Assembly (NCBI GenBank): GCA_947595635.1
Contig: CANQEU010000003.1
Coordinates: 1 to 64,000 of the forward strand
DNA length: 64,000 nucleotides
Source: an uncultured Clostridia bacterium
GTDB taxonomy: Bacteria; Bacillota; Clostridia; Oscillospirales; Acutalibacteraceae
Direction: 5' to 3'
In this document: piece after piece, positions 1-64,000 of the stretch
Layout: each line of letters starts with the position of its first letter
Numbering within the stretch: position 1 is the first letter of the stretch
The notes under the pieces: generated by a model
Databases searched by the model: none
What the model saw: only the letters and a program-made list of their open reading frames with translations
Told to the model about the DNA's origin: nothing
Program-made: the position numbers and the translations under genes

Positions 1-107
1 AAGCCTGCAAAATGCAATACCATACGAAAGACTTCTTTTTTTAAGGAAAGATGGTTCATATCAATTGACATCGCAGAGGACAAATAAATTATTTTTTGTT
101 TTTTGTA

Positions 108-135
108 TTGACAAATTCGGGATAAATGTTAAAAT
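108..135 (+). promoter_or_regulatory. Putative sigma-A promoter of the ilvB leader
   Basis: TTGACA (108-113) and TAAAAT (130-135) are separated by 16 bp. Transcription would start near 142, just before the T-box leader. It is the best promoter match in the AT-rich first 160 bases; another TTGACA at 65-70 has no good -10. The placement is inferred from consensus only. Confidence 0.6.
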
Positions 136-159
136 TAGTATCAATGGAATATTTTAAAA

Positions 160-418
160 GCTTTGACGGGGAAGAGTACAATGGATAAGCTTTTTCAGAG
201 AGTCGCCGTTCGGTGCGAGGCGATATTGCCCCAAAGGAAAATCACCCCTGAGTTTTCTGCTGAAGCGCTTTGCGCGTTTTAGGTATGAACGGTCGCCCTC
301 CGTTACAAGGGAAAGCATTCGGCTGTTGCCCGATGCTCCGAGCGGCTCATTTGAGCAAGCAAAGTGGTACCACGATTTTGTCGCCTTTGCAGTCATACAG
401 ACTGCAAAGGCTTTTTTG
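160..418 (+). promoter_or_regulatory. T-box leader (isoleucine-type) with intrinsic terminator
   Basis: This is a tRNA-sensing leader that lets transcription continue when uncharged tRNA binds. It shows the GAAGAGTA box near 171, a Stem I apical region around CAGAGAG and GGTGCGAGG, and the 14-nt T-box AAAGTGGTACCACG at 361-374. A terminator follows, with GCCTTTGCAGT (383-393) pairing with ACTGCAAAGGC (401-411) and then a T-run. The codon just before ACCCCTGAG is ATC (241-243), which is the usual specifier position and points to tRNA-Ile. This fits the downstream ilvB and cimA genes. The family call is firm; the specifier is read by alignment to known leaders by eye. Confidence 0.93.
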
Positions 419-501
419 ATTGCGCGCATTCTCCGCTGCACTTAGGCTTGATAAAAGCGCGCAATAAAAACAATGTGAATTTAAAGGAACAGGAGATCAT
501 T

Positions 502-2163
502 ATGAGATTAAACGGATCTGACATTATTTGCGAATGCCTGCTTGAACAAGGCGTTGACACTGTTTTCGGCTATCCCGGCGGCGCGGTGCTCAACATTTAC
601 GACGCTCTTTACAAGTACAGCGACAAAATAAATCATATTCTCACCGCACACGAGCAGGGTGCGTCCCACGCTGCGGACGGCTATGCCCGCGCGACGGGAA
701 AGGTAGGAGTAGTCATAGCCACCTCCGGCCCGGGCGCCACAAACCTTATAACCGGGCTTGCAACCGCTAAAATGGACAGCTCGCCCGTAGTTGCCATAAC
801 GGGGAACGTAACAAGAGACGGACTCGGCAGAGACAGCTTTCAGGAGGTAGACATAAAGTCAATAGCCGCGCCGGTTACAAAAAAAAGCTTCTGCGTTATG
901 AGCATGGAGGAGCTTGCGCCGACAATAAGAGAGGCGTTTAAAATAGCAACATCCGGCAGAAAAGGGCCTGTACTTGTCGATATTCCCAAGGACATTTCGG
1001 CAATGGAGACCGAATTTGAAAGAACCGCGCCCGAAGCAGAGCCTGCTTGTTGCCCGAAAAACGATTTTGAAAGGGCTGCCGAAATCATCAAAAGCTCCAA
1101 ACGTCCGTTTATATACGCAGGCGGCGGAGTAATAAGCGGCGGCGCCTCTAATGAGCTTATTGCCCTTGCGCACAGAATAAACGCTCCGGTTTGCTGCTCG
1201 CTTATGGGAATCGGCGGCATACCCGGCGACGATCCGCTTTATTTCGGGAATCTCGGTATGCACGGTATGTACGAAACAGGAATGGCTACACTTAAGGCTG
1301 ACTGTATTATCGCAATAGGAGCGCGTTTTTCTGACCGTGTTGCAGGCGACCGTGAAAAATTCCGTGAAAACGCTTCTATTATTCATTTTGACATAGACGA
1401 AAAGGAAATAGACAAAAACGTAAAAACCGACTGCGCAATACGCGGCGATATAAAGCAGACGGCGGCAGAGCTTATCGGTATTCTTCCTCAGCTTGAGCAC
1501 AAGGAATGGCTTGACACAATAGCCGAGTGGAAAAAGAAAAGGCTGCCTGACCCCAAGGAGGATAATTTCCCGTCGCCCCAGCATATATTAAACGCTGTGC
1601 AAAAGCTTAAAAAGGACGACGACATCATTGTGACCGACGTCGGACAGCATCAAATGTGGGCGGCTCAGATATGCTCTTTTAACAAGCCGAGAACCTTCAT
1701 AACCTCAGGCGGACTCGGAACTATGGGCTTCGGAATGGGAGCGGCTGTCGGAGCAAAATTTGCAAGACCGCAAAGCAGAGTCACCCTTATTACCGGCGAC
1801 GGAAGCTTTCATATGAATTTAAACGAGCTTGTTACATTGAAAAGCTATAATATCCCAATAGTTGTCTGCGTTATGAACAACAGCGTTCTCGGAATGGTTC
1901 GTCAGTGGCAAAAGCTTTTTTACGGCAGACGCTTCTCCCAAACCGACCCGCACCGCGCAACAAATTTTTCCGACCTTGCTTCCTCCTTCGGAATTGAGGG
2001 AATAACGGTAAAACGGCCCGATGAGGTCGAAGCCGCGCTAAAATACGCATATTCGCTGAACGCGCCCGCTGTAATAGATTTTCAAATATCGCCGGACGCA
2101 AATGTGCTGCCTATGATACCTCCAGGAAAGACCGCGGCGGATATGATAACCGAGCTTGACTGA
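502..2163 (+). CDS. ilvB: Acetolactate synthase, large catalytic subunit
   Basis: This ThDP enzyme condenses pyruvate with pyruvate or 2-oxobutyrate, the first shared step of Val/Leu/Ile synthesis. The protein is 553 aa, normal for the family. The N-terminal ThDP Pyr domain carries the catalytic Glu in AHEQGASHAADGYARA. The C-terminal PP domain carries GDGSFHMNLNEL and NNSVLGMVRQWQ. The ORF track opens at 364, inside the T-box terminator. I place the start at ATG 502, preceded by AGGAG and beginning MRLNGSD. No ilvN regulatory subunit lies next to it, so the small subunit is elsewhere or absent. Control is by the isoleucine T-box upstream. The cimA gene follows after 30 bp, so they are probably cotranscribed. 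Confidence 0.96.
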   Translation: MRLNGSDIICECLLEQGVDTVFGYPGGAVLNIYDALYKYSDKINHILTAHEQGASHAADGYARATGKVGVVIATSGPGATNLITGLATAKMDSSPVVAITGNVTRDGLGRDSFQEVDIKSIAAPVTKKSFCVMSMEELAPTIREAFKIATSGRKGPVLVDIPKDISAMETEFERTAPEAEPACCPKNDFERAAEIIKSSKRPFIYAGGGVISGGASNELIALAHRINAPVCCSLMGIGGIPGDDPLYFGNLGMHGMYETGMATLKADCIIAIGARFSDRVAGDREKFRENASIIHFDIDEKEIDKNVKTDCAIRGDIKQTAAELIGILPQLEHKEWLDTIAEWKKKRLPDPKEDNFPSPQHILNAVQKLKKDDDIIVTDVGQHQMWAAQICSFNKPRTFITSGGLGTMGFGMGAAVGAKFARPQSRVTLITGDGSFHMNLNELVTLKSYNIPIVVCVMNNSVLGMVRQWQKLFYGRRFSQTDPHRATNFSDLASSFGIEGITVKRPDEVEAALKYAYSLNAPAVIDFQISPDANVLPMIPPGKTAADMITELD

Positions 2164-2193
2164 CAGGCAATGATTTGAAAGGAAAATAAATAA

Positions 2194-3765
2194 ATGAAAC
2201 AAATAGAAATTTTCGACTCCACACTTCGTGACGGAGCGCAGGGCGAAGGAATATCGTTTTCGGTGCAGGATAAGCTTGCCATCGTTCGCTCCCTTGACAA
2301 GCTTGGTATAAAATACATAGAGGCAGGAAACCCCGGCTCAAACCCAAAGGATCTTGAGTTTTTCGAGGCGGCTAAAGGACTGACGCTGAAAAACGCCTCT
2401 CTTGTCGCCTTCGGCAGTACAAGGCGAAAGGATATAAAGGCTGAGGACGACAAAAATCTCAACGCCCTGCTCGGCGCAGGAACAGCCACGGTCGCAGTAT
2501 TCGGCAAATGCTGGAGGCTGCACGTTGACGAAATAATAAACACCACTGCCGAGGAAAACTCCGCAATGATTTACGATACCTGCAAATTTTTGAACGATAA
2601 CGGAAAGCACGTTATATTTGACGCTGAGCATTTCTTTGACGGCTATAAGGACGACCGTGACTTTGCCCTCGGCGCGCTTAAATGCGCCGTAGACGGCGGC
2701 GCGGAATGCCTTGCGCTGTGCGATACAAACGGCGCTGCCTATCCCGATGAGATATACTCCGCCGTTAAGGACGTATGCCAAAGCTTTCCGAATGTAAAAA
2801 TCGGAATACACACCCACAACGACAGGGGCATGGCTGTCGCAAATTCCATTATGGCTGTAAACGCAGGCGCAGCTCATGTTCAGGGAACATACCTTGGCTA
2901 CGGCGAGCGCTGCGGCAACGCAAATTTGTCAACTATAATTCCTGACCTCACCCTTACGGGAAAATACTGCTGTATTCCGCAGGAAATGCTGAAAAGCGTT
3001 ACGCTCACCGCCCGTGAAATAGGCGAAATTTCAAACACATCAATAAAAAGAGGAGAGCCGTTTGTCGGCATTAGCGCGTTTGCTCACAAGGCGGGTATGC
3101 ACGCCGACGGCGTGCTAAAGCTGCCCCGTTCATTTGAGCACGTTGAGCCTGAGACATTCGGCAATACAAGGCGCTTCCTTATGAGCGAAATTTCAGGCAG
3201 AGGAGCCGTGCTTGAGCGCATAAAAAAAATTGATCCGACAATAGAAAAAAACAGCCGCGAAACGGCGCAGATACTTGACGCTCTCAAAAAAATGGAACAG
3301 CAGGGCTACCAGTATGAGGGAGCTGACAGCAGTCTTGAAATGCTTATACGCCGCAATCTCGGAAAATACAAGCCGTTCTTTGAGCTGAAGAATTATAAAA
3401 TAATATCCGGCAGACCGTGTGAAAATGATGAATGCAGCGCAACCGCAACCGTAAAAATCACTGTAAACGACAAGGATCAGCTTATGGTCGCAGAGGGCAA
3501 CGGCCCTATCAGCGCTATGGATAACGCGCTCAGACGCGCGCTTGAGGTCTTTTATCCGTCACTTAAAAATATGCACCTTATCGACTACAAGGTTCGTGTT
3601 ATGGACCCGAAAAGCGCAACAGCCGCAACGGTAAGGGTTCTTATAACCTCCTCGGACGGAAAAAACGTCTGGTCTACGGTCGGAGTATCGGCAGACGTTG
3701 TCGAGGCGAGCCGAATAGCTCTCACAGAATCCATTGAATATCATCTTATACAAAGCAAAGAGTAA
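2194..3765 (+). CDS. cimA: Citramalate synthase
   Basis: It condenses pyruvate with acetyl-CoA to (R)-citramalate, giving 2-oxobutyrate for isoleucine without threonine deaminase. At 523 aa it has the length of the CimA-type branch rather than classical LeuA. DSTLRDGAQGEG near residue 8 and HTHNDRGMAVANS near residue 205 are the HMGL-like barrel and metal-site motifs. The last ~120 residues look like the LeuA-type allosteric domain, the usual site of isoleucine feedback. It follows ilvB by 30 bp with an AAAGGAAA-type ribosome site. 2-Isopropylmalate or homocitrate synthase is the alternative, but the N-terminus and length favour CimA. Confidence 0.9.
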   Translation: MKQIEIFDSTLRDGAQGEGISFSVQDKLAIVRSLDKLGIKYIEAGNPGSNPKDLEFFEAAKGLTLKNASLVAFGSTRRKDIKAEDDKNLNALLGAGTATVAVFGKCWRLHVDEIINTTAEENSAMIYDTCKFLNDNGKHVIFDAEHFFDGYKDDRDFALGALKCAVDGGAECLALCDTNGAAYPDEIYSAVKDVCQSFPNVKIGIHTHNDRGMAVANSIMAVNAGAAHVQGTYLGYGERCGNANLSTIIPDLTLTGKYCCIPQEMLKSVTLTAREIGEISNTSIKRGEPFVGISAFAHKAGMHADGVLKLPRSFEHVEPETFGNTRRFLMSEISGRGAVLERIKKIDPTIEKNSRETAQILDALKKMEQQGYQYEGADSSLEMLIRRNLGKYKPFFELKNYKIISGRPCENDECSATATVKITVNDKDQLMVAEGNGPISAMDNALRRALEVFYPSLKNMHLIDYKVRVMDPKSATAATVRVLITSSDGKNVWSTVGVSADVVEASRIALTESIEYHLIQSKE

Positions 3766-3821
3766 AATCCAAATGTCTTTTGTCAATAGTAACACAATGT
3801 TATTTTTTCTCTTACGGAAAT

Positions 3822-3850
3822 TTGAATTTTCCTCGATAATCTGATATAAT
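3822..3850 (+). promoter_or_regulatory. Sigma-A promoter of citrate synthase
   Basis: TTGAAT (3822-3827) and TATAAT (3845-3850) are separated by 17 bp. The site lies 80 bp upstream of the citrate synthase start and after the cimA stop, so citrate synthase can be transcribed independently of the T-box. Confidence 0.72.
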
Positions 3851-3929
3851 AAAATCAACATCCGGCGCATATAGTTTATATATGCACTTAAAATAACGGA
3901 CGCATTTACTTTAAAAGGAAGTGAGTTAA

Positions 3930-5303
3930 TTGGGACACGAAAGAGAATTTAGCGAAATCACACCTGAAATACTGAAAATGAGCGAGCTTTGCTACAAGAA
4001 CAGCAATATTGATCCGTCTCTTTACACTAAGTATGACGTAAAAAGAGGACTCAGAGACGTAACCGGCGCGGGAGTTCTTACGGGGCTTACCGAAATTTCC
4101 GACGTCTGCGCGGTGAGAGAGCTTCCAAACGGCGAAAGGGTCCCGATTGACGGCGAGCTTTACTATCGCGGATATGAAATTGAGGCAATAGTAGACGGCT
4201 TTATAAAAGACAACCGCTTCGGCTTTGAGGAGGTAACCTACCTTTTGCTTTTCGGTCAGCTTCCGAATGAAAAACAGCTTGACGAATTCCGCAATCTGCT
4301 TGCATATTACCGCTCTCTGCCGATGAGCTTTGTAAGAGATATAATTATGAAAATGCCGAGCAAGGACATTATGAATGCGCTTGCGAGGAGCGTACTCACG
4401 CTTTATTCCTATGACAGCAATCCTGACGACACATCCTTGCCAAACGTCCTTAGACAGTGCATTCAGCTTATATCGCTGTTCCCCATTCTCTCTGTTTACA
4501 GCTTTCAGGCATACGGCTATTTTCACGAAAATAAAAGCCTGTTTATACACAACCCTCAGCCGGAGCTTTCAACGGCTGAAAATATCCTTTATATGCTTCG
4601 CCCCGACAGTAAATACACCCCTCTTGAGGCAAAGCTGCTTGATATGGCTCTTGTTCTTCACGCAGAGCACGGCGGCGGCAATAATTCCACATTTACAACT
4701 CACGTTGTCACCTCCTCTGGCACGGATACATACTCGGCAATAGCCGCTGCGCTCGGCTCTCTTAAGGGGCCTAAGCACGGCGGAGCCAATATAAAGGTCG
4801 CCAAAATGTTTGACGACATAAAGGCGCACGTCAAGGACTTCTACGACGATGAGGAAATCTCAAATTATATAACAAAAATACTGCACAAAGAGGCGTTTGA
4901 CCGCAGCGGACTCATATACGGCATGGGTCACGCAATATATTCTATATCCGACCCGCGCGCGAGAGTTTTAAAGCGCTTTGTTGAGAGGCTTTCAAAGGAA
5001 AAGGGTCGGGAGGACGAGCTTCATCTTTACAACGCGGTATCAAGAATTGCGTCTGAGAAAATCGTAAAGGAGCGCAAGGTATATAAGGGGGTAAGCGCAA
5101 ATATCGACTTTTACAGCGGCTTTGTCTACACAATGCTCGATCTCCCCTATGAGCTTTTTACGCCTCTCTTTGCAATTGCAAGAATCTCCGGCTGGAGCGC
5201 GCATAGAATTGAAGAGCTAATAAGTACCGGCAAGATAATCCGTCCGGCATATATGAATGTTCAAGAGCATCTTGACTACATTGATATGAAGGACCGCAAA
5301 TAA
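3930..5303 (+). CDS. gltA: Citrate synthase
   Basis: It condenses oxaloacetate and acetyl-CoA to citrate and feeds 2-oxoglutarate/glutamate synthesis in anaerobes. The protein is 457 aa. The catalytic pattern of Si-type citrate synthases is visible: HAEHGGGNNST (first His region), GPKHGGAN (second His) and GMGHAIYSISDPR (Asp region). The start appears to be TTG at 3930, 7 nt after AAGGAAGTGAG; no good ATG alternative precedes conserved sequence. It has its own promoter and is closed by the strong hairpin at 5323-5365. Some relatives also use propionyl-CoA (methylcitrate synthase), which the sequence cannot exclude. Confidence 0.93.
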   Translation: MGHEREFSEITPEILKMSELCYKNSNIDPSLYTKYDVKRGLRDVTGAGVLTGLTEISDVCAVRELPNGERVPIDGELYYRGYEIEAIVDGFIKDNRFGFEEVTYLLLFGQLPNEKQLDEFRNLLAYYRSLPMSFVRDIIMKMPSKDIMNALARSVLTLYSYDSNPDDTSLPNVLRQCIQLISLFPILSVYSFQAYGYFHENKSLFIHNPQPELSTAENILYMLRPDSKYTPLEAKLLDMALVLHAEHGGGNNSTFTTHVVTSSGTDTYSAIAAALGSLKGPKHGGANIKVAKMFDDIKAHVKDFYDDEEISNYITKILHKEAFDRSGLIYGMGHAIYSISDPRARVLKRFVERLSKEKGREDELHLYNAVSRIASEKIVKERKVYKGVSANIDFYSGFVYTMLDLPYELFTPLFAIARISGWSAHRIEELISTGKIIRPAYMNVQEHLDYIDMKDRK

Positions 5304-5322
5304 ATAACGCTATATATAAAAA

Positions 5323-5365
5323 CGCCGCCCTCCCTTTATTCGTCCGTGAATAAGGGAGGGCGGCG
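5323..5365. terminator. Bidirectional terminator between citrate synthase and the RHH gene
   Basis: CGCCGCCCTCCCTTTATT pairs with AATAAGGGAGGGCGGCG across an 8-nt loop. T-rich sequence lies on the plus side and A-rich sequence on the other, so it can serve the convergent genes on both strands. Confidence 0.88.
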
Positions 5366-5374
5366 CTTTATTGC

Positions 5375-5536
5375 TTACTGCTTTTGTTGATTTTCAGATG
5401 TTTTCCTTATATGCTCTTTAAGAACAAGATTTACATACTGTGAAAACGACCTGTCGTCCTGCTCGGCAAGCTCTTTTACTCTGTCGATTATATCCTCGTC
5501 AAGCGTTATGCTGACCTTTTTCTTGAACGGTCTCAT
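5375..5536 (-). CDS. Small ribbon-helix-helix (Arc/CopG-type) protein
   Basis: This 53-aa ORF is below the cut-off of the supplied track. It reads MRPFKKKVSITLDEDIIDRV and continues to a polar Lys/Gln tail. An N-terminal basic strand (KKKVSITLDE) followed by two predicted helices is the ribbon-helix-helix layout of dimeric DNA-binding repressors and antitoxins. The start ATG has TGAGGTG about 7 nt upstream. No toxin gene is beside it: the next minus-strand gene upstream is the 93-aa protein at 5723, about 190 bp away. The target is unknown. The gene call is fairly sure and the fold call moderately sure. Confidence 0.72.
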   Translation of the reverse strand: MRPFKKKVSITLDEDIIDRVKELAEQDDRSFSQYVNLVLKEHIRKTSENQQKQ

Positions 5537-5722
5537 ACCAAACACCTCAGGAAAATAATACTATATTATGCAACAACAAGTTGCTTTTTCGCATAAATTA
5601 GCTTAAAATAGTATTTAGTAGCTTTATATAATCACACCTCGGATTTATAAAAGCGAGCCTGCCTCATCGTTTCGCGGTTTAAATAAAGCGCTCGAACAAG
5701 ACGGCGCAGAGACTTTTAAAAA

Positions 5723-6004
5723 TCAATCCTCAAGCTCCTGCAAATCGGCGGCTGTAACGTCGTTTTCAAGGTTATCCCTCGCAAGATCGTTGTCGATAAC
5801 GGAATAAACGCTTGAAATCGGCTTTTCCCTTTTAAACGGGACTGTATGATAAACCTTCTGCGACGGCGGCTCTGTTCCGGAAATTATCGGTCTTGCCTTT
5901 TCATTGCCGTGCTTTGCCTTTCCCTGTATTTCCGGCGTTGGGGCGCTGTCGTTTCTCTTTTTTGTGTGCGTGCGCTCTATTCGCTTCATTCCCTGCTTTG
6001 CCAT
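5723..6004 (-). CDS. Small basic hypothetical protein
   Basis: I do not recognise a named family for this 93-aa soluble protein. It is strongly basic and polar at the N-terminus (MAKQGMKRIERTHTKKRN), has a middle rich in Pro/Gly/His, and ends acidic (DLQELED). No signal peptide or membrane helix is seen. A good ribosome site (GAGGTG) precedes the ATG by about 8 nt, which supports a real gene. It lies between the RHH gene and the tRNA pair on the same strand. Confidence 0.6.
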   Translation of the reverse strand: MAKQGMKRIERTHTKKRNDSAPTPEIQGKAKHGNEKARPIISGTEPPSQKVYHTVPFKREKPISSVYSVIDNDLARDNLENDVTAADLQELED

Positions 6005-6098
6005 ATTATCACCTCAAGCATAGTTTGCCCGAAGCATATGATATTATCCTGCTAAAGCACTGTGTTTGCTGTAAAGCATTAATCATGGTAAAAAATAA

Positions 6099-6120
6099 TA
6101 AGCGCCCGAACAATCAGGCG
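6099..6120 (-). terminator. Terminator of tRNA-Gly
   Basis: AGCGCC and GGCGCT pair across a 10-nt loop. On the minus strand the stem is followed by an interrupted T-rich run (TTATTATTTTTT), directly after the tRNA 3' end. Confidence 0.7.
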
Positions 6121-6123
6121 CTT

Positions 6124-6197
6124 TGGAGCGGACAACGGGAATCGAACCCGCCTCCTCAGCTTGGGAAGCTGATATTCTACCAATGAACTATGTCCGC
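6124..6197 (-). tRNA. tRNA-Gly (anticodon CCC)
   Basis: This is a 74-nt cloverleaf with acceptor stem GCGGACA/TGTCCGC and T-arm GGGTTCGATTCCC. The anticodon stem TCAGC/GCTGA encloses the loop TTCCCAA, giving anticodon CCC, which reads GGG. The CCA tail is encoded. It lies downstream of tRNA-Thr with an intervening terminator-like hairpin. Confidence 0.95.
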
Positions 6198-6313
6198 ATA
6201 TTATTTAATATGTTTATTAAAACGCTCGCAGACCTCAATCCTTTGACCGCGAGGATTGCCAAATTCGCTTTTCGCGTCATTGAATTTAAGCCGCGAATTA
6301 AATATTTTGCTGA

Positions 6314-6341
6314 AAAAGCACCTGCCTGCGCAAGTGCTTTT
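6314..6341 (-). terminator. Terminator-like hairpin between tRNA-Thr and tRNA-Gly
   Basis: AAAAGCAC and GTGCTTTT pair across a 12-nt loop immediately after the tRNA-Thr 3' end. The minus strand continues in T's. Confidence 0.65.
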
Positions 6342-6342
6342 A

Positions 6343-6418
6343 TGGAGCTGGAAAAGGGACTTGAACCCTCGACCTACGCTTTACGAGAGCGTCGCTCTAC
6401 CGTCTGAGCTATTCCAGC
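6343..6418 (-). tRNA. tRNA-Thr (anticodon CGT)
   Basis: This is a 76-nt cloverleaf with acceptor stem GCTGGAA/TTCCAGC, D-arm containing AGCTCAGACGGTAGAGC, and T-arm GAGGGTTCAAGTCCCTT. The anticodon stem ACGCT/AGCGT encloses loop CTCGTAA, giving anticodon CGT, which reads ACG. The CCA tail is encoded. Confidence 0.95.
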
Positions 6419-6431
6419 ATTCCGCTCGGTT

Positions 6432-6461
6432 ATTATAACACTTTTAGTAGGTATAAGTCAA
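6432..6461 (-). promoter_or_regulatory. Promoter of tRNA-Thr
   Basis: On the minus strand, TTGACT (6456-6461) and TATAAT (6432-6437) are separated by 18 bp and end 13 bp before the tRNA 5' end. Confidence 0.75.
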
Positions 6462-6682
6462 CTAAAATTTTTAATTAAAAATATAAATATTAAGAGCACG
6501 CTTTGATTTAACAAATATTATATCAAACTCCCGTTATGCCGTATTTTTTGCAAAAGCGGCAGCCGGATAACCAAGCTCTCAAAAAAAACAGTGATAACTT
6601 TTCACAAAAATGGTTTTTCCGCTCAATATTGTCCTATAATAAAAACGATATACCTAATAAATCAAATTTAGGGGGTTTTATT

Positions 6683-7114
6683 ATGAACGAAACAATACCG
6701 AACCTGCTTAAAAAATACCGACTAAATTGCGGATACTCTCAGCAAATGGTGGCGAATACGCTCAATATTGACCGTTCGACCTACACATATTATGAAACAG
6801 GCAAGTCTATGCCGAGCATGAACACCATATTGATTTTAAAAAATCTTTTTAAAATACCGTATGACGAGCTTATAAGCTGTTTTGATTCCAGCGCGCTGCT
6901 TGCCGTAAAAAAGCTGAATGATCCTACTATAGAGGACAAGCACGAAGAGCCGGATTTATCAAATTGCCGAAAAAAGATCATGCTGGACAAAACTTCTATT
7001 TATGAGCTGCCAAAGGAGGAGCAGCAGCTGATACTTTATTATCGAAGATTAAATCAGAAGGATAAGGAAAAGCTTATGGGCGAGCTGCACAATCACATAA
7101 AGGACAACTACTGA
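6683..7114 (+). CDS. XRE-family helix-turn-helix regulator
   Basis: The protein is 143 aa. Residues 1-60 form a Cro/CI-type HTH (LLKKYRLNCGYSQQMVANTL, then IDRSTYTYYETGKSMPS). A roughly 80-aa charged helical tail follows, with LPKEEQQLILYYRRLNQKDKEKLM near the end; similar tails occur in stress or sporulation-type XRE regulators. The track start (6536) is too early. ATG 6683 has a GGGGG ribosome site and begins with the HTH. A TATAAT at 6635-6640 may be the -10 of its promoter. The target is unknown; it stands alone between convergent and divergent neighbours. Confidence 0.85.
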   Translation: MNETIPNLLKKYRLNCGYSQQMVANTLNIDRSTYTYYETGKSMPSMNTILILKNLFKIPYDELISCFDSSALLAVKKLNDPTIEDKHEEPDLSNCRKKIMLDKTSIYELPKEEQQLILYYRRLNQKDKEKLMGELHNHIKDNY

Positions 7115-7169
7115 CAGCTAAACATAACAGTGCCGCTTCAGTCTGCCGTCCCTTTTGATTATCACAGAA

Positions 7170-7201
7170 AAAATCCCACTCCGACTCTGGAGCGGGATTT
7201 T
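7170..7201. terminator. Bidirectional terminator between XRE gene and htrA
   Basis: AAAATCCCACTCC and TGGAGCGGGATTTT pair with a 5-nt loop, flanked by A's on one side and TATTTTTG on the other. It separates convergent genes. Confidence 0.8.
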
Positions 7202-7280
7202 ATTTTTGCACCGCAGACAATATAATTTAATGCTGTTTTCCGCACTCGGAACACAAAGGCGCATACCCTTTGCAGACACG

Positions 7281-9113
7281 TCAGCCTTCGTCCGCCGTTA
7301 AGGTCACCTGCGCGACATATTCGTCATAGTCGTCTTTGCTTTCGTCATATCTTAAGCAGGTAAGAGTAACAACATCTCCGGCGCTGTGCTTGTCAAGCTC
7401 TGCATAAAGAACGGAAAACTCTGTTATCTCAACGCCGTCTATCTCGGTTATAATATCTCCCTGAGCTATTCTGCTTTTCGCCGCAGGCCCTTCGCCGTCT
7501 ACCGATTCAACATATATACCGGTCGGCAGTCCGTAATACTCGGCATTATAGCGGCTTATTTCGCTTCCCGTAATCCCAAGCCTTACCCTGCCGGCAACAT
7601 ATCCGTTTTTGATTATGCTGTCTATTACGCTTACGATCTGTCGGGACGGAATTGCAAAGCCCATACCCTCATAGCTTGTATTTACTATTTTTATCGTTGT
7701 TATTCCAACGACCTGACCGCTGAGGTTAAGCAGGGGGCCGCCTGAATTTCCCGGATTTATTGCCGCATCGGTCTGAATATAGCTGACGTTTCCGTGCCTT
7801 ACATCTCTGTCAAGAGCGGATATTATTCCCTCGGTAACAGAATTTGAAAATTCTATTCCGCCGGGATTGCCTATCGCGACGACCCTTTGACCTACGCTCA
7901 GCTCGGCAGAGTCGGCAAAGCTTGCCGGCGACAGACCGTCCTTGTCTATTTTTAAGACGGCAATATCCGTTCTGCTGTCAAATCCGGTCACCTGCGCGTC
8001 GTAGCTTTCCCCGTCAAGAATAACTCTCACCCTGTATTTCTGCTTTGAGTCGCCTATAACGTGGCTGTTTGTTATAATATATCCGTTCTCGCTTATGACT
8101 ATACCCGTGCCCTGAGAGGCTATTTGTTTATATTCGCTGTCCTTATAGCCGACAACTCCCGCCACAACATTTTTTGCCTTGTCATAGGCATATTTTGCTG
8201 TATAGGCGTTATTTGAATTTATATCCTGCGGCTGTTTTTCCAAATCTATCGGCGAGCCGTCCTTGCTTGTAGTGTCCTTCAGCTCGTTTTCCGCAAGCGC
8301 CGTTTCAGCCTCCGTTTCCGGCTCGGTAACGCTTGGGACAAGGCTGCTGCCGCCGTTGACATCGGGCTGAGATATTATATTTTTATTACCGGAGCCTGCC
8401 ACGACCGCAACCGTAAGGCAGACGCACAGCGAGAAAACGACAAACGCTGTAACAAGAAATACTATCAAGCCGGTTGGCAGCTTCTTTGCACCTGCGCCTG
8501 TATGTGCGGCATTTTCGCCGTTATTCGCTGCGGCGCCATTATTCTGCCCGACAGAATAGGGATTTTGATTCATATAGCTTGCGCCGGCTTCCCTTTGCAT
8601 ATACGCGCCGCGATAATCGGTATTCTGAGGCATATACGGCTGAGCCTGCCGATTATACTGACTAAACGTGTTATTGCCGTTTCCGTCAAAGCGGTAAGAG
8701 ATGCCTTGCGCTTGACTGCCGTAATATGCGCTTCTGTTGTAATAAGCGCCGCCGTTTTGCACCGGCTGTGATGAATATATATTCCGATTTTGCGCAGGCG
8801 CGCTTGAATAGATATTTCTATTTTCTGACGGCTGTGCCGATTGGCTGTTACCTAAGGCGCTTTCCGCCGGATACGGCGCATTTGCCTGATTTGTGTTCGG
8901 CTCTTTATTTTGCTCGGTATCCGCCTCGGTATTAACCTCAGTATTCGCCTCGGCATTCGGCTCTCCGCCGATTCCCTCACTATCTGTATCCGCCGCATTT
9001 TCGTCCGCTGTCATTTGTACGGACGGATTATTTATTTTTTCATTCTCTGTAAAAGCGCCGCTTTCACCGACTCCCTCTGAATTAACGCTCTGTCTTTCGG
9101 GCTCCTCACTCAT
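7281..9113 (-). CDS. htrA: HtrA/DegP-type membrane-anchored serine protease
   Basis: This is a cell-surface quality-control protease. The protein is 610 aa. The first ~205 residues are low complexity, rich in Asn, Gln, Glu and Tyr, and cytoplasmic if type II. A membrane anchor follows (LPTGLIVFLVTAFVVFSL, about 211-240), then a trypsin-like domain. Triad: His in TNSHVIGD (~353), Asp in SRTDIAVLKID (~382) and Ser in NPGNSGGPLL (~455). One PDZ domain closes the protein. The start overlaps the kinase stop by 8 bp with GGGGG before it, so it is translationally coupled to the two-component system, which probably senses envelope stress. The N-terminal tail is much longer than in typical HtrA. Confidence 0.93.
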   Translation of the reverse strand: MSEEPERQSVNSEGVGESGAFTENEKINNPSVQMTADENAADTDSEGIGGEPNAEANTEVNTEADTEQNKEPNTNQANAPYPAESALGNSQSAQPSENRNIYSSAPAQNRNIYSSQPVQNGGAYYNRSAYYGSQAQGISYRFDGNGNNTFSQYNRQAQPYMPQNTDYRGAYMQREAGASYMNQNPYSVGQNNGAAANNGENAAHTGAGAKKLPTGLIVFLVTAFVVFSLCVCLTVAVVAGSGNKNIISQPDVNGGSSLVPSVTEPETEAETALAENELKDTTSKDGSPIDLEKQPQDINSNNAYTAKYAYDKAKNVVAGVVGYKDSEYKQIASQGTGIVISENGYIITNSHVIGDSKQKYRVRVILDGESYDAQVTGFDSRTDIAVLKIDKDGLSPASFADSAELSVGQRVVAIGNPGGIEFSNSVTEGIISALDRDVRHGNVSYIQTDAAINPGNSGGPLLNLSGQVVGITTIKIVNTSYEGMGFAIPSRQIVSVIDSIIKNGYVAGRVRLGITGSEISRYNAEYYGLPTGIYVESVDGEGPAAKSRIAQGDIITEIDGVEITEFSVLYAELDKHSAGDVVTLTCLRYDESKDDYDEYVAQVTLTADEG

Positions 9114-10647
9114 TTTTATTCCCCCTAATCTCTTTCTTTTCGCCTTTAAGCTGCTTTACGGCGGATTTATCCCTTTCAAGCCTCTTGTTGTTGTCAACCG
9201 GAAGCCAGAACGTAAAGCGGCAGCTCCTGCCAAGCTCGCTGTATGCGGTTATATCTCCGCCGTGCAGCCGCAGTATGGTCTTTACTATATAAAGTCCGAG
9301 GCCCATACCGTTTTTATCAACGCTTCTTGACTTATCGGTTTTATAAAATCTTTCAAAAATATGCTTTATTTCCTCGCTGTTTATTCCTTCGCCGCTGTTT
9401 TCAATGCTTATCACCGTGCGCTGAGGCTCTTTTTGGGCGGTTATCCTTATATATCCGTTTTCGTTTGTAAACTTAACGGCGTTTTCCATAATATTGTAGA
9501 CCACCTGATGCAGCATATCCTTATCGCCGTCAATATAAAGCTCGCTTATGTCCTCAAGCCCCATTATATTTATGTGCTTGAGCTCTATCCTCTGCTCAAA
9601 GGTGAGCAGAGTTTCTATTATAATTTCGGTGAGATTGAATTTTTGCTTATTAAGCTTCATCGTGCCGCTGTCGATCCTTGAAAGAGCAAGCATTGACTGC
9701 ACAAGACGGGAAAGCCGCTTGACCTCGGTCGAAACTATGTTCAGATAGTAGCTTTGTCTGTCCGGCGGTATCGTTCCGTCAAGTATTCCGTCAACAAAGC
9801 CGCCTATGGTTGTCATCGGCGTTTTCAGCTCATGGGAAACATTGGCGATAAAGCTTCGTCTTGTTCCCTCCGACAAGGCGAGAGAGTCCGCCATATTGTT
9901 AAACTCGCCTGCAAGCTGACCTATCTCGTCGTTTGTCGTTATTTTAACACGGCTTGAGAAATCGCCTGCTCCGAATTTCTTTGCGGCTATTGCCATTTGT
10001 CTTAAGGGCTTTACCATATTATATGTAAATATGCCGGACATACAGAACATAATCGCAAGGGTAGCAACGGCGGCCATAAGAAATATTTTTACTATTTCTC
10101 CGGCTATATAAAACATCGACGATGCCTGAGTTGAAACAAAAACAGCGCCGACTACCGCCTTGCCTGAATTGCCCGATATTATAACCGGCATTCCCGACGT
10201 AAAATGAGCGTCGGGATAAATTCCGCCGAGCGTGCCGTTTTCAAAATATTCACGGTTAAGCACAACGGACATTATCTCATTGTCAACGCTTTTGTACCTG
10301 TGCCGGCAATCCTTTATCTCGGAGCAAAGAATTAAATCGCCGTTCACATCGGTAAGGAAGATCTCGGCGTCAAGGCTCTGCGCAATCGTCATCATAACCG
10401 ACTTCCACCTCTCTGCCTCGTCGGTTGTAAGAAACAGCCTGTTGCCCTCAACCATAATATTTTCCGACATCATTTCCGCAACCGAGCTTGCATTTTCCTG
10501 AAGCAGCGCCTGTTTTTCATTTTGCGAAAACTGCATAACAAAAAACGTAAGCATTACGCCCAAAAGCGTAAAGCCCACCAGCACGGTCGCTATACTCACG
10601 GCAAGGTACCTGCCGAAAAGAGTCTTTTTTCTTGGTTTCTCACTCAT
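9106..10647 (-). CDS. Sensor histidine kinase (HAMP-HisKA-HATPase)
   Basis: The protein is 513 aa. It has a transmembrane helix at ~13-38, an extracytoplasmic sensor of about 140 residues, a second helix at ~182-210, and a HAMP domain with MVKPLRQMA. The phosphoacceptor His is in NVSHELKTPMTTIGG (~270), the N box is ENAVKFTNENG, and the G boxes end GMGLGLYIVK. It lies 90 bp after its response regulator and is coupled to htrA, so it probably reports envelope or secretion stress as CssS-like kinases do. The stimulus is inferred from neighbours only. Confidence 0.93.
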   Translation of the reverse strand: MSEKPRKKTLFGRYLAVSIATVLVGFTLLGVMLTFFVMQFSQNEKQALLQENASSVAEMMSENIMVEGNRLFLTTDEAERWKSVMMTIAQSLDAEIFLTDVNGDLILCSEIKDCRHRYKSVDNEIMSVVLNREYFENGTLGGIYPDAHFTSGMPVIISGNSGKAVVGAVFVSTQASSMFYIAGEIVKIFLMAAVATLAIMFCMSGIFTYNMVKPLRQMAIAAKKFGAGDFSSRVKITTNDEIGQLAGEFNNMADSLALSEGTRRSFIANVSHELKTPMTTIGGFVDGILDGTIPPDRQSYYLNIVSTEVKRLSRLVQSMLALSRIDSGTMKLNKQKFNLTEIIIETLLTFEQRIELKHINIMGLEDISELYIDGDKDMLHQVVYNIMENAVKFTNENGYIRITAQKEPQRTVISIENSGEGINSEEIKHIFERFYKTDKSRSVDKNGMGLGLYIVKTILRLHGGDITAYSELGRSCRFTFWLPVDNNKRLERDKSAVKQLKGEKKEIRGNKNE

Positions 10648-10737
10648 AAAGGGATTCTTCCTTTAATTCATCTGATAAAACTTTCACCGAAAAGCCACTG
10701 GCTCTTCGGCGAAATAGCGCTATAATACGTTAAACGG

Positions 10738-11427
10738 TCATTCCTTGACCTCAAATTTATATCCGACTCCCCAAACGGTTTTCAGCTCCCATTTATCGGA
10801 AACTCCGTCTATCTTCTCGCGCAGTCTTTTTACATGAACATCGACCGTTCTTGAGTCGCCGTAATAGTCAAAGCCCCACACCTCGTCAAGAAGCTGATCT
10901 CTTGTAAAAACTCTGTTCGGATTGCTTGCCAGATGATATAAAAGCTCCATCTCCTTTGGCGGAGTATCTATCTGAACGCCGTCGACCTTAAGCTCGTAAT
11001 TTGTAAGATTGATTGAAAGCTTGTCCCAGCGAACCTCTTTAACTGGCGGCTCGTCCGATTTTCCGCTGCGGCGCAGTACTGCGCGGATCCTTGCTATTAC
11101 CTCTTTTGCCTCAAACGGCTTTACCATATAATCGTCCGCGCCAAGCTCAAGTCCGAGCACCTTATCAAAGACCTCGCCCTTTGCTGTTAGCATAATTATG
11201 GGGCATTGAGAGCTTTTTCTTATCTCCCTGCAAACCTGCCAGCCGTCAAGCCTCGGCAGCATTATATCAAGCAGTATCAAATCAGGGTTTTCCTTGTCAA
11301 AATTTCTTATTGCGGTTTCACCGTCGTTCGCGGTTACTACGCTGAAGCCCTCTTTTTCGATATAGAGCCTTAACAGCTCGCAAATGTTAAGGTCGTCGTC
11401 AACTATCATAATTTTACCGGTACTCAT
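10738..11427 (-). CDS. OmpR-family response regulator
   Basis: The protein is 229 aa. The receiver domain has acidic residues at MIVDDDLN, the phosphorylated Asp in DLILLDIMLPRLDG and the Lys in MVKPFEAKE. A winged-helix effector follows (SNPNRVFTRDQLLDEVWG, then RTVDVHVKRLREKI). The track uses TTG at 11445, but GAGGGAGG lies just upstream of ATG 11427, so I start there. It is first in the regulator-kinase-htrA operon and likely controls that operon. Confidence 0.94.
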   Translation of the reverse strand: MSTGKIMIVDDDLNICELLRLYIEKEGFSVVTANDGETAIRNFDKENPDLILLDIMLPRLDGWQVCREIRKSSQCPIIMLTAKGEVFDKVLGLELGADDYMVKPFEAKEVIARIRAVLRRSGKSDEPPVKEVRWDKLSINLTNYELKVDGVQIDTPPKEMELLYHLASNPNRVFTRDQLLDEVWGFDYYGDSRTVDVHVKRLREKIDGVSDKWELKTVWGVGYKFEVKE

Positions 11428-11604
11428 TTTATTAACCTCCCTCAATAGCTTTTATACGTCCTATGAATAAAGTATATATTGTATAGGATAAAAATAGATG
11501 AACAAATTAAAAATAATAAAACAAATTTTTATTAATCCTCCGCAGCGCCTCGATTCTGTATATTAAGCCGTTCGGCACGGCGGTTGACAATGAATAAACG
11601 GGCG

Positions 11605-12519
11605 TTATTCGGAAAACAGCTTTAAAAATCCGAGCGTTGCCTTTTCCCTTTCTATTTTTCCAAGCCCTATAAATTCTCCTTCCGCTCCGCACACACGCAG
11701 AAGCTCCCCGTCTAAAGCGTTTGTTCCGGCAAGGGCGGTTCTGTTTATGTCAAGTCCGCCTCCGTTTTTAAACCGCTTTGACTGCGCCCTCGTCACGCAT
11801 ATTTTTCTGTAAGGCAGAAATATAGTTTCCGTAGGACGCACAAGAGCGTATAACGCTTCGGCTTCTCCGCTCTGTTTCAGGCTTTTTAGACGCTCAAGCG
11901 ATGAGGAGTCCTCAATAGAATATCCGCAGGCGCGTGTGCGCCTTAACTCTGTCATTACCGCAAACGTGCCGAGAGCCTCGCCAATATCGTCAATAAGCGT
12001 TCTTATGTATGTTCCCTTTGAGCAGGCTACGCCGAGCCTGCCGGTCTGCGTTTTTTCGTCAAAGCCTATAAGCTCAAGCCTGCTTATAACAGCCAATCGC
12101 TTTTCACGCTCAACCTCTATTCCTTGTCTTGCAAGCTCGTAAAGCCTGCGCCCTCCCTGACTTACGGCTGAATACATAGGCGGTATCTGGAATATTTCGC
12201 CCTTGAAGCCGTCAAGCACGGAAAGCATATCTTCAGCGCTTACGCCTGATTTTCTTCTCTCGGTTACAGTGCCGGTTATGTCAAGGGTGTCGGTTCGTAT
12301 GCCGAGCATAAAGTCCGCCTCATATTCCTTTCCGCTTTCCGGCATAAGGCTCTGCGCTTTTGTTGCGTTTCCGAGCAAAACAGGCAGCACGCCTGTCGCC
12401 ATAGGGTCAAGTGTGCCGGTATGTCCGACCTTTTTTGTCTGAAATATACCCCTTACGATTGCAACAACGTCAAACGAGGTCAGCCCCTTGGGCTTATCTA
12501 TCACCAAAACTCCGTTCAC
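11605..12519 (-). CDS. truB: tRNA pseudouridine-55 synthase
   Basis: It converts U55 of the tRNA T-loop to pseudouridine. The protein is 304 aa. The N-terminus MNGVLVIDKPKGLTSFDV and the catalytic motif GHTGTLDPMATGVL (Asp about residue 40) are diagnostic. KGTYIRTLIDDIGEALG is the second conserved block. It follows nrnA by 3 bp in the rbfA-nrnA-truB operon. The usual companion ribF does not follow; 11428-11604 holds no gene. Confidence 0.95.
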   Translation of the reverse strand: MNGVLVIDKPKGLTSFDVVAIVRGIFQTKKVGHTGTLDPMATGVLPVLLGNATKAQSLMPESGKEYEADFMLGIRTDTLDITGTVTERRKSGVSAEDMLSVLDGFKGEIFQIPPMYSAVSQGGRRLYELARQGIEVEREKRLAVISRLELIGFDEKTQTGRLGVACSKGTYIRTLIDDIGEALGTFAVMTELRRTRACGYSIEDSSSLERLKSLKQSGEAEALYALVRPTETIFLPYRKICVTRAQSKRFKNGGGLDINRTALAGTNALDGELLRVCGAEGEFIGLGKIEREKATLGFLKLFSE

Positions 12520-12522
12520 GCT

Positions 12523-13488
12523 TCATCTCTCCTGTGGCTCTAAGACGTCCTGCGCCGCCTTTACAAGACGCTCTATCACAAGCTCAAGCGGCTCGTCCTT
12601 AAAAATGCAGCCGCCTGCCGCCGCATGACCTCCGCCGCCGAATATTGCGCAAAGCTTGTTTGCGCAGCAAACGCTTTCGTCGCTTCTGACCGACACCTTA
12701 TAAACATTTTCCTTTTTCTGTCTAACGGTTATTCCGACTGCCACTCCCTCAATTGTGCGCGGAATTGCGGCTAAGCCCTCAAGCTCGCCCTCGTCCACTC
12801 CGCTTTTTTTAATCATATCAAGCGTTACGCACATTACCGCTATCTTATCGCCGTCGTAATACCTGAGCGATTCAAGAGCCATTTGCTCAACAGCTACCCT
12901 CTGCTTTGAGTTCATTTCAAACATACGCTTATTTATCATATAGCTGTCGCAGCCTATTTCAATAAGCTGAGCCGCAGTGTTCATGGTCTGCTTTGTTACA
13001 TTGCTGTATCTAAAGCAGCCTGTGTCTGTTGTCAAGCCTGTGAAAAGGCAGTTTGCGACTGTGCGGTCTATATCGGCTTTAAGCGCCTTTATTACCTTGA
13101 ACACTATTTCCGCGCAGGCTGCCGCATCGTTTTCAACGCAGTATTCCGATGAATAGTGCGTATTTGAAATGTGATGGTCAATGCACAAATCCACCCTGCC
13201 CTTGTACTGCGCGGCGCTTGCGGGAAAAAGCCCCTCGTCCGCGATGTCTATCGCGACTATATATTTTTCATCAAAGCTCTGCTCCGTTACGGCGCAGGAA
13301 AGATATTCAAATTTTTTAGGTATCTTCCCCTCGGTGAGTACTCTTGCGTTTTTGCCGAGCGCTTGCAGAATACGGCACAGGGCGTGTGCGCTGCCGAGCG
13401 TATCGCCGTCCGGCGACATATGCGTAAGCAGCAGAAAATCGTTGTTTTCCTTTAATCTCTCAGCCGTCTGCTCAATCGTTATCTGCAT
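12523..13488 (-). CDS. nrnA: DHH-family oligoribonuclease / pAp phosphatase (NrnA-like)
   Basis: It probably degrades nanoRNA and dephosphorylates 3'-phosphoadenosine 5'-phosphate. The protein is 321 aa from ATG 13488, where GGAGGAAG precedes MQITIEQTAE; the track start at 13512 lies inside the ribosome site. Motifs: SPDGDTLGSAHAL (metal binding), VAIDIAD, CIDHHISN (the DHH motif) and the DHHA1 signature GGGGHAAAGG near the C-terminus. It overlaps the rbfA stop by 17 bp and lies 3 bp before truB, the conserved rbfA-nrnA-truB order of Firmicutes. Confidence 0.92.
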   Translation of the reverse strand: MQITIEQTAERLKENNDFLLLTHMSPDGDTLGSAHALCRILQALGKNARVLTEGKIPKKFEYLSCAVTEQSFDEKYIVAIDIADEGLFPASAAQYKGRVDLCIDHHISNTHYSSEYCVENDAAACAEIVFKVIKALKADIDRTVANCLFTGLTTDTGCFRYSNVTKQTMNTAAQLIEIGCDSYMINKRMFEMNSKQRVAVEQMALESLRYYDGDKIAVMCVTLDMIKKSGVDEGELEGLAAIPRTIEGVAVGITVRQKKENVYKVSVRSDESVCCANKLCAIFGGGGHAAAGGCIFKDEPLELVIERLVKAAQDVLEPQER

Positions 13489-13861
13489 TTTCTTCCTCCG
13501 CTTCAGGCTCATCGTGCTTTATATTCAGGCTGTTAAGCGTGCGTGAAATCGCCGCTCCGTATTCTATTGAATCAGTCGCCTTGAATATACATTCCGGCAC
13601 ATGGCGCAGCTTAAGACGTCTGCCAAGCTCACGGCGTATGAAGCCGCTTGCGGATTTAAGGCCCTTGAGCGCTTCCTTAGCCTTTTCCATTCCGCTCATA
13701 GAGCTTATATAAACCGTGCAGTATGACAAATCGTTTGTGACCTCAACACGGACGATGCTCAGCATAGATTCGTTGACTCTCGGGTCCTTAAGCTCTCTGA
13801 AAATTGCCGTCAGCTCACGGCGTATATCCTCTGTAGTTCTGTCAATTCTGTGTCCTGACAT
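13472..13861 (-). CDS. rbfA: Ribosome-binding factor A
   Basis: This small KH-like protein matures the 30S subunit and its 16S rRNA 5' end. The protein is 129 aa. Typical features are an N-terminal RIDRTTEDIRRELTAI, the strand VTNDLSYCTVYIS, and RRELGRRLKLRHVPE. An acidic tail EAEEENADND follows the core. In many Firmicutes rbfA directly follows infB; here infB lies about 38 kb away and rbfA starts its own operon. Confidence 0.95.
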   Translation of the reverse strand: MSGHRIDRTTEDIRRELTAIFRELKDPRVNESMLSIVRVEVTNDLSYCTVYISSMSGMEKAKEALKGLKSASGFIRRELGRRLKLRHVPECIFKATDSIEYGAAISRTLNSLNIKHDEPEAEEENADND

Positions 13862-14201
13862 AACACTTCTCCTTTAACGTAAAGTAAAGCAGCTTTTTAA
13901 GTCTATTTACGGCGTACGCCGTATAAATAACATCGGACGGATAATAAATATTTTTTAAGCTGCGATTAATTCCGTTTTTATTATTATAACATAATTTTAA
14001 ATTTTTTTACCGAAAAACATCTCTTTGCCTAAAACTGTAATTAACAAAAATATTTTACACTAATTCCCATATATTTTCAATATGAACAGAAAAAAAGCAG
14101 AGCGCAGTGCGCTCTGCCCGATCCTCATAAAAGCCTTTTAAAAAAATAATTGCAAGCCGTATTAAATCGCCGAGAATGCCTATCGCCGTATGTAAATAAG
14201 G
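13862..14201. other. Gene-free gap with a terminator for the CBS gene
   Basis: No coding ORF is supported here. A perfect 9-bp hairpin, GCAGAGCGC/GCGCTCTGC (14097-14117), is followed on the minus strand by TTTTTTT and should terminate the CBS gene at 14202. The rest is AT-rich; ATTATA at 13983-13988 could be the minus-strand -10 of the rbfA operon, without a convincing -35. Confidence 0.7.
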
Positions 14202-15044
14202 TCACCTTTTCTCCACAAGCACTCTCGCGATTCTTCTGTCCTCAATTTTTAAGGCGGTAAGCCTTATATTGTCTATTTCAACAAACGGCCGCTCGCCGTC
14301 GGACGGAATGCTGCCAAGGTGGTCGAGCATAAGCCCTGCTACCGTCTCGCTTTCATCACACGGCAAATCCGCGTCGGCAAGGTCGTTCAATTCATCTATG
14401 GAAATTCCGCCGTCGACCGTAAACACATTTTCCGACAGCTTTAATACCTCTTTCTCCTCGTTATCGTACTCGTCCTGAATGTCCCCGACTATAGATTCAA
14501 CCAAATCCTCTATTGTAATTATGCCCTCTGTTCCGCCGTATTCGTCCACAACTATTGCAAGCTGCGTTCTGTTTGCGGTCATATCCGTAAAGAGCTTGCT
14601 GCAATTTATAGTTTTAGGCACAAACATCGGCTTGCGCACTATATCGCCGAGCGTCAGATCGTTCGGAACATTACGGCACACATAGCATAAAAGATCCTTA
14701 CCGTAGAGTATGCCTATAATATTGTCTATATCCTCGTGGTAGACGGGTATTCTTGAATAACCCGTTTCAGTAAGAAGCTCCACTGCGGCTTCAAGAGTAT
14801 CGGTATCCTCAAGCGCCGTTATGTCCGTTCTGTGGGTCATAAGCTCTCCGACCGTGGTATCGTCAAAGCTGAAAATATTAAAAATCATATTTCTTGAGCT
14901 TAAGTCGATTATGCCGTTTTTAAACCCAGCCTCGACCGTCATTAAAATATCCTCCTCGGTCACATTTTCATCCGAGTCGTTTTTAAACAGTCTTGAGAAA
15001 AATCCGCTTTGCTTTTTACCGCTGCCGCCTGCGTCGTCAGCCAT
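14202..15044 (-). CDS. CorC/HlyC-like CBS-domain protein without the DUF21 membrane domain
   Basis: The protein is 280 aa. The N-terminal ~45 residues are polar, followed by a tandem CBS pair (ELMTHRTDITALEDTDTLEA, then the second CBS with QLAIVVDEYGGTEGIITIED) and a C-terminal CorC_HlyC transporter-associated domain (VFTVDGGISIDELND). Most Gram-positive relatives carry a DUF21 four-helix membrane domain ahead of the CBS pair. None is present here, so it resembles soluble E. coli CorC, linked to Mg/Co efflux. The ligand, probably adenine nucleotide, is inferred from the family. It has a terminator 85 bp downstream and no obvious operon partner. Confidence 0.85.
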   Translation of the reverse strand: MADDAGGSGKKQSGFFSRLFKNDSDENVTEEDILMTVEAGFKNGIIDLSSRNMIFNIFSFDDTTVGELMTHRTDITALEDTDTLEAAVELLTETGYSRIPVYHEDIDNIIGILYGKDLLCYVCRNVPNDLTLGDIVRKPMFVPKTINCSKLFTDMTANRTQLAIVVDEYGGTEGIITIEDLVESIVGDIQDEYDNEEKEVLKLSENVFTVDGGISIDELNDLADADLPCDESETVAGLMLDHLGSIPSDGERPFVEIDNIRLTALKIEDRRIARVLVEKR

Positions 15045-15175
15045 AAATCCGCTTCCCCTCTCGATTTAGAAATAAATTTACAATCATATTTTACGATTGC
15101 ACGTCCGTTTTGTCAATCAACTTGAAGATAAATTGATACAAGGATTAAAATAATTTTTCAAATAGCCTGCTAAAA

Positions 15176-15210
15176 ATCCGCAGGAAAGACATATTTGTTT
15201 CCCTGCGGAT
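15176..15210 (-). terminator. Terminator of the DUF4282 gene
   Basis: ATCCGCAGG-AAA pairs with TTTCCCTGCGGAT with one bulged base. The minus strand continues ATTTTTAG, 60 bp after the DUF4282 stop codon. Confidence 0.75.
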
Positions 15211-15268
15211 AAGTATTGGAGTTATTAATTTTATTTTCCGTATAATTTGCCGCTTTTATCGCCGCGCC

Positions 15269-15883
15269 TTAGTTATTGACGCCGTTATTCATGCTGTTCG
15301 GCATTCCGCAGTTGGGGCAGTTAGAATCGCTTGATTTCATCATATTGCCGCAGTTTGTGCAGAATATGGTTTCATCGGCAGATTGATTGTAATTGCCGCA
15401 GCCACCTGCAGCCTCTGTTTTATTTGTGTAATCCTCAAAATTTTCAAATACCGGCTGATTGTTGTCACCGACGTTCTTGTCCGAGCCAAGCTTGTAGTTT
15501 ATCTCGGACGTATTCTTACAAATAATGAGCTTAACGAGCATAAACTCATATACAACTCTCAAGATGATGTTGCCAAATATAAGCATCAGCAAGAAATATA
15601 TGAAATTCATAGCGCCGAAAGGCCATGCAAACAGCATATAGAATGAGAACAGCGTTATGAAAATGGTCATAGCGTAATACATAATCCTCAAAAGCATTTC
15701 AGAGAAAAGCTTTTTAAAACGAAGAAATTGATAAAGCTTCAGCACAAACCCCTTGTACTTATACTCGTTTTTCGGAGCAAGAAAAAGAAAGTTTATAAGC
15801 AGTGCTCCAACGATTGCGACAATTATAGCGACGACAAAGAAAATTATCGTTCCCACCACACTCATATAATAGCTACTATACAT
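15269..15883 (-). CDS. DUF4282-like membrane protein with C-terminal zinc ribbon
   Basis: The protein is 204 aa and its function is unknown. One helix lies at about residues 8-33. A DUF4282-like core follows (FLRFKKLF, two helices around 65-115, then ILRVVYEFMLVKLIICKNTSEI). A disordered linker leads to a short zinc ribbon, CTNCGNMMKSSDSNCPNCG. The ribbon and PN-x-N ending closely match the tail of the next protein upstream (16068-16559), suggesting a common partner. It has its own promoter at 15944-15972, separate from the operon promoter at 18.6 kb. Confidence 0.75.
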   Translation of the reverse strand: MYSSYYMSVVGTIIFFVVAIIVAIVGALLINFLFLAPKNEYKYKGFVLKLYQFLRFKKLFSEMLLRIMYYAMTIFITLFSFYMLFAWPFGAMNFIYFLLMLIFGNIILRVVYEFMLVKLIICKNTSEINYKLGSDKNVGDNNQPVFENFEDYTNKTEAAGGCGNYNQSADETIFCTNCGNMMKSSDSNCPNCGMPNSMNNGVNN

Positions 15884-15943
15884 TATGTAACCCCCACAAA
15901 ATTATTTTGTACCACCACAATATATTGCGGTTGGCTCATAAAA

Positions 15944-15972
15944 ATTATACTATATTTAAAAAAATCAGTCAA
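15944..15972 (-). promoter_or_regulatory. Promoter of the DUF4282 gene
   Basis: On the minus strand, TTGACT (15967-15972) and TATAAT (15944-15949) have exactly 17 bp between them, 61 bp upstream of the ATG. Confidence 0.75.
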
Positions 15973-16067
15973 GACACTTTTGTATAATTTTGCCGCAGGA
16001 ATGGAACGCATGACGCCGCGCCGTTATCTTCTTTTCCACACAAGGAAGCTTCCGCTGCTGCCGTCTT

Positions 16068-16559
16068 TTAATTAATGTTGTTCGGCGTTCCACAGTTGGG
16101 GCAGTACATATCGTCAGAAGTCAATCTGCTGCCGCAGTTGGTGCAAAAGCTGTTGGCAACACCGTTTTGTGTATTAACATTTGAACCTTCGTGCTGATTG
16201 CCATAGCTATTATAAATTCGCGTTTCTTCTCCTGTAGAAACACTTTGAGTATTATTATAGTTCTGCTGAGGCTGCTGATTTTGCTGCAACTGCCGGTTTT
16301 GTTGGAACTGCTGATTTTGCTGTGACTGTTGATTCTGCTGAAATTTATCTGTCGCATCCTTATAACCACAATTTTGGCAAACAGCGTATGTCACCGTTTT
16401 TGTTTTCCTCCCTCTAAGCAAAAACGCAAGCGCTATCCAACCTACGATTGGAATACAAATTAAAATTATGTACAGAAGCACTTTAAAACAGCCTCTTTTA
16501 TTCATCTCGGCAACAGCCTGAACATTTACATTATTACTTCCGCATCTTGGACAAACCAT
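16068..16559 (-). CDS. Zinc-ribbon membrane protein with Gln/Asn-rich linker
   Basis: The protein is 163 aa with no named family known to me. N-terminal CPRCGSNNV pairs with a later CQNCGYKD to form one split zinc ribbon around a single membrane helix (VLLYIILICIPIVGWIALAF, about 27-46). A ~40-residue linker made almost only of Q and N (QQNQQ units, 16258-16340) follows. The C-terminus is a second ribbon, CTNCGSRLTSDDMYCPNCG. It probably shares the operon with the lipoprotein and TPR protein. The linker is encoded by a CTG/TTG-rich near-tandem repeat that could vary in length. Confidence 0.7.
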   Translation of the reverse strand: MVCPRCGSNNVNVQAVAEMNKRGCFKVLLYIILICIPIVGWIALAFLLRGRKTKTVTYAVCQNCGYKDATDKFQQNQQSQQNQQFQQNRQLQQNQQPQQNYNNTQSVSTGEETRIYNSYGNQHEGSNVNTQNGVANSFCTNCGSRLTSDDMYCPNCGTPNNIN

Positions 16560-16611
16560 TATAAACGCCTCCCAAATTTTACTGACTATACTTAAATTCT
16601 ACCTAATTAAT

Positions 16612-17028
16612 CTAATTAATTTTTCTCGTATAAACGGCATATGAGGATCCAAAATACAGAACATCGCCGTCAATACACCATGTTTCATTTTCAACCTCTG
16701 CTGCCGAAGAGACGTGACGATAAGTATCAGCTCCTGTTTCACCGTCGAACTTTATAGTCAAAGTGCCGTCGCTTGCAATTGAATAGCTGCCGGAATCGTC
16801 ATACATTCCGGTTGAGTCAAAGGAAAATGTTCCGCTGTCGCCGCCCACAAAGGTCAGCACTCCGTCGTCCTTTTCCCATGAACCGGCAAGCGAGGTTGAT
16901 GACCCCTGTACAGTATTGGTGATTATCGGCTTGTTTGTTGTCGTCTCTGTCGTTTTGCAGCCCGAAAAAGCTGAAATAGCCAACATACAAGCAAGCAGCA
17001 ACGGGATAAATTTGATTTTTGTTTTCAT
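16612..17028 (-). CDS. Small predicted lipoprotein
   Basis: The protein is 138 aa. It has a Lys-start signal peptide, a hydrophobic stretch FIPLLLACMLAISAF and lipobox SAFSGC (Cys ~23), so it is predicted to be anchored outside the membrane. The mature part is Thr/Ser-rich, then a likely beta-sandwich of about 95 residues (SLAGSWEKDDGVLTF, then GSYSIASDGTLTIKF), like the small lipocalin-like domains of Clostridia lipoproteins. It lies 39 bp after the TPR zinc-ribbon gene and 52 bp before the Q-rich gene, so it is in the same operon. Role unknown. Confidence 0.75.
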   Translation of the reverse strand: MKTKIKFIPLLLACMLAISAFSGCKTTETTTNKPIITNTVQGSSTSLAGSWEKDDGVLTFVGGDSGTFSFDSTGMYDDSGSYSIASDGTLTIKFDGETGADTYRHVSSAAEVENETWCIDGDVLYFGSSYAVYTRKIN

Positions 17029-17067
17029 ATTGAGTTTCCTCCTTTAATTTATTTAATGAATATTTCA

Positions 17068-18510
17068 TTAATCATCTTTTTTGCTTGTTGCCTTATCAGT
17101 CTCGCTCGAATGTTCGGCTTTTGCTTCATCAATCTTTTCAAAACTTGAATCTCCGAATCCAATTTTTCTAGTTTTCGCCCAATTATTATCATTTTCGTCT
17201 TTTGTAACGATTTTCATGGTTTGCTTTCCACTTATATCAAGATTTATTTCAATCGGTTTTGTTTCCTCCGTTATATTGTCCTTAAACAAAACAAGCTTAT
17301 CATCGACATAAATTGACACTGAGATTTTTGTTTCATTAGATGATTCGGAAGTCACAAATGCAGTAGCAGTAAATGTCTTATATTTTCCCGATAAATTATA
17401 AAGTCCATATGCGTTACCGTATGCGTTATAAATTACACAGCCGTCATAAACATTTCCATACCTATCTTTAACCGCTTCTTCTATAACTTCAACGTTATCT
17501 GAGGATACTGTTGTTATATTTTTCAGCGTTATTGGCATTTTGTTCATTATATCCTCATATGCCGTTTTTATTTTTTCGTTTGACATATACGTTGACTGTG
17601 CGTCCTCAAGCAATTTTAATGCCCCGTTCCAATCCCCGCTTTTTGTATAAGAATAGGCATCATCAACTACACTTTGCACCTGATCTTCTTCGAGTCCGTC
17701 AAGCTTTTTTTGCAGTACGCTGTCACCCGGCATATTCTGTAAAGCGGAATTTAAAAAGCTTTTCGCCTGCAAATAATCCTTAGCGGAAATACATTCCTCA
17801 ACCTGAGTCAGTACCGAATTTCTATATGCTTCCTGTGCTTTAGAAACTCCCTTCTGCGCTTCCTCGGAATCTCCATTTAGCTCAAGCGCATTATTATACA
17901 TTTGAAGTGCGCCTAAATAATTCTTTGCATTATAATATGCATCAGCCTGCTTCAAATCGTTCTGTAAATCGTTTAAATTATTTAATTTACTATTAGTATC
18001 TTCTATATATTTATCAAGATCGGCTTGATAACCTTTAAACTGCTCCAAATTATATATGTTGCCTTTTGCCGCGCTGTAGGTAATACTTCCGTTTTCAAAA
18101 CCTGAAGCTATACTGTCTGCATAACCTTCAAGAGCTTTTACCGTTTCTTCGGACAACTGCTTTCCGTACATTTCAGTTCTGTAAATGCCGTAGGCTTCAC
18201 TTATTTTACCGTCTGAAATAGCGCGGTTCATTTTTGCTTCAGGCTGGTTAAATATTACGAAAAAAATTATAACAACCGCAATTACAACCAGAACACCTGC
18301 CGCCGCTGCAATTACCCATTTAAGCAAGCCTCTATTTTTCTTAATGACGTCATATACCGCCTCGGCTGAATTATTGATAGTATAAGGTTGATTTAACACC
18401 TCTTGTTCTGTCTGAGGTATCGTACTGTTATTTACAGCTGCACCGCACTTATCACAAAAGCGCACATTATCCTCCAGCGGATTGCCACATCGTCCACAAA
18501 ATTGAGACAT
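17068..18510 (-). CDS. Zinc-ribbon membrane protein with TPR-like repeats
   Basis: The protein is 480 aa from ATG 18510, where AAAGAGGAG precedes MSQFCGRCG; the track start (18564) lacks a ribosome site. Residues 1-25 form a zinc ribbon (CGRCGNPLEDNVRFCDKCG), followed by one membrane helix (VIAAAAGVLVVIAVVIIFFVI, ~65-87). About 200 residues of helical TPR-like repeats follow (for example AYYNAKNYLGALQMYNNALE), then a C-terminal beta-rich domain, all outside the membrane. It is first in the operon and directly behind the promoter/operator region. It looks like a surface scaffold or sensor; function unknown. Confidence 0.78.
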   Translation of the reverse strand: MSQFCGRCGNPLEDNVRFCDKCGAAVNNSTIPQTEQEVLNQPYTINNSAEAVYDVIKKNRGLLKWVIAAAAGVLVVIAVVIIFFVIFNQPEAKMNRAISDGKISEAYGIYRTEMYGKQLSEETVKALEGYADSIASGFENGSITYSAAKGNIYNLEQFKGYQADLDKYIEDTNSKLNNLNDLQNDLKQADAYYNAKNYLGALQMYNNALELNGDSEEAQKGVSKAQEAYRNSVLTQVEECISAKDYLQAKSFLNSALQNMPGDSVLQKKLDGLEEDQVQSVVDDAYSYTKSGDWNGALKLLEDAQSTYMSNEKIKTAYEDIMNKMPITLKNITTVSSDNVEVIEEAVKDRYGNVYDGCVIYNAYGNAYGLYNLSGKYKTFTATAFVTSESSNETKISVSIYVDDKLVLFKDNITEETKPIEINLDISGKQTMKIVTKDENDNNWAKTRKIGFGDSSFEKIDEAKAEHSSETDKATSKKDD

Positions 18511-18567
18511 ATTAATCTCCTCTTTCCTTATTACATTGTCGTGATAATATTTCATATTCCGCACATA

Positions 18568-18624
18568 CTACATTTAAATGTAGATTGTGACAAGATTATA
18601 CTACATTCTAATGTAGAATGTCAA
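18568..18624 (-). promoter_or_regulatory. Promoter with two palindromic operators
   Basis: Minus-strand -35 TTGACA (18619-18624) and -10 TATAAT (18595-18600) are 18 bp apart. A palindrome CTACATTCTAATGTAG (18601-18616) fills the spacer. A perfect 16-bp palindrome CTACATTTAAATGTAG (18568-18583) covers the start-site region. The two are offset by 33 bp, about three helical turns, so one protein could bind both on the same face. The natural candidate is the divergent XRE protein at 18666. A weaker plus-strand promoter (TTGTGA 18585-18590, TCTAAT 18607-18612) overlaps the same sites, which would permit autoregulation. Confidence 0.8.
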
Positions 18625-18665
18625 GAGCAATTTTGTTTGTTATCCTCAGTTATGAGGTGGTTTAT

Positions 18666-18935
18666 ATGAAAAAAAGACCTGAGTCTAATTACTCCGGAAT
18701 TATTTTTAAGCTTGCCGATGTTATGAAAGAAAAGGGATATTCAAAAAACAGGCTGTGCGTAAAATGCGGACTGCGCTTTGAAACGGTTCAGGGCTATTAC
18801 AACGGGACGATAAGCCGGGTGGATTTATACGTTCTTGCGGCAATTTGCCGAGAGCTTGGATGCAATGTTCAGGATATTATGGAATACAGCGCCGAGCACG
18901 ACAAAAATGCCCTTTCGCACTTAAATCCTAACTAA
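18666..18935 (+). CDS. Small XRE-type regulator of the zinc-ribbon operon (inferred)
   Basis: The protein is 89 aa, essentially one Cro/CI-like HTH: FKLADVMKEKGYSKNRLCVK, then RFETVQGYYNGTISRVDLYV and LAAICRELGCNVQDIMEY. ATG 18666 follows GAGGTGG; the track start at 18618 lies inside the operator region. It is divergent from the zinc-ribbon operon across 155 bp that contain two palindromic sites, so it is the likely repressor or activator of both. No sensor domain is visible, so the signal is unknown. Confidence 0.82.
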   Translation: MKKRPESNYSGIIFKLADVMKEKGYSKNRLCVKCGLRFETVQGYYNGTISRVDLYVLAAICRELGCNVQDIMEYSAEHDKNALSHLNPN

Positions 18936-19107
18936 GTCATTGGTAAGATTTTTAATACAATATCAATCTATATAAATCGCCTTCGACTGCAAGCGGCTTT
19001 TTATACGCTGAATTTTACAATGGGGCATTAATTTTCCATAAATATGAACAATCTGTTTAATTAACGCAATTTTTATGTAAATTTGCTTGCGATTTGGCGT
19101 ATTCCAC

Positions 19108-19136
19108 TTTACATTTAATAATAAAAATGATAAAAT
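19108..19136 (+). promoter_or_regulatory. Candidate promoter of pyruvate:ferredoxin oxidoreductase
   Basis: TTTACA (19108-19113) and TAAAAT (19131-19136) have 17 bp between them, 95 bp upstream of the ATG. The remaining gap 18936-19107 is AT-rich with no gene seen. Confidence 0.6.
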
Positions 19137-19230
19137 CGTATTAATAAGGTTATAGTCCATTACTATGCCTGTAAGTCAATTCTGCTGAGTTATTTTCTTG
19201 GCGGATTATTATTAAGGAGGAATTTTACCA

Positions 19231-22200
19231 ATGTCCAGAAAAATGAAAACAATGGATGGTAACAGCGCAGCAGCTCATGTGTCATACGCATTTACTGACG
19301 TTGCGGCTATTTACCCAATTACACCGTCGTCTGTAATGGCAGACGAATCTGACAAATACGCGGCAGCCGGACGCAAAAATATCTTCGGCAGAGAGGTTCA
19401 GGTAACCGAGATGCAGTCGGAGGCAGGCGCGGCAGGCGCAGTTCACGGCTCGCTTGCGGCAGGCGCTCTCACAACAACATACACTGCTTCTCAGGGTCTG
19501 CTTCTTATGATTCCAAATATGTATAAAATCGCCGGCGAGCTCCTTCCGGGCGTTATCCACGTTTCGGCACGCGCTCTTGCAAGCCATGCTCTTTCTATCT
19601 TCGGCGACCATTCGGATATTTACGCTTGCCGTCAGACAGGCTATGCTATGCTTTGCTCAAACAGCCCGCAGGAGGTTATGGACCTTGCCGCTGTAGCTCA
19701 CCTTTCAGCAATCAAGGGCAGAGTTCCGTTTTTACACTTCTTCGACGGTTTCCGTACATCGCACGAAATACAGAAGATTGAAACATGGGACTACGACGAC
19801 CTTGCCGAGATGCTCGATTGGGACGCTGTTGAAAGGTTCCGCCGCGGAAGCCTTAACCCTGAGCACCCTGTTATGAGGGGTACCGCTCAGAACGACGATA
19901 TATTCTTCCAGGCAAGAGAGGCGTGCAACAAGTATTACGACGCAATCCCTGAGGTTGTTGTTGAATATATGAACAAGGTCAACGAAAAGTGCGGCACAGA
20001 CTACAAGCCGTTTAACTATTACGGCGCTCCAGACGCAGAGAGAGTAATAGTTGCAATGGGAAGCGTTTGCGACTGTATTGAGGAGGTTGTTGATTACCTC
20101 AACGCATCAGGCGACAAGGTAGGTCTTATTAAGGTAAGACTTTACAGACCGTTTGTTGCAGACTATATGCTTTCAGAGCTTCCAAAGACCGTTAAGACTA
20201 TCTCTGTATTGGACAGAACAAAAGAGCCCGGCTCAATAGGAGAGCCTCTGTATCTTGACGTGCTTGCCGCAATCAACGGCTCAGACTTTGCAAACGTAAC
20301 GGTTTTGACCGGACGTTACGGTCTAAGCTCAAAGGATACAACTCCGGGCGACATCGTTGCCGTATACCGCAATATGGAAGCCGACGCTCCAAAGAAGAGA
20401 TTTACTATCGGCATAGTTGACGATGTTACAAACCTTTCTCTTGAGGTAAAGGAAAATCCCGACACCACCCCGTCATGCACAAAGTCGTGCAAATTCTGGG
20501 GTCTCGGCGCGGACGGTACAGTAGGCGCAAACAAAAACTCAATCAAAATCATCGGCGACCACACCGATATGTACGCTCAGGGCTACTTCGCATACGACTC
20601 CAAAAAATCGGGCGGTCTTACGGTATCTCACCTGCGCTTCGGCTCTCAGCCGATTAAATCAACATATTACATAAGCAAGGCGGACTTTGTTGCCTGCCAC
20701 AACCCGTCTTATGTTGACAAATATGATATGGTAGACGACCTTAAAGAGGGCGGAAGCTTCCTGCTCAACTGTCCTTGGGATATAGACGAGCTTGACAAGC
20801 GCCTGCCGGGCAAGATGAAGAAGATGATTGCCGACAAAAAGATTAACTTCTATACAATAGACGGTATCGCAATAGGCAAGGAAATCGGTCTTGGCGGCAG
20901 AATCAACACGATTTTGCAGTCTGCATTCTTTAAAATCGCAGATATAATTCCTGCCGAGGACGCTAAAAAGTTTATGAAGGACGCTGCAACAAAGTCCTAT
21001 AGCAAAAAGGGTCAGGCTATTGTCGATATGAACCACACAGCTATTGAAAGAGGCGCTCAGGACGTTAAAAAGGTAGAGGTTCCGGCAAGCTGGTCATCAT
21101 GCACAGACGATTCTGAAAAGGTTGTTGTTACCGAGGGCAGACCGGAGGTTGTTGAGTATGTAAACAACATTCTCAACCCTGTAAACGCATACAAGGGAAA
21201 TCAGCTTCCTGTTTCAACCTTCCTCAACCACATCGACGGCACCGTTCCGCAGGGTACTGCCGCTTACGAAAAGAGAGGCGTTGCAGTTGACGTTCCGGAA
21301 TGGCAGTTTGAAAACTGCATTCAGTGCAACCGCTGCTCATATGTTTGTCCGCATGCGGTTATCCGTCCTGTTGCAATGACTGAGGAGGAGCTTGCAAACG
21401 CTCCGGAGGGAACAAACGCAATACCGATGATCGGCGTTCCCGACCTTAAATTCACAATGACTATTTCTACTCTCGACTGCACAGGCTGCGGCTCATGCGC
21501 TCAGGTATGTCCGGGCAAGAAGGGTGCAAAGGCTCTTGTTATGAAGCCGATCGACACTCAGCGTGCAGGTCAGAAGGTATTCAATTACGGCCTTACGCTT
21601 GACAGCAAGGATGCAGTTTCCGAAAAGTTCAAGGAAACCACCGTTAAGGGCAGCCAGTTCAAGCAGCCGCTGCTTGAGTTCTCAGGCGCTTGCGCAGGCT
21701 GCGGAGAAACACCGTATGCTAAGCTTGCAACACAGCTTTTCGGCGACAGAATGTTCATTGCAAACGCAACAGGTTGTTCATCGATTTGGGGCGGCAGCGC
21801 ACCTGCAACTCCTTATACGGTAAACAAGAAGGGCTATGGCCCTGCATGGCAGAACTCTCTGTTTGAGGACAACGCGGAGTTCGGTCTCGGTATGACTCTC
21901 GGTCAGAACGCAATCCGCGACAGACTTGCCGAGTATATAGAGAAAATCGCGCAGCTTACCGACAAGGACGACATAAAGTCAGCCTGCCAAACTTATCTTG
22001 ACACAAGAGAAGACAGCAAGGCGAACAGACCGGCTACAGACGCTCTTATAGAGAAGCTTGAATCAATTGCCGACTGCGACTGCGAGGCAGGTCAGCTTGC
22101 AAAGAAGACCCTCATCGACAAGGATTGCCTTGCAAAGAAGTCAATGTGGATATTCGGCGGCGACGGCTGGGCATACGATATCGGCTTCGGCGGTCTTGAC

Positions 22201-22797
22201 CACGTTATTGCGTCAGGAAAGAACGTGAATATACTCGTATTTGATACCGAGGTTTATTCAAACACAGGCGGTCAGGCTTCAAAGGCTACTCCGGTCGGCT
22301 CTGTTGCACAGTTTGCAGCCGCCGGTAAGAGCGTTAAGAAGAAGGATCTTGCCGCAATAGCAATGAGCTACGGCTATGTATATGTTGCTCAGGTTGCAAT
22401 GGGCGCAGACTTCAACCAGTGCATAAAGGCGTTCACAGAGGCTGAAAGCTACAACGGCCCTTCAATCATCATCGCTTACGCTCCGTGTATAAACCACGGT
22501 ATTAAGGGCGGTATGAGCATTGCTCAGCTTGAGGAGGAAAAGGCTGTTAAGGCAGGCTACTGGAACTGCTTCCGCTTTGACCCGCGTCTTGCTGACGAAG
22601 GCAAAAATCCGTTCACTCTTGACAGCAAGGCTCCGACGGAAAGCTACCGTGACTTCATTATGGGCGAGGTTCGTTACAACTCGCTTACCCGTTCCTTCCC
22701 GGAAAGAGCAGAAAAGCTCTTTGCTGAGGCTGAAGAGGGCGCTGCTAAGAAGTATGAGCATCTTGTTGCTCTTTCAAAGCAGAATGCAGAAGAATAA
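19231..22797 (+). CDS. nifJ: Pyruvate:ferredoxin (flavodoxin) oxidoreductase
   Basis: It decarboxylates pyruvate to acetyl-CoA and CO2 while reducing ferredoxin, the central step of clostridial fermentation. The 1188-aa single-chain form is normal length. In order: N-terminal domain I (AAHVSYAFTDVAAIYPITPS), CoA-binding and gamma-type domains, and a two-cluster ferredoxin domain near 690-780 with CIQCNRCSYVCP and CTGCGSCAQVCP. The C-terminal ThDP domain has GACAGCGETPY, the GDG motif in FGGDGWAYDIGFGG and NTGGQASKATP. The start has AAGGAGG 9 nt upstream. Codon use is visibly more biased than in its neighbours, as expected for a highly expressed gene. It is monocistronic, ending at a strong terminator. 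Confidence 0.97.
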   Translation: MSRKMKTMDGNSAAAHVSYAFTDVAAIYPITPSSVMADESDKYAAAGRKNIFGREVQVTEMQSEAGAAGAVHGSLAAGALTTTYTASQGLLLMIPNMYKIAGELLPGVIHVSARALASHALSIFGDHSDIYACRQTGYAMLCSNSPQEVMDLAAVAHLSAIKGRVPFLHFFDGFRTSHEIQKIETWDYDDLAEMLDWDAVERFRRGSLNPEHPVMRGTAQNDDIFFQAREACNKYYDAIPEVVVEYMNKVNEKCGTDYKPFNYYGAPDAERVIVAMGSVCDCIEEVVDYLNASGDKVGLIKVRLYRPFVADYMLSELPKTVKTISVLDRTKEPGSIGEPLYLDVLAAINGSDFANVTVLTGRYGLSSKDTTPGDIVAVYRNMEADAPKKRFTIGIVDDVTNLSLEVKENPDTTPSCTKSCKFWGLGADGTVGANKNSIKIIGDHTDMYAQGYFAYDSKKSGGLTVSHLRFGSQPIKSTYYISKADFVACHNPSYVDKYDMVDDLKEGGSFLLNCPWDIDELDKRLPGKMKKMIADKKINFYTIDGIAIGKEIGLGGRINTILQSAFFKIADIIPAEDAKKFMKDAATKSYSKKGQAIVDMNHTAIERGAQDVKKVEVPASWSSCTDDSEKVVVTEGRPEVVEYVNNILNPVNAYKGNQLPVSTFLNHIDGTVPQGTAAYEKRGVAVDVPEWQFENCIQCNRCSYVCPHAVIRPVAMTEEELANAPEGTNAIPMIGVPDLKFTMTISTLDCTGCGSCAQVCPGKKGAKALVMKPIDTQRAGQKVFNYGLTLDSKDAVSEKFKETTVKGSQFKQPLLEFSGACAGCGETPYAKLATQLFGDRMFIANATGCSSIWGGSAPATPYTVNKKGYGPAWQNSLFEDNAEFGLGMTLGQNAIRDRLAEYIEKIAQLTDKDDIKSACQTYLDTREDSKANRPATDALIEKLESIADCDCEAGQLAKKTLIDKDCLAKKSMWIFGGDGWAYDIGFGGLDHVIASGKNVNILVFDTEVYSNTGGQASKATPVGSVAQFAAAGKSVKKKDLAAIAMSYGYVYVAQVAMGADFNQCIKAFTEAESYNGPSIIIAYAPCINHGIKGGMSIAQLEEEKAVKAGYWNCFRFDPRLADEGKNPFTLDSKAPTESYRDFIMGEVRYNSLTRSFPERAEKLFAEAEEGAAKKYEHLVALSKQNAEE

Positions 22798-22821
22798 TAT
22801 TTAATTCATATTGTCTTGATT

Positions 22822-22856
22822 GCGGTTCGTATGCAAAAGCATACGAACCGCTTTTT
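22822..22856 (+). terminator. Terminator of pyruvate:ferredoxin oxidoreductase
   Basis: GCGGTTCGTATGC pairs perfectly with GCATACGAACCGC across AAAA and is followed by TTTTTG. Confidence 0.92.
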
Positions 22857-22870
22857 GTTGCAGAAAGGGA

Positions 22871-22912
22871 AGCAATATAAAATGGGTATTTAGCAATATA
22901 AAATGGGTATTT
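22871..22912. repeat. 21-bp tandem duplication
   Basis: Two exact head-to-tail copies of a 21-mer that begins AGCAATATAAAATGGG occupy 22871-22891 and 22892-22912. They lie just after the oxidoreductase terminator. Confidence 0.9.
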
Positions 22913-22979
22913 TAATTATATTATTTTGTGTGCCGGCAGACTATGACCGCAGGCAGACCGCCTTACGGCGACCTGCCTG

Positions 22980-23037
22980 CTGCTTTAATATTATGTTATA
23001 TCAACGGAGGAGCTGACGCTCCCCCGTAAGCCCCCAC
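22980..23037. repeat. 58-bp intergenic repeat, copy 1
   Basis: By eye it matches 23576-23633 at 55 of 58 positions. It contains TTATGTTATATCAACGG followed by a hairpin, GGAGC/GCTCC, with a C-rich end. A diverged relative of its second half (GTGGAGCTGACGC) is seen near 35954. Confidence 0.88.
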
Positions 23038-23338
23038 TTTCTCGCTCAATAATTTATTTGATTTTAAATTCGTGCCACTGTCTGCAAAATATTGCAGGCG
23101 AATAATCAATCTTCCCTAACAGGGCAGAATGTCGAGCGCAAACTTTCCAAAGCAAGCAAAAGCTTAAAAGTAAATATCCCCCATAAACGAGAGATGTTTC
23201 CGAACGAAATAAAATGTTTCGGGGCGACTTTTGCGTAAGCAAACGAAAAGTTAAACATTGAACCGTTAATCGCGGGTGGAAGCGGAACGTCAGATAGATT
23301 TAACAAATGGTGTATAGCGGAAAGAACCAGCGGGGTTT

Positions 23339-23459
23339 GCAAAGGGATCCCCCTTTGCCTGGGGGTTGGGGATTTTTAAGGGGAAGGGCGCCGTAGCCCT
23401 TTCCCTTAAACGTCCTTTGCTTTCTTTCCCACGAGGGAAAGAAAGTGCCTGCCCGGCAC
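23339..23459. other. Cluster of strong hairpins
   Basis: A 15-bp stem TTTAAGGGGAAGGGC/GCCCTTTCCCTTAAA (23375-23389 with 23396-23410, one G.U pair) is followed by CTTTCTTTCCC/GGGAAAGAAAG (23420-23445) and GTGCC/GGCAC (23445-23459). GCAAAGG at 23339 can close the first part with CCTTTGC at 23414, or pair locally with CCCTTTGC at 23351. No T-run follows, so this is not a plain terminator. The minus-strand 67-aa ORF here is a by-product of the repeats. Confidence 0.7.
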
Positions 23460-23575
23460 GAGGGCGAAGTAGAGTTAAAATCTTATTTTTCAAAGCAAGG
23501 AAAACTTTAATTTAAAATAAAATTTATTTTTGCACCTTATGACCGCAGCGTTGCCGACTTACGCCGGTAACGCTG

Positions 23576-23633
23576 CTGCTTTAATATTATGTTATATCAA
23601 CGGGGGAGCTGAGGCTCCCCCGTAACCCCCCAC
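23576..23633. repeat. 58-bp intergenic repeat, copy 2
   Basis: This is the partner of 22980-23037, with three mismatches. Its hairpin ACGGGGGAGC/GCTCCCCCGT is perfect here. It is preceded, like copy 1, by a GC-rich hairpin (23545-23576) of different sequence. Confidence 0.88.
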
Positions 23634-23703
23634 CTGCTCGCAAAAAAATTTATATTAATGTCAGCTTTACGGGCGTAAAAACTAAAGCAAGCAAAATTAC
23701 TTA

Positions 23704-23818
23704 TGCGAGAATGATGAGGTGCAGGAGAAGCGAAACTCCTCCTGCAAAAAATAAAACAGTCCCGCTGCACGGCAGCGCTGACTGCGGTTCAAGGATTGCA
23801 TATGCAAAAACGCTTTTA
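23704..23818 (-). repeat. Dispersed 3' hairpin element, copy A
   Basis: It shares TGCGAGAATGATGAGGTGCA and a following block around CTGACTGCGGTTCAAGGATT with copy B (36068-36193); the second block also occurs in copy C (51735-51803). It contains two hairpins, TGCAGGAG/CTCCTGCA and CAGTC..CGCTGC/GCAGCG..GACTG. On the minus strand the second is followed by TTTTATTTTTT, so it may terminate cysS, whose stop codon is about 90 bp away. Confidence 0.8.
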
Positions 23819-23827
23819 CTAAAGGCC

Positions 23828-23864
23828 GCGCGGCGCAGAAGAAATTGAATCTTCTGCGCCGCGC
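23828..23864. terminator. Terminator-like hairpin after cysS
   Basis: GCGCGGCGCAGAAG pairs perfectly with CTTCTGCGCCGCGC across 9 nt, 43 bp after the cysS stop. The T-tract on the minus strand is short (CCTTTAG), so efficiency is uncertain. Confidence 0.65.
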
Positions 23865-23906
23865 TTTAATTAAATATTAAATTCATAATAAAACAACAAG
23901 GTCACT

Positions 23907-25304
23907 TTACGCCCTGCGCCATTTAATGCCCTCCGGCGTGTCCTCGATAACTATGTTCCTTGCGTTTAGCTCATTTCTTATCGCGTCAGCCGTTGCCCAA
24001 TCCTTTTCCTTTCTTGCCTGCGCTCTTTTTGCTATAAGCTCCTCAATCTCGGCGTCATCGCCGCCGTCCGACTGAGCGCTGTTTCCGCCGTCGAGCAGAG
24101 AAAGCGACAGCACCTTGTCAAATTCGCCTATAAGATAACGCTTTTCCGCGTCGTTTAAATCCGCCTTGAGCACATCATAAAGGCTTGTTATAGCCTGAGC
24201 CGTGTTCAAATCGTTGCTCATAGCCTCGTTAAACGCATCAAGATACGGTCTGCATTTTTCCTCATCTATATCTCCGCTGTCTGACAGAGCCGATATTCTG
24301 CCGACAAGCTTTGCATAAGCCTTAGCAACATTGTCAAGGCTTTCAAAGCTAAAGGTGAGAGGCTTGCGATAATGCGACTGCAAGCAGAACATTCTGTAAA
24401 CAAGAGGGTTATACCCCTTTTCCTCAAGCAGTGAAACCGTAAGGAAATCGCCCTTGGACTTGCTCATCTTTCCCCTCGCGTCGTTTAAATGCAAAACATG
24501 GAACCAGTATTTGCACCACGGATGCCCGAGATACGCCTCGCTTTGCGCTATTTCATTCGTATGATGCGGAAATGCGTTGTCTATTCCGCCGCAGTGAATA
24601 TCAAGGTGTTCTCCAAGGTTTTTAATTGATATTGCGGAGCACTCTATATGCCAACCGGGATACCCGTAGCCCCACGGGCTTTCCCATTTAAGCTCCTGGT
24701 CGTCAAATTTAGATTTCGTGAACCAAAGAACAAAGTCAGCCTTATTTCGCTTGTTGCCGTCCTCCTCTACGCTGTCGCGCACGCCGACCGCAAGATCCTC
24801 CTCGCTTTGATTGCCGAAAACATAATAGCTTTCAAGCCTTGAGGTGTCAAAATATACGTTTCCTCCTGCCTGATACGCATAGCCCTTTTTGAGCAGTTCG
24901 TCTATCATCTCAATAAACGAATCTATACAGCCTGTCGCCGGTTCGATTATATCCGGCTTTTTGATATTAAGCTTTTTGCAGTCGTCAAAGAACGCGTCGG
25001 TGTAAAATTTTGCTATTTCGAGCACTGTTTTATGCTCTCTCTTTGCTCCTGAAAGCATTTTATCCTCGCCGGTGTCGCCGTCGCTTGAAAGGTGTCCTAC
25101 ATCGGTAATATTCATTGCCCTTGTAACATCGTAGCCGAGAAAGCGCAGCTGCTTTTCAAGAATATCCTCCATTATGTATGTGCGCAGGTTGCCTATGTGC
25201 GCATAGTGATATACCGTCGGTCCGCAGGTATACATTTTTACCTTGCCCTGCTCATACGGTATAAACTCCTGCTTTGTCTGTCCCAGCGTGTTATATAGCT
25301 GCAT
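23907..25304 (-). CDS. cysS: Cysteine--tRNA ligase
   Basis: It charges tRNA-Cys. The protein is 465 aa, the usual length. The HIGH-type motif is YAHIGNLRTY near residue 35 and the KMSKS loop is GKMSKSKGDF near 278. Zinc ligands fit CGPTVYHYAH, then WHIECSAIS and HHTNEIAQ. The N-terminus MQLYNTLGQTKQEF is typical. It is the last gene of the recA-recX-rimO-pgsA-cysS run, 69 bp after pgsA. No T-box is seen in that gap. Confidence 0.97.
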   Translation of the reverse strand: MQLYNTLGQTKQEFIPYEQGKVKMYTCGPTVYHYAHIGNLRTYIMEDILEKQLRFLGYDVTRAMNITDVGHLSSDGDTGEDKMLSGAKREHKTVLEIAKFYTDAFFDDCKKLNIKKPDIIEPATGCIDSFIEMIDELLKKGYAYQAGGNVYFDTSRLESYYVFGNQSEEDLAVGVRDSVEEDGNKRNKADFVLWFTKSKFDDQELKWESPWGYGYPGWHIECSAISIKNLGEHLDIHCGGIDNAFPHHTNEIAQSEAYLGHPWCKYWFHVLHLNDARGKMSKSKGDFLTVSLLEEKGYNPLVYRMFCLQSHYRKPLTFSFESLDNVAKAYAKLVGRISALSDSGDIDEEKCRPYLDAFNEAMSNDLNTAQAITSLYDVLKADLNDAEKRYLIGEFDKVLSLSLLDGGNSAQSDGGDDAEIEELIAKRAQARKEKDWATADAIRNELNARNIVIEDTPEGIKWRRA

Positions 25305-25373
25305 AACATATCTCCCTTTAATAACAAGTCTTTTAATAATGCCGATTTAATCGCCTGTGCGCCGTTCGGTGCT

Positions 25374-25943
25374 TTATTTTTGCTTTATAAATTCAATGTT
25401 TTCCTTTATATATATTGCGCCGGAGATGACCGTAAGAATTACCGAAATCCATATTAACACCCGAACCGTCACATCAACGGCGAATGCCCCGACGCCGCCA
25501 AGCTGTAACAGCTCAAGCAAATACTTAAGCAGCAGTGTGGCTATAATCGCCGCAATTTGACTTACCGTCTTAGCCTTGCCCCACATATTTGCGGCAACTA
25601 CCTTTCCGCCCGACGCGGCGACAAGCCTTATAGACGTCACAGCAAATTCTCTGAACAAAACTATTATAATCGGAACACAGCCTATATAGCCAAGCTGTAT
25701 AAAGCACAGAAACGCCGAAATAACCAGAATTTTATCCGCAAGCGGGTCGGCAAATTTCCCAAACGAGGTTATCTGATTATTCTTTCTTGCAAGTCTGCCG
25801 TCAAAATAGTCTGTTATCGAGGCGGCGGAAAAAAGAACCGCCGCAATCAAAAGCCTGTGCGGAATAAATTCGAAAAGCAGTACCGCAACAAAAAAAGGCA
25901 CAAGAATTATTCTTAATATAGTAAGCTTATTTGGAGTGTTCAT
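25374..25943 (-). CDS. pgsA: CDP-diacylglycerol--glycerol-3-phosphate 3-phosphatidyltransferase
   Basis: This membrane enzyme makes phosphatidylglycerol phosphate. The protein is 189 aa with about five hydrophobic segments. The CDP-alcohol phosphatidyltransferase signature is visible around residues 45-70: DYFDGRLARKNNQITSFGKF followed by ADPLADK (pattern D..DG.AR...G...D...D). It lies 19 bp after rimO, a common rimO-pgsA pairing in Clostridia. Confidence 0.93.
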   Translation of the reverse strand: MNTPNKLTILRIILVPFFVAVLLFEFIPHRLLIAAVLFSAASITDYFDGRLARKNNQITSFGKFADPLADKILVISAFLCFIQLGYIGCVPIIIVLFREFAVTSIRLVAASGGKVVAANMWGKAKTVSQIAAIIATLLLKYLLELLQLGGVGAFAVDVTVRVLIWISVILTVISGAIYIKENIEFIKQK

Positions 25944-25962
25944 ATAATTCCCCGATTTCTTT

Positions 25963-27294
25963 TTATTGCTCCATAATTCCTATTGGGTCGCAGGCAAGAC
26001 AATCTTCTATTCTGACCCTTACAAGCTCGCCCTCCCGAGGTGCTCTTCCGTCGGACGTGAAAAAGATTTTTCCGTCAACATCAGGAGCGTCCGCCGCGCT
26101 TCTGCCAAAATAGCATTCTGCATAGCGGTCGAAGCCCTCAACAAGCACCTCTACGGTCTTTCCCTTAAGCCCTTGACAATAATCATACATTATGCCCTGC
26201 TGCTGCTCCATAATTATGTCCTGCCGGCGCAGCTTAACGGCCTCGTCAATCTGATTTTCCATCAAGGCGGCTGCGGTGCCCTCCTCCTGAGAATAAGCAA
26301 AACAGCCAAGACGCTCAAACCTTACGCTGTCAACAAAGTCTGACAGCTCCTCAAAATCATCTTCGCTTTCGCCCGGAAAGCCTGTCATAAGGGTAGTCCT
26401 GAGAACAACTCCCGGTATCTTTTCTCTTATCTTCTTTATAAGCGACTCAAGCCATTTTCTGTCGCCTGTGCGGTTCATCGCCTTTAAAACGCTTTCGCTG
26501 CAATGCTGAATAGGAATATCTATGTAATTAAGTATTTTATCATTTTCAGCTATCGTGTCAAGCAAATCATCGGTGATTCTGTCGGGATAACAATAAAGCA
26601 GCCTTATCCATTTTATTCCGTCTATCTTGACAAGCTCCTTCAAAAGTCTGTCAAGCGACGGCTTGCCGTAAATATCCTCGCCGTATCTTGTAGTATCCTG
26701 AGCAATTATAATAAGCTCCTTTACGCCGTTTTCGGCAAGACGTTTTGCCTCGTCTAAAAGCTTTTCAATCTCTCGGCTGCGAAAACGACCCCTTATTAGC
26801 GGTATCGCGCAGTAGCTGCAGCAGTTGTCACAGCCCTCAGATATTTTTAAATAAGCATAATAAAACGGCGTGCTTTGCAGCCTGCCGCCCTCAAGCGGAA
26901 GGCAGAGCTTATCGGGAAATGCCGTTTTCTTTTTTCCGTTTAAAACATCCCTGACAGTTTCGGCTATATTTGCGTTATCGCCGATTCCGACGACCGCGTC
27001 TACCTCATAAAGCTCCCTCATTACCTCGTCCTTATATCTCTGCGCAAGACAGCCGGTAACTATGATAGCCTTGAGCTTGCCCTCTTTTTTCAGCTCGGCA
27101 AGCTCCAATATTTCGTCAATGCTCTCCTGCTTTGCCTGCTCGATAAAGCCGCAGGTGTTTACTATAGCAACATCGGCAAGCGAAGCCTCGTTTACTATCT
27201 GATAGCCTGCCTGCCGCAGAGTGAACAGAAGCATCTCGGCGTCGACCTGATTTTTTGCACAGCCAAGACTGACCATACCTATTTTTATCGGCAT
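25963..27294 (-). CDS. rimO: Ribosomal protein uS12 methylthiotransferase
   Basis: This radical-SAM enzyme methylthiolates the conserved Asp of ribosomal protein S12. The protein is 443 aa. The N-terminal MTTase domain has SLGCAKNQVDAE and further cluster Cys in NTCGFIEQAK and VTGCLAQRY. The radical SAM core has CDNCCSYC (CxxxCxxC). The C-terminal TRAM domain begins near GKTVEVLVEGF. It starts 4 bp after recX. Confidence 0.95.
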   Translation of the reverse strand: MPIKIGMVSLGCAKNQVDAEMLLFTLRQAGYQIVNEASLADVAIVNTCGFIEQAKQESIDEILELAELKKEGKLKAIIVTGCLAQRYKDEVMRELYEVDAVVGIGDNANIAETVRDVLNGKKKTAFPDKLCLPLEGGRLQSTPFYYAYLKISEGCDNCCSYCAIPLIRGRFRSREIEKLLDEAKRLAENGVKELIIIAQDTTRYGEDIYGKPSLDRLLKELVKIDGIKWIRLLYCYPDRITDDLLDTIAENDKILNYIDIPIQHCSESVLKAMNRTGDRKWLESLIKKIREKIPGVVLRTTLMTGFPGESEDDFEELSDFVDSVRFERLGCFAYSQEEGTAAALMENQIDEAVKLRRQDIIMEQQQGIMYDYCQGLKGKTVEVLVEGFDRYAECYFGRSAADAPDVDGKIFFTSDGRAPREGELVRVRIEDCLACDPIGIMEQ

Positions 27295-27298
27295 ATTA

Positions 27299-27910
27299 TC
27301 AATACTCCTCTTCGGTGTATTCCTCTAAAACGGCGTGTATATCGCTCCAGCTGTACCCCATCCTTTGCAGTGCTCCAACCGTTTTTTTCACACCCTTTTC
27401 ATCGTTTAGATACCTTGCATATTTTCTCTCGACTAAAGACCTTATATTTTCCTTCGGGTCAAATTCAAGCTCCTGCAAAACATCATCTATTATATCGCTC
27501 TCAACGCCCTTTTCAAACAGCTTTTGCTTTACGCCTCTTAAAGACAGGTGCTTTATATTTACAAGCTGTTCCGCATAATGTCTGGCAAAGCGCTCGTCGT
27601 CGATAAAGCCGAGCTCCTCCATTTTTTCAACGGCATATTCCGCCGCAGACTCGTCCTGAGTTCTTTTTAGCTTTATTAGAAGCTCCTTTTTTGTGTGATC
27701 CCGAAATCCGAGAAGATAAAGCGCCTTTTCCTTTGCCCTTCTATGCTCCGATTCAATAACAAGACGGTGAAGCTGCCCGTCGTCAAGGCTTACCCCCCTG
27801 CGTATTCCCTGTTCGAGCAAGACCCTGCTGTCAAGGGTAAACGCAAGCTCGCCGTCTATGTATAAATCGCTTAAATATTTTTTCTTTTTTACAACATCGG
27901 TGACCTGCAT
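27299..27910 (-). CDS. recX: RecA regulator RecX
   Basis: It modulates RecA filaments. The protein is 203 aa, helical, with RecX three-helix repeats: ALYLLGFRDHTKKELLIKL, EKMEELGFIDDERFARHYAE and LSLRGVKQKLFEKGV. Its start shares one base with the recA stop codon, so translation is probably coupled. Confidence 0.9.
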   Translation of the reverse strand: MQVTDVVKKKKYLSDLYIDGELAFTLDSRVLLEQGIRRGVSLDDGQLHRLVIESEHRRAKEKALYLLGFRDHTKKELLIKLKRTQDESAAEYAVEKMEELGFIDDERFARHYAEQLVNIKHLSLRGVKQKLFEKGVESDIIDDVLQELEFDPKENIRSLVERKYARYLNDEKGVKKTVGALQRMGYSWSDIHAVLEEYTEEEY

Positions 27911-29103
27911 CAGTCTTCAACCAGAATATCTATATTCGCCTTTTTCTCGGCTACGGATTTTCTCTTTGCAGCCCTTTCGTCATCGGGCGACGGCTCGTCT
28001 ATTGAGTTATCTTCGGCAGCGTCACGCTCGGCGTCATCGCCCTTTCCGGTCTTTGACTTTCCGACTCTCTTGTCTATTTTTTCTATATTCTCAAGCAGCT
28101 TGCCCTCTATCTCCTTTGCAAGCTCCGGATTACCCTCAAGAAGCTGCCTTACGTTGTCGCGTCCCTGTCCGAGCCTTGTGCCGTCATAGCTGAACCATGC
28201 CCCGCTCTTGTTTATTACGTCAGCCTCCACAGCGAGGTCAAGCAGCTCTCCGCTTCTTGAAATTCCCTTGCCGTACATTATATCAAACTCCGCCTCCTTA
28301 AACGGCGGCGCAACCTTATTCTTAACGACCTTTGCCTTTGTGCGTGAACCGATTATCTCACCGCTCGACTTTCCGCCTGCCTTCAGGGTCTCCTTCTTGC
28401 GAATGTCTATTCTTACAGATGAATAGAATTTGAGCGCGCGTCCGCCCGGAGTAACCTCGGGATTGCCGTAAACTATGCCCACCTTTTCACGAAGCTGGTT
28501 TATGAATATGGCAACGCAGTTTGATTTTGATATTGCGCCGGCAAGCTTTCTGAGCGCCTGCGACATAAGCCTTGCCTGGACTCCAACGTGGGAATCGCCC
28601 ATTTCGCCCTCTATCTCCTGCTTTGTAACAAGCGCGGCTACCGAATCGAGAACAATTACGTCTATAGCGCCGGAGCGCACGAGCGCCTCGGTTATTTCAA
28701 GCGCCTGCTCGCCTGTGTCCGGCTGGGAAACAAGCAGAGAATCAATATCAACTCCGAGCGCCTCGGCATAAACCGGATCGAGAGCGTGCTCAACGTCTAT
28801 AAACGCGACATTTCCGCCGTTTTTCTGACCCTCGGCTATGCAGTGCAGAGAAAGCGTTGTTTTACCGGAGGATTCGGGCCCGAATATTTCTACAATTCTT
28901 CCGCGCGGCAGTCCGCCGATGCCAAGCGCTATGTCAAGCGACAGGCTTCCTGTTGATATATGCTCAACATTGAGCGAGCTGTTCTGCCCCAAGCGCATAA
29001 TAGCGCCCTTGCCATATTGCTTTTCTATTTGGCTCAGCGCCGTTTCAAGAGCCTTTTGCTTTTTATCTTCATTTTTAACATCCTGCTTTTTTTCCTGTGC
29101 CAT
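27910..29103 (-). CDS. recA: Recombinase A
   Basis: This is the ATP-dependent strand-exchange protein and SOS co-protease. The protein is 397 aa. Walker A is [10 protein letters not shown] (~66). [11 protein letters not shown] and [11 protein letters not shown] followed by [13 protein letters not shown] are the Walker B and L2-region motifs. The C-terminal tail of ~60 residues is unusually charged ([20 protein letters not shown] and following), longer than in many RecA proteins. A promoter and a LexA-like box lie upstream. It heads the recA-recX-rimO-pgsA-cysS operon. Confidence 0.97.
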
Positions 29104-29150
29104 AATAAGTTCCCTCCGATATACTGAATTTAATGAAATTTTACTCTGTA

Positions 29151-29179
29151 ATTATACCGTAACGACGGCAAAAAAGCAA
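29151..29179 (-). promoter_or_regulatory. recA promoter
   Basis: On the minus strand, TTGCTT (29174-29179) and TATAAT (29151-29156) are separated by 17 bp, 48 bp upstream of the recA ATG. Confidence 0.72.
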
Positions 29180-29186
29180 TAAAATG

Positions 29187-29200
29187 AGAACATCTTTTCG
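29187..29200. promoter_or_regulatory. Candidate LexA (SOS) box upstream of recA
   Basis: AGAACATCTTTTCG matches the Firmicute LexA consensus CGAACATATGTTCG at 11 of 14 positions, counted by eye. It lies 7 bp upstream of the recA -35. Right-half symmetry is imperfect, so this is tentative. Confidence 0.45.
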
Positions 29201-29213
29201 ATAGAAGCGCAGC

Positions 29214-30080
29214 TTAGAACGGTTTATCGGACAGTCGTTTATTATATCCGAAAATACACCGCTTTATATTCTGATAATCAAGCCTGTAATCTATATTTTC
29301 ATAGCCGTGCTGCCGCATTATCTCCTCTACCTGTTCGTATTGACCTTCTCCTATTTCATAGCAGAGCATTCCACCGTATTTAAGCTTTTTTGTATATTCG
29401 TCCGTAATGGCTCTGTAGAATAAAAGACCGTCCTCGCCGCCGTCAAGGGCGCTTTTCGGCTCGCGCCTGACCTCTCTTTGCAGGGCGGGAATCTCGCCGC
29501 TTTTTATATACGGCGGATTTGAAATTACAAGGTCAAGCGAATTATCATCAAATAACGAGCCGCCCGAAAGCACATCCGCCTTATGTGCCTTTACGTTATA
29601 AGCCCCGTTATATTCTATATTCCTTTCAAGATAGGCAAACGCACCGTCATAAAGCTCCACGGCGGCAACACGGCAGTCAAGCTCTTTTCCAAGCGTAACG
29701 GCAATCGCTCCGCTGCCGGCACACAAATCGGCTATTTCAAGTCCGCTTCTTCCCCTCAGGGCTTGTATTGCGGCGTTCACCGCGCAGGCGGTATCCTCAC
29801 GCGGGATAAGCACACCCTCGCCAACGAAAAATTCCCTGTTCATAAACTGCCATTTCCCAAGAATATATTGCAGCGGCTCACCGTCCGCCCTTCTTTTTGC
29901 AAGCTTGAAAAACAGCGCCTCGCCGTCCTTGTCGGCTTCGTCGTTTCCCCTTATTATAAGGGCGTGCCTGTCGACTGAAAACACCTCTTCAAGAAGGCAT
30001 AATGCGTCAAAGGCAGGCGCATCCGCACCCGCCTGTTCAAATTTTGATTTTGTTTGCCTATACAGCTCGTTATACGTCAT
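29214..30080 (-). CDS. prmC: Peptide chain release factor N5-glutamine methyltransferase
   Basis: It methylates the GGQ glutamine of release factors. The protein is 288 aa: an N-terminal helical domain, then a Rossmann fold with SAM motif ADLCAGSGAIAV (~117) and the catalytic NPPYI (~192). Its start shares one base with the stop of the DUF1385 gene, so the two are cotranscribed. The release-factor gene prfA, often adjacent, is not in this window. Confidence 0.95.
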   Translation of the reverse strand: MTYNELYRQTKSKFEQAGADAPAFDALCLLEEVFSVDRHALIIRGNDEADKDGEALFFKLAKRRADGEPLQYILGKWQFMNREFFVGEGVLIPREDTACAVNAAIQALRGRSGLEIADLCAGSGAIAVTLGKELDCRVAAVELYDGAFAYLERNIEYNGAYNVKAHKADVLSGGSLFDDNSLDLVISNPPYIKSGEIPALQREVRREPKSALDGGEDGLLFYRAITDEYTKKLKYGGMLCYEIGEGQYEQVEEIMRQHGYENIDYRLDYQNIKRCIFGYNKRLSDKPF

Positions 30081-31045
30081 TATTTTGTTATCAGGTCTTC
30101 GCCGTTTTCGGGAATAACCGCCTCCATAGCTTTAATTGCGACCTCTATCATTTTATCGTCAGGCTCTTTTGTTGTAATTCTCTGCGCCCAAAGTCCCGGT
30201 GCGGCTATTATCCTTGTCAGCCTGTTGTCGTGTTTGCCGCACAGCTTTATAAGCTCATAGCCGCCTCCGCATGATATTGGCAGGAGAAGTATTTTTACCG
30301 CCGAACGCAAAAACGGATTTGCTATGTGTATAAAAAGTCCTATTATTACGCCGACTATTATCATAATAACCATAAAGCTTGTGCCGCACCTTGGGTGAAA
30401 GCGCCTTTGTTTTCTGACATTATCGACTGTAAGCGGAAGCTCGTTTTCATAACAGAATATTGTTTTGTGCTCCGCCCCGTGATACATAAATACCCTTTTC
30501 ATATCGGACATTTGGGATACAACAACGATATACACAAGAAACAGAGCTATTCTCATAACGCCCTCTATAAGACTTCTTGCAAGCCACGAATCGTGGAATT
30601 GAGGCGATATGTAATTAGTTAAATCGAAAATCGCGCTTGGAGCAACGAAAAATAAAAGCACGGCAAGAGCCACGCCCAAAACAGCGGCGACTACCATTAA
30701 TATCTTCATAAATTTATCGCCGAGCTTTTCATCTATCCACTTTTCAAGCCTTGACGGCTCCTCGTCGTCCTCCGGCACGCTCTCTATCGCCTTGTCAGCC
30801 GAAAGCATCAGCGCCTTGTAGCTTAAGCGCATTGAGTCGATAAGTCCGGCAATCCCCCTGAAAAACGGAACGCGAAAGATTTTGAATTTTTGCGTAAGTC
30901 CCTTAAACTCTATATCCTCGGTATATATCTCTTCCTCACCGGTGCGAACGGCAACCGTGGTTTTTTTCGGGCCTCTCATCATAATTCCCTCTATCAGCGC
31001 GGAGCCGCCGATTGAGGTTATTCTTTTTGTATCGTATTTTGACAT
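30080..31045 (-). CDS. DUF1385 membrane protein (YqhQ-like)
   Basis: The protein is 321 aa, conserved in Firmicutes but without a proven role. The N-terminal block GGSALIEGIMMRGPKK is the family hallmark. Two helix pairs follow (MKILMVVAAVLGVALAVLLFF; MRIALFLVYIVVV), then FMYHGAEHKTI and HPRCGTSFMVIMIIVGVIIG with possible metal-binding His/Cys. GGAAAGGAAAAGG precedes the ATG. Pairing with prmC is common in Clostridia. Confidence 0.88.
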   Translation of the reverse strand: MSKYDTKRITSIGGSALIEGIMMRGPKKTTVAVRTGEEEIYTEDIEFKGLTQKFKIFRVPFFRGIAGLIDSMRLSYKALMLSADKAIESVPEDDEEPSRLEKWIDEKLGDKFMKILMVVAAVLGVALAVLLFFVAPSAIFDLTNYISPQFHDSWLARSLIEGVMRIALFLVYIVVVSQMSDMKRVFMYHGAEHKTIFCYENELPLTVDNVRKQRRFHPRCGTSFMVIMIIVGVIIGLFIHIANPFLRSAVKILLLPISCGGGYELIKLCGKHDNRLTRIIAAPGLWAQRITTKEPDDKMIEVAIKAMEAVIPENGEDLITK

Positions 31046-31182
31046 AGCCTTTTCCTTTCCGCATATTTTAAAGAAAATGTTAAACCGTCTGCTTTTAAAG
31101 CCGCGCCTTAATTCAGGGCATTAAAATATACAGCAGTTTATTAATTCTGATTATTTTACCGACCGACTGCTTCAGCAGCAGG

Positions 31183-32637
31183 TCATATTCCAACCTCTGT
31201 GCCGTCGTCGTCCTTTAAAACAGGGAATACAAGCGTTACGGTCGTGCCTATTCCCTCTGTGCTTTCAATCGTCAAAGAACCGTTGTGAAGCTGCATTATT
31301 TCATCGGCAACGGCAAGACCTATTCCGCTTCCCCTGATAGTTTGATTTGCCTTGTAGAATTTTTCCTTTATTCTCGGCAGATGCTCAGAAGGAATGCCGC
31401 AGCCGTTGTCGCTGATAGTAATGGTGACATTGTCGCTGTCGCTTGTGACCTGAATGCCTATAACTCCGCTTGCCGGAGTATATTTGAGCGCGTTGTCGAT
31501 TATGTTTATAAACACCTGCTTTATCCTGTTTTTGTCACCCATAACCGGAGGAATAAAGTCCGGCTCGTCATAAAGCAGATGCTTGCTTTCGCTCAACGCA
31601 CGCTCCCTGAGCATATATATAGCCTCGTCAAGCTCGGCAAGAAGGTCTATCTTATCCATCATAAGCTGCATTCTGCCCTCTTGTATTCTTGAAAAATCCA
31701 GCAGCTCCTCAACTATTCCCGTAAGTCTTTCCGATTCGCCCACTATAACGCTCATACCCTTATTCATTATCATAGGGTCATAGGAATCAACGTCCCTCAT
31801 TGTTTCCGCCCATCCCTTTATCGCTGTCAGGGGGGTTCTGAGCTCATGCGAAACAGAGGAAATGAAGTCGTTTTTCAATTTTTCTGCCGCCGCAAGCTCG
31901 CTTGCCATATAATTTATACTGTCGCTCAAATCACCTATTTCATCGTCATACATTTTATCGACAGTTGTTTCAAAATCGCCGCCGGCAATTCTTCTTGCCG
32001 TTTCGGACATTTCACGCACAGGTATTACTATCGAGCGTATGAAGTATGCGCCGGAATTAATTATAAAATAAACTATAACAAGGGAAGCGAATATTATAGC
32101 CGACACCGAAACAAAAATTTTTCTGTTTGCCGCCTCAAGCGACACAATATAGCGCACCGCGCCGATAGACTCTCCGCCCGTCGTTTCAATGACTCTTGTA
32201 ACAGCCATAACGCTTTCGCCGCTGTTTAGCTTTCCTGTCCATACGGCATATTTATCTTCGCTCTCCAATGCGCTTTCATAGTCCGGCATAGCCTCGTTTT
32301 CGTCGGGGAAAAATCCGGTTGACGTAATGATTATCTCGCCGTCGGCGCTTATAACAAGCAGCTCCATAAGCTCCTTGTCAGGGAACGCCGCGACATAGCT
32401 TCTTGCTGTTTGAGCAAAGCTGTCGCTGTCAGCCGAAAGATAATATGTACCGAAAAAGTTTACAAGCTCGTTGCTTCGCGCCGATATTGTCTGCTGAATG
32501 CCTCCGTAATAAAAGTTCCTTATGGCAAAGGAAAGCGAAACAATAAGGGCGACTATAATCAATATAAATACTCCGAGCGTATTTACGATCCAGCGCTTTG
32601 TTATACTTCCCTTGCGCCATTTTGCAAGTCTTTTCAT
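31183..32637 (-). CDS. Sensor histidine kinase (HAMP-HisKA-HATPase)
   Basis: The protein is 484 aa: helix at ~16-43, an extracytoplasmic domain of ~130 residues, second helix ~175-200, HAMP (VREMSETARRIAGG), phosphoacceptor His in SSVSHELRTPLTAIKGW, N box NALKYTPASG, and G box GSGIGLAVADEIM. It lies 38 bp after its response regulator and ends the trmB-lipoprotein-regulator-kinase run. The co-transcribed lipoprotein with FG-GAP-like motifs may be a sensor partner; that is inference. Confidence 0.92.
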   Translation of the reverse strand: MKRLAKWRKGSITKRWIVNTLGVFILIIVALIVSLSFAIRNFYYGGIQQTISARSNELVNFFGTYYLSADSDSFAQTARSYVAAFPDKELMELLVISADGEIIITSTGFFPDENEAMPDYESALESEDKYAVWTGKLNSGESVMAVTRVIETTGGESIGAVRYIVSLEAANRKIFVSVSAIIFASLVIVYFIINSGAYFIRSIVIPVREMSETARRIAGGDFETTVDKMYDDEIGDLSDSINYMASELAAAEKLKNDFISSVSHELRTPLTAIKGWAETMRDVDSYDPMIMNKGMSVIVGESERLTGIVEELLDFSRIQEGRMQLMMDKIDLLAELDEAIYMLRERALSESKHLLYDEPDFIPPVMGDKNRIKQVFINIIDNALKYTPASGVIGIQVTSDSDNVTITISDNGCGIPSEHLPRIKEKFYKANQTIRGSGIGLAVADEIMQLHNGSLTIESTEGIGTTVTLVFPVLKDDDGTEVGI

Positions 32638-32675
32638 TTCGCTCCCCCTTTCCCTTTATTTCATCTCTTATCAGC

Positions 32676-33398
32676 TCATCTTGAGCTTCTCTTGTTTTCC
32701 GCGTCCCACTTGTAGCCAAGTCCCCACACGGTTACTATATATTTTGGATTGCTCGGCTCGTCCTCTATCTTCATTCGCAGCCGGCGTATATTAACATCGA
32801 CGATTTTTTCCTCGCCGACATACGCCTCTCCCCATACGTGATTCAGAATATCGGTTCTGTCAAGCGCAACGCCGGGATTGGAAAAAAAGTATTCCATTAT
32901 CTGAAACTCCACCTGGGTAAGCTCTATCATTTTTCCGTTTTTAAGCAGAGCACGGTTTCTGAGATTCAGGATAAAATCGCCAGACTCAAGCTCTTCCTTG
33001 TAGCTGGTTTTGTTTCTCTCCTGAGCGAGCATAACACGGCGGTGCAAAGAATCTACCCTCGCGACAAGCTCCGACGGGCTGAACGGCTTTGTTACATAAT
33101 CGTCCGCCCCAAGCATAAGGCCCGTTACCTTGTCCATCTCCTGCGTTTTTGCCGTGAGCATAATAATGCCTATTCCGCCGTTTCTGCTTCTAAGCTCCTT
33201 GCAGACGGTAAAGCCGTCTATTCCCGGCATCATTATATCAAGAATCGCAACGTCAAAATCGCCGCCGTGCTCCTCATATTTTTTCAGAGCGTCCTCGCCG
33301 CAGTTTGCCTCAACAACATTGTAGCCGGCTCTTGTAAGGTTAATGACCACAAAGTCACGGATAACGGCTTCATCCTCGCATACAAGTATTTTTTTCAT
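32676..33398 (-). CDS. OmpR-family response regulator
   Basis: The protein is 240 aa from ATG 33398 (AAGGTGG upstream; begins MKKILVCEDEAVIRDF); the track start at 33434 is in leader sequence. The phosphorylated Asp is in DVAILDIMMPGIDG and the conserved Lys in YVTKPFSPSE. The winged-helix domain has LTQVEFQIMEYFFSNPG and KIVDVNIRRLRMKI. Its partner is the kinase immediately downstream. Confidence 0.94.
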   Translation of the reverse strand: MKKILVCEDEAVIRDFVVINLTRAGYNVVEANCGEDALKKYEEHGGDFDVAILDIMMPGIDGFTVCKELRSRNGGIGIIMLTAKTQEMDKVTGLMLGADDYVTKPFSPSELVARVDSLHRRVMLAQERNKTSYKEELESGDFILNLRNRALLKNGKMIELTQVEFQIMEYFFSNPGVALDRTDILNHVWGEAYVGEEKIVDVNIRRLRMKIEDEPSNPKYIVTVWGLGYKWDAENKRSSR

Positions 33399-33437
33399 TT
33401 CAGCCACCTTCTTTAATAATATATAATAATACAAATT

Positions 33438-34859
33438 TTATTTATTTGTCATAACAAAATATTGCGGTAATTTGTTAAGCGACATTGCTATTCCCTTTAT
33501 ATTTTTGGTTTCATTGGGAATATTTACAGCATAAACGCTTTCGCCGTAATCCCCTATTTCAATATAATCCTTGTTAGGCGAATCCGTCCACTCCTGCGCT
33601 GTGAACACCTGTATTGTCAGCAGTCTGTCGCCTATTGTGCCGCCGGAATTTACGCTTACCGTACTGCCGGAGCCTGAATTGTCAGCCCTGTCGGCGTTGC
33701 TTTCAGTTTCCTTGTTCCACAGATAAAATGTGACGGAATCGCTGTAGCGCGAGCCTCTGGCGGTTATGCGGTCTTTCCACTCGTCGGGGATAATAAAGTA
33801 ATACCCGTTCTTCATATCCGAAACCGTTTCCAAGACGGGATCAAGTGTATTTTTTTTCGTATTATAGCTGTTCCATGTTGTCTTGAACGCAACGAGATTA
33901 ATGTTTTCGCTTGCGTTATACGGCATAAGAGTAAGAGTAGGTATCTCGGTAAGTCCGTCGGAGTCAATATCCGTACATATCGCGTCGGAGGAATTTCTCA
34001 GGGTCGGATTTATCGCCTCGTTATTTCTCTTTTGTTCGTTAAGAGGGTTAGAGAGGCCTGCCTTTGATTTATCCCAAAAAACAAACTGCGTTTCGCTTTG
34101 TCCGCCTATGCTCAGCGTATCGATAAAAACGCCGGTCTGTTTTTTTGTTGCTCTGCCGAAGTTCAGATTAATATAGCTGTTGGCGGAATTGCTCATCAAA
34201 ACGGACGAACGTGTAAATATTGTTTTTGTGTCGCTGTTGTATTGAAGCATTTTAGCGTTTGCGTCAACATTTGGCTCGGCAAGCGAAAAAAGCATTATGC
34301 TGTTTTTTCCCTCGTCGGTCATATCGGCGATTAAAAACTGATTGAAGGTATCCTCTATTTTTAACTCGGCGGTAGTTCTCCTGCCTGCCACATAGATGCT
34401 CATTGTGCAGCTGCCGCCGGAGCTGTTGCTCCAGCCGACTATTACCTCTTTTTTGCCGTCGCCCGTTATATCGCCTATCTCAACCTTGTCAACATCGGTG
34501 TTTCGGCTTGTGTAGTCGCCCATTTCCTTCCAATTGCCGGCAAAGTTTTTTATAATGAGTATGTGCGCCGTTTCTTCGTTTACGGACGGCCTGTAGAATA
34601 CAATAGCCTCGCTTATTTTGTCGCCGTCGAGATCCTCGTATATTACAGCGGAGCGGTAGCTGCCGCTGCGCGGATATTTTAAAATATATTCTCCGCCTGC
34701 CTTTTGCCCTATTATCTCTTGGATCTTCGCCTTATCGCCGGACGTTTTTGGCGGACGCAAAAGATTTGAATTGTCAAATCCGCCTGACGCACAGCCGTTC
34801 AAAAGCAGCAGCGCCAGCACGAGCAAGGCGGCTGTTACCGTTTTTATGCGTTTTTTCAT
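33438..34859 (-). CDS. Predicted lipoprotein with FG-GAP/VCBS-like repeats
   Basis: The protein is 473 aa from ATG 34859; the earlier ATGs overlap the GGGAGGCGG ribosome site. A signal peptide ends at lipobox LLLNGC (Cys ~22). The body carries DxDxDG-type acidic loops (YEDLDGDKISE, GDITGDGKKEV, TDIDSDGLTE), the calcium-type loops of beta-propeller FG-GAP/VCBS proteins, so it may be an extracellular beta-propeller. It sits between trmB and a two-component system. Function unknown; it may be a signal input for that system. Confidence 0.78.
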   Translation of the reverse strand: MKKRIKTVTAALLVLALLLLNGCASGGFDNSNLLRPPKTSGDKAKIQEIIGQKAGGEYILKYPRSGSYRSAVIYEDLDGDKISEAIVFYRPSVNEETAHILIIKNFAGNWKEMGDYTSRNTDVDKVEIGDITGDGKKEVIVGWSNSSGGSCTMSIYVAGRRTTAELKIEDTFNQFLIADMTDEGKNSIMLFSLAEPNVDANAKMLQYNSDTKTIFTRSSVLMSNSANSYINLNFGRATKKQTGVFIDTLSIGGQSETQFVFWDKSKAGLSNPLNEQKRNNEAINPTLRNSSDAICTDIDSDGLTEIPTLTLMPYNASENINLVAFKTTWNSYNTKKNTLDPVLETVSDMKNGYYFIIPDEWKDRITARGSRYSDSVTFYLWNKETESNADRADNSGSGSTVSVNSGGTIGDRLLTIQVFTAQEWTDSPNKDYIEIGDYGESVYAVNIPNETKNIKGIAMSLNKLPQYFVMTNK

Positions 34860-34886
34860 TTGTCCGCCTCCCATCAAAGCAATAGT

Positions 34887-35558
34887 CTATTTTTCAGCAA
34901 AGCAGCAAAACGTCGGTTTGCCCATTTCCGTAAACATTCTTTCATGCTCGGTCTCATAATTCACAAAGTCAACGGGCAGTTTGTCCGAGGGCTCCGCGTG
35001 AAGATCGTATGATATAAAGCTAAGCTTAAAGCCGCACTGCTTAAAGTATGTAAGGCTTTCCTCAAAAAGCTCCTTGTCGTCCGTTTTAAATCGTATTTCT
35101 CCTCCGTCAACAAGAAATTCCTTATACATTTCAAGCTTTTTCGGAAATGTAAGCCTGCGCTTTTTGTGCTTTGCTCTCGGCCACGGGTTGCAGAAATTTA
35201 TATATATTCTCTCTACCTTGTCATCAGCCTTAAGCACCTTGTCTATCTGCTCTACGTTATATGCCGCAAGAATTATATTGTCAACACTGCGGTTATTTTC
35301 ATCAAACAATTTAACAATTGTTCTTCTGCCAACTCCGAGCATATCGCTTTTTATATCAATAGCAAGATAATTTATGTCGGGGTTTGCAAGCGCGCACCGG
35401 GCTACGAAGCAGCCCTTGCCGCAGCCAAGCTCAACATGAAGCGGCTGATTTTTTTTAAAGCAGGAGCCCCATTTTCCGGCATTGGCGGCAGGCTCCTTTG
35501 CGTAAAATGCGCAAGCGTCAAGCTCGGGCTGAGCCCAAGGCTTTTTTCTTATTCTCAT
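34887..35558 (-). CDS. trmB: tRNA (guanine-N7-)-methyltransferase
   Basis: It methylates G46 in the tRNA variable loop. The protein is 223 aa. The SAM motif is HVELGCGKGCFVA (~43), with later INFCNPWPRAKHKKRRLT (the PWPKxRHxxRR-type signature) and GEIRFKTDDKELFE. It heads the run leading into the lipoprotein and the second two-component system, 27 bp apart. Confidence 0.95.
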   Translation of the reverse strand: MRIRKKPWAQPELDACAFYAKEPAANAGKWGSCFKKNQPLHVELGCGKGCFVARCALANPDINYLAIDIKSDMLGVGRRTIVKLFDENNRSVDNIILAAYNVEQIDKVLKADDKVERIYINFCNPWPRAKHKKRRLTFPKKLEMYKEFLVDGGEIRFKTDDKELFEESLTYFKQCGFKLSFISYDLHAEPSDKLPVDFVNYETEHERMFTEMGKPTFCCFAEK

Positions 35559-35706
35559 TTTGACCCACCGTATAATTTATAATCAATTTATTATATCAAA
35601 ATATTTGCATTATTTCAACGAGGCAGGCAAGAATTAACAAATAGTTTTTTATTCTCGGCATATTGAACGGTACACGTCTGTATTTTTAAGCGCATCGCCC
35701 GTGTAT

Positions 35707-35821
35707 TGCGGCGGCCCGGCGCTGCCTGCGGCAGCGCCACACCGGCAATATCGTCTTTGCCGCGCAGGCAATGACGATATTGCCGGCCGCTTCCTTTTTT
35801 CAAAAGGAAGCGGCCGCCGCA
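35707..35821. other. Cloverleaf-like (four-way junction) element 1
   Basis: A perfect 10-bp closing stem TGCGGCGGCC (35707-35716) / GGCCGCCGCA (35812-35821) encloses three hairpins. These are GGCGCTGCC/GGCAGCGCC (9 bp, triloop, 35718-35738), CCGGCAATATCGTC/GACGATATTGCCGG (14 bp with a further TTGCC/GGCAA inside, 35742-35786) and CGCTTCCTTTT/AAAAGGAAGCG (35788-35812). The closing stem and the third arm share one base. No T-run follows. The same layout with unrelated sequence recurs at 43121-43230. Confidence 0.75.
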
Positions 35822-35855
35822 TAAAAGCAAGCAGTCCTGCGCCGCCGCACACATA

Positions 35856-35884
35856 AGGCTTTCGCACAAAATGTGCGAAAGCCC
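35856..35884. repeat. 29-nt hairpin repeat, copy 1
   Basis: GGCTTTCGCAC and GTGCGAAAGCC form an 11-bp stem around AAAAT. All 29 nt are identical to 36203-36231 in the same orientation. Confidence 0.9.
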
Positions 35885-36067
35885 GAGTTTGTCAATAAAC
35901 ATATTTTTTGATAAGTTATCGCCTGCTACAGCTTTAAAATTAGGTTTTAAACGTGGAGCTGACGCCTACCGTTGCCCTCACTTCCTCTTTAATAGAATTT
36001 TTTAGCTTAAATTCGTTCTGCTAAACTAATTTACGGGTGTAAAAGCTTAATTAAGCAAAATTCTCTG

Positions 36068-36193
36068 TGCGAGAATGATGAGGTGCAGGAGAAGCGAAGC
36101 TTCTCCTGCAAAAAAATAAAATCTTAAGCAGCAGTCCCACTGCACAGCAGTGCTGACTGCGGTTCAAGGATTACATGGACAAAACCGCTTTTT
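36068..36193 (-). repeat. Dispersed 3' hairpin element, copy B
   Basis: It matches copy A (23704-23818) through TGCGAGAATGATGAGGTGCA and GACTGCGGTTCAAGGATT, and copy C (51735-51803) in the second block. Its first hairpin is a perfect 12-bp stem TGCAGGAGAAGC/GCTTCTCCTGCA. The inner stem of the second hairpin is CACTGC/GCAGTG, against CGCTGC/GCAGCG in copy A, a compensatory G-C to A-T change. It lies about 50 bp after the stop of the minus-strand glycosyltransferase. Confidence 0.8.
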
Positions 36194-36202
36194 TACAGAC
36201 TG

Positions 36203-36231
36203 AGGCTTTCGCACAAAATGTGCGAAAGCCC
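36203..36231. repeat. 29-nt hairpin repeat, copy 2
   Basis: Identical to 35856-35884. It ends 12 bp from the stop codon of the glycosyltransferase at 36244 and could act as its 3' end, though no T-tract follows on the minus strand. Confidence 0.88.
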
Positions 36232-36243
36232 TTAACATACCTG

Positions 36244-37185
36244 TCATTTACTGATTTTCTCAATCGACTCTATAAGATACCTCTGCTTTTTAAAAACAAG
36301 ACTTACAAGCAGAGAAAGATATTTAATTATTATCGTAAGTATCGCAAACACACCGAAAAACGACCCGGTAATAACAAGCATCATTGTTGTAAAGCCCGGC
36401 ACAGGATGCCCCAAGGCAAAAACAAGAAGTGTGTATATTCCTATTCCGACCGTTGCAAATATCATAACAAACGTCAGTATCATAGAGGCGCGGTAGCCTA
36501 TATTTGTAAATAAAATAAGACTGTCAAGCGCCGTTTCATAACGTGAATCATCATTTATATTATCCCGTCTGCTGCGCAGATCGTTTATCGCGTCATAGTG
36601 CAGAGTGTCTATTTTTAAACCGCAGTTGGCATAAAGCGCCTTTCTGTACGGTATGGTCTTGCTCAGCGCGTGGACGCGGTTTATTGCTCTTCTTGACAAA
36701 ATCCTGAAGGACTCGGTCGCAAGCTTGTATTGCGTTTTTGCGCTGTGGTTGTAAAGGCGGTAAAAAAGCCTTGACGACAGCCTCTTTTTGCTGTTGTTTG
36801 CAGCCGCAACTATGTCGTAGCCCTTCAGGGAACGGTAATATATATCCGTTATCACCGACAAATCATAATCTATAACGTCGCTGTCAAATTCATAAACAAA
36901 ATCTCCTATCGAGAGATCCACCCCTGCGTTCATAGACATTTCAAGTCCCTGATAGACTCCCATATTGACAATGCTCAACGGGCAGCTCAGCGAGCTGTTG
37001 CCAAACTCCTTTATTACCTCCGCGCTGCCGTCATACGACGCGTCGTTTACGCAGATTATTTCATATTTCGCAAATGTCTTTGACAGTGTATCATTGACCT
37101 TAGACAAAAAATTTCTAATCGTTTTCTCACAGTTGCGAACATAAACAACGGCTGATATAAAATTCTTTTCCTTGTCATTAACCAT
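36244..37185 (-). CDS. GT2 glycosyltransferase with C-terminal membrane helices
   Basis: The protein is 313 aa. An N-terminal GT-A domain (SAVVYVRNCEKTIRNFLSKV, CVNDASYDGS, and the DxD-like EFDSDVIDYD) is followed by two membrane helices (MILTFVMIFATVGIGIYTLL and MMLVITGSFFGVFAILTIII). That is the layout of GtrB/DPM-type polyprenyl-phosphate sugar synthases. Its start overlaps the FAD oxidoreductase stop by 8 bp. It is the last gene of the 43-to-36.2 kb glycan cluster. The sugar transferred is unknown. Confidence 0.85.
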   Translation of the reverse strand: MVNDKEKNFISAVVYVRNCEKTIRNFLSKVNDTLSKTFAKYEIICVNDASYDGSAEVIKEFGNSSLSCPLSIVNMGVYQGLEMSMNAGVDLSIGDFVYEFDSDVIDYDLSVITDIYYRSLKGYDIVAAANNSKKRLSSRLFYRLYNHSAKTQYKLATESFRILSRRAINRVHALSKTIPYRKALYANCGLKIDTLHYDAINDLRSRRDNINDDSRYETALDSLILFTNIGYRASMILTFVMIFATVGIGIYTLLVFALGHPVPGFTTMMLVITGSFFGVFAILTIIIKYLSLLVSLVFKKQRYLIESIEKISK

Positions 37186-38302
37186 TTTTCAACACCTCGT
37201 CAAGATCGTAAACCGTATTTATCTTTCCGGACAACACGGATACGAAGGTTGGGTTTTCTCCGTATCTTTTGATAACCGTCGGGCGTGAATCATCAATTTC
37301 CGACGCTTTTAAAATAGGCTTCATTGAATAAAGCGAAGAAACATATTCAAAGCTCAGGCTGTCCTTTAAATACTTCCTTGCAAGATTAGACATAAACGGC
37401 CATGCGCTTTGCGGCTTTGCCGGACAGTCGTTGCAGTTTCCCAAGCTCTCCTTGGAGCAAAAGCCCTTGCTGTTTTTCTGGCACGGAAACGACGGCAATG
37501 CGTCATAGCTTGTCATATGAGGAGTAAACGTAACCGAAGTAAGCGAATGAAGCCCGGTTTTTCCAAACGGCATAATAGAGAAGAACGGCCCGTCCATAAC
37601 CGTTATTCCCGTATTTTTAAATTCATCAGACACCGTGCAGAGTATTATTTCACAAAGCTCGTATTTTATCTTAAACGGCTCAAGCGACAGCTTTTTTAAA
37701 ATTTGATTAACGCTTGCATAGGTTGCGTTAAGCAAAAATCCCGTTGAGTGCTTAGAGCCGTCTGCAAGCTCTATTAAATATTCGCCGCCGGTATTTTCAA
37801 TATCCGTTATATTGCAATCGTATTTTATAGTTACGCCGCTCTGTCCTGACAATTCTTCAAGAAAATATTTCTTTAATATCTGAGCGTCATAAGTGTATTC
37901 TTTGGTAAGAAACGCTCCGTCGCACATTCCGTCTTTAAAATACTTTGACGTTGGCGCGTCCTCGCACATTATGTTTGCGTCACGGCAAAATTTTTTAAAC
38001 TGCTCGGCGTTTGTCCAGCTAAAGTTTGCGCTGGTGGCATAAACCTGGTCAAAGCTGCTGTGAACGCAAAAGCCGTAATCCTTGTTAAAGCGGTCAAAAT
38101 ATCCTCTGGATTTAACCGCTGTTGAAATAGAACGAGGGTAGTGATAGCCCATATGCACTCTCGCCTGATTTATATATGTCGCGCGCTTAAACGCGCCGTC
38201 GTCGCATTCAAGCACAAGCACGCTTTGACCGAGCCTTGCGCAGAACAGTGCGGAATACAGGCCGTAAAGCCCCGCGCCGATTATTATTTTATCGTATTTC
38301 AA
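37178..38302 (-). CDS. FAD-dependent oxidoreductase (DAO-like) with Cys-rich insert
   Basis: The protein is 374 aa. The N-terminal dinucleotide fold is KIIIGAGLYGLYSALFCARL with acidic LVLECDD at the end of the second strand, which fits FAD. The architecture resembles D-amino-acid-oxidase-type proteins. Around residues 270-295 it has CQKNSKGFCSKESLGNCNDC, four Cys in ~20 residues, as in a small zinc or iron-sulfur site; this is unusual for the family. It lies between a GT-C enzyme and a GT2 enzyme, so its substrate is probably a nucleotide- or lipid-linked sugar or amino acid. The exact reaction is not inferable. Confidence 0.75.
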   Translation of the reverse strand: MKYDKIIIGAGLYGLYSALFCARLGQSVLVLECDDGAFKRATYINQARVHMGYHYPRSISTAVKSRGYFDRFNKDYGFCVHSSFDQVYATSANFSWTNAEQFKKFCRDANIMCEDAPTSKYFKDGMCDGAFLTKEYTYDAQILKKYFLEELSGQSGVTIKYDCNITDIENTGGEYLIELADGSKHSTGFLLNATYASVNQILKKLSLEPFKIKYELCEIILCTVSDEFKNTGITVMDGPFFSIMPFGKTGLHSLTSVTFTPHMTSYDALPSFPCQKNSKGFCSKESLGNCNDCPAKPQSAWPFMSNLARKYLKDSLSFEYVSSLYSMKPILKASEIDDSRPTVIKRYGENPTFVSVLSGKINTVYDLDEVLKNG

Positions 38303-38339
38303 GGAATTTCACTCCCCTTGTCTGTCGTTAAAATGTTCC

Positions 38340-40397
38340 TCAGTCATTTAAAAACAGCTTTTTCTCTTTGGCAAAGGTGGATTTATCGTTGACCTTATAA
38401 ACAGAGTAATTGCCGTAATAGTCATAAACCTGCTCAAGCCCGTATCTCTTTGAGAAATCATCTCTTAATTGCTCCGGCGAACAAACAACATAATCCGGCA
38501 TAATATAGTTATCGGTTAACTCAATAAGCGCGTTCGGGTCGTCAAATCTCGTCTTTGGCGGAGTGTAGGTTTTAATCCCCGTATACGGTCCGAATGTAAA
38601 CGGGTCGCCCTTGTCGGCGCAGAAGAAAACAACGGGGTCCGGCTTTTCGGCAGTCACCGCCTGCTCTATCGCGGCTGCGCTTGCCGGCTTCGTAAGATAG
38701 GATTCAAATATTATATAAGGCGTGTAACGGTCAAGATACTTATTTTCACTTACTGTAAACGCTATCATCGAGGCGCAGGCTATCACCGTCGCGGCGTTTA
38801 TCAATACGCTTGCTGAAATTCTACCGTAATTATTTTCCGCTTTTTTCTTGCTCTTAGTCTTTGCCGACGTCTTTCTCGAATATGCCGCCATACTGCACGG
38901 AACCGCCGAGATAAAGAGTATCAGCATAATAAACGACTCGCTGTGATAGCGTGAATCACTGAAGCCGACTATCCATATTTCGCAGAATTTTGCAATATAG
39001 ATTAAAACGCACGCGCCGACCCCGATAAGCAGCCTTTTGTTGTCACATATATAATTTTTAATGCCGCCCTTGCAGCCGAATTTTACAAGCATTATCGCTA
39101 TCCATGCAAGAAGAATAAAGAATATGACGGCAGGAAAACATCCTAACGCGCCGTTTTCCCATACATATTTCAGCTTATAATCGAAAAGCTGATTAAACCA
39201 TTCTCCAAAGCTGTTAAAAATAGTTTGAGGAGTATATCCGCTTGAATAATATCTCTGCGGTATGGACGGAATCGGCATCCACATTGTTCCGCCGTTGTCG
39301 CTTATCCACAGCTTGCCGAAGTTTAAAAGAGAAAATATTATCCACGGTGCGGTAGGTATAAGCATTCCGCCAGTATATTTCGCCGTGTTTTTTATTCTGC
39401 TGCCCTTGCGCGAAAAAACAAATACGGCAATCAGGCATAATCCTGCGGCGGCAAGCGCGTCAAAGCGGCACACGATTGCCGCGCCCGCGCCCACGCCTGC
39501 CAAAACCGCGCATTTTGTTTTAAGCTCCGGCAGCTCCAAAATATAATAGGTCAGAACAAGAATCGACAGCACCGCCAGCGGAACGCTTCTTGCAACTCGC
39601 ATTTCTGTAAGATACGGGTCGTTAGTAAGCATAAACGCCGCTGCAAGCACAGCCGGATAAGGCGTTTTAAAATGCTTTACGGATATTTTGTAAAGCATAA
39701 GACAGCTTATGCAGGCTATAACAATATTAATTATAGTACCGCTGTATATCTGCAAGCCCGTGAGCTCGTATGACACCGCAACAAGCAGCGGATAAAGATA
39801 AGGGAAGGATATTCCGAGGTTGGTGTCAACTATATACTGTCTTTGTGTATCGACATTATAAAAATCGTGAAAAACAGTTTTTCCAATATCAAAATAAGAA
39901 AAGGAGTCGGGCGAGAACAAATCGTAAACATAAAGGCTGTATTCAATTGCAAACAGCATTAAAAGCAGCATAATCGCAACGCATATATGCTTGCCCCTGT
40001 CCTTTATCGGCGTAACAAAGCCGATATAGACAAGTATGAAAAAGACAAGAAAAATTATTGAATAAAAAACTGTTGACTGCTCCAGCTTAACGCCGTAGCT
40101 CAGCAGAAGAGCCGCGGGCGAAAGCATTGCAACGGTTTTTAATATATAATTGCCTTTAAACACCGACGGAATTAGTCCCTTGCACAAAAGCAGGGCTATA
40201 AGTCCGAGCACCGCCCCAAAGAGCACACTTGTTACAATATGGCCGGTGTCCGTGTTATACGCCTGAAACGAAGCAAGAACGAACGAAGGCATTAGTATTA
40301 TAGCGCCGTACAAAATTCCCTCTCCGGTACTCTTAGGAGAAAGAGCACTGAAAATGCCGTTTTTAATGCCGCTTTTTATTTTTACCGTCTTTTCCAT
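38340..40397 (-). CDS. GT-C-fold membrane glycosyltransferase (GT39/ArnT-like)
   Basis: The protein is 685 aa with about 11-12 membrane helices followed by a soluble C-terminal domain of ~120 residues (from about YTPYIIFESYLTKPASAAAI). Loop 1 has an acidic motif, SPDSFSYFDIGK, in the place where GT-C enzymes keep their catalytic Asp. EMRVARSVPLAVLSILVL is a typical later GT39 block. It should use a polyprenyl-phosphate sugar outside the membrane, probably made by one of the two cluster GT2 enzymes. The acceptor is unknown. Confidence 0.82.
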   Translation of the reverse strand: MEKTVKIKSGIKNGIFSALSPKSTGEGILYGAIILMPSFVLASFQAYNTDTGHIVTSVLFGAVLGLIALLLCKGLIPSVFKGNYILKTVAMLSPAALLLSYGVKLEQSTVFYSIIFLVFFILVYIGFVTPIKDRGKHICVAIMLLLMLFAIEYSLYVYDLFSPDSFSYFDIGKTVFHDFYNVDTQRQYIVDTNLGISFPYLYPLLVAVSYELTGLQIYSGTIINIVIACISCLMLYKISVKHFKTPYPAVLAAAFMLTNDPYLTEMRVARSVPLAVLSILVLTYYILELPELKTKCAVLAGVGAGAAIVCRFDALAAAGLCLIAVFVFSRKGSRIKNTAKYTGGMLIPTAPWIIFSLLNFGKLWISDNGGTMWMPIPSIPQRYYSSGYTPQTIFNSFGEWFNQLFDYKLKYVWENGALGCFPAVIFFILLAWIAIMLVKFGCKGGIKNYICDNKRLLIGVGACVLIYIAKFCEIWIVGFSDSRYHSESFIMLILFISAVPCSMAAYSRKTSAKTKSKKKAENNYGRISASVLINAATVIACASMIAFTVSENKYLDRYTPYIIFESYLTKPASAAAIEQAVTAEKPDPVVFFCADKGDPFTFGPYTGIKTYTPPKTRFDDPNALIELTDNYIMPDYVVCSPEQLRDDFSKRYGLEQVYDYYGNYSVYKVNDKSTFAKEKKLFLND

Positions 40398-40424
40398 TTT
40401 ATCACCCTGATATTTACTTTGCGT

Positions 40425-41225
40425 TTATCCATTTTTAGGATTATAGCAACCGAATAAATTTTTAAAAAGTATCTTCATAAGCTCTGCGTTACCCTTAAAC
40501 GGACTGATTTTAGTCGGAGTTTTTTCGTTTTTCGGATATGCCCTTGTAACGGGTATCTCGCATGCCTTAAGTCCGAGCCTTGTCGCTCTTACCGAAAGAT
40601 AAGCGAGCAGCTCATATGTTTGAAAAACATCTCTGTAAATTTGCAGCTTAGGATGCGTTATATATTTTCTTGAGTAGGCACGGTAGGCGTTTGTTGTGTC
40701 CGTAAACCATTTGTGCGCCGTAAGGGATATTACGGGCGCGTGAATAAGCCTGACAGAGATAAGGCGCATAAGCGGAGTGTTCACAGCCTTTCCGCCCTTG
40801 ACAAAGCGTGAGCCCTGAACAAAGTCGTAACCCTGCTCAAGCTTTTTTATAAATTGCGGAATGTCCTCTATGGAGTCCTTATCGTTCCCGTCTATTGTTA
40901 CAAAGCCCTCATAGCCTCTCTTTTCAGCCCACCAAAAGCCCATTCTTAGCTGTGCTCCCTGCTTGCCGGTATCCTGCTTTGTAAGCAGAGTATTAACTCC
41001 GAGCGATTTAAGCAGGGCTTCCTCGGTGCAGCCGTCCTTAGAGCCGCCGTCGCAAATTATAATGTCGCAAAGCTTGTCTATTCCGGCGTTTTGCGCTCTT
41101 TTAAGCTCGTTCCTTATTCTTTCTCCCTCGTTTATTATCGGAATTAAAACACAAAAGCGGCTGCTCCTTGGCGCATATTCGTCACAGCAAAATTTCGGCA
41201 CCCCGTTTTGCCCTTCAAAAATCAT
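40425..41225 (-). CDS. GT2 glycosyltransferase (DPM-like, soluble)
   Basis: The protein is 266 aa, a single GT-A domain: RFCVLIPIINEGERIRNELK, the donor motif CDGGSKDGCTEE, the DxD position TIDGNDKDS (here DGND), and GSRFVKGGKAVNTPLM as in polyprenyl-phosphate mannosyl/glucosyl synthases. No C-terminal membrane helices are present. ATGA-type overlap of 4 bp with the preceding TIM-barrel gene indicates coupling. Likely makes a lipid-linked sugar for the GT-C enzyme 28 bp downstream. Confidence 0.85.
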   Translation of the reverse strand: MIFEGQNGVPKFCCDEYAPRSSRFCVLIPIINEGERIRNELKRAQNAGIDKLCDIIICDGGSKDGCTEEALLKSLGVNTLLTKQDTGKQGAQLRMGFWWAEKRGYEGFVTIDGNDKDSIEDIPQFIKKLEQGYDFVQGSRFVKGGKAVNTPLMRLISVRLIHAPVISLTAHKWFTDTTNAYRAYSRKYITHPKLQIYRDVFQTYELLAYLSVRATRLGLKACEIPVTRAYPKNEKTPTKISPFKGNAELMKILFKNLFGCYNPKNG

Positions 41226-41998
41226 CCCAGCACCTCCGAGATGTATTTTACAGCCGACTTTACCATATCAATATCATTTTTATTGCCCATTTCTATAGAC
41301 ACAAATTTATCGTAATCGAGCGTTTTAAGCTCCTTGTGTATATCACGTCTTTCAATCGGCGCAAGATGCGGCTCCGAAATATGTATATGATTGACAAGCT
41401 CTATATTTTTTCTGACCGAATCAAGTGATTCGCCGTTATATATTATTGTTCCGAGATCAACATTTACTCCCACGCCTCGGCTTTTTGTACGTCTGCAAAT
41501 ATCAAACGCCTCGTCGGTAGTGTTCATAAAGTTTGTATTGTATATCGGCGGATTTGCCTCGAGCGCAATGCACACTCCTGCCGAGGACGCATAATCGCCT
41601 AAATTCGCAAAAAACTCAAGCGCAGTCGGAATAAAGCTTTCATCAGGTATCACCCTGTTTTTTGGGCAGCCGAACACAAGATTTGCGCAGCCTGCCGCCT
41701 GTGCAAAATCAACCGCTTTTTTGGTGTAGTCTGTAAGCTTGCTGCGGTCGCTCTCGCTGCCGAATATGCTCTGCGTCATACCGTACCATATGGACTGCAT
41801 TGAAGATATTTTAAGGCCGTATCCTTCAAACAGCTCCTGTGCAAACCTCTTTATATCGGCGGTTCTGTCGTATGGCCTTTCGGGATAGATACGCGTTGGG
41901 GCAATCTCAAGTCCCGAAAATCCGCTTTTTTGCAAAAACTCATACATCTCCCCGTCGTTTTCAGACTGCCAAGCTATATTGGAAATTGAAAGCTTCAT
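41222..41998 (-). CDS. Sugar phosphate isomerase/epimerase (xylose-isomerase-like TIM barrel)
   Basis: The protein is 258 aa from ATG 41998, with AAAGGGG upstream and MKLSISNIAWQ at the N-terminus; the track start (42037) is upstream leader. An AP-endonuclease-2-type barrel is indicated by SGFSGLEIAPTRIYPE, VCIALEANPP (metal Glu) and GVGVNVDLGTI with HIHISEPHL and FVSIEMG as the remaining metal-site blocks. It probably isomerises a sugar or sugar acid for the cluster's glycan. Confidence 0.85.
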   Translation of the reverse strand: MKLSISNIAWQSENDGEMYEFLQKSGFSGLEIAPTRIYPERPYDRTADIKRFAQELFEGYGLKISSMQSIWYGMTQSIFGSESDRSKLTDYTKKAVDFAQAAGCANLVFGCPKNRVIPDESFIPTALEFFANLGDYASSAGVCIALEANPPIYNTNFMNTTDEAFDICRRTKSRGVGVNVDLGTIIYNGESLDSVRKNIELVNHIHISEPHLAPIERRDIHKELKTLDYDKFVSIEMGNKNDIDMVKSAVKYISEVLG

Positions 41999-42045
41999 AT
42001 CATATTTCCCCTTTAACTTAATTTCATAAGCGCTCAAACCGTGGT

Positions 42046-42975
42046 CTATGCCCGATTTGCGATTTCGGCTTTGACAAACCCGACTATATCACGCATTACA
42101 TTCTGCTTTGAATCAATATAACCGTTTTCACCGCCGAACAGCGTTGAATACTTTGTTTTAAAATCATAAAGAGGCGGTGCGGCTGCAATCTCGTTTACAA
42201 ATTCGTCTCCCGTTACCTCTTTGTAAATATCCGCCGTGCAAACAGGCTCTACCGCCATATTAACAAGGCTTAAATCGTTTTTTATAATTATATCTATATG
42301 TTTCCAAAGCTGCGCAAGATTATAAAATTGAAAAACTCCTCTGCTGTCAGTAAAATTAAGCGCGGAAAAGCCTATATCCAAAAACGCCTGCCTAAGCTCT
42401 TTTTTTTCGTCGTCGCGGCAGCTGAGCCTGTAAAATCCGTTATCCTGCCTTTTATAGCTTTCGGCTATAAGCCCGTTTTTTTCGGATAGCTCGGAATATT
42501 TTTTTTCGTTAAGCATCGACGGGATTATATTTATCAAATCGTAGATAAAGTTTTTCTTTATATTTTTTCCGAAAAGGCCCGGCAGTCTGATTATATGGTG
42601 ATTTTTTATATTTTCTCCCACCCACTGCTCAAGCCTGTAACGGTCGAGCCCGTACGGCTGCAAACCGTCAACGTCTATTTTTGTATCCTCGTCTGCTCCG
42701 TTTGGATTTTTATACACATCTATCGTAGAGATGAGCACAAGTCGCTTCGGATTAATTTTTTTTATATTTTCAATCGCATTGTTTATTACAGCCATATCGC
42801 CGTCGGGGTCGTTGTTAGCGAGGAATTTCTCGGCGCGAACTCCGCTATATACGCACAGCTCAGGCTCAAGTCCAAATGCGCTTTCTATATTTTTTGAATT
42901 GAATTTACCGTCAAACTCCTTTGACGCAGCTATATTTGAGCCGACGAAGCCGGTATATCCGACAATAATATCCAT
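42046..42975 (-). CDS. NAD(P)-dependent epimerase/dehydratase (extended SDR)
   Basis: The protein is 309 aa. The nucleotide-binding motif GYTGFVGSNIA is at residue ~6. LVLISTIDVY carries the catalytic Ser region, and YGLDRYRLEQW is the YxxxK-like position, here Y-x-x-x-R, so the usual catalytic Lys is replaced or shifted. HIIRLPGLFG matches the substrate-loop block. It is first in the six-gene glycan cluster and probably shapes the nucleotide-sugar precursor. Activity is uncertain given the altered motif. Confidence 0.8.
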   Translation of the reverse strand: MDIIVGYTGFVGSNIAASKEFDGKFNSKNIESAFGLEPELCVYSGVRAEKFLANNDPDGDMAVINNAIENIKKINPKRLVLISTIDVYKNPNGADEDTKIDVDGLQPYGLDRYRLEQWVGENIKNHHIIRLPGLFGKNIKKNFIYDLINIIPSMLNEKKYSELSEKNGLIAESYKRQDNGFYRLSCRDDEKKELRQAFLDIGFSALNFTDSRGVFQFYNLAQLWKHIDIIIKNDLSLVNMAVEPVCTADIYKEVTGDEFVNEIAAAPPLYDFKTKYSTLFGGENGYIDSKQNVMRDIVGFVKAEIANRA

Positions 42976-43071
42976 AATTTATACACCTGTTTTTCTAAAA
43001 TTTTTTGTTATAGTTGCTATTTATCTAAGTATATACTAACGGATTAATTATGTCAAATACTCAATCGGCAA

Positions 43072-43230
43072 GGGCTTTGCGCGGAATGCCCGCTTGTCAG
43101 GCAGACCCTGCCTGCGCTGCAGCCGTCGCTTGGAGCTTCGCTCCTAAGTCCTTCGGCGCAGGATTTTATCCTGCGCCGAAGGACTGCGATGTCCCGACCG
43201 CCAAGGGCGGCTGGGACATCTGCGACGGCT
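43072..43230. other. Cloverleaf-like (four-way junction) element 2
   Basis: A 9-bp closing stem AGCCGTCGC (43121-43129) / GCGACGGCT (43222-43230) encloses three hairpins. These are GGAGC/GCTCC (43132-43144), an 18-bp perfect stem beginning AGTCCTTCGGCGCAGG with a 3-nt loop (43147-43185), and GATGTCCC..CCGCC/GGCGG..GGGACATC (43188-43220, one mismatch and one G.U). Two further hairpins precede it: GGGC/GCCC near 43072 and CAGGCAG/CTGCCTG (43098-43114). The closing stem touches the stop codon of the Mrp gene. The rest of 42976-43071 holds nothing I recognise. Confidence 0.78.
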
Positions 43231-44066
43231 TATATTTTTGTTTTCTGCTCAATCTTGTCGGCAGTATCGTCAAGATAGCTTGAGTTAAAAAGCTCGATTG
43301 TGCCGGTGTCGGCACATTTTACAAGCTGCGTGTCTATCGGCAGCCTTCCTATGACGTCAATGCCAAGCTCAGAGGCAACGTCCTCAATATGGCTCTCGCC
43401 GTATATGCTGTGGCGCTTGCCGCAGTCGGGACATTCATAATAACTCATATTTTCAACAACGCCGAGAATTGGAATTTTCATCATCTGCGCCATTTTTACC
43501 GCCTTGCCGACTATCATTGACACAAGCTCCTGCGGCGACGTTACAATTACTATCCCGTCAACCGGTATCGACTGAAATACGGTAAGCGGAACATCTCCCG
43601 TTCCCGGAGGCATATCAACAAACATATAGTCAATATCCTTCCATATAGTTTCTCCCCAAAACTGCTTTACAACTCCGCCTATTACCGGGCCGCGCCAAAT
43701 CACCGGGTCGTTTTCATTCGGCAAAAGCAAATTCACCGACATTATATCTATACCCGTTTTGCTGCGCACCGGTATAAGTCCGAAATCGCTGCCCTTTGCC
43801 TTCTCCTTCAAACCAAACGCCTTTGGTATCGACGGGCCTGTTATATCAGCGTCAAGCACAGCCGTTTTATAGCCCCTGCGGTTAAACAGCACCGCAAGCA
43901 CGGATGTTATCATAGATTTTCCTACTCCGCCCTTGCCGCTTACAACGCCAATAACCTTTTTTACACTTGAACCATCGCTCAGCTTTTCGATGAAGTCCTG
44001 AGGCGATGTTTTTCTTGACGAACAGCTTTCACCGCAGCTTGAGCAGTCATGTGAACATTCTGCCAT
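43230..44066 (-). CDS. Mrp/NBP35-type P-loop ATPase (Fe-S cluster carrier)
   Basis: It probably carries or assembles Fe-S clusters. The protein is 278 aa. The N-terminus is rich in Cys (CSHDCSSCGESCSSRK), as in NBP35-type proteins, and could hold a cluster. The deviant Walker A is SGKGGVGKSMIT (~43), DADITGPSIP is the A' motif, and DMPPGTGD follows. CPDCG near residue 215 supplies the CxxC used for the bridging cluster. AGGAGAG precedes the ATG. Confidence 0.9.
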   Translation of the reverse strand: MAECSHDCSSCGESCSSRKTSPQDFIEKLSDGSSVKKVIGVVSGKGGVGKSMITSVLAVLFNRRGYKTAVLDADITGPSIPKAFGLKEKAKGSDFGLIPVRSKTGIDIMSVNLLLPNENDPVIWRGPVIGGVVKQFWGETIWKDIDYMFVDMPPGTGDVPLTVFQSIPVDGIVIVTSPQELVSMIVGKAVKMAQMMKIPILGVVENMSYYECPDCGKRHSIYGESHIEDVASELGIDVIGRLPIDTQLVKCADTGTIELFNSSYLDDTADKIEQKTKI

Positions 44067-44094
44067 TTTAATCTCTCCTACCCTGTTATTATGC

Positions 44095-44130
44095 AGGCTT
44101 CCCGAAACAACTGCGCATTCCGGGAAGCCT
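44095..44130. terminator. Hairpin between the membrane-protein gene and the Mrp gene
   Basis: AGGCTTCCCG and CGGGAAGCCT form a perfect 10-bp stem with a 16-nt loop. T-tracts are weak on both strands, so it may be a leaky terminator or a processing site. Confidence 0.5.
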
Positions 44131-44183
44131 TAAATTCTGACAATATAAATTTTTTCAAGAGCCTTAAAAAACTCTCCGCTTAA

Positions 44184-44876
44184 TTATTTATCTGCACTTT
44201 CTTCAAGAATACTCTGAATCGTCTTTTCCGTATCCTCCGAAATTTTTTCTTCTTCGGCCGCGTTCTCATCAGCCTGTGCGTTATCGTCCAACGCCTCGTC
44301 CCCGTTTGGCAACTCGGCTTCATCCTGCTCCGCACCCTCGTCGGAGCCGTCCTGCTCGGCGCCGTCCTCATCGTCAGAGCCGATGTCAAGCGTTTTAATA
44401 TCCGAATAATCAACATTCTCTTCATCGCCTTCGGCGCTTTCATCCTCAGGCTGCTCGTTCTGCTCGTTTGCATCGCTTATTTCATAGCCGCTTAGGAACG
44501 TGTAAGGAACTCCGTAGCCCAGCGCTACCGCGGCAATAACAGCCGCCGTGTTGCCGCCGCTTGCCGCAAGCTGCTCGTGCAGCGGCATAAATGCGAAAAG
44601 ATAAGCAACAATAACATATATCGCCGGCAGACAAATCAATATCAGTGAAGCCGGACTAAAGCGCTTTATTTGCTTTCCGTCGCCGACTCTTGTCGCATAA
44701 AAAAGGATAAGACCGAAAAGGACAAAAATGAGCATATATACAAGGTCGCCGGCAAGACTGTTAGTAAGCGAATTGCCTGAAATAGTGGAGAAGAAATACG
44801 CGCATACGCCAAAGCCTAAAACAAGGAATGCCGAAAAGAAAAGATTGATGTGCTCTCTTTTACTTGGTTTTTTCAT
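44184..44876 (-). CDS. Hypothetical four-helix membrane protein with acidic tail
   Basis: The protein is 230 aa with no named family. Four membrane helices lie at about 9-32, 43-66, 75-97 and 108-130 (for example LVYMLIFVLFGLILFYATRV). A ~95-residue tail of almost only Asp/Glu/Ala/Gln follows (SDDEDGAEQDGSDEGAEQDE is one stretch). CAGGAGG sits 9 nt before the ATG, so the gene is real. The antisense-frame 97-aa ORF over the tail is a shadow. The tail recalls the acidic N-terminus of the gene at the right window edge, but no homology is claimed. Confidence 0.72.
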   Translation of the reverse strand: MKKPSKREHINLFFSAFLVLGFGVCAYFFSTISGNSLTNSLAGDLVYMLIFVLFGLILFYATRVGDGKQIKRFSPASLILICLPAIYVIVAYLFAFMPLHEQLAASGGNTAAVIAAVALGYGVPYTFLSGYEISDANEQNEQPEDESAEGDEENVDYSDIKTLDIGSDDEDGAEQDGSDEGAEQDEAELPNGDEALDDNAQADENAAEEEKISEDTEKTIQSILEESADK

Positions 44877-44965
44877 AATGTTTATCCTCCTGATGTTTTT
44901 AACAATGTAATGTTATCAAAGAAATGTGTCAAAACTATTACCATTTCAAAAATTTACAAATTTAT

Positions 44966-45886
44966 TTATTTCTTTACCGCAACATAGCAGCACCAGCCGT
45001 TGTCAAGGTATTCCTCGATTATATCAAAGGATTTTTCCACGCTCTTTTTAACCTCGTCGGCTCGGCTGTCAATAATTCCGCTCATAATATACACCGCGCC
45101 GTCCGCCATAAAACTTTTAATATCCTCGGAAAGCAGAATTATCGCGTCTGCAACTATGTTCGCCGCGATAACGTCAAACCTTCCGCTCACCCTATCGGTC
45201 AGATTTCCGTGTATGACCTTGATTTTTTCACCCACGCCGTTAAGCGCGGCGTTTTCCCTTGCGGTCTTTACAGCCATTTCGTCTATGTCAACGCCAAGAG
45301 CGCTTTCGGCTCCAAGAAGAACAGCCGCCACAGACAAAATACCGCTGCCGCAGCCAACGTCAAGCATTCTGTCGTTCGGCTTGATATGCTTTTCAAGAGC
45401 CTCAAGGCACAGTCTTGTTGTTTCGTGCGTTCCCGTGCCAAACGCAATTCCGGGGTCAAGGCTAAGTACCGCCCTGCCGTCAGGCTCATAATCGTCGCGC
45501 CAGCTCGGCCTTATAAGTATTCTATCCCCGACCTTAATTGGATTGAAATATTTTTTCCAGTTATTAAGCCAATCCTCTTCCATGCACGAGCCGTCGGTTA
45601 TTTTGAATTTAATTCCCTGCGCCGTGTAACGCTCCCTAAGAAACGCCAACGCCTCCGCCGGATTATCCTCAGGCGAAATATATATATGGATTATGACCTT
45701 GCTTCTGTCCTTGTTCAAAAGCTCTTCGTCTATCAAATCTATATTGGCTATCTCAAGCACCTCGGCTTCAAGGCTTGAATAATCCTCTACATAAATACCG
45801 TAGGGCGCCGCCATATGCGCCGCGGCCTCCGCCCTTTCGGCGTCCTCACTTTCAACTTCAATTTTTATCTCTGTCCACTCCGCCAT
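44966..45886 (-). CDS. prmA: Ribosomal protein L11 methyltransferase
   Basis: It trimethylates ribosomal protein L11. The protein is 306 aa: an N-terminal substrate-binding domain (MAEWTEIKIEVESEDAE), linker, then SAM-binding DVGCGSGILSVAAVLLGA (~173) and catalytic-region ANIVADAIILL. GTGTHETTRLCLEAL is the usual preceding motif. It lies 55 bp after dnaJ, as in many Firmicute heat-shock operons. Confidence 0.95.
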   Translation of the reverse strand: MAEWTEIKIEVESEDAERAEAAAHMAAPYGIYVEDYSSLEAEVLEIANIDLIDEELLNKDRSKVIIHIYISPEDNPAEALAFLRERYTAQGIKFKITDGSCMEEDWLNNWKKYFNPIKVGDRILIRPSWRDDYEPDGRAVLSLDPGIAFGTGTHETTRLCLEALEKHIKPNDRMLDVGCGSGILSVAAVLLGAESALGVDIDEMAVKTARENAALNGVGEKIKVIHGNLTDRVSGRFDVIAANIVADAIILLSEDIKSFMADGAVYIMSGIIDSRADEVKKSVEKSFDIIEEYLDNGWCCYVAVKK

Positions 45887-45941
45887 AAGTATATCCTTTC
45901 GATGTAAATGCCGCTAAAAGCCTCTCTTTTAAGCTTCCGCC

Positions 45942-47078
45942 TTATTCAAACATTCCCTTCAGCTTGTCGAAAAAGCCCTTGCGCTTTTGATAATTCCGCT
46001 CGCCGGTCGAGCCGTCGAACTGTTTTAAAAGCTCCTTTTGTTTTGCGTTCAAATTTTTCGGCACCTCGATAGAAACCCTAACATATTGGTCGCCTCTCGT
46101 TTTGCCGCCAAGCCTCTGCACGCCCTTGCCCCTGAGCTTAAACACGTCGTTGGGCTGTGTGCCCTCGTGAATTTCATAGCTTACCTTGCCGTCAAGCGTA
46201 GGAACGGTAACCTCGCCGCCGAGTGCGGCCTGAGCGAATGTAATAGGTATTTCACACCACACGTCATCGCCTCTGCGCTCAAAAATCGGGTGCGGCCGAA
46301 CATTTATAAACACATGAAGATCGCCGTAAGGGCCGTTGTTCGTTCCGGCGTTGCCGTGACCCCCCACCTTCAGCACCTGACCGTCCGCAATGCCGGCAGG
46401 TATATCAATTTCAACGCTGCGCTTTGTGCGCACTCTGCCGGTGCCGTTGCAGTTGGGGCATCTTTTCTCTATTACCTTGCCCTTTCCCCGGCATGCGTCG
46501 CAGGCTCTTGAGGTTTGTATAACGCCGAACGGAGTTCGCTGATTTATTGTTACCTGACCCGTTCCATGACAGGTGGGGCAGGTCTTCGGGCTTGTGCCCT
46601 TTGCCGCTCCCGTTCCGCTGCATTCGCTGCAGGTGCTGACATTATGATAGCTCACAGTCTTGCGGCAGCCCTTTGCCGCCTCCTCAAAGCTTACTGCAAC
46701 AGTTGCCTCAACATCCGAGCCTCTGTGCGGAGCATTCGGATTTGCCTGACGCCGTCCGCCGAAGCCGCCGAAAAAGCTGCTGAAAATGTCGCCGAAATCC
46801 ATATCCTGCCCAAAAGGACTTCCGCCGGCTGCGCCCGCGCCATAGCTCGGATCAACTCCCGCGTGGCCAAACTGGTCGTACCTCGCCCTCTTTTCCTTGT
46901 CCGAGAGAACCTCGTATGCCTCGTTTACCTCCTTGAACTTAGCCTCAGCTTCCTTGTCGCCGGGGTTAAGGTCAGGATGATATTGCTTTGCAAGCTTTCT
47001 AAACGCCTTTTTTATTTCATCGTCAGAGGCACCCTTTGGTACGCCCATCACCTCATAATAATCTCTTTTGTCAGCCAA
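45942..47078 (-). CDS. dnaJ: Chaperone DnaJ (Hsp40)
   Basis: It stimulates DnaK ATPase and delivers clients. The protein is 378 aa: J domain with HPD in [10 protein letters not shown] (~33), a Gly/Phe-rich stretch ([19 protein letters not shown]), four CxxCxGxG zinc repeats ([32 protein letters not shown]) and the C-terminal substrate-binding domain. It is 108 bp behind dnaK, separated by a hairpin. Confidence 0.97.
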
Positions 47079-47129
47079 AATCTCGCCTCCATATATATGT
47101 AGCTTTTATCCGCTAAACCGCGCAAAAGC

Positions 47130-47155
47130 CCCCTCAGGGCTCAAGCCCTGTGGGG
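47130..47155 (-). terminator. Hairpin between dnaK and dnaJ (attenuator or processing site)
   Basis: CCCC-T-CAGGGC pairs with GCCCTG-T-GGGG around TCAA. On the minus strand it is followed by GCTTTTGC, a weak T-tract, so partial termination or mRNA processing that lowers dnaJ relative to dnaK is plausible. Confidence 0.5.
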
Positions 47156-47186
47156 ACATACGCAGCGGTTAAATATTTATCGGTTA

Positions 47187-49025
47187 TCAGTCAACATCCT
47201 TAAAATCCGCATCATACACATTGCCGTCGTTGCCGCCTGTCGGAGGAGTATCCTGCGCAGCGCCTGCTCCCGGAGCTGCCTGCTGCTGAGAGGCAGCCTG
47301 CTGGTAAAGCTTTGAGCCTATATTCTGAAGCTCCTGCTCCAATGCCGACTTAGCGGTTTTAATCAGCTCCGCGTCGTTCTTGCTTATCGCCTCTTTAACT
47401 GCGGCAGATTTTGTATTGAGGCTCGTTTTATCCTCTTCGCTTATTTTATCGCCGTTCTCGCTTATAAGCTTATCGACCTGATAGCAAAGGTTTTCAGCCT
47501 CGTTCTTTGCGTCTACCTCCTCGCGGCGCTTTTTGTCCTCGGCCGCGTATTGCTCCGCCTCTTTAACTGCCTTGTCTATATCGTCCTTTGACATATTGGT
47601 GCTTGAAGAAATGGTTATCTTCTGCTCCGCGCCTGTGCCAAGATCCTTTGCGGATACGTTTACTATACCGTTTGCGTCAATATCAAACGTAACCTCTATC
47701 TGAGGAACGCCTCTCCTTGCAGGAGCTATTCCCGTAAGAGCAAACAGACCAAGCTGCTTATTATCCCTCGCAAACTCTCTTTCACCCTGAAGAACATTTA
47801 TTTCAACCTGCGTCTGGTTATCCGCGGCAGTAGAGAATATCTGGCTCTTCTTTGTCGGAATAGTTGTGTTTCTGTCGATTATCTTTGTCATAACGCCGCC
47901 CATTGTTTCAACGCCGAGCGAAAGCGGAGTAACGTCAAGCAGAAGAAGTCCGTCTACCTCGCCGCCGAGAACGCCTGCCTGAATTGCGGCGCCAATCGCA
48001 ACGCATTCGTCAGGGTTTATTCCCTTAAACGGCTCTTTTCCGATAAAGCCCTTTACCGCGTCCTGAACGGCAGGTATTCTTGAAGAACCGCCAACCATAA
48101 GAACCTTGTCTATGTCGTTTATTGAAAGTCCGCTGTCCTGAAGGGCGTTCTTAACAGGACCCATTGTTTTTTCAACTAAATCTGCTGTAAGCTCGTTGAA
48201 TTTTGCTCTTGTAAGAGTAAGGTCAAGGTGCTTTGGGCCTGTTGCGTCGGCTGTTATAAACGGAAGATTGATTGCCGCTTGAGTAACGCCGGAAAGCTCT
48301 ATTTTTGCCTTTTCGGCAGATTCCTTAAGTCTTTGCATTGCCATTTTATCATTTGACAAATCAATGCCTGTTTCACTCTTAAAGCTTTGAACCATCCAGT
48401 CGATAATTCTCTGGTCAAAGTCATCGCCGCCAAGACGGTTGTTACCTGCCGTAGCCAAAACCTCCTGAACGCCGTCGCCCATTTCTATAATAGATACGTC
48501 AAACGTGCCGCCGCCAAGGTCATAAACCATAACCTTTTGGTCGCTTTCCTTGTCAACGCCGTATGAAAGAGCAGCGGCTGTCGGCTCGTTTATTATTCTC
48601 TTAACATCAAGTCCGGCAATTTTTCCCGCGTCCTTTGTTGCCTGACGCTGAGCGTCTGTAAAATATGCCGGAACGGTTATTACCGCCTGAGAAACGGTCT
48701 CTCCGAGATAAGCCTCGGCGTCAGCCTTAAGCTTTTGAAGTATCATTGCCGAAATCTCCTGCGGAGTATAGCTTTTGCCGTCTATATTTACCTTGTATGC
48801 AGAACCCATTTCCCTTTTGATTGAAGAAACCGTTCTGTCCGGATTTGTGATGGCCTGCCTTTTTGCAACCTGACCCACAAGTCTTTCCCCTGTTTTTGAA
48901 AAAGCAACAACAGACGGCGTTGTTCTTGCGCCCTCCGCATTTGCAATAACTACCGGCTCGCCGCCCTCGATTACTGCCACGCATGAATTAGTTGTTCCCA
49001 AGTCTATACCTATTGTCTTTGCCAT
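47187..49025 (-). CDS. dnaK: Chaperone DnaK (Hsp70)
   Basis: This ATP-dependent folding chaperone is 612 aa. [14 protein letters not shown] opens the ATPase domain, [13 protein letters not shown] and [14 protein letters not shown] are the phosphate motifs. [14 protein letters not shown] begins the linker and substrate domain. The tail is Gln/Ala/Gly-rich ([16 protein letters not shown]) and ends acidic. It lies 64 bp after grpE. Confidence 0.98.
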
Positions 49026-49089
49026 GATATTGTCCTCCCTGATTTAGTTTTGTATTTTTTGTATTTAATGTTTATGTTAAATGACCTTA

Positions 49090-49686
49090 TCAGTCACAGT
49101 TAGCGACCTGAACCATTGCATGACGGATTATTTTATCGCCCGTTTTATATCCCTTTTGGAAAACCTGAGCCAAAACATTGTCGCCAAGAGATTCATCCTC
49201 AACCTTTGAAACCGCATTATGCAGCGCCGGGTCAAATTCATCGCCGACTTTTCCAAAGCTCTCCACATTAAGCTTTAACAGCGCGTTATCCATTTGCGCC
49301 GATACAAGCTCTATTCCCTTTTTAAATTCCTCCGGGGCGTTCTCGGACGCCTTTAGCGCCATCTCCAGACTGTCCGCTACGTTCAATATTTCAGCCACGG
49401 CGTTCGCCGTTGCATCCGAATAAATAGCCGCCTTTTCATTAGTTGTTCTTTTGCGGTAATTGTCGTATTCGGCGGCAAGCCTCAGATAATTGTTCTTCTG
49501 CGTTTCAAGCTCCTGCTTAAGCTTTTCTTCGTCTGTCTTTTCCTTTGTCTTTTCCTTTGTCTTTTCTTCTGTCTTTTCTTCCTTTTTCTCTTTTTCCTCT
49601 TTCACTTCTTCTTCCGTTGCCGTTTCCTCACATACCTCTTTTTCGGTATCGTTCTGCTTCTCTTTTTTCTTTTCGCTTCTGCTCAC
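49090..49686 (-). CDS. grpE: Nucleotide exchange factor GrpE
   Basis: It releases ADP from DnaK. The protein is 198 aa. The first ~65 residues are a Lys/Glu/Thr run with short repeats (EKTKEKTKEKT), longer than usual. A long dimer helix follows (NYLRLAAEYDNYRKRT), then the C-terminal beta domain with DNALLKLNVESFG and GYKTGDKIIRHAMVQV. Second gene of the hrcA operon, 84 bp after hrcA. Confidence 0.95.
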   Translation of the reverse strand: MSRSEKKKEKQNDTEKEVCEETATEEEVKEEKEKKEEKTEEKTKEKTKEKTDEEKLKQELETQKNNYLRLAAEYDNYRKRTTNEKAAIYSDATANAVAEILNVADSLEMALKASENAPEEFKKGIELVSAQMDNALLKLNVESFGKVGDEFDPALHNAVSKVEDESLGDNVLAQVFQKGYKTGDKIIRHAMVQVANCD

Positions 49687-49770
49687 TTAACTCACACCTC
49701 CGTTATATCATTTAAGCATTTGCAAGGCTTTAAACACTTGCTCAGCTGCGGCTTTGTTATATGTTCAGGC

Positions 49771-50799
49771 TTACGGTTCAAGCAATTCATTTATCAGCTT
49801 TCCCACAAGGGCTGAAACATATTCCAGAATACCCATATTTTTTCTGTAATCGTTTCTAAGTGGAGCTATTATTCCTATAGCCCCGGACGGCTGCTGCGCC
49901 ACGCAGTAGCGCCTTGAAATTACCGCGCACCTGTAAAGCGCCGGAACGCCCGTTTCGGTTCCAAGCAGCGCTCCCGAGCCTCTATCGGCGTTAAGCAGCA
50001 GATATGCCAGCTGCTCGTGCTCGCCGATGAACTTTATTATCCCTCTTAAATCCTCAAGCTGAAAATCGTTTGAAAATAAAAGGTTAGACTCGCCGTGCAT
50101 TTTAACGTCCATACGGTTTATCTCCGCACACTGCTCCATAACAACGCTAAGCACGCTCGGCATAAGCATTGAAAGCTCGCCAAAGCCTGCCGCAAGGCTT
50201 TGAATATACGCGGGCGTCACCTTGTGCGGCTCTATTCCGACAAGCGCGTTGTTAAGCAGTCTTTCAAAAACCTTAACAAGCTCCTGCGTTAGAATATAAT
50301 CGCAGCGAAACAGTCTGTACTTTATCATTCCGCCCGACGTTACAAGAACCGCCATTGCTGTTTGTCTTCCGGTTTGAACGATTCTGAGCTTTGAAACGGT
50401 CACCGCCTCCGGCGGAGGAGTAGTCGCAACGCACACGCCGCCGGTAAGCTGTGACAGCACGCGGGCGGCGCTGTCAAGAATACGCTCCGGGTCGTTTGCG
50501 GACGCGGCTATCTGTCTGAAAGCCTCGGCTTTTTCTCTGTTCGTCGGTTCAAGCGGCTTTGCCGCCACATTCAGATAATGGCGGTATCCCTCTTGAGTCG
50601 GGATTCTTCCGGCAGACGTATACGGCTGAGCCAGAAGACCTGCCTGAGAAAGCGCCGCCATTTCGTTGCGGACAGTTGCCGACGACACGTTGAGTCCGGT
50701 GCTTTCCAAAAGCTGCTTCGAGCCGATTGGCTCTGCGGTGTGAATATATTGCTCAACCACGCAGCAAAGTATTTTACTTTTTCTTGATGCGAAATCCAA
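49771..50799 (-). CDS. hrcA: Heat-inducible transcription repressor HrcA
   Basis: It represses class I heat-shock genes by binding CIRCE, with folding helped by GroEL. The protein is 342 aa: an N-terminal winged helix (KILCCVVEQYIHTAEPIGSK, then SSATVRNEMAALSQAG) and a C-terminal GAF-like sensor with LRNDYRKNMGILEYVSAL near the end. It heads the hrcA-grpE-dnaK-dnaJ-prmA operon and has a perfect CIRCE just upstream, so it controls its own operon. Confidence 0.96.
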   Translation of the reverse strand: MDFASRKSKILCCVVEQYIHTAEPIGSKQLLESTGLNVSSATVRNEMAALSQAGLLAQPYTSAGRIPTQEGYRHYLNVAAKPLEPTNREKAEAFRQIAASANDPERILDSAARVLSQLTGGVCVATTPPPEAVTVSKLRIVQTGRQTAMAVLVTSGGMIKYRLFRCDYILTQELVKVFERLLNNALVGIEPHKVTPAYIQSLAAGFGELSMLMPSVLSVVMEQCAEINRMDVKMHGESNLLFSNDFQLEDLRGIIKFIGEHEQLAYLLLNADRGSGALLGTETGVPALYRCAVISRRYCVAQQPSGAIGIIAPLRNDYRKNMGILEYVSALVGKLINELLEP

Positions 50800-50823
50800 G
50801 CTTATTCACCTCTTGCTTTTGAA

Positions 50824-50850
50824 TTAGCACTCTAACATTCAGAGTGCTAA
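50824..50850. promoter_or_regulatory. CIRCE operator
   Basis: TTAGCACTC-N9-GAGTGCTAA occurs without a mismatch, 24 bp upstream of the hrcA ATG and at the predicted transcription start. Confidence 0.98.
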
Positions 50851-50860
50851 CCGTAGTTAT

Positions 50861-50889
50861 AATTTACCACCAGAGTATAAAAATGTCAA
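50861..50889 (-). promoter_or_regulatory. Promoter of the hrcA heat-shock operon
   Basis: On the minus strand, TTGACA (50884-50889) and TAAATT (50861-50866) are separated by 17 bp. CIRCE begins 10 bp downstream of the -10. Confidence 0.75.
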
Positions 50890-51019
50890 GTCTAATATTT
50901 GTAAACTAATTATTAAGAGATTTTCATTATGCGGCAGAATAGCGTAAACGGGCGCAGAGGGGCGTTTAATATAGAACAAATTAAGCTAAAACAAAGCTGA
51001 ACGCGGGGGCTAAGCTTAC

Positions 51020-51048
51020 TTGACTTTTCAATTGTTAGCTAATATACT
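51020..51048 (+). promoter_or_regulatory. Promoter of the two small membrane-protein genes
   Basis: TTGACT (51020-51025) and TATACT (51043-51048) have 17 bp between them, 26 bp before the ATG at 51075. Confidence 0.75.
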
Positions 51049-51074
51049 TATTATATAAGGACGGAGGTTATATT

Positions 51075-51380
51075 ATGTGGATTGCGTTTGTCGCGGCGTT
51101 CATATGCTTTACGGTCGCAGTCGTCCTGTTTGCACCGTTATTCAGGACTGTTGCGCTGTTCAGACCGGTTGCGCTGTTTTTTATATTTGAGGGACTGTGG
51201 ATTCTCGCAAACTATCTTGTCATTCACATTTGGCCCGGAACAAGTATGATGCAGTGGGTACATTATATAGGAATAATAATTTTCGGGGGATATTTGCTTT
51301 TATGTCTGTTTTACAGCCGGCCGAAAAAGCCGAAAAAAGAAAAGGACAGAAAAAGGCAGAGCCGCAAGCAAAAAAGGTGA
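51075..51380 (+). CDS. Small membrane protein, first of a pair
   Basis: The protein is 101 aa. Three hydrophobic helices (WIAFVAAFICFTVAVVLFAP; VALFFIFEGLWILANYLVIH; WVHYIGIIIFGGYLLLCLF) are followed by a strongly basic tail (KKPKKEKDRKRQSRKQKR) that should stay in the cytoplasm. GGACGGAGG lies 8-9 nt before the ATG. It forms a bicistron with the next gene, 6 bp apart, with its own promoter and terminator. No family recognised. Confidence 0.72.
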   Translation: MWIAFVAAFICFTVAVVLFAPLFRTVALFRPVALFFIFEGLWILANYLVIHIWPGTSMMQWVHYIGIIIFGGYLLLCLFYSRPKKPKKEKDRKRQSRKQKR

Positions 51381-51386
51381 TTTGAT

Positions 51387-51662
51387 TTGGGAGCAGAGTA
51401 CGGTTATATTTATGCTGCCGCTATGTTCATAGCAGGTATTTTTATAATCTATTTTTCAGTCAAGGAAAACAAGCTGTTTTGCATAGTAGGCGTATATTTT
51501 CTGCTGTTGGGCGTTTATTGGCTGATTAACACACTCACGCCGCAGCTTAATTTATTCGACGGCGTTTACGGAACGGTCTTTCGCTGCGTTACCGGCGCTG
51601 TCGCCGTGATTGCAATTATTCTATATATTATCCAGCGCAGACGAAACAGCGGTAAATATTAA
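51387..51662 (+). CDS. Small membrane protein, second of a pair
   Basis: The protein is 91 aa, starting at TTG 51387 (AAAAAGGTG upstream). Three helices (YIYAAAMFIAGIFIIYFSV; LFCIVGVYFLLLGVYWLINT; VFRCVTGAVAVIAIILYIIQ) lead into a short basic end (RRRRNSGKY). The helical layout parallels the preceding gene, so the two may be distant paralogues or partners in a hetero-oligomer. Function unknown. Confidence 0.68.
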   Translation: MGAEYGYIYAAAMFIAGIFIIYFSVKENKLFCIVGVYFLLLGVYWLINTLTPQLNLFDGVYGTVFRCVTGAVAVIAIILYIIQRRRNSGKY

Positions 51663-51678
51663 ATATTAAAACACAGCA

Positions 51679-51711
51679 AAAGGCATAGTCGTGAAAAGCG
51701 ACTATGCCTTT
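51679..51711 (+). terminator. Terminator of the small membrane-protein pair
   Basis: AAAGGCATAGTCG pairs perfectly with CGACTATGCCTTT across 7 nt and is followed by T's. Confidence 0.9.
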
Positions 51712-51734
51712 TTTATATAAAGAATTAATCACAT

Positions 51735-51803
51735 TAAGCAGCAATCCCGCTGTGCAAAAGCGCTGACTGCGGTACAAGGATTGCGTAGGCGAAAACACTT
51801 TTT
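51735..51803 (-). repeat. Dispersed 3' hairpin element, copy C (second half only)
   Basis: TTAAGCAGCAATCCCGCTG and CGCTGACTGCGGTACAAGGA match copies A and B. The inner stem is shortened to CGCT/AGCG and the outer stem has one mismatch. It lies 15 bp after the infB stop codon, in the same orientation relative to the minus-strand gene as copies A and B. Confidence 0.75.
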
Positions 51804-51817
51804 GCTTTTTTAAAGCA

Positions 51818-54187
51818 TCAATCCCTGTATTCCTCTATCTCGAACACCTCGAAAATATCGCCCTCCTTGAGGTCATTAAAGCGTTCAAGTCCGACGCCGC
51901 ATTCATATCCTGCCGCAACCTCTTTAACGGAATCCTTAAACCTCTGAAGCGAAGCTATCTTATCCTCGGCAACAACTATTCCGTCACGAACAACGCGTAT
52001 GCCGGCATTCCTTGCCACCTTGCCGGAAAGAACGTAACAGCCTGCGATAAATCCGACGTTCTTTACCTTTATTACGCTGCGGCATTCGGCCTTTCCAAGC
52101 TCGACCTCCCGCGTCTTCGGCGCGAGCATACCCTTCATTGCCGCCTCTATTTCCTCAATACAGTCGTATATTACTCTGTAAAGCCTCATATCAACGCCGT
52201 CACGCTCCACATTTTCCGCCGCAACCGCGTCCGGACGCACGTTAAAGCCTACGATTATTGCCGATGAGGCAGAAGCAAGCATAACGTCGGATTCGTTTAT
52301 CGCGCCGACGCCGCCGTGTATTACATTTACTCTTACCTCGTCGTTAGACAGCTTTTCAAGCGATTGCCTTACCGCCTCGACAGAGCCCTGAACGTCCGCC
52401 TTTACTATTATCTTCAGCTCTTTTATCTCGCCATACTTCATCTGGTCGAAAAGGTTGTCAAGGGTAACCTTTGTCTGCTTTGAGAACTGCTCCTCCTTGA
52501 GCTTGTTCTTCCTCTGCTCAACAAGCTCTCTCGCAAGGCGCTCGTCGGATACCGCGTTGAATATATCTCCGCCTGTGGGAGCGTCGTCAAGTCCTGTTAT
52601 CTCAACAGGGATAGACGGCCCTGCCTCTTTAACTCGCTCGCCCTTGTCGTTGGTCATAGCCCTTACTCGTCCCACGCAGGTTCCGGCGACAACAATATCG
52701 CCCACCTTGAGCGTACCGTTTTGCACAAGCATTGTCGCAATAGGGCCTCTGCCCTTGTCGAGCCTTGCCTCAATAACGGTTCCCTTTGCGCTTCTGTCCG
52801 GATTTGCTTTAAGCTCCTTCATATCGGCTATAAGGGTCACCATCTCAAGCAGCTCGGGTATTCCCTCCTTTGTCTTTGCCGAAAGCGGAATACACGGAAC
52901 ATCTCCTCCCCATTCCTCGGGAACAAGCTCATATTCTGTCAGCTGCTGCTTTACGTTGTCCGGGTTTGCGCCCGGCTTATCCATTTTATTTATCGCAACG
53001 ATTATCGACACGTTTGCAGCCTTAGCGTGATTTATAGCCTCTACAGTCTGCGGCATTATACCGTCGTCAGCCGCCACAACAAGAATCGCAATATCGGTAA
53101 CCTGCGCTCCCCTTGCCCTCATTGTGGTAAACGCCTCGTGTCCGGGGGTATCGAGGAAGGTTATATCCCTGTCGTTTATCTTTACCCTGTATGCGCCTAT
53201 ATGCTGGGTTATTCCTCCTGCCTCGCCCGACGTTACGTTTGAATGGCGTATCGCGTCGAGCAGAGACGTCTTGCCGTGGTCAACGTGTCCCATAACTACG
53301 ACTACCGGCGCTCTTGGAATAAGGTTGTCGTCATCGTCCTCGCTGTCGTCAATTATTCTTTCCTCTATTGTGACAACTACCTCTTTTTCTACCTTTGCAT
53401 GAAATTCCATAGAAACAAGGGCTGCCGTGTCAAAATCAATAACATCGTTTACATTAGCCATCGTGCCCATCATCATAAGCTTTTTAATTACCTCGGCAGC
53501 CGTAGCCTTAAGGCGCAGAGCAAGCTCGCCGACCGTTATCTCGTCGGGTATCGTAACTGTGATAGGCTTTGCCTTTCTTTCAGCGGCAATTCTCTTTAAT
53601 CTTTCCTGCTCGGTCTCTCTCTTGCCGCTCTTCTGCTTGCCCCTGCGCTGAGAGCGTTGGTTGATTTTCTGCTTTTGAACGGTATTCTCGTTTCTTATTT
53701 TTTCAGAGGCGAGCCTGTCGTATTTTTCGTTATATCTTTCAATGTCAACGACCGCGGCTCTTGTGTCTATAACTCTCTTTTCTCTTTTCTTCGTCTGCTG
53801 TGTAAACTCATCCTGAGTGCCGGCAGTCTTTGTCTTGGCTGCGGTTTGCTGTCTGCCCTGCTGCTTTTTCTCGCTTTTCGCCTGCTTTTCGTCAGCGCCG
53901 GAAGCCTTTTCCGGCTTTGCCTCGTTTATTTCGGGCTTTGGCTGCTCCTTCTCCTGCGCCGCGGCGCTTTCTTCAATAGCCTTGTCCCTGACGGCAAAAT
54001 ATTCGTCAAAGCTTTCAAGAGCGTTCTTTTGTGTATAGTAATCGAATATTACATCAAGCTCATCCTCTGTAAGAGCCGTCATATGTTTTTTTGTGTCGCC
54101 GAAATGCTTTTTTAAAAGCTCAACAACATCCTTGCTTGGAACATCAAAATCCTTTGCAACCTCGTGAACTCTGTATTTTATTAACAT
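51818..54187 (-). CDS. infB: Translation initiation factor IF-2
   Basis: This GTPase places initiator tRNA on the 30S subunit. The protein is 789 aa from ATG 54187 (GGGGAGG 10 nt upstream, [14 protein letters not shown]); the track start at 54196 is too close to that site. It has an IF2-N helical domain, a ~120-residue Lys/Glu/Gln linker, a second IF2-N domain ([20 protein letters not shown]), a GTPase domain with [20 protein letters not shown] and NKMD, then domains II-IV. The start overlaps the ylxQ stop by 7 bp. Unlike many Firmicutes, rbfA does not follow. Confidence 0.97.
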
Positions 54188-54513
54188 AAATCGCATTCCT
54201 CCCCATTATCTTTGCCCGAAAGCTCTAAAATTTTTTTTGCAAATCCGCCGTCGTTCACACCGGCGACGGCGCACAATTTCCCGACGGAAGCGCTTATTTC
54301 CTTTTTATCGTAAGCAATCGTAACCGTTTTTACGCCTGCCTTTTCGGCGACAGACGCAACGTCCTTTAGGGTATTTGCCGACGCGTCTTTTGCAAAAAGC
54401 ACAAGCTGCGCCTCGCCCTTTGTTACAGATTCCTTAACCGGGTCGCAGCCTACGGTAAGCCTGCCTGCCCTTCGGCAAAGACCCAAAAGCGACAAAAGCC
54501 TATCGCTCATCAA
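54181..54513 (-). CDS. ylxQ: L7Ae-family RNA-binding protein YlxQ
   Basis: The protein is 110 aa. The L7Ae/L30e fold shows [32 protein letters not shown] and [17 protein letters not shown]. It is expected to bind kink-turn RNA. Its start overlaps rnpM by 14 bp and its stop overlaps infB, the conserved nusA-rnpM-ylxQ-infB order. Confidence 0.88.
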
Positions 54514-54805
54514 GCATCAGCTCCTGTTCCATTGCGTCAAAAACAGCTTCGGGTATTTTGCAGGAAAACGCTCTTTCAAACCGTCTTGCCTTTCTTGCAA
54601 GCTTCAGACATTCGGCTTTTCTGCAAACATACGCCCCCCTGCCCGGCTTTTTGCCGGTCAAATCAAGGCTTACCTCTCCCTGAGAAATCACGTTTCCGTC
54701 ATCGTCCTTACAATCGGGAGCTTTAACGACTCTTACAAGCTCCTTTTTCGGCTTCATCTCGCCGCAGCCGGTGCATTTTCTCATAGGAATCTTTTTCTGG
54801 CGCAT
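54500..54805 (-). CDS. rnpM: RnpM (YlxR, DUF448) RNA-binding protein
   Basis: The protein is 101 aa. KCTGCGEMKPKKELVRVV and GRGAYVCRKAECLKLARK are the DUF448 signatures. The B. subtilis member binds RNase P RNA and modulates it. A short insert (DCKDDDGNVISQGEV) separates the two blocks. It sits 26 bp after nusA. Confidence 0.9.
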   Translation of the reverse strand: MRQKKIPMRKCTGCGEMKPKKELVRVVKAPDCKDDDGNVISQGEVSLDLTGKKPGRGAYVCRKAECLKLARKARRFERAFSCKIPEAVFDAMEQELMLDER

Positions 54806-54831
54806 TATTTTTCGCTCCTTCGGTAAAAGTA

Positions 54832-56010
54832 TTATTCCTCCGCTTCGTTCTCCTGCGAATACTCTGTTAAGGGCTGCCCGTCGGTATCCTCGTCAACGGC
54901 TTCCTCCTGCGGCGCAGCTTCCGTATTCGCCTTTCCGCCAAACAGCTCGTCGTCATCGTCCTCGCCAAAGAATCCGCTTTCCGGCCTTATGTCGATCTTC
55001 CAGCCCGTCAGCCTTGCGGCAAGTCGCGCGTTTTGTCCCTTATTGCCTATAGCCAGCGAAAGCTGACCGTCAGGCACGGTTACTCTGCATATCTTTGAGC
55101 CGTCGTCGGCAACCTTTACGCTTAACACGGTTGCCGGCGAAAGAGCTGCGGCAATAAATTTTGCCGGATCCTCGTCATAAACGATAATATCTATCTTTTC
55201 GCCGCCAAGCTCGTTTACAATAGTTCCTACCCTTGCGCCCTTTGCGCCTATGCACGCGCCTACAGCGTCAACATCCTTGTCCTTGCTCCACACCGCAAGC
55301 TTCGTTCTTGAGCCTGCCTCTCTTGATACAGACTTGATTTCGACCGTTCCGTCGTAAATCTCAGGCACCTCGGTTTCAAAAAGTCTTTTTACAAAATCGG
55401 GATGCGTTCTTGAGATTATCGCTCTCGGCCCTCTCTCGCTCTCCTGAACGTCAGCTATATATACCTTGATATGGTCGCCCTCTGTAAATTCCTCGTTGCC
55501 GACCTGCTCGCCCCTTGGCAAAACCGCCTCTGCCTTGCCTATTCTTATGGTAACGGCACCGCTTTTCTCATCGACTCTTTCAACGGTCGCCGTAACAAGC
55601 TCGTGATTTTTGCTTTGGAACTCCTGAAGCATCTGTCCCTTTTCGCCGTCGCGTATTCCCTGACGTATTATGCTTCTTGACGTATTTATGGCTATTCTGC
55701 CGAACTCCTTCGGGTCAAGCTTAAAGCCGACCTTATCTCCCAAATTATAGTCGGCGCTGATCTCTCTTGCCTGTTCAAGCGAAATTTCGCTGTTTTTATC
55801 AAGCACCTCTTCGACTACCTCTTTGTTAAGATAAACGTCAAAGTCCTGCTTTTCCTTGTCGATTACTACAGTGACGTCCTCGTTTCCGCCATAAGTGTTT
55901 TTACAAGCAACTACTATTGCCCTTTGAATTTGAGAAAGCATATAGTCAACTGAAATTCCTCTCTCTTTTTCAAGAAGAGCAAGCGCTGCGTACAATTCCT
56001 TAGTATCCAT
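54832..56010 (-). CDS. nusA: Transcription factor NusA
   Basis: It modulates pausing and termination of RNA polymerase. The protein is 392 aa: NusA N-terminal domain, S1 domain (~135-200), KH domains with GACIGAKGARVGTIV and IGNKGQNARLAARLTGW, and a Gram-positive-length acidic tail (DDDDELFGGKANTEAAPQEE). Second gene of the rimP operon, 100 bp after rimP. Confidence 0.96.
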   Translation of the reverse strand: MDTKELYAALALLEKERGISVDYMLSQIQRAIVVACKNTYGGNEDVTVVIDKEKQDFDVYLNKEVVEEVLDKNSEISLEQAREISADYNLGDKVGFKLDPKEFGRIAINTSRSIIRQGIRDGEKGQMLQEFQSKNHELVTATVERVDEKSGAVTIRIGKAEAVLPRGEQVGNEEFTEGDHIKVYIADVQESERGPRAIISRTHPDFVKRLFETEVPEIYDGTVEIKSVSREAGSRTKLAVWSKDKDVDAVGACIGAKGARVGTIVNELGGEKIDIIVYDEDPAKFIAAALSPATVLSVKVADDGSKICRVTVPDGQLSLAIGNKGQNARLAARLTGWKIDIRPESGFFGEDDDDELFGGKANTEAAPQEEAVDEDTDGQPLTEYSQENEAEE

Positions 56011-56112
56011 TTTCTGATTCTCCCTTTCTGTTTAAGGCATAAAAACGTTTTTATTACGGTCAATTAACAGCGGGCTTTATTGACCGAGCCTGCGCCGGCA
56101 TTATCTGCCGGA

Positions 56113-56586
56113 CTATATATTAAAGTCGTCAAGCTTTATATAAACGGCGTCCTTTCTTGCTATATTTAAAATCCTGCCGTCAACATTTATGCTCACATCG
56201 GTTTTTCCGCCGTCCTCAAGTATTCCCGAAAATTCCTTTCCGACGCCCTCGATAGGTCTTATCATTTTGACAAGCACAGGACTGCCGAGAAACGCCCGAA
56301 GGTGTTCTTCTGTTCTAAGCTCTCTCTCCACTCCGGGAGATGAAACCTCAAGACAGTAGCTTTGCTGTATCGGGTCTGCTTCATCCAGCGGCAGGTCTAC
56401 AGCGCGGCTGACTCTTTCGCAGTCGTCTATAGTTATGCCGTTTTCGCTGTCAATAAAAATACGCAAATAATACTGCGCGCCCTCCTTGACAAAGCGAACG
56501 TCCCAAAGCTCAAGCCCCATTTGCTCAATTATCGGCTTTACAACAGCAGTTACAGCCTCAACCGTGCCTCCGCCCTTTTTAGCCAT
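56113..56586 (-). CDS. rimP: Ribosome maturation factor RimP
   Basis: It assists 30S assembly. The protein is 157 aa from ATG 56586 (AAGGAGG upstream, MAKKGGGTVEAV); the track start at 56667 would make it too long and crosses the leader. MGLELWDVRFVKEG, YYLRIFIDSENGITIDDCER and YCLEVSSPGVEREL are the family signatures. First gene of rimP-nusA-rnpM-ylxQ-infB. Confidence 0.94.
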   Translation of the reverse strand: MAKKGGGTVEAVTAVVKPIIEQMGLELWDVRFVKEGAQYYLRIFIDSENGITIDDCERVSRAVDLPLDEADPIQQSYCLEVSSPGVERELRTEEHLRAFLGSPVLVKMIRPIEGVGKEFSGILEDGGKTDVSINVDGRILNIARKDAVYIKLDDFNI

Positions 56587-56672
56587 AGGCTCCGCCTCCT
56601 TGTTTTTCCAAACAGAAAGGAGCGGGTTTGTTTCCCACTCCTTAATCTGCTTTATTATACTCAACACTGGTT

Positions 56673-56701
56673 ATTATATCACACAGGAAAAATTTATGCA
56701 A
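56673..56701 (-). promoter_or_regulatory. Promoter of the rimP-nusA-infB operon
   Basis: On the minus strand, TTGCAT (56696-56701) and TATAAT (56673-56678) are separated by 17 bp. The resulting leader of about 80 nt reaches ATG 56586, which supports the shorter rimP start. Confidence 0.75.
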
Positions 56702-56743
56702 GCATTATTTTTCGCGTAATATATCGGTACTTGAATAAAAAAA

Positions 56744-58291
56744 TCAACTCTTGAATATCGCCATAGACTGTGAATCAAGAACAAGCCTGCCGCGTGACAG
56801 CGACGCTGTGCCTATTTCAAATATCTTTTCGCCGACGCATTCGATTTCCACACTCACAGCCTTGCCCTTCGGGTTCACCGCTATAACAAGGGAGCCTCTC
56901 CTATATACAAACGGATATTTTCCCTTTTCGGCATATATGACCTCAAAGCCGGCGTCCGGCTGTAAATCAGGATTTTCACGGCGCAGTCTGATAAGCGATT
57001 TTACCGTTTCAAAAATAGAATCCGGCTTGCCGGTTTGGTTTTCAACCGTCGGCGCGTCTGCGCTTGTATCGACAGGAAGATACAGTTTGTCGCTGTCAGC
57101 CGTGGAAAATCCGAGATTTTTTCCGCTGTTCCACTGCATCGGCGTTCTTGAGCCGGTGCGGCTGTATCCGCCCTCCTTGCTCGGCAGTCCTTCTATATAG
57201 CGCATTCCTATTTCATCGCCGTAATAAATAAACGGCACGCCCGGCATTGTCAGTATTGTGGCGTATGCAAGGCGTATTGCGCGGTCGTCAAGGGTTCTTG
57301 TCATTCTCGGCACATCGTGGTTTCCTGTTATAAAGCTTATATATCCGTTTCCGGCGGTTTTTTCAAGCGCCCTTGTGTATTCCTCGGTGAACACCGTTAT
57401 ATCGCCTCTGCCGTCCTTGCAGTAATAGCTCTCGTCCTCTCCCGTTTCATAATTTGTGTAGCGGAACATAGTCGAATAGCCGTTTCCCCTGTGGTCAAGA
57501 TAAAAATCGCAGTTAAAGCCCGCGTCGTTTATCGCTCTTTCAGGGTTGCACCATTCGGACACCATAACGGCTTCCGGGTATTCGCGCTTTAGCATATCCG
57601 TTATGCCGCGCCATATACGAGCGGTCGGTCTTTTATCGTCGTCGTTTTTCACAAGGCTGTCCGCCATATCCACACGAAAGCCGTCGCAGCCCATATCAAG
57701 CCAAAACCGCATAATGTCCTTTAATGCCTCAACGGTCTTAAGGCAGTCCGGATGATCCGTCGGAAGCTGCCATTTAGGATGGGTTATTTTCGCGAAGCCG
57801 TAATTCAGCGCCGGCTGAGAGCTGAAATAGTTTACAAGATAGTTTCCGTCACGCTCGCTTATTCCGCACATAAGACGGTACTGCGGCGGAGCCTCCCACA
57901 CGGAATCAGTCCAGATATAGCGGTTTGAAAATTCGTTTTTTTCATGCTTTGAGCTTTGAACGAACCAATCGCACTTATCCGATGTGTGTCCCGGCACAAG
58001 GTCGAGTATTACCCTTATTCCCTTTTTGTGCGCCTCCTTGAACAGCTCCGCAAGGTCATCGTTTGTTCCGTATCTCGGCGCTACCTTTTTATAACAGCGC
58101 ACATCGTAGCCGCCGTCCATAAACGGAGAATCGTAAACAGGATTCAGCCACACGGCATTGCAGCCGAGCTCCTTTACATAGTCAAGCTTTTGAATTATTC
58201 CCCTTATATCGCCTATTCCGTCTCCGTTTGAATCATAAAACGACTGGGGATATATTTCATAAAAAATCGCGTTTTTCAACCAGTTCGGCAT
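56744..58291 (-). CDS. GH13 alpha-glucosidase/amylase-family enzyme
   Basis: The protein is 515 aa, cytoplasmic (no signal peptide). AIFYEIYPQSFYDSNGDGIG and DIRGI are typical of the oligo-1,6-glucosidase/trehalose-synthase branch. Catalytic blocks: LVPGHTSD (region I), DGFRVDMADS (nucleophile Asp), AVMVSEWCNPER (acid Glu) and ITGNHDVPRMT (third Asp). A beta-sandwich C domain ends the protein. It probably hydrolyses or rearranges short alpha-glucans. The exact specificity cannot be read by eye. It is 53 bp behind the amidohydrolase. Confidence 0.92.
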   Translation of the reverse strand: MPNWLKNAIFYEIYPQSFYDSNGDGIGDIRGIIQKLDYVKELGCNAVWLNPVYDSPFMDGGYDVRCYKKVAPRYGTNDDLAELFKEAHKKGIRVILDLVPGHTSDKCDWFVQSSKHEKNEFSNRYIWTDSVWEAPPQYRLMCGISERDGNYLVNYFSSQPALNYGFAKITHPKWQLPTDHPDCLKTVEALKDIMRFWLDMGCDGFRVDMADSLVKNDDDKRPTARIWRGITDMLKREYPEAVMVSEWCNPERAINDAGFNCDFYLDHRGNGYSTMFRYTNYETGEDESYYCKDGRGDITVFTEEYTRALEKTAGNGYISFITGNHDVPRMTRTLDDRAIRLAYATILTMPGVPFIYYGDEIGMRYIEGLPSKEGGYSRTGSRTPMQWNSGKNLGFSTADSDKLYLPVDTSADAPTVENQTGKPDSIFETVKSLIRLRRENPDLQPDAGFEVIYAEKGKYPFVYRRGSLVIAVNPKGKAVSVEIECVGEKIFEIGTASLSRGRLVLDSQSMAIFKS

Positions 58292-58343
58292 TTTTATTCC
58301 TCCGATTTTTTTATTTTATTTTTTCTTTTTATTTTTCAAATAT

Positions 58344-59153
58344 TCAAACCGTCGAGCAAAGCAGCTTCTCGGCGTTTTCGTGCATTATTTTTTCTTTCAA
58401 TCCGTCCGAAAGCGGAAGCGACATTATGCCCTGCGCGGATTTTTTCTGATCCTCCCACGGCGAGTCTGTTCCAAAAAGAATGTGCGACGGATCCATTTCC
58501 TTATATATGCGGATAAGCTTGTCTGTATCCATCTGCGGCTGATTAAGCGAGTAGCTGGTGTCGATATAAATTTCCTCATGACCGACAAGATATTCCAAAA
58601 CATCGTCGTTATAGCGGTAGCCGCCGGAATGAGCGCAGATTATTCTTGCTCCCTTTAGCTTTGGCAGCACGGACGCAAGACGCTTTGGAGTGCTGCGGTG
58701 CAGCTTGGGGTACGACACGTCCATTCCGCTGTGAATTGTAATCAAAAGCCCCATATCCGCTGCGGCTCGCATAACAGCCACCGTTTCGTCGTCGTCAATA
58801 AAAACAGACTGAAAATCGGGATGCAGCTTTATGCCCTTAAGACCGGCTTTTTTTATGCGTTCAAGCTCCGATATATAATTTTCGTCAAGCGGATGCACAG
58901 AGCCAAACGAAACAAGTCCCGATATTTTGTCGTTTTCAATCGCGCAGTTGTTTATGGTTTTGCTGTTGCCGGGCTTTACGGCTATCGGCATAAGCACGCT
59001 TGTGCATACGCCCGAATTTTTCATAGACTCAAGCAAAGCGCCGACAGTGCCGTTGAGCGCGGCTCTCGTGCCGCTCGATTTTTCAAGCGAGGCTATTGCC
59101 CCCGGCGCAAGTCTGTCGGGGAAGGTATGGGTGTGAAAATCAATTATCTTCAT
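58344..59153 (-). CDS. Amidohydrolase-family (COG2159-like) TIM-barrel hydrolase
   Basis: The protein is 269 aa. IDFHTHTFPD at residue 3 gives the HxH metal motif. GIKLHPDFQ, ITIHSGMD and ICAHSGGY supply further His, and FGTDSPW the terminal Asp. This set fits decarboxylase/lactonase-type members of the amidohydrolase superfamily. No pathway partner is adjacent, so the substrate is unknown. It may be cotranscribed with the GH13 gene. Confidence 0.87.
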   Translation of the reverse strand: MKIIDFHTHTFPDRLAPGAIASLEKSSGTRAALNGTVGALLESMKNSGVCTSVLMPIAVKPGNSKTINNCAIENDKISGLVSFGSVHPLDENYISELERIKKAGLKGIKLHPDFQSVFIDDDETVAVMRAAADMGLLITIHSGMDVSYPKLHRSTPKRLASVLPKLKGARIICAHSGGYRYNDDVLEYLVGHEEIYIDTSYSLNQPQMDTDKLIRIYKEMDPSHILFGTDSPWEDQKKSAQGIMSLPLSDGLKEKIMHENAEKLLCSTV

Positions 59154-59241
59154 TTTTTCATCTCCGATATATAAAATATGGTTTGCTTAGATATGTCACT
59201 GCGCTGTATCGCGGTTATTTTTGGCTTCCAGAAAAACTTTC

Positions 59242-59270
59242 TTGCACACTTCCTATCAAGATAATATTAT
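59242..59270 (+). promoter_or_regulatory. Promoter of the MecA-like gene
   Basis: TTGCAC (59242-59247) and TATTAT (59265-59270) have 17 bp between them. An overlapping TATAAT at 59268 would need 20 bp. A ~100-nt leader follows; TGCACC and GGTGCA in it could pair. Confidence 0.6.
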
Positions 59271-59374
59271 AATAACAAGAACACCTTTGCACCGCACGAG
59301 AGAGCATTTTATGTATCGAGCAGATCACGCATGGTGCATAAGTGGCAAAGATCATTGGATAACGGGAGGCCAAT

Positions 59375-59956
59375 ATGACTATTGAGCAACTAAGCGGCGT
59401 CCGCCTTGTCATCTCACTGTCACAGGAGGATATGAAGGGCTTTGCCCTCGATTACAGCAATATATATTTTGAGGATGAAATTTTTAAAAAGGTATTAAAA
59501 CGTCTTATAAGGCTTGCGCAGGAACGCATTACTATTTCAATAAAAAACAAAACCCTATTTGTAGAAGCAATAGAGCGCTTTGGCGGCTGTCTTCTTGTGA
59601 TAACCGTTTTGCCGAAGCACGGCAGCTCGGGACGAAAATACAGGCTTAAACACAGCGGAAACCCTATTATGTTCTATTTTGACAGCGCCGACGCCTTAAC
59701 AGATTGTATGGCTCAGCTATACAAAAACGGCTTTCGCCTTTTGCGCGGAGAGGTTTTTTCCACAGGCAGCAGCTACGGCTTTATTGTCAGACCGTGTCAA
59801 AGCCGTATTGACAGAGCCTTTGGGCTGCTTTCAGAGTATTCTTCAGGAAAAACCGAAAACGAAATAAAAATAGCTTCATTTCGCGAACACTGCGCCGCTC
59901 TTGTTTCAGGATTTCCTGTTATGAAAATAGGCAGCGCCTTCGCCGTTAAAAAATAA
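59375..59956 (+). CDS. mecA: MecA-like ClpC adaptor protein
   Basis: The protein is 193 aa. The N-terminus (MTIEQLSGVRLVISLSQEDM) matches the substrate-binding domain of MecA adaptors. After a short linker the C-terminal domain has MFYFDSADALTDCMAQLY, SYGFIVRP and FGLLSEYS, aligning with the ClpC-binding domain. Overall similarity to known MecA proteins is moderate and the linker is short, so this is a probable rather than certain assignment. GGGAGG precedes the ATG by 6 nt. It is monocistronic and ends at a strong hairpin. Confidence 0.72.
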   Translation: MTIEQLSGVRLVISLSQEDMKGFALDYSNIYFEDEIFKKVLKRLIRLAQERITISIKNKTLFVEAIERFGGCLLVITVLPKHGSSGRKYRLKHSGNPIMFYFDSADALTDCMAQLYKNGFRLLRGEVFSTGSSYGFIVRPCQSRIDRAFGLLSEYSSGKTENEIKIASFREHCAALVSGFPVMKIGSAFAVKK

Positions 59957-60025
59957 TACGAAATTGCCCGCCGCAAGGCGGGCTAAGCTTGTTTATACAG
60001 CTATTTTTGACAAAGCTCTTTAAGT

Positions 60026-60069
60026 CAGCGGCTTTACCGACTCGCACCGGTAAAGCTGCTGCTTTTATT
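60026..60069 (+). terminator. Terminator after mecA
   Basis: A 14-bp stem CAGCGGCTTTACCG/CGGTAAAGCTGCTG (one G.U) closes an 8-nt loop and is followed by CTTTTATTTTT. A smaller hairpin CCCGCC-GCAA-GGCGGG lies just after the stop codon. Confidence 0.82.
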
Positions 60070-60078
60070 TTTGGCTTT

Positions 60079-60738
60079 TCAGGCAATGTCGCCGCTAAGC
60101 TCCTTTAATCTTTTAATTGCCTGCTTTGCATCAACAGCCTTGAAAACTCCCGTTCCCGAAACGCACACGTCGCAGCCTGCCTGCGCAGCCTTTGAAACGG
60201 TCGCCTCATTTATTCCTCCGTCAAGCTCAAGCAGTATTTCGGTTCCCTGCCTTTCCGCCTCGTCCCTTATAAGCTTCAGCTTCGGCAGCATATCCTCCAT
60301 AAAGGACTGTCCGCCAAAGCCCGGCTCAACAGTCATCACAAGCACCATAAATATATCCTTTAAATACGGAAAAACAGCGCTTGCGGGAGTATTTGGCTTT
60401 ATAACAAGACCCGGCTTTATTCCGTGAGCCTTGATTTTTTCTATTGTTTTTTCAATGTCAGACCTGCTCTCGACATGAAAGGTGATAATATCAGCTCCGG
60501 CTTCTGCAAAGTCGTCAATGTAATTATACGGCTCTTCTATCATAAGATGCACGTCGAACGGCAGCGAGGAATAAGGGCGTATCGCCTTTATCACGGGAGC
60601 GCCGAAGGTAATGTTGGGAACAAAGTGTCCGTCCATTACATCAAGGTGAATATAATCTGCCCCCGCTTTTTCCATTCTCTCGGTTTCGCTGCCCATTACC
60701 GAAAAATCGCACGATAAAATCGACGGAGCAATCTTCAT
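60079..60738 (-). CDS. rpe: Ribulose-phosphate 3-epimerase
   Basis: It interconverts ribulose-5-P and xylulose-5-P in the pentose phosphate pathway. The protein is 219 aa from ATG 60738 (GAAAGGA upstream, MKIAPSILSCDF); the track start at 60756 is in the leader. Active-site blocks: HLDVMDGHFVPNITFG, FDVHLMIEEP, VEPGFGGQSF and LELDGGIN. Usually it sits near rsgA and a Ser/Thr kinase; neither is in this window. Confidence 0.95.
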   Translation of the reverse strand: MKIAPSILSCDFSVMGSETERMEKAGADYIHLDVMDGHFVPNITFGAPVIKAIRPYSSLPFDVHLMIEEPYNYIDDFAEAGADIITFHVESRSDIEKTIEKIKAHGIKPGLVIKPNTPASAVFPYLKDIFMVLVMTVEPGFGGQSFMEDMLPKLKLIRDEAERQGTEILLELDGGINEATVSKAAQAGCDVCVSGTGVFKAVDAKQAIKRLKELSGDIA

Positions 60739-60834
60739 AATAACCAATCCTTTCATCTTCCCTGCAAGTACATATACATTGCCGCTGTCAATATCATCGG
60801 CACGGTATATTAAATCATCAAATAACTTACAGTC

Positions 60835-63800
60835 CTATGCCTTTTGTATCATCGGTGCAATTACGGACGCCGCCGCCCAGAATACAACATACAGCAGCAG
60901 GTCAAGTCCGCTTAATCCGCCAACGCCGGCAAACACGGCGACTATTCCGGCAATAAGAACGCCGAGCACGACCGCGATGATTTGAATAACTAAAGCAATT
61001 GAAATATTATCGCGTATCTTTATACAGCCGCTTATCGCCCTTGCAAGGGAGTGGAGTCTGCCCTCGGTGGCTATAAACGCCCGTGAAGCCTCGTCCCTTC
61101 TTGACATTTCATCTTTGCATATATTGCCAAGGGTGGTCGGAAGTATTTTTATGCTTCTTATGAAAATTCCGAAATCCTTTGCGACCTTAATCTGCGACAC
61201 ATTCGGGTCCGCAGTTCTTATAAGTATAGTAACGCCGTTGTTCTCAAGCCGTTTAAGCTCCGTTGACAGCCTTGCGTCCGCCTGATAATCAGTTACAAGC
61301 ATTGCAACAAGCTCGCCCGCGTTTGCAAGGTATGTTATGCTGTTTGTTCTGCCCTTCTTTGAGCTTTCTTCAAAATCCACGCTCGGCAAGGTTATTGAAT
61401 ACTTTGTCATAAGCTCTCTGTTTCCAAGCAAAAGCCTTTCACCGCTTACCCAGCTTACTATACCCTTGCCGTCCTCATATTTAACGCTTTCAACCGCTGG
61501 CAGCTGTTCGCCCTTTTCGCTTATTACGTCCTCAAACATATATGTCATCGGGGTGTTTGCTATCTTCATAACAGCGGCAGCGTTCAACAGCGCCCTGTCT
61601 ATATTGTATGCGTTAAACGTCTTTACGGCAAGAAGCTGAACCTTGCCCCTCGGATAAAGCTCTCGGCTGTCCACCATAACGGCTCTTGTATCGGCAAAAT
61701 GCTTTACCGCCGGATATCCTATTATCATGGCCTTGTTTTTGAGCGCCTCCGAGCAAAGCTTCTTCATTGGAATATTTACGGCAAGCAAACTGCACATCGG
61801 TATTCCCATACAGGCGACAATTGAAAACGCGGAAACAGCGTTAGCCGCGGTTTTGCCTGTTATGCCGCAGATTATCGCAACGATAACGGCTATTACGGTT
61901 GTTATTGGCGCCGTAAAGGACGCGGCACGCTCGCTCGGGTCGGGCATATATGAAAATCTTAAAAAGCCCTTGAGAAATCTCGTTCTGTTCTGCAAGGCAA
62001 CAACGGGCTTTTCGGCGTTCGTCTTTGAAATCATCTGCTCGGATATTTCCTCGTCATTATATATCCTTGCGGAATACTTCCTGTTGGGCGAAGAAACAAA
62101 TCTGAAATTATCCCTTATCCTCCGCACTATACACAGCTTGCCGAGATTATTAAGCAAAAGCGCCGCTATTGCAAGTATTGAATAAAGGTGCAGTCCGCCG
62201 CTGAAGAAGATTTGCGGCTCAAAAAACGAAACTATCCCCTGCGCCGCACAGCCCACAACGGCAACGGCAACGGCTGTGTCCGAATTGCCCTTGAACGCCA
62301 AAAGCGGCTTTAATCCGCCAAGCACCGTGCTGTGGCACAAAACTGCGCTTGCGGCCAACAGTACAAGACTTATAAGGCATATCATTATATCGGAATTAGG
62401 TATGTTGTCGGTCAGCAGCGCCGGGACGTACCTTTGAACAACATACATCGCAAGCATAATCAGAAAAACAGCGCCGAGTGCGATGCACCTGAACGTAACT
62501 TTTCTGTTGTCATAGTTTATCTCGGCTCTTATAGCCCTTGCGTCAGACGGTTTTTCATAATCGTCTATGCTCTGTTCATTCTGCTGAGCGCCGCTTGTCT
62601 GCTCTCTGAATTCCGAAAAATCGGCGCTGTTTTCAATTCCGCCGAATAAAACGTCCTTTATTGAACGCCTGTCCTGCTTTTTATCCGCACTCTTCTCAGC
62701 TTTCTCCGTCTGCTCCGGCTCATCACGGAGAATCGGAGCGTCGGCAACGCCCTCTTTTACAGCCTTTGAAACTTCGGAGTTCACCTCCGGCGCAACAATC
62801 TCGCTCGCCTTTGGCTTGTATTTTGCCTGCCTTACATATTCCTCATATTCACGTCTTACCACATACTGGAGATTTTCGTTAGACAGGCTTATCTTCTCAA
62901 CCATCGACTCGTGAGTATATTTTGGAATAACCTTTCCGTTTACTATCTGTCTGCCGTCCACCTCGTCAATTTTAAAGCCTGTGCTTGAAATATCCTCAAA
63001 GGTAGCGGCTTCTTCGTCCTGCCCGTCGTCAAGCGTTTGAGCCGCGGCGGCTTCTGCATTTTCGGAATCGGCTTTCTCGTCCTCTTTTTCTGTATTATCC
63101 GTTTGAGCGCCGTCAGCCTGTGCATTCTCATTATCTAATTGCAGAGCTTCCTCGTTATTATCCTCGGCTTTCGGAGCGTCGCCGTTCCAAAAGCTTTTCA
63201 ATCTGCCTATAAGGCCGCGCTTTGGCTTCGAGCCTGTTTTTTTTGCTGATGAAATTTCAACAGGCGCGTCGGGCCCTTCTGTAATTATCTCCTCATCGGC
63301 TTCGTCTGCTTTGCTTGTTTCATCGGCTGCGTCCGATTTTTCCTCGTCCTCGGCTTCGTCTGTTTTTTCATTGACGTCAAAGGCAGACTCAGCCACGTCA
63401 TCGTCGGAAATCTCGCCTTCATCATCAAATACGGTCTCCTGCTCGGTCTCGGCTGCTTCAGCGTTCTCGTTATTCTCCTGTTCCTCCTCGTCGTCGCTCC
63501 TTAAGGGTTCAAGAACTGTCAAAACAGGTCTTGACACAACGGGCTCTCCGTCGCTGAATTGCGCGTCAATCGGCTGTTCGTCCTCCTCGTCCGAAAGCTC
63601 CTCGTCCTCCTCGTCGTCCTCTTCCTCTTCGTCTATATACTCGTCCTCATCGTTCCATATGCTCTTTATCTGCTCTATCGGAGAGCTTTTTCTTTCGCTT
63701 TCTTCGGCTTCGTCGATCTCCTCGCCTTCATCCTCGGCGTCCTGTGAATATTCGCCGTCGTCCGCCTGCTCTGCTTCCTCCGATTTAACCGATGAGGCAA

Positions 63801-64000
63801 ACAACGCCTTGAACTTTTCCGCGGCAAGCGCGAGCAATCCGCTGATTTTTCTTGAGGTGCTTTGGTGTTCTATCTCCTCGCTATCCTCGTCCGGGATATT
63901 CTCGCTGTTAGTATCCTCATCCTGAGTGCGCTGCTTTGGGGCGTAGTCGGATAAATCGTCATACTTTACCGACGGTTTTATCCATTCTTTTCCCTCTGCG
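60835..64000 (-). CDS. Acidic protein fused to a degenerate P-type-ATPase-like membrane domain (5' partial)
   Basis: The reading frame stays open to the window edge, so the true start is outside. The track's start at 63837 is an internal TTG. At least 1054 aa are visible. The first ~480 are highly acidic and disordered. Eight membrane helices follow in P1B-like spacing. The block after helix 6 (GIPMCSLLAVNIPMKKLC) aligns with the M4-to-phosphorylation segment of P-type ATPases, but DKTGT is replaced by VDSRELYPRG. A nucleotide-domain-like GERLLLGNRELM and IRTADPN (in place of TGDN) are present. The GDGxND motif is missing. It is probably a pseudoenzyme with a sensory or scaffolding role. No neighbour explains it. 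Confidence 0.7.
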   Translation of the reverse strand, partial: AEGKEWIKPSVKYDDLSDYAPKQRTQDEDTNSENIPDEDSEEIEHQSTSRKISGLLALAAEKFKALFASSVKSEEAEQADDGEYSQDAEDEGEEIDEAEESERKSSPIEQIKSIWNDEDEYIDEEEEDDEEDEELSDEEDEQPIDAQFSDGEPVVSRPVLTVLEPLRSDDEEEQENNENAEAAETEQETVFDDEGEISDDDVAESAFDVNEKTDEAEDEEKSDAADETSKADEADEEIITEGPDAPVEISSAKKTGSKPKRGLIGRLKSFWNGDAPKAEDNNEEALQLDNENAQADGAQTDNTEKEDEKADSENAEAAAAQTLDDGQDEEAATFEDISSTGFKIDEVDGRQIVNGKVIPKYTHESMVEKISLSNENLQYVVRREYEEYVRQAKYKPKASEIVAPEVNSEVSKAVKEGVADAPILRDEPEQTEKAEKSADKKQDRRSIKDVLFGGIENSADFSEFREQTSGAQQNEQSIDDYEKPSDARAIRAEINYDNRKVTFRCIALGAVFLIMLAMYVVQRYVPALLTDNIPNSDIMICLISLVLLAASAVLCHSTVLGGLKPLLAFKGNSDTAVAVAVVGCAAQGIVSFFEPQIFFSGGLHLYSILAIAALLLNNLGKLCIVRRIRDNFRFVSSPNRKYSARIYNDEEISEQMISKTNAEKPVVALQNRTRFLKGFLRFSYMPDPSERAASFTAPITTVIAVIVAIICGITGKTAANAVSAFSIVACMGIPMCSLLAVNIPMKKLCSEALKNKAMIIGYPAVKHFADTRAVMVDSRELYPRGKVQLLAVKTFNAYNIDRALLNAAAVMKIANTPMTYMFEDVISEKGEQLPAVESVKYEDGKGIVSWVSGERLLLGNRELMTKYSITLPSVDFEESSKKGRTNSITYLANAGELVAMLVTDYQADARLSTELKRLENNGVTILIRTADPNVSQIKVAKDFGIFIRSIKILPTTLGNICKDEMSRRDEASRAFIATEGRLHSLARAISGCIKIRDNISIALVIQIIAVVLGVLIAGIVAVFAGVGGLSGLDLLLYVVFWAAASVIAPMIQKA

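Follow-up and report, generated by a model that had tools for sequence, protein, structure and literature searches.

What is the palindromic segment at positions 35707-35821 of this 64-kb stretch of DNA (the whole stretch that was analyzed, hereafter the window), and does it belong together with a second segment at 43121-43230 that has the same layout and a different sequence? An earlier note, made from the letters alone, had suggested that the two are members of a structural family that known feature types do not explain. Our results, namely further copies in the same genome, copies in relatives, and negative tests for known classes, support that claim and point to a repeat family that is defined by shape and kept paired through simultaneous changes on both sides of its stems.

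Structure and genomic setting of the element

The element is located approximately 150 bp upstream of a trmB-like gene. The features considered here are as follows.

34887..35558, minus strand: trmB-like gene (open reading frame), outside the element
35707..35821, no strand assigned: whole three-armed cloverleaf, type B (fold, descriptor scan, and covariance model)
35707..35716, no strand assigned: 5' side of the closing stem, TGCGGCGGCC, perfect complement of 35812-35821
35718..35738, no strand assigned: arm 1, 9 bp, tip GCTGCCTGCGGCAGC (fold and scan)
35742..35786, no strand assigned: arm 2 (long), 14 bp plus one mismatch and an inner 5 bp
35789..35811, no strand assigned: arm 3, 10 bp (fold and scan)
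35812..35821, no strand assigned: 3' side of the closing stem, GGCCGCCGCA, pairs with 35707-35716
36244..37185, minus strand: glycosyltransferase-like gene (open reading frame; the name is our reading), outside the element
43121..43230, no strand assigned: type-A cloverleaf, the second one in the window (fold z = -10.9, type-A pattern, and alignment A2)

The product of 34887..35558 is predicted, by similarity and from our own reading of the open reading frame, to be a tRNA guanine-N7-methyltransferase.

The structure at 35707-35821 was confirmed as real. Its minimum free energy as DNA is -60.9 kcal/mol, compared with -33.2 ± 3.1 kcal/mol for 200 dinucleotide shuffles (z = -8.9), and folding it as RNA gave z = -9.25. 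The perfect 10-bp closing stem and the near lack of unpaired junction bases described in the earlier note are both present (gaps of 0-3 nt), as are the first two arms at the stated lengths of 9 and 14 plus 5 bp. The third arm, described as 11 bp, has 10 bp; the longer figure arises because this arm can take 1-2 bp from the closing stem. Arm 1 with its tip is an arm that recurs among the type-B elements described below. The folds also agree with the claim of a layout common to both window elements (closing stem, then short, long, and medium arms), and the open reading frames place both in gaps between minus-strand genes.

By trmB, the closest named relative is Ruminococcus sp. zg-924. At the trmB loci of four same-genus genomes (G002, G003, G004, and G005; approximately 3.5 kb each, with 73-78% trmB identity), we found neither a cloverleaf nor a match to the neighboring glycosyltransferase-like gene. 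The copy upstream of trmB is therefore specific to its own lineage at this site.

A second, unrelated repeat family lies directly beside the cloverleaf, at 35940-36200 of the window, and occurs also at 23666-23817. The repeat of 35940-36200 has 57 matches in its own genome with identity up to 93%, some of them in tight groups (e.g., C5, C13, C36, and C42), and on both strands its fold is more stable than those of shuffles (z = -4.3 and -5.5). G002 and G005 have approximately 40 matches each, and G001, G003, and G004 have none; the type-B cloverleaf has the same species distribution.

Copies in the same genome

The scans used a descriptor based on structure only, i.e., a closing stem of at least 8 enclosing hairpins with arms of at least 5 and gaps of at most 5; for these scans, the genome of the window and those of its relatives were sampled in stretches. 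Exactly two cloverleaves were returned in the window, namely 35707-35821 and 43121-43230. The window together with 400 kb more of this genome contained six convincing cloverleaves and two AT-rich or terminator-like matches (L007 and L011), and three shuffled sets of these 464 kb contained none. Another 387 kb provided four more convincing cloverleaves, and a version of the scanner allowing longer middle loops added a few. The genome-wide descriptor search that the earlier note had proposed, run here on 851 kb, thus gave approximately 12 elements against none in shuffles.

Two sequence types, A and B, are found in this genome, distinguished by closing stems and arm tips that are conserved within each type. 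In type A, the short arm reads GGAGC-TTC-GCTCC and the closing stem resembles CCGTCGC/GCGACGG; a genome-wide pattern search found 12 loci, of which two are decayed and one is 43121-43230. Among 99 other genomes of the taxonomic family, the 14-base type-A arm pattern was found in only one, which is of the same genus. Type B, to which 35707-35821 belongs, has closing stems similar to GGCGGCGACC/GGTCGCCGCC and nine matches in this genome by the type-B covariance model. The sequences of the window pair had been called unrelated; they do differ from each other, but they are not arbitrary, as each falls in its own conserved sequence type.

Expansion in related genomes

In two genomes of the same genus, G002 and G005, the scanner found 85 matches in 745 kb and none in shuffles. 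Reading all copies of the type-B end in these 745 kb added five elements whose middle loop is longer and revealed no half elements. A covariance model (R1) was built on 30 type-B copies from G002 and G005, with no sequence from the window. It has at least 150 matches in each of these two genomes and none in G001, G003, and G004 (same genus) or in G006 and G044. Species of one genus differ in the copy number of one type, from no detected copy up to at least 150. In the window, the sole place matched by R1 is 35702-35826 (33.1 bits; E = 6e-4 on the plus strand and 1e-3 on the minus strand in 64 kb). Our element therefore belongs to the family that has expanded in G002 and G005, as a diverged member. 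The earlier note had also considered that the window pair might be the only two in their genome and lack conservation in relatives, and the counts of approximately 12 in the former and at least 150 in each of two of the latter speak otherwise.

In the canonical order of the expanded type, the conserved closing stem is followed by an arm of 13 bp (GCAAATTTCCGCC), a middle arm (GAAAAACGCGGCG) whose loop of approximately 30 nt is highly variable, and an arm of 7 bp (GCGCGGC). About half of the copies are flanked by an outer inverted repeat, GGCTGYCGC, whose distance of 41-48 bp varies little; with this repeat, a copy has a total length of approximately 235 bp. The regions between outer repeat and core differ between the two sides, with CTCGTTTT..TGTGC on one and TTCTCGG..TTGAGCGGGAG on the other. 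With a recurrent motif of its own on each flank, the expanded-type element possesses an orientation. In one type-B copy (L210:17419-17581), arm 3 is tandemly duplicated, which creates a fourth arm.

Further sequence types with the same layout were found in G004 (two in L252), G044 (two in L276), and an uncultured Clostridiales genome (five in 20.6 kb of L046). In L276, which comes from another genus, the cloverleaf copies at 4329-4470 and 11623-11835 have a similar long middle loop in opposite orientation relative to the strand. A survey of 1.24 Mb around trmB of 80 relatives found only the five cloverleaves of L046 plus two AT-rich matches.

These counts bear on the simplest alternative, that the cloverleaf is a chance product or consists of ordinary hairpins or terminators side by side. 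Other hairpins do occur close to the element (around 35858-35885 and 36085), and the scan did catch the few AT-rich or terminator-like combinations mentioned above. Nevertheless, no cloverleaf was returned by the descriptor from the shuffles, from 150 kb of E. coli K-12, or from 761 kb of viral loci, and closing stems and arm tips are shared among copies. Intrinsic terminators were also rejected, as a T-rich tract adjoins, on either side, only 4 of 109 elements. The family counts have already refuted this alternative, and we give it almost no credence.

Two further observations concern the searches themselves. The match L265:17-370 is a CRISPR-like array with partly palindromic repeats and represents a false positive of the descriptor. 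The 14-base type-B end is present in IMG/VR contigs; carriage by viruses was rejected, as the descriptor found no cloverleaf in the 80 viral loci covered.

Changes between orthologous copies

The genomes G002 and G005 are approximately 93% identical and syntenic in the compared stretches, and each of the 15 sites that allow comparison carries an element in both. Many of the genomes were assembled from metagenomes; that two assemblies agree at orthologous sites speaks against an assembly artefact. In 11 orthologous elements compared pair by pair, 505 stem pairs are unchanged, 14 have changed on both sides, two on a single side, and one otherwise, and 53 stem pairs were gained or lost whole. A separate count from BLAST alignments, which did not demand that the second species fold, gave 16 double and 6 single changes in element hairpins versus 1 double and 22 single changes in 24 non-element hairpins of the same alignments (Fisher p = 1.7e-6). 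When 30 type-B and 10 type-A copies were aligned, both-sided changes were likewise many and one-sided changes few. One whole element is inverted between the two species (L194:16029 and L214:2728). At another site (L195:10143-10289 and L209:12109-12257), the orthologous core is kept between flanks that both differ, as would be expected if the element were a rearrangement breakpoint.

Such paired changes would be explained by template switching at hairpins or by arm swapping among copies. Template switching reportedly both generates hairpins and preserves them (PMC8794818), and it is reported to homogenize the arms of inverted repeats and to invert spacers (PMC8604942). Whole-arm exchange between copies would also yield paired changes.

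DNA-level or RNA-level pairing

The stems of the 109 elements are almost purely Watson-Crick, with 5,147 such pairs, 7 G-T, 5 A-C, and 18 other mismatches. The scanner penalizes every mismatch equally and favors perfect stems, and part of the shortage of mismatches is thus a product of construction; the near parity of G-T and A-C is not. G-U pairs are normal in RNA stems. The elements show no sign of a preferred strand, and the strand of the neighboring genes is irrelevant for the family as a whole, unlike the minus-strand setting of both window elements. By simple ORF calling, which makes these counts approximate, the 102 elements with usable neighbors lie in 72 co-directional, 19 convergent, and 11 divergent gaps, compared with 324, 79, and 79 among all gaps; three further elements overlap long ORFs. 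Relative to co-directional genes, type-B elements are oriented in the same direction in 22 cases and in the opposite direction in 18. The near parity of G-T and A-C and the lack of an orientation preference both favor a DNA-level feature.

A structured non-coding RNA family, with transcribed copies and a cloverleaf selected as RNA, would account for the extreme RNA folding energy, for sequence that covaries with pairing, and for the orientation that conserved motifs between outer repeat and core give to the expanded type. Against it stand the G-T pairs that are no commoner than A-C in more than 5,000 pairs, the gene orientations without preference, and the range of copy number within one genus. 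Moreover, an Rfam search of the window and three relatives' loci gave only sub-threshold chance matches at the elements. We consider an RNA family improbable; the pairing appears to be kept in DNA rather than selected as RNA.

Possible routes of maintenance and spread

We regard it as probable that these cloverleaves form a dispersed family of non-coding DNA repeats, most of them intergenic, in which the fold itself is what is conserved, and that the following mechanism keeps it. The arms would fold once one strand is single, at a replication fork or upon cruciform extrusion. DNA synthesis that switches its template within a hairpin, or recombination between two copies, would then replace both sides of an arm together and might sometimes flip the element, such that pairing is maintained while the sequence drifts. 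The copy numbers suggest that the element may be a non-autonomous mobile element that multiplies within its genome, possibly with the help of a host or transposon protein that recognizes the folded junction, including the conserved closing stem and arm tips.

A related possibility, which we hold only tentatively, puts mobility first: a mobile DNA element recognized and inherited by its folded shape, copied or moved single-stranded by a junction-recognizing enzyme or by the replication machinery, with template-switched arms that let the sequence drift. With empty sites at 0 of 15, the comparison of G002 and G005 gives no case of recent mobility. Direct repeats of at least 4 nt beside the core ends are absent at 107 of the 109 elements, no target duplication outside the outer repeat was seen by eye (uncounted), and no autonomous relative with the same ends was found in the 745 kb of G002 and G005. 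Matches to the Y1 transposase family PF01797 number two in each of G000, G003, and G004, one in G002, and none in G001 and G005. This transposase is an improbable mobilizer, as gene counts do not track copy number; the G005 assembly, which is 87% complete, has at least 150 type-B copies and no PF01797 match. Loss of SbcCD as a cause of palindrome tolerance was rejected, as SbcD is found in G000 to G006 and G044. In the genome of L046, SbcD had no match.

The cloverleaves may alternatively be selected DNA sites, i.e., a useful chromosomal structure (for the nucleoid, supercoiling, or recombination) in which selection rather than mutation bias keeps the pairing. Consistent with this, nearly all copies in the 745 kb of G002 and G005 are intact, every comparable orthologous site is filled, and closing stem and tips are conserved inside a type. 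The near absence of decayed copies in these two species could indeed reflect selection on a useful structure, besides mutation bias. However, three same-genus genomes (G001, G003, and G004) lack any type-B match and type A is nearly limited to one species, both of which are odd for a needed site; type A also has two decayed copies, and selection alone would leave single-sided intermediates, which we found to be rare. We consider this explanation unlikely and favor the shape-defined repeat family maintained by paired replacement of its arms.

Comparison with known systems

Dispersed palindromic repeats are common in bacteria. As summarized in PMC3733652, REPs are single hairpins of 20-40 bp with a GTAG or CGTC tag. 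Like the REP/BIME sequences in the accounts of PMC3733652, PMC2817692, and PMC12306157, the cloverleaves are short intergenic palindromic DNA repeats with many copies and strong copy-number differences among relatives. They differ in forming one element of 100-160 bp with a closing stem and three arms, and in a copy number that Y1 transposase genes do not follow. The tag is also lacking, with GTAG within 10 nt of the core in 0 of 109 elements and CGTC in 3 of 109.

MITEs share with the cloverleaves a non-coding nature, dispersal, and inverted repeats at the ends, the latter in about half of the expanded type (PMC10969869; PMC2229807). The differences are an inner three-armed structure with paired changes, core ends beside which no target duplication was seen, and the lack of any related transposase or empty site in our searches. 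The attC sites of integrons conserve a folded structure over variable sequence, as the cloverleaves do; an attC site is one imperfect hairpin, whereas a cloverleaf has three arms. Integron attC sites were rejected, with the end pair RYYYAAC / GTTRRRY in 0 of 109 elements.

Our literature search on cloverleaf, nested-palindrome, and Ruminococcaceae palindromic repeats found nothing matching among the papers searched. We found no description of a three-armed cloverleaf family with a common shape and with sequences that differ between sister species. The elements may also mark rearrangement points, given one orthologous copy with different flanks and another that is inverted.

The closest parallel in process is evolution by template switching, which, as presented in PMC8794818 and PMC8604942, predicts arm homogenization, multi-base paired changes, and spacer inversion, all of which are seen in the cloverleaves. 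What these two papers treat is a mutation mechanism, in RNA genes and in coding DNA of yeast, rather than a family of repeats. The evolution of paired stems has so far been debated mainly from RNA genes, at least as PMC8794818 frames it. With at least 150 natural copies per genome in two close species, the cloverleaves provide a system for measuring how perfectly paired stems evolve and for testing if a repeat family can be defined by structure alone.
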